From: Flavobacteriales bacterium
Lineage (GTDB): Bacteria; Bacteroidota; Bacteroidia; Flavobacteriales; UBA7312
Length of the DNA stretch: 39,822 bases
NCBI GenBank assembly: GCA_002715345.1
Contig: PAYR01000009.1
Span: 1 to 39,822, forward strand
Direction of reading: 5' to 3'
Shown here: one piece after another, positions 1-39,822 of the stretch
Layout of the letters: the number at the start of each line of letters is the position of its first letter
Numbering within the stretch: the first letter of the stretch is position 1
The notes under the pieces: generated by a model
Database searches by the model: none
The model's input: the letters and a program-made list of their open reading frames with translations, nothing else
What the model was told of the DNA's origin: nothing
Position numbers and translations under genes: made by a program

Positions 1-54
1 ACAATGAAAACAATGAAAACAATGAAAACAATGAAAACAATGAAAACAATGAAA
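1..54 (+). repeat. Six tandem copies of a 9-bp unit carrying in-frame start codons
   Basis: The unit ACAATGAAA is repeated six times without a mismatch and then runs into TATCTA. Each copy holds an ATG in the same frame (at 4, 13, 22, 31, 40 and 49), so the translated end reads Met-Lys-Thr repeated, then Met-Lys-Tyr. The array touches the window edge and may continue upstream. Because the unit is 9 bp, a change in copy number keeps the frame and only lengthens or shortens the positively charged n-region of the lipoprotein signal peptide, or changes how many start codons are available. Confidence 0.95.
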
Positions 55-1089
55 TATCTATTGATTGCATCTTTTGCATTTACAATAGTTTCATGTAGTG
101 ATGACGCTAACGATCCAATTTATGACACATTTGAAAATGGCTTATTTGTGGTTAATGAAGGAAACTATGATGGAGCAAATGCTTCTATATCTTTTATAGA
201 TGAGAATGATATTATATATAATAATATATATGAAAATAGAAATGATTTACCCTTAGGAGATCAGGCTCAATCAATTACAATTATTGATGAAAAGGCATAT
301 ATTGTAGTAAGTAATTCAAATAAAGTCGTTGTTGCAAACTCAAGAGACATGCAGTACATAACAGAAATTTCAGAAAACACTGAAATACCTAGGTATATAA
401 CACAAGTTTCTGAAGAAAAAGCTTATTTGTCCGAGTGGGGCAAAGATGTTGTTCACGTTATTGATTTAAATAATAATGAAATAATTAATTCTATAAGTGT
501 TGGTCAAGACCCAGAAGAAATAGTAGTTTCAAATGGTTTTGCTTTTGTATGTAATAGCGGTAACTCATGGGGTTCTATTGATAATACAGTTTCAGTAATT
601 GATATTTCAAGTGATGAAGTTGTAAACACTTTAACTCTTTTTGACAAACCAACATCTGCAAGTGTTGATGGCCTTGGAAATGTTTGGGTTATTTGCAAGG
701 GTAATACAATTTATGACGAGACAACATGGGAAATTATTAGCCAAACCCCTGGTTCATTATCTTTAATTGATGCAATGACAAATGAAATCAAAAAGCATTT
801 TATTTTTGAAAACTATCCAAGTTTGGGAGGGTTGACTTGTGATTATTCAAAACTTTACTTTAAAGTTGATCAATCTATAGTTTCTATGTCGGTTTACTCA
901 ACAAATTTAGATACGACACAAATTGCAAGTGGCAATTTTTATGGTCAGTTTTGTTTGTATGATAATTCTATCTATGCTGCAGATGCAAAGGATTATTCAC
1001 AAGCAGGAGATGTGTATAAGTATACAAAGGATGGAGTTTTAACAAATACTTATCAGGTTGGAGTAATTCCAGGAAACTTTGGTTTTTAG
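4..1089 (+). CDS. DUF5074/YncE-like beta-propeller lipoprotein, possibly BtuG-like
   Basis: Predicted surface lipoprotein. The segment after the last repeat Met (codon at 49) is a clean lipoprotein signal: a short charged start, a hydrophobic stretch, and the lipobox Ile-Val-Ser-Cys. The mature end begins Cys-Ser-Asp-Asp, which fits the Bacteroidota surface-export signal. The rest resembles a YVTN/DUF5074 propeller, with the family opening Leu-Phe-Val-Val-Asn-Glu-Gly-Asn near residues 47-54 and repeated blades with Val-Ile-Asp-type strands. In gut Bacteroides, the cobalamin-capturing lipoprotein BtuG belongs to this kind of propeller and sits beside a BtuB TonB receptor. Whether this protein binds a corrinoid is inference, because its upstream neighbour lies outside the window. 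The true start is uncertain: any of six ATGs could serve, and 49 gives the most ordinary signal peptide. A terminator follows directly. Confidence 0.8.
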   Translation: MKTMKTMKTMKTMKTMKYLLIASFAFTIVSCSDDANDPIYDTFENGLFVVNEGNYDGANASISFIDENDIIYNNIYENRNDLPLGDQAQSITIIDEKAYIVVSNSNKVVVANSRDMQYITEISENTEIPRYITQVSEEKAYLSEWGKDVVHVIDLNNNEIINSISVGQDPEEIVVSNGFAFVCNSGNSWGSIDNTVSVIDISSDEVVNTLTLFDKPTSASVDGLGNVWVICKGNTIYDETTWEIISQTPGSLSLIDAMTNEIKKHFIFENYPSLGGLTCDYSKLYFKVDQSIVSMSVYSTNLDTTQIASGNFYGQFCLYDNSIYAADAKDYSQAGDVYKYTKDGVLTNTYQVGVIPGNFGF

Positions 1090-1110
1090 TGAATAACATC
1101 TTAATAAATC

Positions 1111-1140
1111 AAAAGAGAGCAAAGGCTCTCTTTTTTTTTA
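1111..1140 (+). terminator. Intrinsic terminator after the propeller lipoprotein gene
   Basis: A perfect stem GAGAGC/GCTCTC (1115-1120 with 1125-1130) with a four-base loop is followed by nine T. The preceding AAAA can extend pairing into the T-tract. It lies 22 bp past the stop codon and separates this gene from the antiporter gene. Confidence 0.9.
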
Positions 1141-1145
1141 TTTTG

Positions 1146-1153
1146 TACTTTTA
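1146..1153 (+). promoter_or_regulatory. Possible -7 element of the antiporter gene
   Basis: TACTTTTA matches the Bacteroidota TAnnTTTG element except at the last base. It lies just after the upstream terminator and 15 bp before the antiporter ATG, so the leader would be very short. No clear -33 TTTG is seen at the expected distance. Confidence 0.3.
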
Positions 1154-1168
1154 TCGAAAACCATAAAA

Positions 1169-2983
1169 ATGTTAGAACTAGCTGCGATAATAGTTTTAGG
1201 AATATTTGCACAATGGATTGCTTGGAGAATGCGTATTCCAGCTATTTTTCCATTAATTATAATAGGTTTATTTGTTGGTCCCCTTTCTATACTTTTTTTA
1301 GAAAACCAATGGATCAATCCTGAAAATATTTTTGCAGGAAAAACCATGTATTATTTTGTTTCTCTTTCGGTTGGAGTAATTCTTTTCGAAGGCGGTTTAA
1401 CTCTTAAGTTTAAAGAAGTTCGGAAAATAGCAGGCGTAGTACGTAATTTACTAATTATCGGTTCCGTAATAATGCTTGTAGGAGGTGCACTAGCAGCACA
1501 CTATATTTTAGACATGGATTATCGAGTAGGTCTGTTATTTGGTTCTCTTATCATAGTAACAGGTCCTACAGTTATTGCTCCCATTTTACAAAGTGTACGT
1601 CCCAATAGAAATGTTAGTACTATTTTAAAGTGGGAAGGTATCATCATTGACCCTATTGGAGCTTTAGTGGCAGTATTGGTTTATGAGCTATTCTTTGTTG
1701 CGAGTATGGGTGTTGGACATCATGATGTTGGACTAACACAAATGGTCCTCAAAACTTTCTTTTTAACTGTATGTGTGGGGTCGTTTTTTGGTTTATTTTC
1801 TGGATGGGCCTTAAATACACTATTACGTAAAAACTTAATTCCTCATTTCTTAATAAATGTATTATCGTTGGCCTTTGTGATTTTTGCTTTCGCTGGAGCA
1901 GATTCTCTGCAACCAGAATCAGGACTTTTATCAGTAACAGTTATGGGTATTTTTTTAGCTAATGTAAAAACACCTAACATTGATAAAATATTAGATTTTA
2001 AAGAGAGTTTAACTGTAATTTTAATTTCTGTTTTATTCATTATTTTGGCATCTAATCTTAAATTTGAACAATTACTCTCACTAGAAAAAAACTCACTTTA
2101 TGTATTTTTAATTGTTGTTTTTTTACTACGTCCACTAGTTGTATGGCTAAGTGCAATTGGTTCTGATTTAAATTGGAGAGAAAAAGCATTTATAGCATGG
2201 ATTGGTCCAAAGGGAATTGTTGCTGCAGCAGTTGCCTCATTATTTTCACTTTATCTTTTATCAGATAAAATTCATTTACCAGAAGAGTTAAGATCTGATG
2301 TAGAGTTATTAGTCCCCTTAACTTTTATGATTATTTTGGGAACAGTAACTCTTAATGGCTTATCCGCTAAGCCTGTAGCAAAATTGCTTGAAGTGATTGG
2401 CGAAGATAAAAATGGATTTTTGATTGTTGGTGCTAATGAGGGTTGTATATCAATAGCTAAATATTTGGAAAATAAAGGTTTTCCAACTACACTAATAGAT
2501 TTATCTTCAGAGAATGTTCGTCATGCTAAAGCTGAAGGATTAAATGCTGAGGAGCGCAATATCTTGGCAGAAGAAAATGAAGATTTAAATTTAGAAGATG
2601 CCGGCTACGTATTAGCATTAACATCAAGTAATGATGTGAATATTTTTGCTTGTAGAAAACTTAAAATTGATATTGGAGAGCGTATTTTTCGTTTAATAAC
2701 TGGAAATGAAATTAAGTTTTCTGCATTAACTAGACCAAAAAACATTTTGTTTGGAGAAAATACTGACTACATCGAATTTATCGAGTTAATTCGAAGATAC
2801 CCAGATATTCAAGAAGTTAAGATTGAAAATCAAGAGCATTTAGAAAAAATGATAAATAAATCATCAGACGATTTCATTCCATTACTAGTTCTAAGGGGGA
2901 CTAGTATATTTATGAAGACTGTTCGTTTTGATTATCAGTTTACAAAAGGAGATACATTAGCTTACATTGGAAAATTAGACTAA
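1169..2983 (+). CDS. Cation:proton antiporter with C-terminal TrkA-N (RCK) domain
   Basis: An inner-membrane Na+/H+ or K+/H+ exchanger of the CPA superfamily. Residues 1 to about 400 are a run of hydrophobic helices with the family features Phe-Glu-Gly-Gly-Leu near 70-74 and Trp-Ile-Gly-Pro-Lys-Gly-Ile-Val near 346-353. From about residue 410 a soluble Rossmann-like TrkA-N domain follows (Gly-Phe-Leu-Ile-Val-Gly-Ala-Asn-Glu-Gly), which in relatives binds a nucleotide and gates transport. Its glycine motif is slightly degenerate. The 604-residue length is normal for an antiporter plus regulatory domain. The next gene, miaE, starts at the base after the stop, so the two are likely co-transcribed. 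The transported ion cannot be told from the sequence. Confidence 0.88.
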   Translation: MLELAAIIVLGIFAQWIAWRMRIPAIFPLIIIGLFVGPLSILFLENQWINPENIFAGKTMYYFVSLSVGVILFEGGLTLKFKEVRKIAGVVRNLLIIGSVIMLVGGALAAHYILDMDYRVGLLFGSLIIVTGPTVIAPILQSVRPNRNVSTILKWEGIIIDPIGALVAVLVYELFFVASMGVGHHDVGLTQMVLKTFFLTVCVGSFFGLFSGWALNTLLRKNLIPHFLINVLSLAFVIFAFAGADSLQPESGLLSVTVMGIFLANVKTPNIDKILDFKESLTVILISVLFIILASNLKFEQLLSLEKNSLYVFLIVVFLLRPLVVWLSAIGSDLNWREKAFIAWIGPKGIVAAAVASLFSLYLLSDKIHLPEELRSDVELLVPLTFMIILGTVTLNGLSAKPVAKLLEVIGEDKNGFLIVGANEGCISIAKYLENKGFPTTLIDLSSENVRHAKAEGLNAEERNILAEENEDLNLEDAGYVLALTSSNDVNIFACRKLKIDIGERIFRLITGNEIKFSALTRPKNILFGENTDYIEFIELIRRYPDIQEVKIENQEHLEKMINKSSDDFIPLLVLRGTSIFMKTVRFDYQFTKGDTLAYIGKLD

Positions 2984-3565
2984 ATGTTAGGATTAAAATT
3001 ACCAACAGATCCACGTTGGGTAAACATAGCTGAAAAAAATATTGAGGAGATTTTAATAGATCATGCATTTTGTGAACAAAAAGCGGCTTCAACAGCTATT
3101 TCTTTTATCGTAGGCTATCCAGAATATTCTGAATTAGTAACGGCTATGGCGGCTCTTGCTAAAGAAGAAATGAGTCATTTTCATTTAGTACATCAAAAAC
3201 TATTGGATAGAGGCTTGTCTTTAGGAAGAGAAAGAAAAGATCAATATGTACACGAAATAATGGATTTTTTTCCTAAAAATAAACATAGAGAAGCGAAATT
3301 GATTCACCGATTATTAACTGCTGCATTGATTGAAGCACGTTCATGTGAAAGGTTTAGAGTACTTTCTGAAAATTTAACTGATCAAGAATTAGCTAAATTT
3401 TACAGAGATCTAATGGTAAGTGAAGCTAATCATTACACTTTGTTTTTGAAGTTCGCTCGTCAGTATGGAGATAGAGAAGAAGTAGATTCTTTGTGGCAAT
3501 CGCTTTTAGACTATGAAGCAAAGATAATTTCAAAGTATGGAAAGAAAGAATTCATACACGGATAA
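2984..3565 (+). CDS. miaE: tRNA-(ms2io6A37) hydroxylase MiaE
   Basis: A non-haem diiron monooxygenase that hydroxylates the isopentenyl group of ms2i6A at tRNA position 37. The 193-residue protein is a four-helix ferritin-like bundle. Metal ligands are visible at Glu31, Glu62 and His65 (in a Glu-Glu-Met-Ser-His motif), Glu117, Glu147 and His150. The opening Leu-Gly-Leu-x-Leu-Pro-Thr-Asp-Pro-Arg-Trp is typical of the family. The ATG directly follows the antiporter stop. The substrate needs MiaA and MiaB, which are not in this window. Confidence is high from length and ligand pattern. Confidence 0.93.
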   Translation: MLGLKLPTDPRWVNIAEKNIEEILIDHAFCEQKAASTAISFIVGYPEYSELVTAMAALAKEEMSHFHLVHQKLLDRGLSLGRERKDQYVHEIMDFFPKNKHREAKLIHRLLTAALIEARSCERFRVLSENLTDQELAKFYRDLMVSEANHYTLFLKFARQYGDREEVDSLWQSLLDYEAKIISKYGKKEFIHG

Positions 3566-3584
3566 ATAACAATATTTGTTTCTT

Positions 3585-3592
3585 TAAATTTG
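3585..3592 (+). promoter_or_regulatory. TAnnTTTG element directly before gcvT
   Basis: TAAATTTG is a perfect match to the Bacteroidota -7 element, but only four bases separate it from the gcvT ATG at 3597. If used, transcription would begin at about the start codon, giving a leaderless mRNA. No good TTTG is found about 20 bp upstream, so chance occurrence in AT-rich DNA is possible. Confidence 0.35.
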
Positions 3593-3596
3593 AAGA

Positions 3597-4679
3597 ATGA
3601 AGAATACAGCATTATCTCATATTCATAAAGCATTAGGAGCTAAAATGGTCCCTTTTGCAGGCTATAATATGCCGGTACAGTACGAAGGTGTAACAGCCGA
3701 ACATTTATGTGTTAGGGCTGGTGTTGGTGTGTTTGATGTCTCGCACATGGGCGAGTTTTTTGTGCGTGGCACAGGAGCTACTGATTTAATTCAAAGAATC
3801 ACTTCTAATGATATAAGTAAGCTCTTCAACGGAAAGGTGCAATACTCCTGTTTTCCAAACTTAGAGTTAGGAATTATAGATGACCTATTGGTTTATCGCA
3901 TTAGTGAAGAAGTGTATATGTTGGTAGTTAACGCATCCAATATTAATAAAGATTGGAATTGGATTCAGCAGTTTAATACAGAAGGGGTAGAAATAAAAAA
4001 TAAATCGGATGACATTTCTTTATTGGCGATACAAGGACCAAAAGCGGCAGAAGCGCTACAGTCTTTAACAAATATAGATTTGGCTAATATGGCTTATTAT
4101 ACCTTTGAGAAAGGTAATTTTGCAGGTGTAAATAATGTGTTGATTTCTGCAACAGGATATACAGGAGCTGGAGGTTTTGAAATTTATTTTCCGAATGAAG
4201 TAGCAGAGCAAATTTGGAATGCTGTTTTTGATGCAGGAAAGGATTGTGGAATAAAGCCAATAGGCCTAGCTGCAAGAGATACTTTACGTTTGGAAATGGG
4301 CTTCTGTCTGTACGGAAACGATATTGATGACACCACCTCTCCACTAGAAGCCGGATTAGGTTGGATTACCAAGTTTACGAATAAATTCAATAATTCTGAA
4401 GCATTACAAAAACAAAAGGAAGAGGGCGTAAGTAGAAGGTTGGTAGGTTTTGAATTGTTAGACAGAGGTATTCCTAGAAAAGATTACGAAATAGCAGATG
4501 CAAAAGGTAACATTATAGGGATGGTAACTTCTGGAACACAATCGCCATCTTTGCAAAAAGCCATTGGTATGGGGTATGTGCAAAAGAAATTCGCAAAAGC
4601 CGATACAGAAATTTATATTCAAGTGCGTAAAAAATCATTGAAAGCAAAAGTGGTAAAACTACCTTTTTACAAAAGATAA
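3597..4679 (+). CDS. gcvT: Aminomethyltransferase, T protein of the glycine cleavage system
   Basis: Transfers the methylene group from the aminomethyl-lipoyl H protein to tetrahydrofolate, releasing ammonia. The 360-residue length is typical. The start Met-Lys-Asn-Thr-Ala-Leu, the Val-Phe-Asp-Val-Ser-His-Met-Gly motif near 45-52, the Gly-Ile-Ile-Asp-Asp motif with the catalytic Asp around 95-96, and the Gly-Tyr-Thr-Gly-x-Gly-Gly-Phe-Glu folate region near 185-195 are all family signatures. The genes for the P and H proteins are not nearby, as is usual in Bacteroidota. Its stop overlaps the start of comB (TAATG), so the two are translationally coupled. Confidence 0.96.
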
Positions 4680-5404
4680 TGAGTGAGAAAAGACAATTAA
4701 GAGTATGTTTAACACCGGCATTATTTCCCTTATATGCCGATCGTAAAAGCATTGTGGTGGTAGTAGATGTCCTACGCGCCACTTCTGCCATGTGTACTGC
4801 TTTTCATCATGGAATGGACAAGATAATTCCTGTTTCTACAGTAGAAGAAGCATTAGATTATAGAGATGGGGAAGACCACATTTTAGCTGCTGAGCGAAAC
4901 GGTAAGCAGGTAAGGGGTTTCGATTTTGGAAACTCACCTTTGCAATACCAAGAGCATGATGTAAAAGGCAAAACTTTGGTAATGACTACCACCAATGGTA
5001 CTAAAGCCATTAATATTGCCAAGCGAGATCATCAAGTGGTTATAGGTTCTTTTTTAAACATCGATGCCTTAACAGATTGGTTGGCTAAACAAAACAAAGA
5101 TGTAGTAGTGCTTTGTGCAGGCTGGAAGAACGATTTCTGTTTTGAAGATGCCCTTTTTGCAGGAGCACTTACTGAAAAACTATTGAAAACAAAACTATTC
5201 GAATCGGATAGTGATTCGGCTAATGGTTCGCGCATGATTTACATCAGAGCCAAAGACGATATGTTCCGCTTTTTAGGAGTTTCTCAACACCGCCAACGAT
5301 TGGCACACCTGAATATTGAGGAGGATGTAAAATTTTGCTTACAGAAGAACATTACTACTGTCATTCCTGTTTTAAAGAATGATGAACTAGTCTTAGCAGA
5401 ATGA
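4679..5404 (+). CDS. comB: ComB-family 2-phosphosulfolactate phosphatase
   Basis: The family hydrolyses 2-phospho-3-sulfolactate to sulfolactate. In methanogens this is a step of coenzyme M synthesis. The 241-residue protein shows the family core: Val-Val-Val-Asp-Val-Leu-Arg-Ala-Thr-Ser near 28-37, Asn-Ser-Pro-Leu near 85-88, Thr-Thr-Thr-Asn-Gly-Thr near 102-107 and Cys-Ala-Gly-Trp-Lys near 146-150. It is coupled to gcvT by a one-base overlap. I see no ComA or ComC partner here, and coenzyme M is not expected in this phylum. A role in sulfolactate or another sulfonate pathway is inference. Family assignment is strong; the true substrate is open. Confidence 0.9.
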   Translation: MSEKRQLRVCLTPALFPLYADRKSIVVVVDVLRATSAMCTAFHHGMDKIIPVSTVEEALDYRDGEDHILAAERNGKQVRGFDFGNSPLQYQEHDVKGKTLVMTTTNGTKAINIAKRDHQVVIGSFLNIDALTDWLAKQNKDVVVLCAGWKNDFCFEDALFAGALTEKLLKTKLFESDSDSANGSRMIYIRAKDDMFRFLGVSQHRQRLAHLNIEEDVKFCLQKNITTVIPVLKNDELVLAE

Positions 5405-5431
5405 AAATCTGCTTATTAATTTTATTACTTC

Positions 5432-5466
5432 AGCCTCCTATGGACTTTGCCGGATGGGGCTTTTTT
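5432..5466 (+). terminator. Probable terminator after comB
   Basis: AGCCTCC (5432-5438) can pair imperfectly with GGGGCT ending at 5461, and a run of six T follows. The stem allows G-T pairs and has a long loop, so it is weaker than the others. Its place, 28 bp after the comB stop and facing the terminator of the opposite gene, fits a convergent gene end. Confidence 0.6.
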
Positions 5467-5521
5467 GTACAATAAAGGATATAAATAATATGAAAAGCAT
5501 TTTTTTTCATACTTAAAATAT

Positions 5522-5550
5522 ACAAAAAAGCCCCACTCTCAAGAGTAGGG
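5522..5550 (-). terminator. Terminator of the minus-strand outer-membrane protein gene
   Basis: Read on the minus strand, CCCTACTCT pairs with AGAGTGGGG (one T-G pair) around a two-base centre, followed by C and six T. It lies 27 bp past the stop of the outer-membrane protein gene. The same 29-base sequence with two changes is found at 22991-23019 after pckA. Confidence 0.85.
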
Positions 5551-5576
5551 ACTATGTGCCTGAACAATTGTTTTTG

Positions 5577-6449
5577 TTATAGGTATACTGATAATCCGAT
5601 AGAGAAGTTTATACCACTGTTACTATTAGTTCTCTCTGTTGATTTGTCTCCAAAATCTAAAATAATAGGGTGTTGCACCTCTTGCTCAATCACTTTAGTC
5701 TCTGTATTAAGCATGTAGTAATTAAACTGTGGTTCTATCGAAAACATATCGTTTACCCACAATTCGTACCCCAATCCAAAATTCATTTTGGCATGTTTAT
5801 GTTCCATGGTATTGGTGGTAAAGTTTACATCATCTTTTATTTCTTCTTTACCAGATCCATACTCATAAGATGCATCAATAAACACAGCGCTTTGTCCTAC
5901 AGGGATGTAGTATCTGGCAAAAGGAGCTAGTTTAAGCATACTTCTTTTTAGTGTTAAATCGTTGTTGTTAGATGAAGCTATTAAATTGTACAAATCATGA
6001 TAATACAGCCCATAGCTTGCGCCCATATAATCTACATTAGGAAGTTGTACAAACCAGCCAGACAAGCTATCTAAACTAGCATTTACCACAGCGGGGTCAT
6101 TCTTGGTTTTAAAAACCGTATTTTCGTTAGAAAAACCTGCGCCTAAACCAAGTAAAAAGTTGTCAGCTACAAAATAACCTGCTCTTGCATTGAAGTCAAT
6201 TAGGCTATTTTTATCTTGTTGAATCTGAAAAGTGTAAGGAAACAAGAAAGCTAGATTTAAAATATCTGTATCGGCTACCAATGTGTCTTTAAAATCGGTA
6301 AAGCTTACATCAATGGTTCGTTCCAATCCGGTGTTGGAGTTAAAGCCAAAACTACTACTTGATGCACCTATAAACCAATTTCCTCTGTCGTTTTGTGCAA
6401 AAGCTATCTGATAAACAGAAATGGCTAAAACTAATAGAATTTTCTTCAT
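5577..6449 (-). CDS. Outer-membrane beta-barrel protein (porin-family-like)
   Basis: A 290-residue secreted protein. The signal peptide spans about residues 1-18, with Lys-Lys, a hydrophobic core and cleavage after Ala-Phe-Ala before Gln. The mature part alternates polar and hydrophobic residues with repeated aromatic strand ends (for example Ala-Arg-Ala-Gly-Tyr-Phe, Phe-Ala-Arg-Tyr-Tyr-Ile-Pro-Val-Gly, Gly-Leu-Gly-Tyr-Glu-Leu-Trp). It ends in Gly-Leu-Ser-Val-Tyr-Leu, a typical barrel closing strand. The pattern resembles small eight-stranded barrels used as structural or diffusion proteins, but I cannot assign a substrate. A TATATTCG element at 6472-6479 may drive it, so it is probably transcribed apart from dnaN. 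Confidence 0.75.
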   Translation of the reverse strand: MKKILLVLAISVYQIAFAQNDRGNWFIGASSSSFGFNSNTGLERTIDVSFTDFKDTLVADTDILNLAFLFPYTFQIQQDKNSLIDFNARAGYFVADNFLLGLGAGFSNENTVFKTKNDPAVVNASLDSLSGWFVQLPNVDYMGASYGLYYHDLYNLIASSNNNDLTLKRSMLKLAPFARYYIPVGQSAVFIDASYEYGSGKEEIKDDVNFTTNTMEHKHAKMNFGLGYELWVNDMFSIEPQFNYYMLNTETKVIEQEVQHPIILDFGDKSTERTNSNSGINFSIGLSVYL

Positions 6450-6471
6450 TATAAATGATTTGTTAGATGTG

Positions 6472-6479
6472 CGAATATA
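6472..6479 (-). promoter_or_regulatory. Possible -7 element of the outer-membrane protein gene
   Basis: On the minus strand the bases read TATATTCG, one mismatch from TAnnTTTG, 22 bp before the ATG and within the 43-bp gap after dnaN. No convincing -33 box lies upstream. Confidence 0.4.
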
Positions 6480-6492
6480 CTAAAATCCAATT

Positions 6493-7614
6493 TTATTGAT
6501 TAAGCATCACGGGCATTACCAGCATAAGGGTTTGTTCACCATCCTCTTGTCCATCTTGTGGAATAAGGATTCCGGCTCTGTTTGGTGCGCTCATTTCTAA
6601 GTTTATTTGCTCGGAAGTTAGATTGTTAATCATTTCCATTAGAAACTTAGAGTTAAAGCCAATTTCCATGTCTTCTCCAGTATATTGACAATTTAATCGT
6701 TCGTGTGCTTCGTTAGAAAAATCTAAATCTTCAGATGAAATACTAAGTTCAGTCCCCGCTACTTTAAGTCGAATTTGATGTGTTGTTTTGTTTGCAAAAA
6801 TTGCTACCCTTCTTACTGCATTGTAAAAAGCTATTCTATCAACTGTTAAAACATTGGGATTTTCCTTTGGTATAACAGCTTCGTAATTAGGGTATTTTCC
6901 ATCTATTAAGCGGCATACAAGCTTTACATTAGCAAAACTGAAATGTGCATTAGTTTCGTTGTACTCTATCACAACTTCATCATCAGTTACTAAAGTGTTT
7001 TTGAGAAGAGTCAGAGGTTTTTTAGGTAAAATAAATGATGCGGTGCTTTCAGCAGCAGCATCCGTACGTACATATTTTACAAGTTTATGTGCATCGGTAG
7101 CAACAAAAGTACATCCTTCTGCCGACAACTCACAAAACACACCAGACATAATTGGTCTTAACTCGTCATTTCCTGTAGCAAACAAGGTTTTGTTAATTGC
7201 TTCTGATAAAATAACTGATGACAAAGTGGTGCTAGTAGGATTTTCCATAGTTGGTGTTTTAGGGAATTCATTACCGTTTTGACCTGCTAATTTGTACTTT
7301 CCATTATCGGAGCCTATTTCAATACCAAAAGTGTTTTTATCAATTAGAAAAGTGAGTGGCTGATCGCTAAATGTTTTCAAAGTGTCCATCAATAGCTTTG
7401 CTGGAATAGCAATATTTCCTTCTTCACTAGCTTCCGTATTATTTATATGAGTGGTCATTGTTGTTTCTAAATCAGATGCAGAAACAATCAATTCATTAGA
7501 TTTAACTTCAAACAAAAAATTATCCAAAATAGGCAGTGTATTGCTAGAGTTTAACACCCCACTTACCGCTTGTAATTGTTTTAAAAGTTGCGAGCTTGAT
7601 ACAATAAATTTCAT
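6493..7614 (-). CDS. dnaN: DNA polymerase III beta subunit (sliding clamp)
   Basis: Forms the ring-shaped processivity clamp of the replicative polymerase. The 373-residue length and three-domain layout are normal. Visible signatures include the start Met-Lys-Phe-Ile-Val-Ser, Asn-Thr-Leu-Pro-Ile-Leu-Asp-Asn-Phe near 25-33, Ala-Thr-Asp-Ala-His-Lys-Leu near 171-177, Asp-Gly-Lys-Tyr-Pro-Asn-Tyr near 238-244, and the C-terminal Met-Pro-Val-Met-Leu near the end, part of the protein-binding cleft. It lies downstream of the gldFG-DUF4340 run with a 71-bp gap holding its own TATATTTG element. No dnaA or origin boxes were noticed nearby, so this need not mark the replication origin. Confidence 0.97.
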   Translation of the reverse strand: MKFIVSSSQLLKQLQAVSGVLNSSNTLPILDNFLFEVKSNELIVSASDLETTMTTHINNTEASEEGNIAIPAKLLMDTLKTFSDQPLTFLIDKNTFGIEIGSDNGKYKLAGQNGNEFPKTPTMENPTSTTLSSVILSEAINKTLFATGNDELRPIMSGVFCELSAEGCTFVATDAHKLVKYVRTDAAAESTASFILPKKPLTLLKNTLVTDDEVVIEYNETNAHFSFANVKLVCRLIDGKYPNYEAVIPKENPNVLTVDRIAFYNAVRRVAIFANKTTHQIRLKVAGTELSISSEDLDFSNEAHERLNCQYTGEDMEIGFNSKFLMEMINNLTSEQINLEMSAPNRAGILIPQDGQEDGEQTLMLVMPVMLNQ

Positions 7615-7640
7615 CTCTTAAAATGTGTTTTGATACTGAA

Positions 7641-7648
7641 CAAATATA
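7641..7648 (-). promoter_or_regulatory. -7 element of the dnaN promoter
   Basis: The minus strand reads TATATTTG, a perfect Bacteroidota -7 element, 26 bp before the dnaN ATG. This predicts a leader of roughly 20 bases. The -33 region does not match TTTG well. Confidence 0.5.
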
Positions 7649-7685
7649 GATTTTTTATATCTAGGGTACGAGCTAATTTTATTAA

Positions 7686-8666
7686 CTACTTTTCAACAGC
7701 AAAATGTGTTGGACCGTAAAGTATTGGGTTAAATGTGCGGAATTGAATTAGTAAAAGGTCGTCTCCTAATTTAGCATACATACGATCAATATCCCATTTT
7801 CTCGGATTACTTTCCGCATCTAAGTGCAATTGTCTAGGCTTTTTATTATAAGTGTGTAAGGTGGTGTTTATCCCATTTGCACTTATACTGATGCTGTGCA
7901 AAGGAGTAGAGGCAAATATAGAATCCTTTTTCTCATAGGTATTCATAAATCCTTCGCAATAAGTATTTTCAAACAATTGCATATATGTGTTTATGACTTC
8001 TGTTTGAACATCTTTTACCTCTCCCTGGTAATGATAAGATTCATTAGTTTTTATCAAGCTAAAGTTACGCTCTTCAGATTGATGATGAGTTATCTGCAGT
8101 GTATCAATTGTGTTTGTTTTGAATTGAAAAATAGCTCTTTCTCTCCATAAATCTACATGTACTTTTTCTCCATCTATATTGTATTTTGGAGCTAGAAATC
8201 CGTTTGATCCAGGTAGGTGCATGACAAATGCTTTGTTTGAGTTTTCTAAGATCATATAGCTTCCTAAATGATCGCTAGATTCTCTTCCCACATAATAGGT
8301 TTTGAATGGTGTGTTTTCATCATGTGTAAACACTTCTACTTTAACTGCATTAGTAGCTAGTGATTTTATTACTGAATTGTGCATGCTTTCAGCTACAGGA
8401 TTTTTTACCTCTATTTTTTGCATGGTGTTTAGTAATAATTCAATTGCATTTTCTCTGGCAAGATGTTCTCCTACATACCATTTACCATGCTGTTTTGTTA
8501 GCAACACCTCATTGTTAAATCTATCAGCAAAAAATATTTTCTGAACTTTATCTATTTCGGCAACAGCAAAATCTCTTAGTTCTTTTTTAATTGTGTTTTT
8601 ACTTTGTTGATATATAATGGTAGTAATCGCAACTAACAATAGAATTATGGTTGATATTTTTTTCAT
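7686..8666 (-). CDS. DUF4340 domain-containing protein of the Gld ABC locus
   Basis: A 326-residue protein with one N-terminal membrane segment (about residues 4-20) and a long periplasmic part matching the DUF4340 pattern (Trp-Tyr-Val-Gly-Glu, Tyr-Tyr-Val-Gly-Arg and a repeated strand layout). DUF4340 proteins usually sit beside ABC-2 permease and GldG-like genes, as here: its start overlaps the gldG stop by 4 bp (ATGA). A role as an accessory part of that exporter is inferred from context, and no catalytic motif is visible. Confidence 0.8.
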   Translation of the reverse strand: MKKISTIILLLVAITTIIYQQSKNTIKKELRDFAVAEIDKVQKIFFADRFNNEVLLTKQHGKWYVGEHLARENAIELLLNTMQKIEVKNPVAESMHNSVIKSLATNAVKVEVFTHDENTPFKTYYVGRESSDHLGSYMILENSNKAFVMHLPGSNGFLAPKYNIDGEKVHVDLWRERAIFQFKTNTIDTLQITHHQSEERNFSLIKTNESYHYQGEVKDVQTEVINTYMQLFENTYCEGFMNTYEKKDSIFASTPLHSISISANGINTTLHTYNKKPRQLHLDAESNPRKWDIDRMYAKLGDDLLLIQFRTFNPILYGPTHFAVEK

Positions 8667-10399
8667 GTGCTAAACTTTCTTTTTCTATTCATTGTCCATA
8701 CAAGTCCAAGAATTGCTATAAATAGTAAAGGTGTTAGAATATTGATGATTTGCCAAAAAAATCTATTGTTAGCAAGCTCGTTTTTATCTAGCAGTCTTAG
8801 TTTAAGCTCTCTGCTTCTAATCAACAATAACTCTTCTTTTCCTAGTAAATAGTTTAATGCGTTTATTATAAATTTCTTATTCCCATTATATTGCTGATTA
8901 TTATATGGATTGTATCCTAGAGGATATGCGTTTCCACTCTTTGAAACATGATTTTTAATAATGTCACCATCAGCTACTACAATCATTTTTGTTTCTTCAC
9001 TTTTAGATAGTAAAGGAATTTTTTTATTGATAGGATTAATTCTGTTTTCAAAAACAGAACTAAATTTTCCTTCCAACATGACTGCTATCATTTGTTCTCC
9101 TGCCTTGTATTGATCAAGTTTAGGCTCTCGCTCTAATATGTTGAGACTAACTCTGTGTGGTGATTTTACCAACTTAGTGTATGGAGAAGTGAAAAGTAAA
9201 GGTGTTTTTTTAATAGAATTAGTATTAACAGTATCTATTGTGCTTACAAATGTTGTTCTTAAAGCGTCTAAGTTTTTCGAAATAGGGTGAGTGTTTTTAG
9301 GAATAACTAAAGGATTATAAAACCATGGAAACATCCCTTGTTGTGGTCTGTCTCCCTGGTAACCTGTTACAACAGGTATTTCATCAGATTGCATATCCAT
9401 TACTAAATCAGCATTGACTCTAACTCCATATTTAAAAAGCATATCATCAATATTTAGTTGTAAGGGTAGGGCCATGGAAAATGCATTTCCATTATTTAAA
9501 CTATCCATATCCATGGCAACTCCATCAATAAACCACAATACTTTCCCTCCTTGCATGATGTATTGATCAATTAAGAATTTATCAAGATTATTAAAAGGAG
9601 TATTTGGTTTAGCAATGATAATAGCTTGGAACAAAGTCATTGTCTCCAATTGCTTTTGGATGCTTGCTTTTTGCGTAACACTGTCTATCGTAAATTCCTT
9701 AATATCAAACCTCTCTACTTGATAATATTCAGATAAAGAGCCTTTTTCTACACCTAATGAATTGGTGATGTCAATGGTTTCAGCAATTGACAACTCTTCA
9801 TTTCCTTCAATGAATGCTATTCGTGGCTTTCTCTGCTCAAAGAGTTTGAGGAATGCGTTTGAAAATTCATATTCTAAATTTGCTATTGAGTTGTTTAAAA
9901 CTACTTCATGATGCGTTCCAAATTGCCCTTGTAGTAGATTAAGTGAAACATTTACTCCTTTGTAGTAAATAATTGCCCCAGGAAAAATGATTTGTTCGCT
10001 ACTTCCATTTTTTTCTTGTACTTGAAGGTTGGTTGGTTCTAAACCTTGTTCGTACAGCTGTCTGTAAAGATTATTTCTTTCCTCTTGATTTGTATTTTCG
10101 GATGGGTTGATAAATTCATACTCTAGAAAAGATGAGTAGGAACGGAATTCGTTTAGAAGTTGATGTGTTGCGTTTTGCAGTCGAGTAAAACCTGCTGGAA
10201 ACTCACCTTCTAGATATACTTTCACATAGACAATATCATCTAGCTCCTGTAAAATGTCTTTTGAGGTGTCAGATAATGAGTGTCGTTTGTCGGTTGTTAG
10301 GTCAATACGAAAAAACAACATGCTTGCCAACACATTTACCAATATCAGAATGCAGATATTTAGCGCTAAGCGGCCATATGTTTGTTTCTTTATTGCCAT
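8663..10399 (-). CDS. gldG: Gliding-motility ABC transporter auxiliary component GldG
   Basis: A 578-residue membrane protein with one helix near residues 14-34, a long periplasmic ABC_transp_aux domain and a second helix near 550-570 before a basic tail. Early features Phe-Arg-Ile-Asp-Leu-Thr-x-Asp-Lys-Arg-His-Ser-Leu-Ser and Ile-Asn-Pro-Ser-Glu are typical. In Flavobacterium johnsoniae, GldA (ATPase), GldF and GldG form an ABC complex needed for gliding. The ATPase gene is not in this window. The start overlaps the gldF stop by about 10 bp. Homologues also occur in non-gliding Bacteroidota, so motility cannot be concluded from this gene alone. Confidence 0.92.
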   Translation of the reverse strand: MAIKKQTYGRLALNICILILVNVLASMLFFRIDLTTDKRHSLSDTSKDILQELDDIVYVKVYLEGEFPAGFTRLQNATHQLLNEFRSYSSFLEYEFINPSENTNQEERNNLYRQLYEQGLEPTNLQVQEKNGSSEQIIFPGAIIYYKGVNVSLNLLQGQFGTHHEVVLNNSIANLEYEFSNAFLKLFEQRKPRIAFIEGNEELSIAETIDITNSLGVEKGSLSEYYQVERFDIKEFTIDSVTQKASIQKQLETMTLFQAIIIAKPNTPFNNLDKFLIDQYIMQGGKVLWFIDGVAMDMDSLNNGNAFSMALPLQLNIDDMLFKYGVRVNADLVMDMQSDEIPVVTGYQGDRPQQGMFPWFYNPLVIPKNTHPISKNLDALRTTFVSTIDTVNTNSIKKTPLLFTSPYTKLVKSPHRVSLNILEREPKLDQYKAGEQMIAVMLEGKFSSVFENRINPINKKIPLLSKSEETKMIVVADGDIIKNHVSKSGNAYPLGYNPYNNQQYNGNKKFIINALNYLLGKEELLLIRSRELKLRLLDKNELANNRFFWQIINILTPLLFIAILGLVWTMNRKRKFST

Positions 10400-11124
10400 T
10401 TTCTACTTATTAAAACAGTTAGGGTTAATAAAACAAACAAAGTATTTAAACTAATGAAATAGAGTATGTCACGACTATCAATAACACCTTTGCTTAATGA
10501 GGAGTAATGAGCATTGATGCCAATGTATTGTATTGCTAACTCTACTTTCCCATTACTTATGCCACTAGCTATTATATCCCAACCTAAATAGAAAAAAGCT
10601 GAAAGGATAATGGCAATTACAAATGAGATGATTTGATTTTTACTCAATGCAGAAGCGAATGTGCCGATAGCTACAAATCCACTAGCTAAAAAGAATAAGC
10701 CAATATAAGATCCGAAAATTCCTGCACTATCTAGGTTTCCGCTTATTTCACCCAGTATATATACGCTGAAATAATGCGCCAATGTTGGTAGTATGGATAA
10801 GACAACAAGTACCAATCCTGCAAAATATTTTGCCAGCACAACTTGTAATTCGGTTAAGGGTTTGGTTAAAATGAGCTCAATCGTTCCTTCTTTGTGCTCA
10901 TCTGCAAACAATCGCATAGTAACAGCAGGTATAAAAAGCAAGAATAGGATAGGGGCTAAAATGAATAAACTATCCATTTGTGCGTAGCCGTTATCCAACA
11001 CATTATATTCACTACTAAAACCCCACATTAACAAGCTGTTAGCAAGCAGAAAAACAGCTATAATAAGGTAGCCTATAGGAGTGCTAAAAAATGCGTTTAT
11101 TTCTTTTTTAAATAGTGCAAACAT
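10390..11124 (-). CDS. gldF: Gliding-motility ABC-2 permease GldF
   Basis: A 244-residue ABC-2 type permease with about six membrane helices. The first is at 15-35, and the cytosolic motif Phe-Ala-Asp-Glu-His-Lys-Glu-Gly-Thr-Ile-Glu-Leu at about 72-83 is a hallmark of these permeases. Length matches GldF of Flavobacterium. It forms the membrane pore of the GldA-F-G complex; the exported substrate is unknown in the literature I can recall. The upstream neighbour is separated by only 13 bp, so DUF62, the ABM protein, gldF, gldG and DUF4340 look like one operon. Confidence 0.92.
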   Translation of the reverse strand: MFALFKKEINAFFSTPIGYLIIAVFLLANSLLMWGFSSEYNVLDNGYAQMDSLFILAPILFLLFIPAVTMRLFADEHKEGTIELILTKPLTELQVVLAKYFAGLVLVVLSILPTLAHYFSVYILGEISGNLDSAGIFGSYIGLFFLASGFVAIGTFASALSKNQIISFVIAIILSAFFYLGWDIIASGISNGKVELAIQYIGINAHYSSLSKGVIDSRDILYFISLNTLFVLLTLTVLISRKWQ

Positions 11125-11137
11125 GAGTAGCTCAAAA

Positions 11138-11425
11138 TTATAAAATCTCTTGAACGCTCCAAGCCATTGGCTTATTACAAAAAAGTGCTTTTGTTTGAGT
11201 CCAAACGCCTTTGAATAGTTCAGTTTCTCTGTATAGGTCTAAATGAGCTTGTGATTCCCACTTGCTGTAGGTAAAAAAGATGTTTGACTCATGAATATCT
11301 TGCAATAGCTGGACGCCATAACATCCTTCTTGCAAAGCAATTTTAGATTGATTTTCTTGAAAAATGGATTTAAACGCTTCCACTTTATCAGCTTCAAATT
11401 CCATTTTAACGATTCTTTTAATCAT
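11138..11425 (-). CDS. ABM-fold (antibiotic biosynthesis monooxygenase-like) protein
   Basis: A 95-residue single-domain protein of the dimeric alpha-beta ABM fold, as in YgiN quinol monooxygenase. Typical features are a first strand Ile-Val-Lys-Met-Glu-Phe, a middle Gly-Cys-Tyr-Gly-Val-Gln-Leu strand, and Phe-Phe-Thr-Tyr-Ser-Lys-Trp-Glu-Ser-x-Ala-His-Leu-Asp-x-Tyr near 50-65. The family includes cofactor-free oxygenases and heme-degrading enzymes, and many members have no known reaction. Its start overlaps the DUF62 stop by 8 bp, so it is made with that enzyme. No specific substrate can be given. Confidence 0.8.
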   Translation of the reverse strand: MIKRIVKMEFEADKVEAFKSIFQENQSKIALQEGCYGVQLLQDIHESNIFFTYSKWESQAHLDLYRETELFKGVWTQTKALFCNKPMAWSVQEIL

Positions 11426-12206
11426 CGAATTCTATTCTAATAATATCGTTAAGGTGTAAGCCCATCAAAGATGAAGCAGACCCTTCATTCATTGATATTT
11501 CTAACTGCCCTGTTGAAACGAATAAAGCCAAGGCTTCTCCACTAGAAACATCTGTGTATTTTTTATGTATTTTATTGATGGTATAATGCCCTCTATTCCC
11601 TAGATGAATTGTGAAGTTTCTTCCTTTAGCCACTTGTTTGAACAAGTCCTCCTTAATGTTAGTGATGGCATTTCCATAGGAATCAATATGTATAATGCTT
11701 CCTCTGATGGAATTATTATCAAAAGTTGCTTTAAAGCTTGATCGTTCAACAGAGAAGGTCGGTTTCGGTGTGCCGATAACCTCTAAGGTTCCTCCTCGAG
11801 CAATGTGACAAGCAGCATTTACAAACACATCTTTCGTTGGAAAGGTGAGGTTATCACTATCTTGTGTAATGTTCAACTCTACTATTTTGTCCGGTTTTAC
11901 ATCTAATATAAGCGAGAAAATTCCATTTTCAGCACCTACAAAGTAGTGGTTGTTGGCAAAAATAGCGATGTGTGGAGCGTCTAATTTATACTCTGCATCA
12001 ACACCCACAATATGTATGGTTCCTTGCGGAAATTCCTGATAGCAATTACGCAGTACAAAAGCAGCATGCCTAATGTTAAAAGGAGGGACTTGGTGTGTGA
12101 TGTCAACAATTTTAGCGTCAGCTAATTGCCTTAAAATAGCGGCTTTTACAGCACCTACATAATGATCGGTAATTCCTAAGTCGGTTGTTAGCGTTATGAT
12201 GGGCAT
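11418..12206 (-). CDS. DUF62 SAM hydrolase (SAM hydroxide adenosyltransferase)
   Basis: This family splits S-adenosylmethionine with water to adenosine and methionine. It is related to fluorinase and chlorinase. The 262-residue protein has the hallmark start Ile-Ile-Thr-Leu-Thr-Thr-Asp-Leu-Gly (residues 3-11), with the Asp that binds the ribose, then His-Tyr-Val-Gly-Ala-Val-Lys-Ala, Asp-Ile-Thr-His-Gln-Val-Pro-Pro-Phe near 36-44, and Ile-Asp-Ser-Tyr-Gly-Asn-Ala-Ile-Thr-Asn-Ile near 173-183. The halogenase-specific loop is not evident, so hydrolase is preferred. It heads the run leading into gldF and diverges from phoH across 108 bp. Confidence 0.9.
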   Translation of the reverse strand: MPIITLTTDLGITDHYVGAVKAAILRQLADAKIVDITHQVPPFNIRHAAFVLRNCYQEFPQGTIHIVGVDAEYKLDAPHIAIFANNHYFVGAENGIFSLILDVKPDKIVELNITQDSDNLTFPTKDVFVNAACHIARGGTLEVIGTPKPTFSVERSSFKATFDNNSIRGSIIHIDSYGNAITNIKEDLFKQVAKGRNFTIHLGNRGHYTINKIHKKYTDVSSGEALALFVSTGQLEISMNEGSASSLMGLHLNDIIRIEFDD

Positions 12207-12314
12207 AATTTATTGAAAGAGGCCGTGCTATTTTCGCTTAAAATTTGTTTTTTTGTCAACTCAAAAGTAAGCATAATTTTTAGGGAAAATCATTAAAACA
12301 AAGAAAGAAAGCGA

Positions 12315-13256
12315 ATGAGTGAAAAAGTATTGGAAATCAACTCAATAAATCCATTAGACCTTTATGGTGCGAATAATAAAAAGCTAACTTTCATCAAGCA
12401 GTTTTTTCCAAAACTAAAAATTGTTGCTAGAGGAAATCAACTGAAACTTATTGGAGAAGAAGAGGTTATTCAGCAGTTTGAATTGAAGTTTGATTTGATG
12501 TTGCAACACTTCAATAAGTATCAGCGACTCACCGCAAGTAACATCGAACGAATCATTATGGATGATGCTTCTGTGTTGGAAGGAGATGATGATGTGTTAT
12601 TGCACGGTACGCAAGGGCGAATGATTAAAGCGCGCACCGCCAACCAAAGAAAAATGGTGAGTGCTATTGAGAAAAACGATATGCTTTTTGCCATTGGACC
12701 TGCAGGTACAGGAAAAACCTATACAGCAGTTGCATTGGCTGTTAGATCACTTAAGAATAAAGAGGTTAAACGAATCATCTTGACAAGGCCCGCAGTAGAG
12801 GCAGGAGAGAATTTGGGATTCTTACCGGGGGATTTGAAAGAAAAGCTAGACCCATACTTACAGCCTTTGTATGATGCTTTAAGAGACATGATTCCTACTG
12901 AAAAATTAAATGAGTATTTAGAAGGTGGAGTTATTCAGATTGCACCATTGGCGTTTATGCGTGGGCGAACACTTGATAAAGCATTTGTTATACTAGATGA
13001 AGCGCAAAATACGACAACGCATCAGATGAAGATGTTCCTAACGCGTATGGGAATGTCAGCTAAGTTTGTCATTACAGGAGATGAAACCCAAGTAGACTTG
13101 CCACCCAAACAGCCGTCAGGTTTGTTAGAGTGTCTTAAGGCCTTGAAAGGAATTAAAGGAATTAGCATCATCAAACTAGATGAAAAAGATGTGATTCGTC
13201 ATGAATTAGTAAAGAAAATAATCAAAGCTTATAAAGATAAAATCGAGAACAAATGA
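12315..13256 (+). CDS. PhoH family ATPase
   Basis: A PhoH-type P-loop ATPase of 313 residues, linked in relatives to RNA metabolism and ribosome function. After an N-terminal region to about 100, the Walker A motif Gly-Pro-Ala-Gly-Thr-Gly-Lys-Thr lies at 128-135 and Walker B Val-Ile-Leu-Asp-Glu-Ala-Gln at 225-231. [10 protein letters not shown] near 254-263 is another signature. The gene order phoH-purC, overlapping by 4 bp (ATGA), implies one transcript. I see only a weak TAnnTTT-like promoter element upstream. Confidence 0.93.
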
Positions 13257-14197
13257 GTAATGTAATTTTAAAAACGGAATTTAATTTACCGGGACAAACG
13301 AATTTATACAAAGGTAAAGTTCGTGATGTTTATTCAGTAGGAGATACATTGGTAATGATTGCATCTGATAGAATTTCAGCATTCGATCATGTTTTGCCAG
13401 AGGGTATTCCTTACAAAGGACAAGTATTAAGCCAGATTGCAGCTAAGTTTTTGGATGCTACTGCAGATATCGTTCCTAACTGGTTGGAGGCCACTCCAGA
13501 CCCTTCAGTTTCTGTTGGTAAGCGTTGCGAGCCATTTAAAGTAGAAATGGTTATTCGTGGATACTTAACAGGACATGCTTGGAGAGAATACCGCTCAGGA
13601 AAGCGTATGCTTTGTGGGGTTCCAATGCCTGATGGAATGGTGGAAAATCAAAAATTTGATGAGCCAATTCTAACGCCAACAACAAAAGCAGATGTTGGTC
13701 ATGATGAAGATATTTCTAGAGAAGAAATTTTAGCACAAGGTTTGGTTAGCGAAGCAGATTACATTTTGTTAGAAAAGTATACGCGTGAGTTATTCCAAAG
13801 AGGAACAGAGATGGCTGCTGAAAAAGGATTGATTTTAGTAGACACTAAGTATGAGTTTGGAAAAGATGCTAATGGAGTGATTACTTTGATTGATGAAATC
13901 CATACGCCTGACTCTTCTCGTTACTTCTACATAGAAGGTTATGCAGAGAAATTAGCACTAGGGGAACAACAAAAACAATTATCTAAAGAATTTGTTCGTC
14001 AATGGCTAATTGAGAACGGCTTCCAAGGAAAAGACGGACAAGAAATTCCACATATGAGTGAGGATTTTTGTACTTCTGTATCGGAGCGTTATATTGAGCT
14101 GTTTGAGCACATTACTGGCGATAAATTTGTGAAAGAGGATGTGAGCGATGTGATGAACAGAGTAGAGAACAATATCTTAAACTACTTGAATAACTAA
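13253..14197 (+). CDS. purC: Phosphoribosylaminoimidazole-succinocarboxamide (SAICAR) synthase
   Basis: Joins aspartate to CAIR with ATP in purine synthesis. The 314-residue length fits the longer form found in Bacteroidota and fungi. Motifs: Lys-Gly-Lys-Val-Arg-Asp-Val-Tyr near 21-28, Ala-Ser-Asp-Arg-Ile-Ser-Ala-Phe-Asp at 38-46, Arg-Gly-Tyr-Leu-Thr-Gly-His-Ala near 102-109, and Leu-Val-Asp-Thr-Lys-Tyr-Glu-Phe-Gly near 195-203 with [10 protein letters not shown] following. The start is set by overlap with phoH. Confidence 0.97.
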
Positions 14198-14686
14198 TTG
14201 AAAAAAGTTGTTCTCATATCAACAAGTTTATCAGCAACCTCTAAGTCTGCTTCGTTGATTCAGTCAGCGGCTGAGCAATTGAAAACAGCAGAGTTGATTG
14301 ATTTAAGGCAGTTGTCTATTCCTTTCTGCGATGGCAGAAAGATAGAGGACTACTCTAAAGAAATTCAATTGCTTTTCAAAACGATAGAAGAGGCGGATGC
14401 TTTGGTTTTTGGCTTTCCTATTTATTGTTATTCCATCTCTGGAGTTTTGAAAAACTTCATTGATATTTTTTCCCATGCAATGAATGGAAAACGCTTCGGT
14501 ATTTGTGCAGCTGCAGGTTCTAAGCTATCTTATCTAGCTATTGCCGATTTACATAAAATTATGCAGTTTCAGTCTAATGCTATTGGTGTTCATCCTGCAG
14601 TAGTTGCCGATTATACCGATTTTGAAAACGATAAGCCAAGTTTGGATATTAAAGAACGAATACAGAGAATGATCGCTGAGCTATAA
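14198..14686 (+). CDS. NADPH-dependent FMN reductase family protein
   Basis: A flavodoxin-fold reductase of 162 residues. The first strand Val-Val-Leu-Ile-Ser-Thr-Ser-Leu-Ser forms the FMN phosphate loop, and Phe-Gly-Phe-Pro-Ile-Tyr-Cys-Tyr-Ser-Ile-Ser-Gly-Val-Leu-Lys-Asn-Phe-Ile-Asp near 73-91 is the conserved flavin-contact and helix region. The only sensible start is TTG at 14198, placed directly after the purC stop with no gap, so expression probably depends on ribosomes finishing purC. The physiological electron acceptor is unknown. Confidence 0.85.
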   Translation: MKKVVLISTSLSATSKSASLIQSAAEQLKTAELIDLRQLSIPFCDGRKIEDYSKEIQLLFKTIEEADALVFGFPIYCYSISGVLKNFIDIFSHAMNGKRFGICAAAGSKLSYLAIADLHKIMQFQSNAIGVHPAVVADYTDFENDKPSLDIKERIQRMIAEL

Positions 14687-14690
14687 AAAA

Positions 14691-14717
14691 AGAAACCGCC
14701 TTCGGGCGGTTTTTTTA
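14691..14717. terminator. Bidirectional terminator between the flavin reductase gene and yggS
   Basis: AAACCGCC (14693-14700) pairs perfectly with GGCGGTTT (14705-14712) around a TTCG tetraloop. T-rich sequence follows on both strands: seven T on the plus strand, and a run opposite the A-tract at 14685-14691 for the minus strand. It covers the stop of yggS, so one hairpin ends both convergent transcripts. Confidence 0.93.
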
Positions 14718-15362
14718 TTGTCTAGCTCCAAAAATAGCAGATCCAACTCGAATCATATTACTTCCTTCATCAATAGCGATAGGGTAGTCTCCACTCATAC
14801 CCATCGATAGGGTTTTTAGTTGCCGATAATCTTTTTGCAACCTCTTGTAAATAGTATTCAAAGAAGAAAACTCTTTCTTGATTTGTTCTTTGTTAGAGGT
14901 AAAGGTAGCCATTCCCATCAAGCCTACAATGCGCACATTTGAGCAGCTAGATTGGATTTCTAATATCTTCTTTGCTTCTTCTTCATTTAGTCCAAACTTG
15001 CTGCTTTCTTCTGCAATATGAAATTGCAAGAGGCAATCAATCACTCGATTATTTTGAGCTGCTCTTTTATTGATTTCTTTGAATAGTTTTTCCGAATCTA
15101 CTCCATGTATTAAACTAACAAAAGGAGCAATATATTTTACCTTATTGCTTTGTAGGTGACCAATCATGTGCCAAGCTATATCTTTAGGTAATAGTTCGGC
15201 TTTTTGTACCATTTCTTGAACCTTATTTTCTCCAAAAATTCTTTGCCCAGCTTCGTAGGCTTCTAAAACGGTTGCTGTTGGTTTAGTTTTTGATACAGCC
15301 ACCAATGTAACATCCTTTGGGATGGAACTTAAGACACTTTGAAGATTGCTCGTAATACTCAT
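14715..15362 (-). CDS. YggS/PROSC-type pyridoxal phosphate homeostasis protein
   Basis: A PLP-binding protein that buffers free PLP and affects amino-acid balance; no enzyme reaction is established. The 215-residue TIM-barrel-like fold shows Val-Ala-Val-Ser-Lys-Thr-Lys-Pro near 20-27 with the PLP lysine, Phe-Gly-Glu-Asn-Lys-Val-Gln-Glu near 43-50, Trp-His-Met-Ile-Gly-His-Leu-Gln-Ser-Asn-Lys near 64-74, and Ser-Met-Gly-Met-Ser-Gly-Asp near 186-192 with a final Arg-Val-Gly-Ser-Ala-Ile-Phe-Gly. It shares one base with the DUF1015 stop, so the two are coupled. Confidence 0.93.
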   Translation of the reverse strand: MSITSNLQSVLSSIPKDVTLVAVSKTKPTATVLEAYEAGQRIFGENKVQEMVQKAELLPKDIAWHMIGHLQSNKVKYIAPFVSLIHGVDSEKLFKEINKRAAQNNRVIDCLLQFHIAEESSKFGLNEEEAKKILEIQSSCSNVRIVGLMGMATFTSNKEQIKKEFSSLNTIYKRLQKDYRQLKTLSMGMSGDYPIAIDEGSNMIRVGSAIFGARQ

Positions 15363-16600
15363 TATTCAATACTGTAAATCAGTAATCCACTACGCAATTT
15401 CGGCTCAATATAAGTGCTCTTTGGAGGCATACTTTTACTAGCATCAGCCACTTCTTTGAGTTGCTGCACACTAATTGGTTTTAACAGAAAAGCTACTGCA
15501 TATTCACCACTATCTACCGATTTTTCCAAAGCTTCTTTTCCAAGCGTGCCATCTATGAAGCTAACGCGTTTATCCGTGCGTAAGTCGTGTATACCTAAAA
15601 TAGGACTTAAGATGTTATTGGAAAGAATAGCTGGGTCTAGTTTCTCAACGATATGGTTTCTGTTAAAGCTAGAATCTTGAGCTATTAAGCTGTACCATTT
15701 TCCTTCAAGATAAATTCCGATTTCGTTTTTTTCTCTAGGGATAAACGAATTTTCACTTTCAGAAACTTGATAAGTGCTACTTACTGCAGCTATAAATTCT
15801 TCGCTGGATAATCCGTTTAAGTCTTTTACGATTCGATTAAAATCAAGAATTCTTAATTGACTTTCAGGTATAAGGTAGCTCATGCAATAGTTGAAATTTT
15901 CACTATCTGTGTAATGCGGATTTTCTTTTCTTTTCTGTTGGCATAAGAGGGCAGAAGAAGCTGATCTGTGATGCCCATCAGCTATATATAGAGTATCTAC
16001 TTTTTCAAAGATATCCTGAAGTTTTTGTATATCGTTTTCATCTTGTATAAGCCACAACCTATGTATTGATCGATTAGTGGTTGTGAACTCATATTCAGGT
16101 CTACTTTTTATGTATGATTCAAGCACATCATCCACGCCATTTTGATCAGGATAAGTGAGTAAAACAGGCTCTGCATTAAAGCCAGTTATGTTCAAGTAGT
16201 CTTTGAACATTTCCTCTCTTCTAGCAATGGTTTGTTCGTGAATTTTGATATCACCATTTAGGTAATCATCTACACTACTGGCGCAAATAATTCCTGTAAA
16301 AATAACTTCACCCTTTTGTTGCTGATAGAGGTAGATTGTTGGTTTTTTGTCTTCAATAAATACACCTTCAGCTTTAAATTCGTTAAACTTATTTTTTACA
16401 AGGTGATATTTTGCTTTTCCTTTTACTTCTGTTTGTTTATCAGAATAATCAGGGTTGATGATGTGTAAAAAGGTATATGGGTTGTGCTCGAGTTTTTCAA
16501 TCAAGGTTTCCTCACTGTAAGAGAGGTATGATCGAGAAGCAACTAAGGAGACTTTATCTCTTGTTGGTCTAACTGCTTTAAACGGTCTGATATCTGCCAT
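15362..16600 (-). CDS. DUF1015 family protein
   Basis: A 412-residue protein of the DUF1015 (HTH-kinase-like) family. Family marks are Ile-Arg-Pro-Phe-Lys-Ala-Val-Arg-Pro near 4-12, Asn-Pro-Tyr-Thr-Phe-Leu-His-Ile near 40-47, Tyr-Ile-Ala-Asp-Gly-His-His-Arg near 205-212, and Ile-Leu-Gly-Ile-His-Asp-Leu-Arg-Thr-Asp near 333-342. Its role is not firmly known, but the gene is repeatedly found with serA and serC, as here, so a link to serine metabolism is plausible. A strong terminator-like hairpin lies just upstream, leaving only about 11 bp for a promoter of its own. Confidence 0.88.
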   Translation of the reverse strand: MADIRPFKAVRPTRDKVSLVASRSYLSYSEETLIEKLEHNPYTFLHIINPDYSDKQTEVKGKAKYHLVKNKFNEFKAEGVFIEDKKPTIYLYQQQKGEVIFTGIICASSVDDYLNGDIKIHEQTIARREEMFKDYLNITGFNAEPVLLTYPDQNGVDDVLESYIKSRPEYEFTTTNRSIHRLWLIQDENDIQKLQDIFEKVDTLYIADGHHRSASSALLCQQKRKENPHYTDSENFNYCMSYLIPESQLRILDFNRIVKDLNGLSSEEFIAAVSSTYQVSESENSFIPREKNEIGIYLEGKWYSLIAQDSSFNRNHIVEKLDPAILSNNILSPILGIHDLRTDKRVSFIDGTLGKEALEKSVDSGEYAVAFLLKPISVQQLKEVADASKSMPPKSTYIEPKLRSGLLIYSIE

Positions 16601-16610
16601 ATAGTCCTAA

Positions 16611-16636
16611 AAAAAGCGATACCGAAGTATCGCTTT
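16611..16636 (-). terminator. Terminator-like hairpin between serA and the DUF1015 gene
   Basis: A perfect 10-bp stem, AAAGCGATAC with GTATCGCTTT (16613-16622 and 16627-16636), closes a four-base loop that reads TTCG on the minus strand. On that strand seven T follow. It lies 19 bp after the serA stop and only 10 bp before the DUF1015 ATG. Confidence 0.9.
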
Positions 16637-16655
16637 CAAAGATAGGTTTTATCTC

Positions 16656-17612
16656 TTACTTAAAGAAAGAAGTAATTTTATCTGCTAGCTCTGTTCCAAT
16701 TCTATCTTGTGCTTCTAGTGTAGCAGCTCCAATATGTGGAGTTAAAGATACATTTGCTTGCATCAGTAGGTGAATGCTTGGAGTTGGTTCGTTCTCGAAA
16801 ACATCCAGACCTGCGTAGTCTAGTTTTCCTTTTTCTAAGGCAAAAATTAAGGCATCTTCATCAATTACTCCCCCACGGGCAGCATTTACGATTCCAGCCC
16901 CATCTTTCATCATGCCGATTTCTTCAGTGCCAATAACTGCTTTATCGCCAATTTTAGGGATGTGTAAAGTGATGAAATCCGATTTTTTAAGTACTTCTTC
17001 TAACGATGTAGGGATGATTTCAAAATTCATTGTTTGTCCGTTGAAGAAATTCAATTCAATGTTTACAGAATCTACGAACTTATCATGTGCAACTACATTC
17101 ATTCCTAATCCTATTGCTCGTTTAGCAACCTCTTGTCCAATACGACCAAAACCAATGATTCCTAAAGTTTTTCCAGCGAGTTCTTTTCCTTTTGCGTAAT
17201 TTTTTTTCAAATCTTTAAAGCTTAACTCTCCTTCTAGTGGCATTTGACGGTTGGCATCGTATAAGAAACGAACCATTCCAAAAAGATGAGCAAAAACCAA
17301 CTCTGCAACAGAAGCAGAAGATGCCGCAGGAGTGTTGATTACTTCTAGTCCTTTTTTTCTAGCATATTCAACATCAATATTATCCATTCCTACACCACCT
17401 CGACCAATCATTTTCAGTCCAGGGCAAGCATCAATTAAATTTTGTCTAACTTTTGTAGCTGAACGAACTAATAAAACAGCAATATCTTTTTCGTTAATAA
17501 CACTGGCTAATTGCTCTTGCGCTACTTTTTGTGTGATGACTTCAAAACCTGCTTTTTGTAATGATTTTTCTCCGCTAGCAGAGATGCCATCGTTTGCTAA
17601 TACCTTTATCAT
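16656..17612 (-). CDS. serA: D-3-phosphoglycerate dehydrogenase, short form
   Basis: Oxidises 3-phosphoglycerate to phosphohydroxypyruvate, the first step of serine synthesis. The 318-residue protein has the D-2-hydroxyacid dehydrogenase layout: NAD-binding Gly-Phe-Gly-Arg-Ile-Gly near 154-159, Asn-Ala-Ala-Arg-Gly-Gly-Val-Ile-Asp-Glu near 244-253 with the substrate Arg, a catalytic Glu in the Phe-Glu-Asn-Glu-Pro segment, and Thr-Pro-His-Ile-Gly-Ala near 292-297 with the catalytic His. The C-terminal ACT domain of long SerA is absent, so serine feedback through ACT is not expected. Its ATG overlaps the serC stop by 4 bp. Confidence 0.93.
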   Translation of the reverse strand: MIKVLANDGISASGEKSLQKAGFEVITQKVAQEQLASVINEKDIAVLLVRSATKVRQNLIDACPGLKMIGRGGVGMDNIDVEYARKKGLEVINTPAASSASVAELVFAHLFGMVRFLYDANRQMPLEGELSFKDLKKNYAKGKELAGKTLGIIGFGRIGQEVAKRAIGLGMNVVAHDKFVDSVNIELNFFNGQTMNFEIIPTSLEEVLKKSDFITLHIPKIGDKAVIGTEEIGMMKDGAGIVNAARGGVIDEDALIFALEKGKLDYAGLDVFENEPTPSIHLLMQANVSLTPHIGAATLEAQDRIGTELADKITSFFK

Positions 17613-18679
17613 AATGCTTTTCTTTCTAATTCCTGCATTACATCTACCAATACTTGAACACTTTCTAGTGGAAGTGCATTGTACATAGATGCTCTATATC
17701 CACCGACTGAGCGGTGTCCTTTTAATCCGTTACAACCTGCAGCTTGCCACATTTGATTGAATTCGCCTTCTAATGAAGAATCGTTTAACAAGAATGTAAC
17801 ATTCATATTAGATCGATCTTCTACAGCAGCAGTTCCAGTAAATAATGGATTTCTGTCAATCTCTCCATAAAGTAAATCAGCTTTGTCTTTATTTACTTTT
17901 TCAATCCATTGCACACCACCATTTTTCTTTAACCACTCTAATGTTAACATAGAAACATACACTGGAAAAACAGGAGGGGTGTTAAACATGCTGTCCTTTT
18001 TAATATGTGTAGTGTAGTCTAGCATTGTAGGGATAGTTCTGTTGGTTTTTCCTAAAACCTCATCTTTGACAATTACTAGTGTTGTTCCTGCAGGACCCAT
18101 GTTTTTTTGTGCTCCTGCATAAATCAAATCAAAATCAGCAACATTTACTTTTTTACTGAAAATATCAGAAGACATATCACATACCATTAAAGATGGAGTA
18201 GCAGGGAATTCCTTCATTTGTGTTCCGTATATGGTGTTGTTGGATGTGCAGTGAAAATAGTCAACATCAGTAGGGATTTTATATTCTTTGGGAATGTAAT
18301 TGTAATTCTTATTTTTTGAGCTTTCAACAACTACAGCATCACCTAGTAAAGATGCTTCTTTGATGGCCTTATTTGCCCAAGTTCCAGTATCTAGGTATGC
18401 GGCTTTACCTCCTTCTTTCATTAGGTTGTAAGGAACCATTAAGAATTCTAAACTTGCTCCTCCTTGTAAAAACAATACAGAATATCCTTCAGGAACCCCC
18501 AAAAGCTCTTTTACTAAAGAACGAGCATTCTCCATAACCGCAACAAAATCTGTGCTACGGTGAGAAATTTCAATAAGCGATAAGTCGATGTTGTTGAAGT
18601 TTAATACCGCTTCTGATGCTTGCTGAAACACCTCTTGTGGTAAGATGCATGGTCCAGCACTAAAATTGTGTTTTTTCAT
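17609..18679 (-). CDS. serC: Phosphoserine aminotransferase
   Basis: A PLP enzyme making phosphoserine from phosphohydroxypyruvate and glutamate, the second step of serine synthesis (also used in vitamin B6 synthesis in some bacteria). The 356-residue length is typical. Signatures: His-Asn-Phe-Ser-Ala-Gly-Pro near 4-10, Leu-Gln-Gly-Gly-Ala-Ser near 71-76, and Ala-Gly-Ala-Gln-Lys-Asn-Met-Gly-Pro-Ala-Gly near 188-198 with the PLP-binding Lys192. It is coupled to serA by a 4-bp overlap. The gene upstream ends 36 bp away. No clear promoter element was found, so co-transcription from upstream is possible. Confidence 0.97.
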   Translation of the reverse strand: MKKHNFSAGPCILPQEVFQQASEAVLNFNNIDLSLIEISHRSTDFVAVMENARSLVKELLGVPEGYSVLFLQGGASLEFLMVPYNLMKEGGKAAYLDTGTWANKAIKEASLLGDAVVVESSKNKNYNYIPKEYKIPTDVDYFHCTSNNTIYGTQMKEFPATPSLMVCDMSSDIFSKKVNVADFDLIYAGAQKNMGPAGTTLVIVKDEVLGKTNRTIPTMLDYTTHIKKDSMFNTPPVFPVYVSMLTLEWLKKNGGVQWIEKVNKDKADLLYGEIDRNPLFTGTAAVEDRSNMNVTFLLNDSSLEGEFNQMWQAAGCNGLKGHRSVGGYRASMYNALPLESVQVLVDVMQELERKAL

Positions 18680-18715
18680 CTTAAATGATTTGAGTGCAAA
18701 TGTCTATTTTATTTC

Positions 18716-19567
18716 TTATTTAGGGAATAAACCATTCCCTAATTTTTTTTTTGCTGGAATATTGATTTGCTCTATGGTCTCGACATTTTCTTCAAAAATA
18801 AACTTACCGTTTCGTAGGTTCAATGCATCAACACTGCCATCAGGAACATAAAAATCATACAAGCCTTTTACTCCTTCGCTTAAAGGAATGAGGTGTGTGA
18901 AAAGGATTCGTTCTTCTTTTGTATGGTATTTCATAGAGGCAGAAGCATCCTCTTTGTATTCGATGATAAATCTATTTTGAGGCTTTTTTCCAATCTTGAA
19001 AATGGGTGCACCAAAAGTCAAATCTCTACTTATGGTTAATACATCCGCAATTTTTTTATTGCTTCTATCATCATTGCCATCCCAACCCAGTAAAACATAA
19101 TATTTACGCTTTCCTCTTTTAATGGTTTCTAACTGATAATAAAGTGCGCCAATCCACTGGTTGTTTTGGAGCTTCATTTTTTCTGGCTCGCGTAATTCAT
19201 CTTCAATGGCTTCTAAGTAAGCTACATTATATTTGTTCTGATAGTTGTAGTATTGAACGATTGCTTCGTATCTATAGGTTCCATTATCTTGAGGGATTAC
19301 CCAATTTATGAATCGAACTTTATTGTCATCACTTGTAAGAATAGCGACTGTGCTTAAAGAGTCGAAAGGGTATTTCATGGATTTAGCTTCATCCAAAACA
19401 GGTTCCCATAACTCTAAAAACTTTTCGTTAGCAGCTTGGCGTTCGTTATCATTAGCGCCTTGTAAAATGGTAGAGGATATGCGCATCAAGCTATCCTCGT
19501 AAGCCATGAATAATTTCTTTTGAGAAAAAGCACTCATGGGGATAATGAAAATAAAAAACCGCAACAT
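18716..19567 (-). CDS. Secreted protein of unknown function
   Basis: I do not recognise this family. The frame is open from an ATG at 19612, right after the ferredoxin stop. A second ATG at 19567 gives a far better signal peptide (Met-Leu-Arg, hydrophobic core, cleavage near Ala-Phe-Ser before Gln), so I prefer it; the longer form would add 15 polar residues. The mature part is about 270 residues, mixed alpha and beta, rich in Tyr, Lys and Asp, with Leu-Leu-Gly-Trp-Asp-Gly-Asn-Asp near the middle, and no catalytic motif I know. A terminator-like hairpin overlaps its first codons. It sits between ferredoxin and serC on the same strand. Confidence 0.65.
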   Translation of the reverse strand: MLRFFIFIIPMSAFSQKKLFMAYEDSLMRISSTILQGANDNERQAANEKFLELWEPVLDEAKSMKYPFDSLSTVAILTSDDNKVRFINWVIPQDNGTYRYEAIVQYYNYQNKYNVAYLEAIEDELREPEKMKLQNNQWIGALYYQLETIKRGKRKYYVLLGWDGNDDRSNKKIADVLTISRDLTFGAPIFKIGKKPQNRFIIEYKEDASASMKYHTKEERILFTHLIPLSEGVKGLYDFYVPDGSVDALNLRNGKFIFEENVETIEQINIPAKKKLGNGLFPK

Positions 19568-19589
19568 CCAAACTTGAGTTATTGCGGTT
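19551..19589 (-). terminator. Terminator-like hairpin inside the signal-peptide codons
   Basis: AACCGCAA and TTGCGGTT (19557-19564 and 19582-19589) form an 8-bp perfect stem with a 17-base loop. On the minus strand the stem is followed by TTTTATTTTC. It lies 24 bp after the ferredoxin stop, in the right place to end that transcript, but the T-tract is also the coding sequence for the hydrophobic signal peptide of the next gene. Confidence 0.55.
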
Positions 19590-19612
19590 GTATTTTGTGG
19601 TGTGTAACTCAT

Positions 19613-19960
19613 TTAAGCGTGTAAAAAGTCTTTTTTCTCTAATAACTCTTCTTCTGTCTCTACATTATCGTCATCATCTACACAGCAATCTACAGGACAT
19701 ACTGCAGCACATTGTGGTTCATCATGAAATCCTATACATTCAGTACATTTATCTGTAACGATGTAGTAAACATCATAATCTACTGGCTCTTGAGAATCAT
19801 CCGCATCATACTCGCCTCCACTTTTTGGGGTTACTGTTCCGATTAATGAAGTTCCATCGGAAAACTGCCATTCCATACCACCCTCATATATAGCGTTGTT
19901 TGGACATTCTGGCTCGCAAGCTCCACAGTTGATGCATTCATCTGTAATTTTAATTGCCAT
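19613..19960 (-). CDS. 2[4Fe-4S] ferredoxin, Alv-type-like
   Basis: A small electron carrier of 115 residues. Cluster 1 uses Cys9-x2-Cys12-x2-Cys15-x3-Cys19-Pro. Cluster 2 has Cys-x2-Cys-x8-Cys-x3-Cys-Pro from about residue 73, the longer spacing typical of Chromatium-type ferredoxins. An acidic insertion lies between them, and an acidic helix closes the protein. It diverges from the acyl-CoA reductase gene over 61 bp with facing promoters. Its redox partner is not shown by the sequence. Confidence 0.92.
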
Positions 19961-19990
19961 AGTACAGATTAATGTTGGTTAAAATAGTTT

Positions 19991-19998
19991 TAGTTTTG
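19991..19998 (+). promoter_or_regulatory. -7 element of the acyl-CoA reductase gene
   Basis: TAGTTTTG is a perfect TAnnTTTG match, 23 bp before the ATG at 20022. It lies five bases from the facing -7 element of the ferredoxin gene, and TTTG-CAGTA-CAAA at the centre is an inverted repeat. No clear -33 was found. Confidence 0.5.
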
Positions 19999-20003
19999 CA
20001 GTA

Positions 20004-20011
20004 CAAATATA
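20004..20011 (-). promoter_or_regulatory. -7 element of the ferredoxin gene
   Basis: The minus strand reads TATATTTG, a perfect match, 43 bp before the ferredoxin ATG. A TTTC at 20031-20034 (minus strand) is a fair -33 with a 19-bp spacer, and it lies inside the first codons of the divergent gene. Confidence 0.55.
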
Positions 20012-20021
20012 GGATATCACA

Positions 20022-21032
20022 ATGACTATTGAAAGTAGAATACAAGCCTTAGTGCAACTTGGAAGTCTTCTAAATAAGTATGCGAAATCTAGAGGTGAGG
20101 CGGGTAGCAAATTGGAATTAGCTATTAACAGAGCTAGTATTTACAACGGTTGGTTTACGGCTAATAATGTTCGAAAAGCGCTTGCAGCAATAGTGGAAAT
20201 GCTTTCAAAAGATCAATTAAAAGCATGGTCTAGTGCATATAAATTAGATGGAGATAAGCGTGTAGCTATTATTATGGCAGGAAACATTCCTTTGGTTGGT
20301 TTTCATGACTTGCTTTCTGTTTTAGTTAGCGGTCATACAGCAATAGTGAAAATGTCTTCGGATGATAATCAGTTGTTACCTATCATTGTTGAAGCTTTAA
20401 AAACAATAGAACCGAATTTTACTGATAAAATTCATTTTACAGAAGATAAGATGGAAAACTTTGATGCGGTTATTGCTACAGGGAGTGATAATTCAGCTCG
20501 ATATTTTGAACATTATTTTGGTAAGTATCCTAATATCATTAGAAAATCGAGAAGCTCGGTGGCTATCTTAGATGGGTCAGAATCTGAAGAAGAGTTGAAG
20601 GGCTTGGCTAATGATGTGTTTCAATATTTCGGATTAGGATGTAGAAGTATCTCTAAAGTCTTCTTGCCAAAGGATTATGATTTGAACTTATTGTTCAATG
20701 CTTTTTATGCACATAATGAAGTAATTGATAATAAAAAATACGGTAATAACTACGACTACAATAAGGCTGTTTATATGATGGGACAGCACGACATAACAGA
20801 AAATGGATTCTTAATAATGAAGCAAGAAACTGCTTTGAAATCACCAGTTAGTGTGTTGCATTACGAGTTATATGATGATTTAGAGTTAGTGCACAGACTT
20901 GTAGCTGATTACCAAGAGAAAATACAATGTGTGACTGGAAGAGGTTTTATCCCTTTTGGAAAAGCTCAATGTCCTACATTATACGATTATGCTGATGGTG
21001 TCGATACCATGGAGTTTTTACAGTCACTTTAA
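20022..21032 (+). CDS. LuxC-type acyl-CoA reductase
   Basis: Belongs to the LuxC/acyl-CoA reductase family, an aldehyde-dehydrogenase-like fold that reduces an acyl group to an aldehyde with NADPH through an acyl-cysteine. The catalytic Cys is Cys207 in Phe-Gly-Leu-Gly-Cys-Arg-Ser. Other marks are Ala-Gly-Asn-Ile-Pro-Leu-Val-Gly-Phe-His near 86-95 and Arg-Lys-Ser-Arg-Ser-Ser-Val-Ala near 164-171. At 336 residues it is shorter than LuxC of luminous bacteria (about 480), and no luxA or luxB is present, so this is not light production. The substrate is unknown. It ends in a 4-bp convergent overlap with the next gene. Confidence 0.85.
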   Translation: MTIESRIQALVQLGSLLNKYAKSRGEAGSKLELAINRASIYNGWFTANNVRKALAAIVEMLSKDQLKAWSSAYKLDGDKRVAIIMAGNIPLVGFHDLLSVLVSGHTAIVKMSSDDNQLLPIIVEALKTIEPNFTDKIHFTEDKMENFDAVIATGSDNSARYFEHYFGKYPNIIRKSRSSVAILDGSESEEELKGLANDVFQYFGLGCRSISKVFLPKDYDLNLLFNAFYAHNEVIDNKKYGNNYDYNKAVYMMGQHDITENGFLIMKQETALKSPVSVLHYELYDDLELVHRLVADYQEKIQCVTGRGFIPFGKAQCPTLYDYADGVDTMEFLQSL

Positions 21033-22489
21033 TCTACTTTTTCGTAAGCCCCTAAATCAGGAAGTCCGCTTCTAGTATTTCCTAAAATATCTTGTGAAAT
21101 ATCTGTTTCAATTCCAGCATCAATTGCAGGAGAAATTTGGTGTAGTTGATAATTGTCTTCTTGAGTATTTACAAACAAGGAATCGCTATTTTGAATTTTG
21201 ATAGAGTTGTTTTCTTCTAAATAGGTTAGGCTAGAGTCGGGATGTAATTTAAGTAGGCAGTTATTAAAACTGTAATTAAATGTAGCAGCAGTATTTTCTT
21301 GTAACTCAATTTCTACAGGTAGTGAGCCACTAATAATACAATTGGTAAAACTAGCTTCTTGCAAGTCTCTTAGCTGAATATTCCCATTAGCGTCTTCGTA
21401 AAAGTTGTTTAATAGAATAGAAGGTGTATTTCTAGATGAAAAACTCCAGTAATTAGCAAAGGTAGAATGTTTAAAATCATAAGTGCCACCAATGTTTAAC
21501 ACCATAGCATAACGACCACAATCGCTAATCACATTATTTTCTCCCACAACGTGGCTGCCTTGAGCAAATATACCAATATCGCTCATGTGTTCTATTATGG
21601 TGTTTTTTACTGTTAAGGTTGGATTGTTATTACCAATGGTGTCTGCATGTAGTCCAACAGTACCATTTCTAATAATGGCGTAATTCACTTCATTATCAAC
21701 ACTTCCAGGAGTAAACCAAATTCTATCCCACTGACCAGCTACATTTTCATACCATTCATCTAGACGATCTCCTTGAAAAAGGACTTCATTGTTTAGTTCT
21801 CCTTCAATTTTCAGTGTCCCTCCATTCTCTGCTAACAAAGGGTTTCCTACAATAATTCCTGAGTTTTTATGGAAGTAGATTTGACAGCCTTCATTAATGG
21901 TTAAAGTAGCATTTGGCTCTACAATTACATACCCATAAATTACATGAGGAAGGCTGTTGTTCCATGTTGTGTTTTCAGTGATGGAGTGATATTTGTAATT
22001 GACAGTATCAGCACCACTCATAAAAAAGTTGTCATGGGGGGTATAGAAATTGGCATTTTGTCCATAAGCGACTAAATCTACATTTTGTGTTTTTCCATTG
22101 GTTACAAATAGGAGTGAGTCGGTTACTAAATAAGGGAGATTTCCATCAACAGGGTTGATGGTTGCTTCTACAAAAATATAGATAGAGTCATGAGCTGCAA
22201 TTTTGATATTTTCAGCATGTGTTCCTGAAACACCATCTACATTAATTCGATATACTCCTTCGGAATTGAGGTTGGCTAAATCGATAGAGTTAATACTGAC
22301 AGAGTTATTGTTTCTATTGTATACTTTTAGCGTGTGTGTAGTGCTTCCAACGCTAGTAAATACAGTGTCAAAAATGATAGTGTCAGTAGAGAATTGTAAT
22401 TCTCCGGGGCCACTTTCAGCAAAAAATTCTCTCTTACAAGCATTAAGAGAAAGGATAACTAACAGGGTTAAAATAATTCTTTTTAGCAT
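21029..22489 (-). CDS. Right-handed beta-helix lipoprotein
   Basis: A 486-residue predicted lipoprotein. The signal ends in Leu-Asn-Ala-Cys with the lipidated Cys18, followed by Lys-Arg-Glu, which is not the usual Ser-Asp-Asp surface signal. Residues about 30-130 form an immunoglobulin-like strand domain with Phe-Asp-Thr-Val-Phe-Thr-Ser-Val-Gly-Ser. Residues about 180-440 show the repeating short strands and Asn turns of a right-handed beta-helix. The C-terminus Gly-Leu-Pro-Asp-Leu-Gly-Ala-Tyr-Glu is the ending seen in choice-of-anchor polysaccharide-associated proteins. A carbohydrate-binding or structural role is plausible, but no catalytic set is visible. Confidence 0.82.
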   Translation of the reverse strand: MLKRIILTLLVILSLNACKREFFAESGPGELQFSTDTIIFDTVFTSVGSTTHTLKVYNRNNNSVSINSIDLANLNSEGVYRINVDGVSGTHAENIKIAAHDSIYIFVEATINPVDGNLPYLVTDSLLFVTNGKTQNVDLVAYGQNANFYTPHDNFFMSGADTVNYKYHSITENTTWNNSLPHVIYGYVIVEPNATLTINEGCQIYFHKNSGIIVGNPLLAENGGTLKIEGELNNEVLFQGDRLDEWYENVAGQWDRIWFTPGSVDNEVNYAIIRNGTVGLHADTIGNNNPTLTVKNTIIEHMSDIGIFAQGSHVVGENNVISDCGRYAMVLNIGGTYDFKHSTFANYWSFSSRNTPSILLNNFYEDANGNIQLRDLQEASFTNCIISGSLPVEIELQENTAATFNYSFNNCLLKLHPDSSLTYLEENNSIKIQNSDSLFVNTQEDNYQLHQISPAIDAGIETDISQDILGNTRSGLPDLGAYEKVD

Positions 22490-22506
22490 TTTGAAAAAAT
22501 CAGTTA

Positions 22507-22514
22507 CAAAGATA
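22507..22514 (-). promoter_or_regulatory. -7 element of the beta-helix lipoprotein gene
   Basis: The minus strand reads TATCTTTG, a full TAnnTTTG match, 17 bp before the ATG, predicting a leader of about a dozen bases. Confidence 0.45.
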
Positions 22515-22569
22515 TAAGATTTAACGAAGGATAATTAAGATTCGTATGCTGTAAAAAGAATGAAGACGG

Positions 22570-22601
22570 TTTGGTATATTTCAGACAAGAGCGTATATTT
22601 G
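22570..22601 (+). promoter_or_regulatory. Promoter of the L31 gene
   Basis: TTTG at 22570-22573 and TATATTTG at 22594-22601 are separated by 20 bp, a near-ideal Bacteroidota sigma-A promoter and the best in this window. It predicts a start near 22606 and a leader of about 55 bases before the L31 ATG. Confidence 0.8.
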
Positions 22602-22604
22602 CAG

Positions 22605-22650
22605 CCCTAAATCGTAGGGTAGGAAGACAATAATTGTTTCACCTACGGCT
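22605..22650 (+). promoter_or_regulatory. Structured 5' leader of the L31 gene
   Basis: The leader can form a small hairpin CCCTA/TAGGG (22605-22609 with 22615-22619). It can instead form a longer one in which CGTAGG (22613-22618) or GTAGG (22619-22623) pairs with CCTACG (22642-22647). These use overlapping bases, so they exclude each other. Ribosomal protein L31 leaders that control their own gene are known in several phyla; whether this is one is inference. Confidence 0.4.
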
Positions 22651-22663
22651 AAATTAAATTAAG

Positions 22664-22918
22664 ATGAAAAAAGGAATTCACCCAGAAAACTACAGACTTG
22701 TTGTCATGAAAGATATGTCGACAGGTTATTCGATTTTAACAAAATCGACTGCAGCTAGTAAAGAAAATGTTAAATGGGAAGATGGTAATGAATACCCATT
22801 GATTAAGATGGAAATCTCTTCAGACTCTCACCCTTTCTACACAGGTAAAATGAAGTTAGTGGATACTGCAGGTCGTATTGACAAGTTCAAGAACAAATAC
22901 GCAAAGTTCGCTAAATAA
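22664..22918 (+). CDS. rpmE2: Ribosomal protein L31, type B
   Basis: An 84-residue protein of the large ribosomal subunit. The start [10 protein letters not shown] and the Ser-His-Pro-Phe-Tyr-Thr-Gly-Lys segment near 55-62 are typical of type B L31. It contains no cysteine at all, so it cannot hold the zinc that type A L31 carries. It stands alone with a strong promoter, a folded leader and a strong terminator, so it is a single-gene unit. Confidence 0.96.
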
Positions 22919-22939
22919 GTCAAGTGTTTAAACATAAGC

Positions 22940-22975
22940 AAAACCCCAATCTTTATGGATTGGGGTTTTCTTTTA
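22940..22975 (+). terminator. Terminator of the L31 gene
   Basis: A perfect 12-bp stem, AAAACCCCAATC with GATTGGGGTTTT (22940-22951 and 22958-22969), with a six-base loop, then CTTTTA. It lies 21 bp after the L31 stop. Confidence 0.93.
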
Positions 22976-22990
22976 TCAATCATTTAAATA

Positions 22991-23019
22991 ACAAAAAAGC
23001 CCCAGTCTAAAGAGTAGGG
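22991..23019 (-). terminator. Terminator of pckA, near copy of the one at 5522-5550
   Basis: On the minus strand, CCCTACTC pairs with GACTGGGG (one T-G pair, one C-C mismatch) around TTTA, then C and six T follow. It lies 24 bp past the pckA stop and shares 27 of 29 bases with the terminator at 5522-5550. Confidence 0.8.
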
Positions 23020-23043
23020 TTTCATTTTTTATATAGTTGAAAT

Positions 23044-24654
23044 TTAAGTGATAACAGTAGCCTTAGGTGCTGCAGCCATAATTTCATCGTTTGCGTATTC
23101 TGAGAACTGCTCGAAGTTTCTGTTAAATGCTTCTGCTAATTCGTTTGCTTTGGCATCATAAGCGTTCTTATTTTCCCAAGTGTTTCTAGGGTTTAATAAT
23201 TCAGAAGGAATATTAGGGCAGATACTCGGCATTTGTAGCCCGAAGATATTGTGAGTTTCGAAACCTATATTTTCTAATTCTCCATTTAAGGCAGCAGTAA
23301 TCATAGCACGTGTGTATTTCAAAATCATTCTTGATCCAACACCATATTCGCCACCAGACCAACCTGTATTTACAAGCCACACATTTACATTGTGTTCTTG
23401 CATTTTATCTCCCAACATTTCCGCATACTTAGTAGGATGTAAAGGCATGAATGGAGCACCAAAACAAGCAGAGAAAGTTGTTTGTGGTTCTGTTATTCCT
23501 GCTTCGGTTCCTGCTACTTTTGCAGTATATCCTGAAATGAAATGATACATTGCCTGACCAGGAGTTAGCTTAGAGATTGGAGGAAGTACTCCAAAAGCAT
23601 CACAAGTCAAGAAGAAAATATTTTTAGGATTTTCGCCAATAGAAGGAGTTGCAATATTTCTAATGTGGTGGATAGGGTAGCTTACGCGTGTGTTTTCGGT
23701 TTTGCTTCCGTCTTTAAAATCAACCTCATTAGTGCCTGCTTTAAAAGAGATATTCTCTAATAAAGCACCTGGTTTGATAGCTGCAAAGATGTCTGGTTCT
23801 TTTTCAGCTGTCAGGTCGATACATTTAGCATAACAGCCGCCTTCAAAATTGAAAACACTATTGTCACTCCAACCGTGCTCATCATCACCAATTAAATTTC
23901 TGTTTGGATCTGCAGAAAGGGTAGTTTTACCTGTTCCTGACAAACCAAAGAATACAGCAGTGTCACCTTCTTTTCCAATGTTGGCAGAACAGTGCATCGC
24001 CAATACATTTTTCTGATATGGAAGAATGAAGTTCAAAGCAGAGAAAATACCTTTTTTAATTTCGCCTGTGTAGCCTGTTCCTCCAATCAAAATAGTCTTT
24101 TTACTGAAATTTAAGATTGCGAAGTTATGCTGACGCGTTCCATCTACAGATGCATCTGCCATAAAGCCAGGAGCATTGATGATTATCCATTCAGCATCAA
24201 AATTGTCAATTTCATGAGTAGTAGGCCTTAAGAACATGTTATGTGCAAACATGTTCGACCATGGGTATTCGTTAACTACACGGATGTTCATGCGATATGC
24301 ATCATCAGCACAAGCATAAGCATCACGCACATATAGTTCTTTTCCTGATAGATAGTTTATTAACTTCTCGTAAAGAGCTTCAAATTTGTCTGAATCAAAA
24401 GGAAGGTTTATATCTCCCCACCAAACGCTGTTTTCGGTAATAGCGTCTTTTACAATGAAACGATCTTTTGGAGAACGTCCTGTAAACTCTCCTGTATTGA
24501 TAGTAATAGCACCGCTACTAGTTAATTCAGCCTGATTTAAATCAATGGCTATTTGTGTAAGTTCTTCTGAAGATAGGTTCCAGTGGGCAGTAGCATCTTT
24601 AATTCCGTAGTTCTTTACAGATGCGTTTGCTGCTCTTCGTCCTGTTTCATTCAT
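23044..24654 (-). CDS. pckA: Phosphoenolpyruvate carboxykinase (ATP)
   Basis: Converts oxaloacetate and ATP to PEP, CO2 and ADP; it is the gluconeogenic entry or, in some bacteria, a CO2-fixing step. The 536-residue length is normal. Motifs: Thr-Gly-Arg-Ser-Pro-Lys-Asp-Arg-Phe near 58-66, Gly-Gly-Thr-Gly-Tyr-Thr-Gly-Glu-Ile-Lys near 191-200, the kinase-type P-loop Gly-Leu-Ser-Gly-Thr-Gly-Lys-Thr-Thr-Leu-Ser at 227-237, and Ile-Gly-Asp-Asp-Glu-His-Gly-Trp near 245-252. It is flanked by its own promoter and terminator. Confidence 0.98.
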   Translation of the reverse strand: MNETGRRAANASVKNYGIKDATAHWNLSSEELTQIAIDLNQAELTSSGAITINTGEFTGRSPKDRFIVKDAITENSVWWGDINLPFDSDKFEALYEKLINYLSGKELYVRDAYACADDAYRMNIRVVNEYPWSNMFAHNMFLRPTTHEIDNFDAEWIIINAPGFMADASVDGTRQHNFAILNFSKKTILIGGTGYTGEIKKGIFSALNFILPYQKNVLAMHCSANIGKEGDTAVFFGLSGTGKTTLSADPNRNLIGDDEHGWSDNSVFNFEGGCYAKCIDLTAEKEPDIFAAIKPGALLENISFKAGTNEVDFKDGSKTENTRVSYPIHHIRNIATPSIGENPKNIFFLTCDAFGVLPPISKLTPGQAMYHFISGYTAKVAGTEAGITEPQTTFSACFGAPFMPLHPTKYAEMLGDKMQEHNVNVWLVNTGWSGGEYGVGSRMILKYTRAMITAALNGELENIGFETHNIFGLQMPSICPNIPSELLNPRNTWENKNAYDAKANELAEAFNRNFEQFSEYANDEIMAAAPKATVIT

Positions 24655-24680
24655 AGTATCTTTCTATTGTTTAGAGATTG

Positions 24681-24713
24681 CAAATTTAGGGCAATTAGCT
24701 AGTTCATCACACA
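24681..24713 (-). promoter_or_regulatory. Promoter of pckA
   Basis: On the minus strand TAAATTTG at 24681-24688 is a perfect -7 element, and TGTG at 24710-24713 is a partial -33 at a 21-bp spacer. The ATG lies 26 bp downstream, so the leader would be about 20 bases. Confidence 0.6.
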
Positions 24714-24746
24714 GGAAATGAAGTTTTTTTAACATCCTTATAAACA

Positions 24747-26237
24747 TTACAAATTATACAGAGGTTTGTACTTCTCTTTCGCATAACTTAAAAAGTGTTC
24801 GAAATTCAGTTTTTCTCCTGTAATTTTTTTGCATAAATTCTGGGCAGAATACTTTTTACCGTAACGATGAACATTTTTACGAAGCCATGCTAGTAGGGGT
24901 TGCATATTACCTTGTTCTATTTCCTGCTCTAAATCAGTTATTTCTTCTTTTGCCTGATTATAAAACTGTATGGCGTAGAAGCTTCCTAATGAGTAAGTTG
25001 GGAAATATCCAAAGCTTCCGTGCGACCAATGAATGTCTTGTAAAACCCCTTTAGAATCAGAAGGAACATCAATATTTAAATACTCCTTGTATTTAGCATT
25101 CCAGATGCTTGGTAAATCTTTTACTTCAATACTGGCTTCAATCAAAGCTTTTTCAATTTCAAAACGAATCATGACATGTAGGTGATAGGTCAATTCGTCT
25201 GCATTGGTGCGAATTAAAGAAGGTTTTACCACATTCATAGCTTTGTAAAAAAGTTCTGCATTTACTGCTTTCAATTCCTCTGGAAAATAAGATTGAAGTA
25301 ACCTAAAGTTAGCTTTCCAATAAGGCAAACCTCTCCCTACATTGTTTTCCCATAATCTAGATTGAGACTCATGTATTCCTAAAGAGATTGCTTTTCCAAG
25401 CGGTAGCCCGTAGTTTTCTTTAAGCATACCTTGTTCGTAAAGGGCATGCCCGCCTTCATGAATACAGCTCCAAATCATTTCGTTCAAATTGTTTACATCA
25501 ATGCGTGTAGTTATACGTACGTCTTGTGCTGAAAAATGAATGCTGAATGGGTGAGATGAGAGATCTTGTCTTCCAGATTCAAAATCGTAACCCATTTGCT
25601 TCAGTAGATCAATGCCGAAATCCCATTGTTTTTGCTGTTCAAAACGTTGATACATGAAAGCATCTTCATTCTGTTTTTGAGCCATCAGTTCTTTTACAAA
25701 AGGGACTAGTTTTTCTTTTATATCTTGAAAAACTTTTTCAATATCAGATGATTTGGTATCTGGCTCGTATTGGTCTAAAAGTGCATCATAAGGATGTTCC
25801 GAGTAGCCTAGTAATTTGCACTCTTCTCTTTTTAACTCTACAAGCTTTTCAAGCATTGGTTGAAAGATGGAAAAGTTATTTTCCTTTTTTGCTTTATCCC
25901 ATGCTTGGAATGCCTCTGAAACAGTTATAGAGTGATTTTTTACAAACTCGGCAGTGTACTTTTGAGATTTACGAAAAGCTTTCAGAGAAATCTCTACATT
26001 TCTTATTTCATCTTCTGAAAGATTACTGTCGCCATCTAATTTTTCTAGTAGTTTTCCATATTCAACATCCACAGAAAAGTTGTGCGATATTTCGGATAAA
26101 GTAGCCAGTTGTTGGGCGCGAAAATCGGCCCCTTTAGGAGGCATGTTTACTTCCTGATCCCAATGTAAAACACCTGCTGCTAAATTGATGTCTGTTATTT
26201 TGCGTAAATGCGCTTTGTATTTTTCGTAATTCGTCAT
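24747..26237 (-). CDS. M32 family metallocarboxypeptidase
   Basis: A zinc carboxypeptidase of the Taq type, removing C-terminal residues from peptides in the cytoplasm. The 496-residue protein has the HExxH zinc motif His-Glu-Gly-Gly-His at 260-264 and the third ligand in Gly-Ile-His-Glu-Ser-Gln-Ser near 287-293. Asp-Gln-Glu near 27-29 and the C-terminal Arg-Tyr-Gly-Lys-Lys-Tyr are also typical. No signal peptide is seen. The DUF423 gene lies 34 bp upstream on the same strand, so they may share a transcript. Confidence 0.95.
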   Translation of the reverse strand: MTNYEKYKAHLRKITDINLAAGVLHWDQEVNMPPKGADFRAQQLATLSEISHNFSVDVEYGKLLEKLDGDSNLSEDEIRNVEISLKAFRKSQKYTAEFVKNHSITVSEAFQAWDKAKKENNFSIFQPMLEKLVELKREECKLLGYSEHPYDALLDQYEPDTKSSDIEKVFQDIKEKLVPFVKELMAQKQNEDAFMYQRFEQQKQWDFGIDLLKQMGYDFESGRQDLSSHPFSIHFSAQDVRITTRIDVNNLNEMIWSCIHEGGHALYEQGMLKENYGLPLGKAISLGIHESQSRLWENNVGRGLPYWKANFRLLQSYFPEELKAVNAELFYKAMNVVKPSLIRTNADELTYHLHVMIRFEIEKALIEASIEVKDLPSIWNAKYKEYLNIDVPSDSKGVLQDIHWSHGSFGYFPTYSLGSFYAIQFYNQAKEEITDLEQEIEQGNMQPLLAWLRKNVHRYGKKYSAQNLCKKITGEKLNFEHFLSYAKEKYKPLYNL

Positions 26238-26271
26238 TTTATTTTTTTAGAAGTGATAGTAGAAAGATAAA

Positions 26272-26616
26272 TCATCCAGCAATTAATAGAGCTCCTCCAA
26301 TGGGTGTTATAAGTCCTAAAAAAGAGAGTGAAACACCTATAACCTCTTGCATGTTTAACAGATATGTAAAAAGGGAAAAAAGAATTGTACCACTAGAGAA
26401 TAGTTTACTTATAAGGGCAGTATTATGAATTTTATCAAAGGAAATCCCAATAATAATCAAAACAATTCCATGATACATTTTATAGCGAACCCCTGTTTCA
26501 AAACTAGCTAACTGATTACTAATCAATAGTTCTTTTAAAGCATGTGCTCCAAAAGCTCTTAGTATGTTAGCTGTTAAAGCAAAAGCGGCTCCCCAAGCCA
26601 TTATATTCTTGTTCAT
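26272..26616 (-). CDS. DUF423 small membrane protein (YgdD-like)
   Basis: An integral membrane protein with four helices across about 114 residues. The helix with Ala-Phe-Gly-Ala-His-Ala-Leu-Lys (near 22-29), Tyr-Lys-Met-Tyr-His-Gly (near 45-50), and the end Thr-Pro-Ile-Gly-Gly-Ala are family hallmarks. An upstream ATG at 26646 gives ten extra polar residues, but the family normally opens a few residues before the first helix, and the likely promoter overlaps the longer form, so I use 26616. Function is unknown. Confidence 0.85.
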   Translation of the reverse strand: MNKNIMAWGAAFALTANILRAFGAHALKELLISNQLASFETGVRYKMYHGIVLIIIGISFDKIHNTALISKLFSSGTILFSLFTYLLNMQEVIGVSLSFLGLITPIGGALLIAG

Positions 26617-26635
26617 CTTTTCTGTTTTAGAGGTA

Positions 26636-26653
26636 CTAAAATACATATATTAG
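26636..26653. promoter_or_regulatory. Possible overlapping divergent promoters for DUF423 and saccharopine dehydrogenase genes
   Basis: TATTTTAG on the minus strand (26636-26643) and TATATTAG on the plus strand (26646-26653) each match TAnnTTTG except at the seventh base. They are 20 and 21 bp from their respective start codons. Confidence 0.35.
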
Positions 26654-26673
26654 CCCTTCAAAAGAACGAAATT

Positions 26674-27993
26674 ATGCAACGCATTTTAGTGGTTGGAGCG
26701 GGGCGTTCCGCCTCTACATTGATTCAGTATTTACTAGATCATTCAGAAGCAAATAATTGGCAAGTAATTGTGGGAGATTATGATTTATCCTTAGCGGAGC
26801 AAAAGGTTGATAATCATCCAAATGGAAAAGCAATGCACTTTGATGTTTTTGATGAGGAGCAGCGAAACGATGGAATTAGAAATTCTGACATTGTTGTTTC
26901 TATGCTTCCGGCTAGTATGCATATTTTACTAGCTGAAGATTGTGTTTTTCAAGGGAAAAACTTGGTAACAGCATCATATGTGTCCGATGAAATTGCTGCC
27001 TTAAACGATAAAGCAACAGAGAAAGGAGTGTTATTGCTTAATGAAATAGGCTTAGATCCAGGAATTGATCATATGTCTTCTAAAAAAGTAATTGATGAAA
27101 TCCATCAAGCAGGTGGCGATATTCATACTTTTAAATCTTTTTGTGGTGGCTTGGTGGCACCTCAATACGATTCCAATCCTTGGAACTACAAGTTTACTTG
27201 GAATCCAAGAAATGTGGTTTTAGCAGGGCAAGGAACGGCACAATTCATAAGAAACGGACAATATAAATTTATTCCATACCAAAGTTTATATAGCCGCATA
27301 GAAACTATAGATGTGCCCGAGGCAGGAGCTTTTGAGGGGTATGCGAACAGAGATTCATTAAGTTATAGAGAGGCATATAATCTGGCAAACATCCCAACAA
27401 TTTTTAGAGGTACTTTACGCAGACCTGGTTATTGCGAAGCCTGGAATGTATTTGTGCAATTAGGAATGACTGATGATACTTATCAATTGTCAGGATTATC
27501 AAACATGACTTGGCGCGACTTCATCAACTCTTTTTTAGTGTTTGATAAAGTAAAAACAGTAGAGGAGAAGCTGCAATCTCATTTATCTTTATCTGATGAA
27601 GTAATGAGCAAGCTAAAGTGGTTGGGGATTTTTGAGAAAGAATCAGTTGGAATAGACAAGGCTACTCCAGCGCAAGTGCTTCAGAAATTATTAGAGAGTA
27701 AGTGGTCATTAGAAGCTGAGGACAAAGATATGATTGTGATGCAACATCAGTTTCATTACAGATTAGAAGGTGAGGAAAAGTGCTTGCATTCTTCTTTAGT
27801 GCTTGAAGGAAAAGATCAGATACATACTGCAATGAGTATGACAGTTGGCTTGCCTGTAGCAATAGCAACTAAACTTATTTTACAAGGAAAAATACAGCTT
27901 TCGGGAGTTCAAATTCCTGTAATGAAAGAGGTGTATGAGCCTGTATTAGAAGAGCTGAAATTCTTTGGTGTTGATTTTGTGGAAGAAAATTAG
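26674..27993 (+). CDS. Saccharopine dehydrogenase family protein
   Basis: Resembles the saccharopine reductase/dehydrogenase family (LYS9-like), NAD(P)-linked enzymes of lysine metabolism. The 439-residue protein opens with the Rossmann motif Val-Val-Gly-Ala-Gly-Arg-Ser-Ala (residues 6-13). Ser-Met-Leu-Pro-Ala-Ser-Met-His near 75-82, Asn-Glu-Ile-Gly-Leu-Asp-Pro-Gly-Ile-Asp-His near 123-133, and Ser-Phe-Cys-Gly-Gly-Leu near 155-160 are typical. It stands alone, converging on trmN6 with three bases between stops. Direction (lysine breakdown is more likely, as dapF in this window implies the DAP route for synthesis) is inference. Confidence 0.88.
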   Translation: MQRILVVGAGRSASTLIQYLLDHSEANNWQVIVGDYDLSLAEQKVDNHPNGKAMHFDVFDEEQRNDGIRNSDIVVSMLPASMHILLAEDCVFQGKNLVTASYVSDEIAALNDKATEKGVLLLNEIGLDPGIDHMSSKKVIDEIHQAGGDIHTFKSFCGGLVAPQYDSNPWNYKFTWNPRNVVLAGQGTAQFIRNGQYKFIPYQSLYSRIETIDVPEAGAFEGYANRDSLSYREAYNLANIPTIFRGTLRRPGYCEAWNVFVQLGMTDDTYQLSGLSNMTWRDFINSFLVFDKVKTVEEKLQSHLSLSDEVMSKLKWLGIFEKESVGIDKATPAQVLQKLLESKWSLEAEDKDMIVMQHQFHYRLEGEEKCLHSSLVLEGKDQIHTAMSMTVGLPVAIATKLILQGKIQLSGVQIPVMKEVYEPVLEELKFFGVDFVEEN

Positions 27994-27996
27994 GGC

Positions 27997-28692
27997 TTAC
28001 ATTTTTAAATAGAACTCTTTGCACATCTCAGTATATTCTTCTGTGTATACATGCCTTTCTTTCTCAACAACAAGTGTATTTTCTTCTAAAAGTTTTTCTT
28101 GAAATGAGAATTGTAGTAAAGCTCTTTTAATAGCTGTTTTCTCAGTGCCTTTTACCCAACACAAACGATTTAGGTGCAAGTGATTTTTTTGAGCTATTGC
28201 TTCCACTTTATCCTTGCTTTCACTGGGTAGTATGATTGCTAGTGAGCCATTTTTATTTAATAGTTTACTGCTACATTCTATAAGCGTTTCAAAAGAAAGC
28301 GTATCGGTGTGGCGCGCTTGTGTACGTTTTTTGTTATTGGCTTTTAAATTGTTTTCAAAATAAGGAGGGTTACTCACAATTAAATCGAAAGAAGGGGCGT
28401 GTTGAAATTCTTGTAAAGAAATGTGTTCTAGAAATAGTCGATTAATCCATGGAGTGTTTTGAAAGTTTTCGGCTGTTTGTTGACTAGCATTTGAATCTAT
28501 CTCTATAGCTTTAATTTGGGCGTTTACAAAGCGTTGTGCTAGCATCATCGCTATCAAACCTGTTCCTGTTCCTATATCTAGTATTTGTTCTGGACTTTTA
28601 GCTTTTACCCAAGCGCCTAAAAGAGTACCGTCTGTGCCCACTTTCATTGCGCATTTGTCTTGCATTATGCCAAACTTCTTAAAACGAAACAT
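27997..28692 (-). CDS. trmN6: tRNA1(Val) (adenine37-N6)-methyltransferase
   Basis: A SAM-dependent N6-adenine methyltransferase (YfiC type) acting on A37 of tRNA-Val. The 231-residue protein has the SAM motif Leu-Asp-Ile-Gly-Thr-Gly-Thr-Gly-Leu (38-46), the acidic Glu-Ile-Asp after the second strand, and the catalytic Asn-Pro-Pro-Tyr at 108-111. The opening Met-Phe-Arg-Phe-Lys-x-Phe and Met-Lys-Val-Gly-Thr-Asp-Gly-x-Leu-Leu-Gly-Ala-Trp are family marks. Its start shares one base with the stop of the upstream gene. Confidence 0.92.
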   Translation of the reverse strand: MFRFKKFGIMQDKCAMKVGTDGTLLGAWVKAKSPEQILDIGTGTGLIAMMLAQRFVNAQIKAIEIDSNASQQTAENFQNTPWINRLFLEHISLQEFQHAPSFDLIVSNPPYFENNLKANNKKRTQARHTDTLSFETLIECSSKLLNKNGSLAIILPSESKDKVEAIAQKNHLHLNRLCWVKGTEKTAIKRALLQFSFQEKLLEENTLVVEKERHVYTEEYTEMCKEFYLKM

Positions 28693-28931
28693 TATGCCTT
28701 ATCTGCAAAAGTTTTGAAATCAGTCATGTATTTAAACGACTGATTTTTGAATGCTCCAGTCATCAAGAAAATCACGACCTTAAGAATAAAGGCTTTACGC
28801 TTAGATTTGTTGCGCTTATAACAAAAATTAGTATTGTCATCTTGCTCTATATAGAAGTTCTCTACGCTATCAAATAATTCAATAACCCTTTTTCTAGGAA
28901 GATTAATGGTGATTTCTAAATCGTACTGCAT
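28692..28931 (-). pseudogene. SRPBCC-domain remnant with internal deletion
   Basis: The open frame codes for 79 residues (87 if started at 28955). The start Met-Gln-Tyr-Asp-Leu-Glu-Ile-Thr-Ile-Asn-Leu-Pro and Val-Ile-Glu-Leu-Phe-Asp match the first strand and helix of a polyketide-cyclase-like SRPBCC protein. The end, Met-Thr-Gly-Ala-Phe-Lys-Asn-Gln-Ser-Phe-Lys-Tyr-Met-x-Asp-Phe-Lys-x-Phe-Ala, matches the last helix of the same family. From memory, full proteins are about 145 residues, so roughly 65 central residues are missing while the frame is kept. The beta-sheet core would be lost, so the product is probably not functional. This rests on remembered family patterns, not an alignment. It is tightly packed between two co-directional genes. 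Confidence 0.55.
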
Positions 28932-28968
28932 AATGTGTGCTTTAGTTGGAAACAAAACTTAATAAAAT

Positions 28969-29541
28969 CTATTTTCTAAAAGCCTTTACTAAAAAGGCAA
29001 TCACCACTACTTCTATAGCGAAAAGGATAAAATGCAGAGAATAAACTTGTTCTTCGTGGTCGTTTATTTGCCAAGCGAATTCTAGCAGCTTGTAAAATCC
29101 GTAGGAGAGTGTCATGCCTGCTAAATATCCAATTTGCTTGGCGGTATCTACGCGTGTTAGTATGTAGTTTTCTTTCAACACCAAAGTTTCAGCTCTAACT
29201 AGGTATGAGCCAAAAATAAAGGTGAGTTGGTAGCCAATATACACCCAAAGGGCTGTTTGATAACTGTATGAAAAAATTAGAAAGCCAATAACCAAAGTTA
29301 GTATCACCAATTCTACTAGAAGAGAGATGCGGTAAAAATAGCTGGTATTTAGGATTTTATGGTATTGCTTGGCTACAATCAACATTCCCAATGCTAATAC
29401 AATACCTCCTATAGAATAAATAGAGGGTTCCAACGGTGTATATATGGTGAATATACTTCCTACTGAAAGCCCCAGAAATAATGAGTTAAATAACTTATAT
29501 AGAACAAATGCTTCATGGTTTATTTTTAAATCTCGGAGCAT
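28969..29541 (-). CDS. Six-helix membrane protein of unknown function
   Basis: A 190-residue integral membrane protein without signal peptide. Hydrophobic segments fall near 13-33, 38-58, 70-92, 95-115, 133-150 and 165-186, giving six helices. Short basic loops and the Gly-rich second helix recall one half of a major-facilitator transporter, which normally has twelve, but I cannot name a family. It lies 8 bp after the GAPDH stop and 13 bp or more before the next frame, so it is likely on the GAPDH transcript. Confidence 0.65.
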   Translation of the reverse strand: MLRDLKINHEAFVLYKLFNSLFLGLSVGSIFTIYTPLEPSIYSIGGIVLALGMLIVAKQYHKILNTSYFYRISLLVELVILTLVIGFLIFSYSYQTALWVYIGYQLTFIFGSYLVRAETLVLKENYILTRVDTAKQIGYLAGMTLSYGFYKLLEFAWQINDHEEQVYSLHFILFAIEVVVIAFLVKAFRK

Positions 29542-29549
29542 TTATTTTA

Positions 29550-30986
29550 TTAATAATAACAGTTTCTACGCACATTAGACACATGCTTTGCTAAGCGCAT
29601 TACTTGGCGAGTGTATCCGTATTCGTTATCATACCATACGTAAAGTACAATTGTTTTTCCATCGGCAGAAACCTGTGTAGCAGGACTGTCGTAAATAGAA
29701 GCGCAGCTATCACCAACAATGTCGCTAGAAACTAGCTCGTTTGAGATAGAGTAACGAATTTGTTCTACCAATTTTCCTTTTAAAGCCGCATTACGCATCA
29801 TTTCGTTTAAATCTTCAAAAGATGTTGCCTTCTCTGTAGTGATGTTTAAAATAGCTAATGAAGCGTTTGGAGTGGGTACTCGGATAGCGCTAGAAGTCAA
29901 TTTTCCTGAAAGAGAAGGAATGGCTTTTGTTACCGCTTTTCCAGCACCAGTTTCTGTAATAACCATGTTTAATGCAGCAGCTCTACCTCTACGGAATTTC
30001 TTGTGCATATTATCCACCAAGTTTTGGTCGTTGGTGTATGCGTGAATAGTTTCAATGTGTCCTTTCTCAACACCTAATTTCTCTACAATTACATCTAGAA
30101 TAGGAGTGATAGCATTGGTAGTACATGAAGCGGCAGAGAAGATTTTTGTATTGTTTACATCAACATTATGGTTTACACCAAATACAATGTTTGGAATGCC
30201 TTTTCCTGGAGCAGTTAATAAAACTTTAGCCACCCCTTTAGATTGTAAGTGAAGACCTAAAGCTTCATCATCTCTAAAGGCTCCGGTATTGTCAATCACC
30301 AATGCGTTTTCAATTCCATAAGCAGTATAGTCGATCGTGTCAGGACTATTAGCAGCAATCATATGTACGCTTCGGCCGTTAATGATTAAACAGTTGTTTT
30401 CAATATCTTCTATAACGCTTCCGGGAAACTTTCCATGAACAGAATCTGTTCTTAGTAAAGAAGCTCTTTTAGTGATGTCTGATTCTTTATTACTTCTAGT
30501 AACAATGGCGCGTAAACGCAATTGGTTTCCAGAACCTTCTTGAGCAATGAGCTCGCGTGCTACCAAACGACCGATACGACCAAAACCGTAAAGAATAACA
30601 TCTTTTGGTTCTAGTGATTCGTCATTATTGATGAACTTACCTAGCTTTTCAGCTACAAAGCTTTCAGCACTTCCACCACCTGCTCGCATATAGTCAGATG
30701 TTAGCTTCCCTAAATCGATTTTTGCGGCAGTAACCCCAGCATATAAGATAGCTTGAGCAATAGGTAAAGTTTCTCTAATCGTGATATTTTGTTTTACGAA
30801 TTCGCGTGCATACACATGCAAGTTTAAGATTTGACTGATATTTTGGTCCACTAATTTGTTGCGGAACAATACTAATTCAGTCGATTTTTCTAGCCAAAGC
30901 GTACTTACTATGTTAGAAAGTTCTGTTGCGGCTTTTTCTTTGATAATCCACTCAGCCAATTGGTTATCATAATTTGTTGCGCTCAT
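29550..30986 (-). CDS. gap: Glyceraldehyde-3-phosphate dehydrogenase, long form
   Basis: Interconverts glyceraldehyde-3-phosphate and 1,3-bisphosphoglycerate. The protein has 478 residues, against about 335 in the common type. An N-terminal helical extension of about 125 residues precedes the Rossmann motif Gly-Phe-Gly-Arg-Ile-Gly-Arg at 134-140. The catalytic Cys288 lies in Ser-Ala-Ala-Ser-Cys-Thr-Thr-Asn, and His315 in His-Ala-Tyr-Thr-Asn-Asp-Gln. This long form is known in Bacteroidota and some gammaproteobacteria, where a glycolytic short form often coexists. A mainly gluconeogenic role here is inference, in line with pckA nearby. Confidence 0.95.
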   Translation of the reverse strand: MSATNYDNQLAEWIIKEKAATELSNIVSTLWLEKSTELVLFRNKLVDQNISQILNLHVYAREFVKQNITIRETLPIAQAILYAGVTAAKIDLGKLTSDYMRAGGGSAESFVAEKLGKFINNDESLEPKDVILYGFGRIGRLVARELIAQEGSGNQLRLRAIVTRSNKESDITKRASLLRTDSVHGKFPGSVIEDIENNCLIINGRSVHMIAANSPDTIDYTAYGIENALVIDNTGAFRDDEALGLHLQSKGVAKVLLTAPGKGIPNIVFGVNHNVDVNNTKIFSAASCTTNAITPILDVIVEKLGVEKGHIETIHAYTNDQNLVDNMHKKFRRGRAAALNMVITETGAGKAVTKAIPSLSGKLTSSAIRVPTPNASLAILNITTEKATSFEDLNEMMRNAALKGKLVEQIRYSISNELVSSDIVGDSCASIYDSPATQVSADGKTIVLYVWYDNEYGYTRQVMRLAKHVSNVRRNCYY

Positions 30987-31096
30987 TCATTTGATTTTTT
31001 GAGTTTCAAACTTCGGCTGTAAAGTTAAGATTATTAAACTGTTTAAAGTGTTTAACGAATTGAAAATTCACTCGAATTAAATGCTATTGATTTTAT

Positions 31097-31104
31097 TACA
31101 TTTG
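31097..31104 (+). promoter_or_regulatory. TAnnTTTG element directly before dapF
   Basis: TACATTTG is a perfect -7 match ending four bases before the dapF ATG, the same geometry as at gcvT. A leaderless transcript would result. The -33 region shows no TTTG. Confidence 0.4.
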
Positions 31105-31108
31105 ACAA

Positions 31109-31885
31109 ATGCAATTGGAGTTTTACAAATATCAAGGAACAGGTAATGATTTTGTGGTGATTGATGATCGAATACATCAGTTTGATGTAACTGATGTACA
31201 GAAAATTCGTACGATTTGTGATAGGAGAAAAGGGATAGGAGCAGATGGTTTGATGTTACTTCGTAATCATGCTGAAGCAGATTTTGAGATGCTGTACTTC
31301 AATGCAGATGGTAAAGAAGGAAGTATGTGTGGTAATGGTGGTCGATGTTTAGTTGATTTTGCACATTATCTGGGTATTATTGAAGATAACTGCAGCTTTA
31401 TTGCGATGGATGGTTTGCATGAAGCAAAATGGACAAAGGAATCGGTTGCATTAAAAATGATAGATGTTTGTGAAGTGGAAGTGAATGAGGATTTTGTTTA
31501 TCTAGATACAGGTTCACCACATTATGTGCAGTTTGTCAAAGATTTGGAAAACTATCCTGTTTTTGAAAAAGGAAAATCTATTCGCTTCAATGATCGATTT
31601 AAGCAAAACGGAACAAATGTTAACTTTGTAGAAACACAAGGTACTGCATGTGCGGTAAGAACATATGAAAGAGGTGTAGAGAATGAAACATTAGCTTGCG
31701 GAACAGGTGTTACAGCTGTTGCAATTGCTGCTTATGAAACTAGCAAAAATCTTGACAATCCTTTGTCTATTAGTGTTTTAGGAGGAATTCTTAAAGTTTC
31801 ATTTGATGAGGTGAATGGTGTTTATAAAAATATATGGTTGATAGGTCCTGCAAAGAAAGTTTTTAAAGGAAGTATTAAATGTTAA
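31109..31885 (+). CDS. dapF: Diaminopimelate epimerase
   Basis: Interconverts LL- and meso-diaminopimelate without cofactor, for lysine and peptidoglycan. The 258-residue protein is near the usual length. Phe-x-Lys-Tyr-Gln-Gly-Thr-Gly-Asn-Asp-Phe opens it. The two catalytic cysteines are Cys74 in Met-Cys-Gly-Asn-Gly-Gly-Arg-Cys and Cys197 in Leu-Ala-Cys-Gly-Thr-Gly. Its end overlaps the GNAT gene start by 7 bp. Confidence 0.97.
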   Translation: MQLEFYKYQGTGNDFVVIDDRIHQFDVTDVQKIRTICDRRKGIGADGLMLLRNHAEADFEMLYFNADGKEGSMCGNGGRCLVDFAHYLGIIEDNCSFIAMDGLHEAKWTKESVALKMIDVCEVEVNEDFVYLDTGSPHYVQFVKDLENYPVFEKGKSIRFNDRFKQNGTNVNFVETQGTACAVRTYERGVENETLACGTGVTAVAIAAYETSKNLDNPLSISVLGGILKVSFDEVNGVYKNIWLIGPAKKVFKGSIKC

Positions 31886-32394
31886 AAGGAGAAAACATAC
31901 AATTGCGTGCTTTAGAACCATCTGATTTAGAAACATTATATCAGTGGGAAAATAACACAAATATTTGGAAAGTAAGCCAGACAATAACTCCTTTCTCTAA
32001 GCATGTGTTAACACAGTATTTAGCAAATGCACATCAAGATATATTCACAGCCAAGCAGTTGCGATTAATCATAGAAAAAGAAGATAGGTCTATTGGAATG
32101 ATTGATCTTTTTGATTTTGTTCCTACACATCAAAGAGCTGGTGTTGGTATTTGGATTGTTGATGAAGGTGAGCGACAAAAGGGGTATGCTAAAGAGGCTT
32201 TACAGTTAATAATAGACTACGCTTTTAAAAAGTTACAATTGAAACAGATTTATTGCAATATTTCTTCAGCTAATAAAGCCAGTATCAATTTATTTTCTAG
32301 TTTAGACTTTATGCTAGTGGGTGTTAAAAAAGAATGGAATAGAACCCAAGAGGGTTGGGAGGACGAACTTTTATTTCAGCGTTTGTGCGATTAG
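31879..32394 (+). CDS. GNAT family N-acetyltransferase
   Basis: A 171-residue acetyl-CoA-dependent acetyltransferase of the RimJ/RimL/SpeG-like branch. It has Leu-Arg-Ala-Leu-Glu-Pro-Ser-Asp near 9-16, Trp-Glu-Asn-Asn near 23-26, the acetyl-CoA loop Glu-Arg-Gln-Lys-Gly-Tyr-Ala-Lys-Glu-Ala near 98-107, and Asn-Lys-Ala-Ser-Ile-Asn-Leu-Phe near 131-138. Substrates in this branch include ribosomal proteins and polyamines; none can be chosen here. It is coupled to dapF and overlaps the following frame by up to 40 bp. Confidence 0.88.
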   Translation: MLKGENIQLRALEPSDLETLYQWENNTNIWKVSQTITPFSKHVLTQYLANAHQDIFTAKQLRLIIEKEDRSIGMIDLFDFVPTHQRAGVGIWIVDEGERQKGYAKEALQLIIDYAFKKLQLKQIYCNISSANKASINLFSSLDFMLVGVKKEWNRTQEGWEDELLFQRLCD

Positions 32395-34241
32395 GCGCAC
32401 TTTACATACTCTTTTTTTTTATTATTTCCTGTAGCGGTCGCGTAGAACCTGTTAAAGATTATCTTAATCTTCACGACTCTGTTTCATACGTAGGAAAAGA
32501 AACATGTATGCAATGTCATTACGATATTTACGAATCTTACATTGAAACTGGAATGGGTCAATCCTATGATAAGTCTTCTCAAGAAAAGAGTTCGGCAAAT
32601 TTTGATGAAAATTCAATAATTAATGATATTCATTCAGGCTTAACTTATCATCCATTTTGGAAAAATGACACTCTTTTTCTAAAAGAATTTAATTCATATC
32701 ACCACAGAATTGAAAATGTTGATTACATCATAGGTTCAGGCCATCACACAAATTCACATTTGTGGGAGGAAAATGGTTATTTACACCAAATGCCATTTAC
32801 ATATTATACCCAAGAAGGTAAATTAGATTTACCTCCGGGTTACGAAAATGGAAATAATACACGCTTTTCCAGAAAAATTGGTTTAGAATGTATGAGTTGT
32901 CATAACGCCTATCCAAAAATAGTTCTTGGCTCTGAAAACAAATATGAATATATACCCGATGGTATTGATTGTGAACGTTGTCATGGTGCTGGAGGAGAAC
33001 ATGTCAAAAGAATGATTTCAGGTGAATTAGTAGATACATCAAAATATATTGATTATTCAATAGTAAATCCAGCTAAACTTCCTGTAGAAAAACAATTTCA
33101 AATATGTATGAGATGTCATTTACAGGGGAATACAGTACTTGCTGAGGGTAAAAGTTTTTATGATTTTAAGCCTGGAATGGATCTTAATGAAGTAATGACA
33201 GTTTTTACAGCAAGATATGAAGATGATGAAACATTTATAATGGCTTCACACGCAGATAGATTACAACAAAGTTTATGTTTTAAGAATTCAGAAATGAGTT
33301 GTATAACATGTCATGACCCTCACCATTCGGTAAGAAAAAAAACACAAAATTATTTTAGCAAGAAGTGTTTTTCATGTCATGATACTTGTGATGATAAGAA
33401 AAACACTATAAATTCAGATTGTATTTCATGTCATATGCCAGAATCATCATCATCAGATATTCCTCATGTTACCATACATGATCATAAAATAGCCGTTCAC
33501 AATCAAGATTCTATAAGCAAAAAAGGAACCTTTTTAGGATTGTTTTCTGTAAATAATGAACAACCTAATGACAAAATGATGGCAAAGGCATACATCAATC
33601 AATATGAGAAATTTTCTGCTGATTCGTATTTGTTAGATAGCGCATCTTCTTTTCTAGCAAAACTAAAAGTCGAAGAAGTATTTCAGGAATTGATTCATTT
33701 AAATTTTTTAAAATCCAACTATACATCTATTATAAACACCGTTTACGCTGTTGAAGACTATCCTTTAAACAAAATGACTTATGATAATCAACATGCCTGG
33801 ACCGCTTATAGAATAGGTGCAGCATTTTCAGAAACTAATCAGCTAAAGGAAGCAGAGACTTATTATCAAAAAGCAGTATCCTTAGCTCCATATGTGTTAG
33901 ATTTCAGGATGAAGTTGGCTAGTGTGTTTTCTGCACAAAGAGAACATGATGCTGCCATTCTTCAGTATGAATGGATTTTAAATGAATTCCCAAAAATGGA
34001 AAGTGCATGGTGTAATCTAGGATTTTCATATCTACAAAAAGGTGATTTGAAAAAGGCTCATGAGTGTTATAATCAATCACTCGAATTGAACCCAAAACAT
34101 ATACAAACATTGTTAAACAAAGCGGCTTTAAATCTTTTGCTAAACGAAAAAGAAAAAGTCGTTTTATATTTGGAGAGGGTGTTAGAAGTGTATCCGAACC
34201 ATCCAAAAGCACAAACCTTATTGAAAGAGATAAATGGCTAG
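32355..34241 (+). CDS. Multihaem c-type cytochrome lipoprotein with TPR repeats
   Basis: A predicted exported electron-transfer protein of 628 residues. A lipoprotein signal ends in Ile-Ile-Ser-Cys26. Seven Cys-x-x-Cys-His haem sites start at residues 51, 179, 206, 251, 316, 338 and 356. The middle resembles cytochrome c554-like multihaem proteins. From about 480 to 610 the sequence turns into tetratricopeptide repeats (for example Ala-Trp-Cys-Asn-Leu-Gly-Phe-Ser-Tyr-Leu-Gln-Lys-Gly-Asp). Two starts are possible: ATG at 32355, overlapping the GNAT gene by 40 bp, or GTG at 32385, which gives a more usual signal. Many histidines between the motifs could be distal ligands. No substrate is apparent. 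The gene overlaps mltG by 8 bp. Confidence 0.87.
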   Translation: MGGRTFISAFVRLGALYILFFFIISCSGRVEPVKDYLNLHDSVSYVGKETCMQCHYDIYESYIETGMGQSYDKSSQEKSSANFDENSIINDIHSGLTYHPFWKNDTLFLKEFNSYHHRIENVDYIIGSGHHTNSHLWEENGYLHQMPFTYYTQEGKLDLPPGYENGNNTRFSRKIGLECMSCHNAYPKIVLGSENKYEYIPDGIDCERCHGAGGEHVKRMISGELVDTSKYIDYSIVNPAKLPVEKQFQICMRCHLQGNTVLAEGKSFYDFKPGMDLNEVMTVFTARYEDDETFIMASHADRLQQSLCFKNSEMSCITCHDPHHSVRKKTQNYFSKKCFSCHDTCDDKKNTINSDCISCHMPESSSSDIPHVTIHDHKIAVHNQDSISKKGTFLGLFSVNNEQPNDKMMAKAYINQYEKFSADSYLLDSASSFLAKLKVEEVFQELIHLNFLKSNYTSIINTVYAVEDYPLNKMTYDNQHAWTAYRIGAAFSETNQLKEAETYYQKAVSLAPYVLDFRMKLASVFSAQREHDAAILQYEWILNEFPKMESAWCNLGFSYLQKGDLKKAHECYNQSLELNPKHIQTLLNKAALNLLLNEKEKVVLYLERVLEVYPNHPKAQTLLKEING

Positions 34242-35289
34242 AAAGAAGATTAGTAATTTCAAGAAGTTTTTATGGAGTTTGCTCGTAATGATTTTCTTTA
34301 GTGGACTCATTACGGCTTTTGTTTTTTATAGCCGCATATATCAACCAAATGTGGTGATGGAATATGAAAAAGAGGTCTTTGTTTACATCCCTACAGATGC
34401 CACTTTTGAAGTTGTTCAGCAAATTTTAATAGCAAGTGGAGTCGTGCAAAACACCTCTTCTTTTCGCTGGGTTGCTGAACAAAAAAACTATATCCATCGC
34501 ATTAAATCGGGAAGATTTTTACTAGAGAATGGCATGAATAACAATGAGTTAGTAAACTTATTACGCTCTGGAAGACAAACCCCTGTCGATGTAGTCTTCA
34601 ACAATGTGCGAACAAAAGAACAATTGGCAGGGAAAGTAGCAGCTCAATTAGAGCTAGATTCTTTAGAATTGCTTTACGCTATGATTGATACTGCTTTTAC
34701 AAATCCCTTAGGTTTAGACGCGAATACAGTTTCCTCCTTGTTTATTCCTAATACCTATGAATTTTATTGGGATGTTTCTGTAGCTGATTTTTTAGCGAGA
34801 ATGACTGCTGAACATCATTATTTTTGGACAGAACGAAGAAAGAAAAAAGCTCAAAAACTGAATCTTACTCCAGAGGAAATAACAACACTAGCATCTATAG
34901 TAGAAAAAGAAACTTTAAAGAAAGATGAACAGCCTAAAGTTGCGGGCTTATATCTGAACAGACTCAAAAGAGGAATCAAGCTAGAATCTGATCCAACAGT
35001 TATTTTTGCTATTGGAGATTTCACTATCAAAAGGGTATTGAACAAGGATTTAAAAATCGACTCTCCTTATAATACATACAAACATAAAGGATTACCTCCT
35101 GGCCCTATAAGTATTCCTTCAATACAAGTGATTGATGCTGTTTTAAATCACGAAAAACATAATTATATATTCATGTGTGCTAAAGACGATTTTTCAGGTT
35201 ATCACAATTTTGCAAAGACATATGCAGGCCATCTTAATAATGCAAGAAAATACCGTAAGGCACTGAATCAAAGAGGAATCAAGAGATAA
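34234..35289 (+). CDS. mltG: Endolytic peptidoglycan transglycosylase MltG
   Basis: Cuts nascent glycan strands in the periplasm and so helps end their growth. The 351-residue protein has one N-terminal membrane helix (about 12-32) and a YceG domain. The catalytic Glu lies in Ala-Ser-Ile-Val-Glu-Lys-Glu-Thr near 220-227. Leu-Glu-Ser-Asp-Pro-Thr-Val-Ile-Phe near 250-258 and Ser-Pro-Tyr-Asn-Thr-Tyr near 276-281, followed by Gly-Leu-Pro-Pro-Gly-Pro-Ile-Ser, are family signatures. Length and motifs leave little doubt. Confidence 0.95.
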   Translation: MARKKISNFKKFLWSLLVMIFFSGLITAFVFYSRIYQPNVVMEYEKEVFVYIPTDATFEVVQQILIASGVVQNTSSFRWVAEQKNYIHRIKSGRFLLENGMNNNELVNLLRSGRQTPVDVVFNNVRTKEQLAGKVAAQLELDSLELLYAMIDTAFTNPLGLDANTVSSLFIPNTYEFYWDVSVADFLARMTAEHHYFWTERRKKKAQKLNLTPEEITTLASIVEKETLKKDEQPKVAGLYLNRLKRGIKLESDPTVIFAIGDFTIKRVLNKDLKIDSPYNTYKHKGLPPGPISIPSIQVIDAVLNHEKHNYIFMCAKDDFSGYHNFAKTYAGHLNNARKYRKALNQRGIKR

Positions 35290-35300
35290 TAGCAAAATCC

Positions 35301-35308
35301 TATATTTG
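35301..35308 (+). promoter_or_regulatory. -7 element of the phosphohexomutase gene
   Basis: TATATTTG, a perfect match, lies 20 bp before the ATG at 35328 in the 38-bp gap after mltG. The -33 position does not match TTTG. Confidence 0.5.
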
Positions 35309-35327
35309 CTAACTTACAAAAACTACT

Positions 35328-36716
35328 ATGACGAAGATTAAATTTGGAACGGATGGTTGGAGAGCTATTATTGCGAAAGAATATACAGCAGATAATGTTG
35401 CAAGAGTTAGTTTGGCAACAGCTCAATGGCTAAATAAAAACTTTGACAATCCATCAGTAGTAATTGGGCATGATTGCCGTTATGCAGGAGAGATGTTTGC
35501 AGAAACAGCTGCTAAAGTGTTGGCAAACGAAGGAGTTAAAGTGTATTTAGCAAAAGGCTTTGTCAGCACACCAATGGTTTCATTAGGTATTGTTAAGCAA
35601 TCTGCTTCTTTAGGAGTTGTAATTACTGCGAGTCACAACCCTCCATGCTATAATGGATATAAACTAAAAGGATATTTTGGAGGCCCATTGCTTCCAGATC
35701 AAGTTCAAGAGGTGGAAGACTTAATTCCTGATACACACGGCTTAGATTTAAACAAGCTAACGCTAGAAGCTATTGAGTATGTTGATTTAGAAAGGATGTA
35801 TGTAGAGCATGCAAAAGTTAATTTCGATTTAGATGTGATCAACAACTCAAATTTGAATTTAGCATACGATCCAATGTTTGGCGCAGGAAAAGCAGCAGTG
35901 CCGCGCTTACTTCCTAAAACAAAGCTTATTCATGATGATGATAATCCAGGATTTCACGGAACAGCTCCAGAGCCAATTCATAGAAACTTACAGGAATTTT
36001 CAGATTTAATTAAAGATAGTGGAAACATTGATTGTGGTTTAGCAACCGATGGAGATGCTGATAGAATTGGTCTTTACAATAGCTCTGGAAAGTTCATCGA
36101 TTCTCATCATTTAATCTTGTTGCTGATTCATTACCTAGTGAAGTACAAAGGGATGAACGGAAAAGTAGTTACCGCTTTCTCTTGTTCTGTTAAAGTCGCT
36201 AAAATGTGTACGCACTATGGTTTAGAGCATGAAACGGTGAAAATTGGTTTCAAGCACATAGCAGGCATCATGGTGAAGGAAGATGTGTTGTTAGGAGGAG
36301 AGGAGTCTGGAGGAATTGCTATAAAAGGACATATACCTGAGCGCGATGGTATTTGGATGGGCTTAGTAATTTGGGAATACATGGCAAAGACTGGAAAAAG
36401 TTTAGATGACTTGATTCAAGAAGTGTATGATATTGTTGGTGAATTTGCTTTTGAACGTATCGATTTATTTCTAGAAGAAGACAAAAAACTCAGCATAGTT
36501 GAGAATTGTAAAAAAGATGCTTATAGCCAATTTGGAGATTTATCTATAGAGCGAATAGAAACAACAGATGGTTTTAAATATTTCTTTGCCAAAGATAGTT
36601 GGGTAATGATTCGTCCATCAGGAACTGAGCCTGTTTTAAGAACATATGCAGAAGCGCCAACTCAAGCTCAAGCCTTTGATCTTTTAAAGAAAGTTCACGA
36701 CACTTTATTAAACTAA
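35328..36716 (+). CDS. Phosphoglucomutase/phosphomannomutase family protein
   Basis: An alpha-D-phosphohexomutase moving phosphate between C1 and C6 of a hexose. The 462-residue protein has the four domains of the family: start Phe-Gly-Thr-Asp-Gly-Trp-Arg (6-12), phosphoserine Ser102 in Thr-Ala-Ser-His-Asn-Pro-Pro, the metal loop Asp-Gly-Asp-Ala-Asp-Arg at 241-246, sugar-binding Gly-Gly-Glu-Glu-Ser-Gly-Gly near 324-330, and Arg-Pro-Ser-Gly-Thr-Glu-Pro near 433-439. The choice between glucose, mannose and glucosamine phosphates cannot be made by eye. Confidence 0.94.
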   Translation: MTKIKFGTDGWRAIIAKEYTADNVARVSLATAQWLNKNFDNPSVVIGHDCRYAGEMFAETAAKVLANEGVKVYLAKGFVSTPMVSLGIVKQSASLGVVITASHNPPCYNGYKLKGYFGGPLLPDQVQEVEDLIPDTHGLDLNKLTLEAIEYVDLERMYVEHAKVNFDLDVINNSNLNLAYDPMFGAGKAAVPRLLPKTKLIHDDDNPGFHGTAPEPIHRNLQEFSDLIKDSGNIDCGLATDGDADRIGLYNSSGKFIDSHHLILLLIHYLVKYKGMNGKVVTAFSCSVKVAKMCTHYGLEHETVKIGFKHIAGIMVKEDVLLGGEESGGIAIKGHIPERDGIWMGLVIWEYMAKTGKSLDDLIQEVYDIVGEFAFERIDLFLEEDKKLSIVENCKKDAYSQFGDLSIERIETTDGFKYFFAKDSWVMIRPSGTEPVLRTYAEAPTQAQAFDLLKKVHDTLLN

Positions 36717-37583
36717 ATGAGGAATATACTTCTACTTTTCTTCTCTCTTTTATTTATAAAAAATTCAAAAGCACAATCTGATTCACTTTCTTTAAATAAG
36801 TTAGTTCTTTCAGGAACAGCTATCTATACTTCAAGCATGTATGGTGCATATCATCTATGGTACAAAGATGTAGATAAAACTAATTTTCATTGGCATAATG
36901 ATAATGCTGTATGGATGCAAATGGATAAAGTTGGACATTCATATTCTACATATCATATTTCATTGTTTCTTTCAGACAATCTAAAATATCATTCAAAAGA
37001 TTATGCTCTATTTTCTTCTTTGTATGCATTATTATTAATGAACACAATAGAGGTCTATGATGGTCATTTTGATGGTTGGGGTGCTTCGTGGGGAGATTTA
37101 ATAGCTAATGCTAGCGGAGCATCATTGTTTTATATTCAGGAAAGGCTATGGAATGAGCAAAGAATAATGTTTAAGTTCAATTTTATACCATCAAGTATTG
37201 CTCAGTATAATCTGAGTCAATTAGGAGAATCTTTTTTTAAACAATTATTAAAGGATTATAATGCTCAAACATATTGGTTGAGTTTTAATCCAGTAAGTTT
37301 TTCAGAGTTAAATATCCCTCAATGGCTAAATGTAGCTGTGGGATATGGTGCTAATGGCATGACAGGAGCAAGGCATAATATTCCTACATACTTACCGACT
37401 GATTTCAACAGAGATAGAGAGTTTTACATCTCACTAGACGTAGACATGCGCAGAATAAATACGAGAAGCAAGCGCTTTAACAAGATTTTAAAGGCATTGA
37501 GTTTTATAAAAATACCAGCACCTACTGTAATATATACGAAAACCAATGGCTTAAAATTTATTCCAATTTATTATGGGCAATAA
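36717..37583 (+). CDS. DUF2279 (YfiM-like) exported protein
   Basis: A 288-residue protein with a signal peptide (cleavage near Ser-Lys-Ala before Gln-Ser, about residue 19). The Asp-Lys-Val-Gly-His-Ser-Tyr-Ser-Thr-Tyr motif near 70-79 and the Glu-Val-Tyr-Asp-Gly motif near 112-116 followed by Gly-x-Ser-x-Gly-Asp-Leu-x-Ala-Asn are hallmarks of DUF2279, an envelope protein of unknown function. Several hydrophobic helices in the first half suggest a membrane-embedded part. It begins on the base after the previous stop and overlaps the Smr gene by 11 bp. Confidence 0.85.
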   Translation: MRNILLLFFSLLFIKNSKAQSDSLSLNKLVLSGTAIYTSSMYGAYHLWYKDVDKTNFHWHNDNAVWMQMDKVGHSYSTYHISLFLSDNLKYHSKDYALFSSLYALLLMNTIEVYDGHFDGWGASWGDLIANASGASLFYIQERLWNEQRIMFKFNFIPSSIAQYNLSQLGESFFKQLLKDYNAQTYWLSFNPVSFSELNIPQWLNVAVGYGANGMTGARHNIPTYLPTDFNRDREFYISLDVDMRRINTRSKRFNKILKALSFIKIPAPTVIYTKTNGLKFIPIYYGQ

Positions 37584-38106
37584 ACTAGATATAGATGTTA
37601 TAGTTTCATTTAAAGATGAAGTCGGAAAAGGAAAAGTTCTTAAGATGATTAACAATCACCAAGTCTTGATTTTAAGAGATGATGGTTTTGAAGAGATTTA
37701 CGCAATTAATGATCTAATCATTCTTTCTGAAGAAACTTCTATGGAGTCAGCATATAAACATATTCCAACATGCAATAAAGAATACACACTCTCAAATAAA
37801 ACTTCCAAAAGGCATAAAAAGAATAATGGAATTATATGGGAAGTAGATTTACATATTGAACATCTGGTTGATAATCATAGAAATTTAAGTAACTATGAAA
37901 TTGTTCAATTACAAATTCGCCACTGCGAGTTTACTATAGAAAAAGCAATAAAAAATAATGTTAGTAAACTTGTTGTTATTCATGGGAAAGGAGAGGGGGT
38001 GTTAAAAGAGGAGGTAAGAGTGTTGTTGAAAAAATACAAGGTAGTTGCTAAAGATGCAGATTTTCGAATTTATGGTTTAGGAGCTACAGAAGTCCTGTTT
38101 TATTAG
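37573..38106 (+). CDS. Smr-domain protein with DUF2027-like N-terminus
   Basis: A 177-residue protein. Residues about 8-50 resemble the DUF2027/MutS2-like small beta domain (Val-Ser-Phe-Lys-Asp-Glu-Val-Gly-Lys-Gly-Lys-Val). Residues about 92-177 form an Smr domain with Val-Asp-Leu-His-Ile near 93-97 and the nuclease loop His-Gly-Lys-Gly-Glu-Gly-Val-Leu near 139-146. Smr domains cut nucleic acids; some relatives act on stalled ribosomes or mRNA. It is shorter than the typical DUF2027-Smr protein of about 330 residues, lacking the middle part. It ends in a 4-bp convergent overlap. Confidence 0.85.
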   Translation: MGNKLDIDVIVSFKDEVGKGKVLKMINNHQVLILRDDGFEEIYAINDLIILSEETSMESAYKHIPTCNKEYTLSNKTSKRHKKNNGIIWEVDLHIEHLVDNHRNLSNYEIVQLQIRHCEFTIEKAIKNNVSKLVVIHGKGEGVLKEEVRVLLKKYKVVAKDADFRIYGLGATEVLFY

Positions 38107-39530
38107 TCTTTTTGATTTTCTCTTTTTATAATTTCTGCAATCTTATCAACAGGGATAGATCCTTTAATTGCATTTACAAGAATCTTTTTTTCTTTGTCAA
38201 GAATATACGTTTTTGGGGTAGCATTAATATCGTAAAGGGTTCTAAACCAATAAGTAACCTCTTTGTCTTCTCCTAAATGCGGGTCACAAACATGAACCCA
38301 ATCAAATAACTCTTGCTCATTGATATACTCTTTCCATTTCTCAATATCAATTTCTGTACAGATCGCATAAACAGCTACATTAATTCCATCTTTTTTAAGT
38401 AAGTCGTACTGTTCTTTAATTTTTGGCATCTCTTTTTTACAATGTCCACAATCTGGATCCCAAAATAAAAGCAAAGTAAAATCACTATTTGTATTATGTA
38501 AAGAATGTCTTCTTCCTAAGGTGTCTTTAAGGATGACTTCAGGAGCTACCTGTCCTACCATTAATGGCTTAATAGTTTCTGCTCTATCTGTAATTTTAAA
38601 CATTTGTGCTTCATCAATCCACCAAGTTTGATTTGTCATGTAGTATTTTTCAACCATGTCCACGAAAACTTTTTCCATACCCATGATTTTTGATCTTTCA
38701 TATTTAGATGTGATACTAGAAACTACATATTTAAAAACATTATCATTCACTCTAGACTTCTCAACTAAAAAATCAATAGATGAAATGATAGAGTCAGGAT
38801 GTTTAACGGTTAAATTTTCTAAATATGTATTGATTTTATTTTGAAAAATAGGTGTTCTCAACATTCTAGAATCGCTAAAATCAATATTGTCAAAAAAATG
38901 TTTTTTATAATACTTAAATTGAAAAGTACTATCAATTTTACCATTAGACAACAGCGGTGCTTCTGGAACTTGAATTTCTGTTGAAGCGCTAATTACCTTA
39001 CTTACAAATGCATTAGGGTGTTTTTTAGTAAATGATTTACGATAATCAGCCACTTCTTCGTTAATAGCGAATATAATACCCTCTATGCCTATTTTATCTT
39101 TTTCGTCAGCAGCATCTAATAGCTTTTGCTGTTCTTGTAAATCTGCTCCTTTTTCACTAACAAATTTTAAATACTCATAAAAAAGAGTGTTTTCATTCGA
39201 GTTGTTAAAACTCATTTCGCTGATAAGATTGTTAATATCTGTTGAAAGTGAAAATATTTGTTCTGAAACAAGTAATTCAAAATAATTACCATCTGGGAAG
39301 ACTATCATATAAATACCACCATCCAATTCCTCATCACCACTAAAGATAAATTGTCCTTTTGAATCGATAAAAGCAGTGTCTCTTGCAAACTGCTTGTCAC
39401 TATAGTAATATGCTAAAATACATGTAGTGTCTGCTATGCCACTAATAGTTCCTTTAATCTGGTGTCCTGATTGTGCTTGAGCTAAAATGTTAGCAAACAT
39501 TAGAATCGCGATAAATAATCCTCTTTTCAT
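38103..39530 (-). CDS. DUF4369-thioredoxin (TlpA-like) exported disulfide protein
   Basis: A 475-residue exported protein. The signal peptide ends after Ala-Gln-Ala near residue 19. Residues about 23-115 are a DUF4369 beta domain, the middle is helical, and residues about 325-475 are a thioredoxin domain of the TlpA/AhpC-TSA type. Its redox motif is Cys-Gly-His-Cys at 361-364 in Leu-Leu-Phe-Trp-Asp-Pro-Asp-Cys, and a cis-Pro lies in Asn-Ala-Thr-Pro-Lys-Thr-Tyr near 445-451. Such proteins reduce periplasmic disulfides, in some species for cytochrome c assembly. That would suit the multihaem gene nearby, but the link is inference. Confidence 0.9.
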   Translation of the reverse strand: MKRGLFIAILMFANILAQAQSGHQIKGTISGIADTTCILAYYYSDKQFARDTAFIDSKGQFIFSGDEELDGGIYMIVFPDGNYFELLVSEQIFSLSTDINNLISEMSFNNSNENTLFYEYLKFVSEKGADLQEQQKLLDAADEKDKIGIEGIIFAINEEVADYRKSFTKKHPNAFVSKVISASTEIQVPEAPLLSNGKIDSTFQFKYYKKHFFDNIDFSDSRMLRTPIFQNKINTYLENLTVKHPDSIISSIDFLVEKSRVNDNVFKYVVSSITSKYERSKIMGMEKVFVDMVEKYYMTNQTWWIDEAQMFKITDRAETIKPLMVGQVAPEVILKDTLGRRHSLHNTNSDFTLLLFWDPDCGHCKKEMPKIKEQYDLLKKDGINVAVYAICTEIDIEKWKEYINEQELFDWVHVCDPHLGEDKEVTYWFRTLYDINATPKTYILDKEKKILVNAIKGSIPVDKIAEIIKRENQKD

Positions 39531-39553
39531 TCTGATTTATTAAATAAGGGTCA

Positions 39554-39561
39554 CAAAAATA
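39554..39561 (-). promoter_or_regulatory. -7 element of the DUF4369-thioredoxin gene
   Basis: The minus strand reads TATTTTTG, a full TAnnTTTG match, 23 bp before the ATG. It lies in the 58-bp gap after the EamA gene. Confidence 0.45.
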
Positions 39562-39588
39562 TAAACTGATAACGAAATATACTAATGG

Positions 39589-39822
39589 CTATTTTATTGC
39601 TTTCTTTTTTGTTTTAAAATAGCCATCTAAAAATACCGTTAAAATAATAACACTGCCTCCAATATAAAAGGAAAATTTCATTTCTTCACTTTCTCCAAAT
39701 AATATCAAGGCCAGTACAATACTATATATAGGCTCTAAATTTACAGCCATAATAACTGAATATGGAGAAAGTGTTTTCATTACCTCTACACTAACTACAA
39801 AAGCAAAAGCGGTGCACACAAT
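39589..39822 (-). CDS. EamA/DMT-family transporter, C-terminal part (cut by window edge)
   Basis: Only the last 76 or so residues are inside the window, and the frame stays open to the right edge, so the gene continues beyond it. Visible are three hydrophobic helices. The central one, Ala-Val-Asn-Leu-Glu-Pro-Ile-Tyr-Ser-Ile-Val-Leu-Ala-Leu-Ile-Leu-Phe-Gly-Glu, is the EamA signature (Glu-Pro in the helix, then Phe-Gly-Glu). A basic tail rich in Lys ends it. These are drug or metabolite exporters of ten helices; the substrate is unknown. Confidence 0.82.
   Translation of the reverse strand: MVCTAFAFVVSVEVMKTLSPYSVIMAVNLEPIYSIVLALILFGESEEMKFSFYIGGSVIILTVFLDGYFKTKKKAIK

Follow-up and report, generated by a model that had tools for sequence, protein, structure and literature searches.

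A candidate operator hairpin before the L31 gene of a Flavobacteriales genome and conserved L31 leaders elsewhere in Bacteroidota

The window analyzed here, a 39,822-nt stretch of DNA from a Flavobacteriales bacterium, carries a gene for the type B ribosomal protein L31 preceded by a short leader that a first-pass annotation proposed as an autoregulatory RNA. Does this leader let L31 control its own synthesis, or does it fold without such a role? The proposal is partly borne out: the observation is real and statistically modest, and the interpretation, unproven for the window sequence, is correct in parts of the phylum.

The L31 leader of the window

The window L31 gene has its own promoter (by consensus), with the leader directly 5' of the gene. 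The features are as follows:

22570..22601, + strand: Bacteroidota-type promoter with the −33 element TTTG (22570–22573), 20 nt of spacer and the −7 element TATATTTG (22594–22601), assigned solely by its match to the consensus
22605..22619, + strand: 5' hairpin of CCCTA (22605–22609) and TAGGG (22615–22619), 4 bp if transcription starts at 22606
22606..22663, + strand: predicted L31 5' leader of about 58 nt, its start inferred from a −7 box at −12 to −5
22607..22654, + strand: two CTAAAT copies (22607–22612 and 22649–22654) that flank the main hairpin, from a by-eye comparison with leaders of family f11
22613..22647, + strand: main irregular hairpin with the outer stem CGTAGG/CCTACG or, exclusively, GTAGG (22619–22623)/CCTAC
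22648..22663, + strand: A/T-rich translation initiation region, mostly unstructured (mean unpaired probability 0.88)
22664..22918, + strand: type B 50S ribosomal protein L31, 84 aa, no cysteines (NCBIfam NF002462, 127.2 bits, cut-off 86)
22940..22969, + strand: intrinsic terminator with a 13-bp stem and a T-rich tail

The promoter reads TTTG-N20-TATATTTG and fits the Bacteroidota consensus TTTG/TANNTTTG (excerpt of PMC6847099). Similar promoters are also found at same-family L31 loci. In Flavobacterium johnsoniae, the same excerpt puts the −7 box at −12 to −5 (PMC6847099). This spacing predicts a start near position 22606, with the first C of CCCTA at −1, and a leader of about 58 nt by the −7 box inference, close to the 55 bases first estimated. 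The 13-pair terminator at 22940–22969 supports the earlier description of L31 as a single-gene unit with its own terminator. The sequence GTATATTT is present twice inside the promoter (22574–22581 and 22593–22600), 19 nt apart.

Three pairings compete in the leader: CC(C)TA with TAGG(G), CGTAGG (22613–22618) with CCTACG (22642–22647), and a second GTAGG (22619–22623) with CCTAC. Two exclusive folds had been claimed, and their stems do lie at these positions and exclude one another; the first-pass annotation missed the second GTAGG and an inner stem common to both folds, AGACAA/TTGTTT (22625–22630/22634–22639). Fold 1 (CCTA/TAGG with GTAGG/CCTAC, −11.3 kcal/mol) is favored by 1.7 kcal/mol over fold 2 (CGTAGG/CCTACG, −9.6 kcal/mol), and the mean pair probabilities of the three stems, in this order, are 0.35, 0.72 and 0.26. 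We set aside a switch between folds as the mechanism because of this energy difference and because the start codon is outside both folds. The hairpin at 22613–22647 ends 16 nt 5' of the AUG.

The stability of the window hairpin is modestly beyond chance. Its folding z-score is −2.37, matched by 19 of 1000 dinucleotide shuffles, and that of the leader (22605–22663) is −1.68, matched by 60 of 1000. By criteria set post hoc, with the sequence already known, a 6-bp stem containing four or more G-C pairs arose in 87 of 5000 shuffles, and such a stem plus an exclusive 5-bp partner in eight of 5000. The folding signal is absent from longer stretches (22602–22690, z −0.52, 289/1000; 22605–22720, z +0.49, 677/1000), and adding coding sequence (22605–22680) gave a z of −0.72, with 45 of 200 shuffles folding as well.

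A comparison with Rfam returned no match at the gathering score in the window and, at E ≤10 over positions 22450–22950, two weak matches inside or after the gene and none on the leader. As a positive control, the E. coli leader matched RF03157 with 60.1 bits, a control for that one L31 model.

Relatives of the window leader

L31 and pckA are adjacent in seven same-family relatives too, so the same genomic place could be compared. The distance from the −7 box to the ATG is 62 nt in the window versus 20 nt in all seven other same-family genomes in which L31 was found, counting the best L31 copy per genome (83–86% identical to the window protein) and leaving out a second L31 gene (L111) in genome G009. 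At 26 fetched loci of family f11, which have a similar L31 and belong to the same order, the distance is 14–33 nt. The second L31 gene of G009 is 59% identical and located elsewhere in that genome; no promoter box was found before it.

No homologous leader was found among nine other same-family genomes. We did not find L31 in G001, the sole other genome of the genus (74% complete). Querying with DNA of the L31-pckA region yielded no more than a 41-nt match in G001 and nothing in the same-family genome G004; searches of both with the protein of the upstream neighbor were empty and, with no positive genome, carry little weight. On these sequence comparisons, the window leader is not supported by conservation. 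The covarying stems that the first-pass annotation looked to in relatives did not appear for this leader, a weak test with one sequence known.

The stretch between the CTAAAT copies looks like an insertion into a short leader. It could be a short palindromic stretch gained by a neutral or nearly neutral insertion, with no regulatory role. The f11 leaders such as TTTGCAGCCCTAATTTAAG..ATG resemble the window leader minus its middle, which has CTAAAT on both sides, and the hairpin is absent from 7/7 same-family genomes with L31. The TTTGCAGCCCTAA of the window recurs unchanged at four f11 genes (L009, L142, L143 and L148) with short, hairpin-less leaders, so the 5' arm CCCTA is best read as shared start-region sequence. 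Against a neutral insertion, the stretch is single copy (itself and one 15-nt match) and shows no sign of a repeat family in the assembled genome, an incomplete assembly (60% complete, 1.21 Mb). Having only one copy in the assembled 1.21 Mb, it was also rejected as a repeat element. We give a neutral insertion the same weight as a role as an L31 operator.

L31 leaders in other Bacteroidota

Conserved RNA leaders precede L31 in several groups of Bacteroidota, with covariation in two of the classes that we describe here (A and C); this is the stronger of our findings. The idea of an L31 leader finds support in these other groups (classes A, B and C), and conservation does not support it for the window element.

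Class A is a GGCAAAAUCC hairpin (loop GG-CAAAAU-CC) directly 5' of L31, represented by loci L152, L153, L154, L156, L159, L162 and L167, held-out loci L254–L286, and L334–L342 in family f8. The training alignment A1 held 15 of 17 candidates (L228 and L234 were dropped for their different loops; L250 and L253 were never included). In A1, 89.2% of cells pair, none of 500 shuffles reaches the covariation score, and six of eight pairs change on both sides, a count that 52 of 500 shuffles reach as well. A search of 60 whole genomes of family f18 with the class A model gave 45 matches at E ≤0.05 in 41 genomes, 38 of them 4–13 nt before an L31 match and seven elsewhere. Class A precedes L31 in 38 of the 58 f18 genomes with L31, and in 33 of 53 when only held-out genomes are counted. 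Sequences count as held-out here when their handles do not appear in the training alignment; the L336 leader is nearly identical to that of the training member L335/L231. No row of alignment A5 is equal to any A1 row.

The 33 held-out class A sequences retain the structure, with 85.2% of cells pairing, the covariation score reached in 0/500 shuffles, and six of eight pairs changing on both sides (8/500 shuffles). The number of pair types in this set was not above shuffles (365/500), and the two outermost pairs are weak, each unpaired in 19 of 33 sequences. Shuffle counts are not probabilities because related sequences can beat shuffles without any structure; for this reason the slid-partner control weighs more. 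Sliding class A partners by one column lowers pairing to 20.8–29.9%. Twenty f18 genomes with L31 lack an on-target class A match, and the upstream regions of seven of them, read by eye, hold in some cases a variant hairpin and in others a short leader.

Class A also occurs in the window's own order. In family f8, the model gave 34 matches at E ≤0.1 over 41 genomes; of the 30 fetched, 17 lie directly before L31 (the top nine among them) and 13 do not. This places class A before L31 in 17 of 41 f8 genomes, or 13 of 37 held-out ones. At L348 (genome G319), about 1 kb separates a class A match from the L31 gene, whose own upstream GGGCAAACCAACC stretch may be a variant hairpin.

In one genus (g6), taken here to be Flavobacterium, L31 is preceded by class C, a three-helix leader. 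At E ≤0.01, the class C model finds exactly one match in each of the 51 g6 genomes, two of which were in the training set, and all matches are 1–11 nt before L31. The loci are L174–L177, L182–L184, L187–L189, L191–L195 and L030, with L294–L333 held out. Alignment A6 comprises 40 of 49 held-out matches (the nine dropped rows include the four weakest); eight of its 40 rows resemble a training row at more than 95%, and one of these eight contains, or lies within, its training counterpart. In these 40 sequences, 91.0% of cells pair, with the covariation score reached in 0/500 shuffles, and 12 of 17 pairs change on both sides (5/500 shuffles), for an outer helix picked after viewing A6 and two others derived by RNAalifold from A6 itself. 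When partners are slid, pairing falls to 42.0–55.9%.

Class B consists of CCAUUA-loop hairpins, present before L31 at all 33 loci of a group of 29 f6 loci and four loci named Chryseobacterium (L019–L023, L101, L102, L105, L110 and L202–L225) versus five of 200 other upstream stretches. The stems vary in sequence and mostly fold around the loop. MAFFT with RNAalifold on 23 of 30 distinct sequences recovered no pairs, which we think reflects a shifting of the stem register against the loop. For lack of pairs in that alignment, we instead folded sequences singly, keeping the loop open and shuffling the flanks. The mean z of 10 representatives was −2.50, with seven below −1.5 and the remaining three at −1.38 (L019), −1.29 (L216) and −0.36 (L203).

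The window leader lies outside these classes. The class A model (R1) found no match in the window at E ≤10 and reached at best 5.5 bits on the leader with filters off; the class C model (R2) gave two matches at E ~2 elsewhere in the window and 2.5 bits on the leader. Neither the CAAAA loop nor CCATTA is present in the leader. We rejected membership in class A, B or C on the basis of these scores and the missing class B loop. A degenerate member of one of the classes would share the site before the same gene, and class A is present in the order, yet the low scores, the missing loop motifs and the same-family and f11 leaders, too short for any of the three classes, make this origin very improbable. 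The window leader may nonetheless work in a similar way.

A survey of folding across the phylum placed 220 of 233 L31 leaders (13 had no box in range). Of these, 119 are shorter than 40 nt, and many relatives manage without a leader; 101 are at least 40 nt, and 66 representatives of them, the window included, were folded. The mean z was −1.43; 20 of the 66 fell below −2, and the window leader scored −1.68, in a set in which representatives of one class are interrelated and some automatic starts are doubtful (e.g., L048, L072, L242, L243 and L244). That L31 leaders of at least 40 nt across the phylum are, on average, more stably folded than shuffles argues against the window stretch being neutral. 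Some class members fold no better than shuffles (L019, −0.33; L250, 0.07; L253, 0.26; L229, 0.43).

A possible L31 operator in the window

We propose that the window element is an L31 r-leader, a lineage-specific translational operator, with a probability of roughly 40%. Its function, L31 binding and mechanism are inferred by analogy. A hairpin leader would have been gained in this lineage downstream of a conserved L31 promoter. Excess free bL31 would then bind the irregular hairpin at 22613–22647, and the bound hairpin would deny the 30S subunit access to the A-rich, unstructured initiation region. The alternative 5' pairing may influence which fold predominates and would be dispensable. Bacteroidota mRNAs as a rule lack Shine-Dalgarno (SD) sequences, so a protein-bound leader hairpin would need to block initiation by other means, and steric occlusion is likelier than SD masking.

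Self-regulation is a reasonable idea for the window leader because other branches of Bacteroidota carry conserved L31 leaders. The stems and their position, the single L31 gene with its terminator, and the structured L31 leaders in other Bacteroidota speak for an operator; the missing homologue and model match, the modest significance of the fold, and its occurrence in one genome speak against it. Classes A–C share with the window leader both the phylum and the position directly 5' of L31. Unlike the window leader, they are conserved, with covariation in the held-out sets of A and C, and they bear no resemblance to its hairpin.

A close known parallel in arrangement is from E. coli, where bL31 is reported to repress its own mRNA via a bulged hairpin (excerpts of PMC10931766 and PMC9825181). 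Like the window leader, this rpmE operator (RF03157) is an irregular hairpin located just before a single-gene L31 unit. It differs in its gammaproteobacterial conservation and in vivo test (excerpt of PMC10931766), neither of which the window has, and in its use of an SD sequence; nor does the window match its model. Eckert and Weinberg (2020) described five L31 r-leader motifs, from Actinobacteria, Coriobacteria, Corynebacteriaceae, Firmicutes and Gammaproteobacteria, with none from Bacteroidota in the excerpted text (PMC7247131). These motifs are, like the window element, single hairpins before L31, and each is confined to one phylum. The same excerpt gives leaders from Bacteroidia or Flavobacteria for other proteins (L13, S4, S15 and S16). 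Self-control of a ribosomal protein, as proposed for the window, is also reported in the same phylum for bS21 (rpsU) of Flavobacterium johnsoniae. The bS21 control differs in relying on a strong SD and on ribosomes lacking bS21 rather than on a leader hairpin (excerpt of PMC9976891).

The hairpin could instead serve only to set basal translation or the stability of the mRNA, with no L31 bound. It begins about 7 nt past the predicted start, and in F. johnsoniae structure around the start codon tunes translation (excerpt of PMC6847099). Such a role is improbable given that the initiation region is mostly open and that same-family relatives manage without any hairpin.

L31 self-control could have been invented repeatedly in Bacteroidota, in at least three unrelated leader RNAs (one of them in two orders) and in a newborn one in the window, caught early. 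We regard this wider scenario as doubtful. A newborn leader would stand in a family otherwise equipped with short L31 leaders, and the window lineage may reveal how leaders of this kind arise.

The lasting value of the analysis lies in L31 leader classes that are absent from Rfam 15 as tested, with no Rfam match on 20 L31 upstream stretches (E ≤1) or on nine class A loci (gathering score). Our literature searches returned no description of a Bacteroidota L31 leader among the matches listed (15 of 91 in one search). A report of 64 structured 5' regions in Flavobacterium psychrophilum, available in excerpt (PMC9723704), may include an L31 entry. The classes offer testable cases in culturable bacteria, namely Chryseobacterium for class B and, presumably, Flavobacterium for class C.

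Two remote L31 relatives were seen in viral contigs and left out of the comparisons. Pedobacter-type long L31 leaders sharing TTGCCAGCAAATTGCAA (L080, L082, L084, L090, L107, L161 and L163) may form a further class, as may the long hairpins before L31 at L075 and L106.
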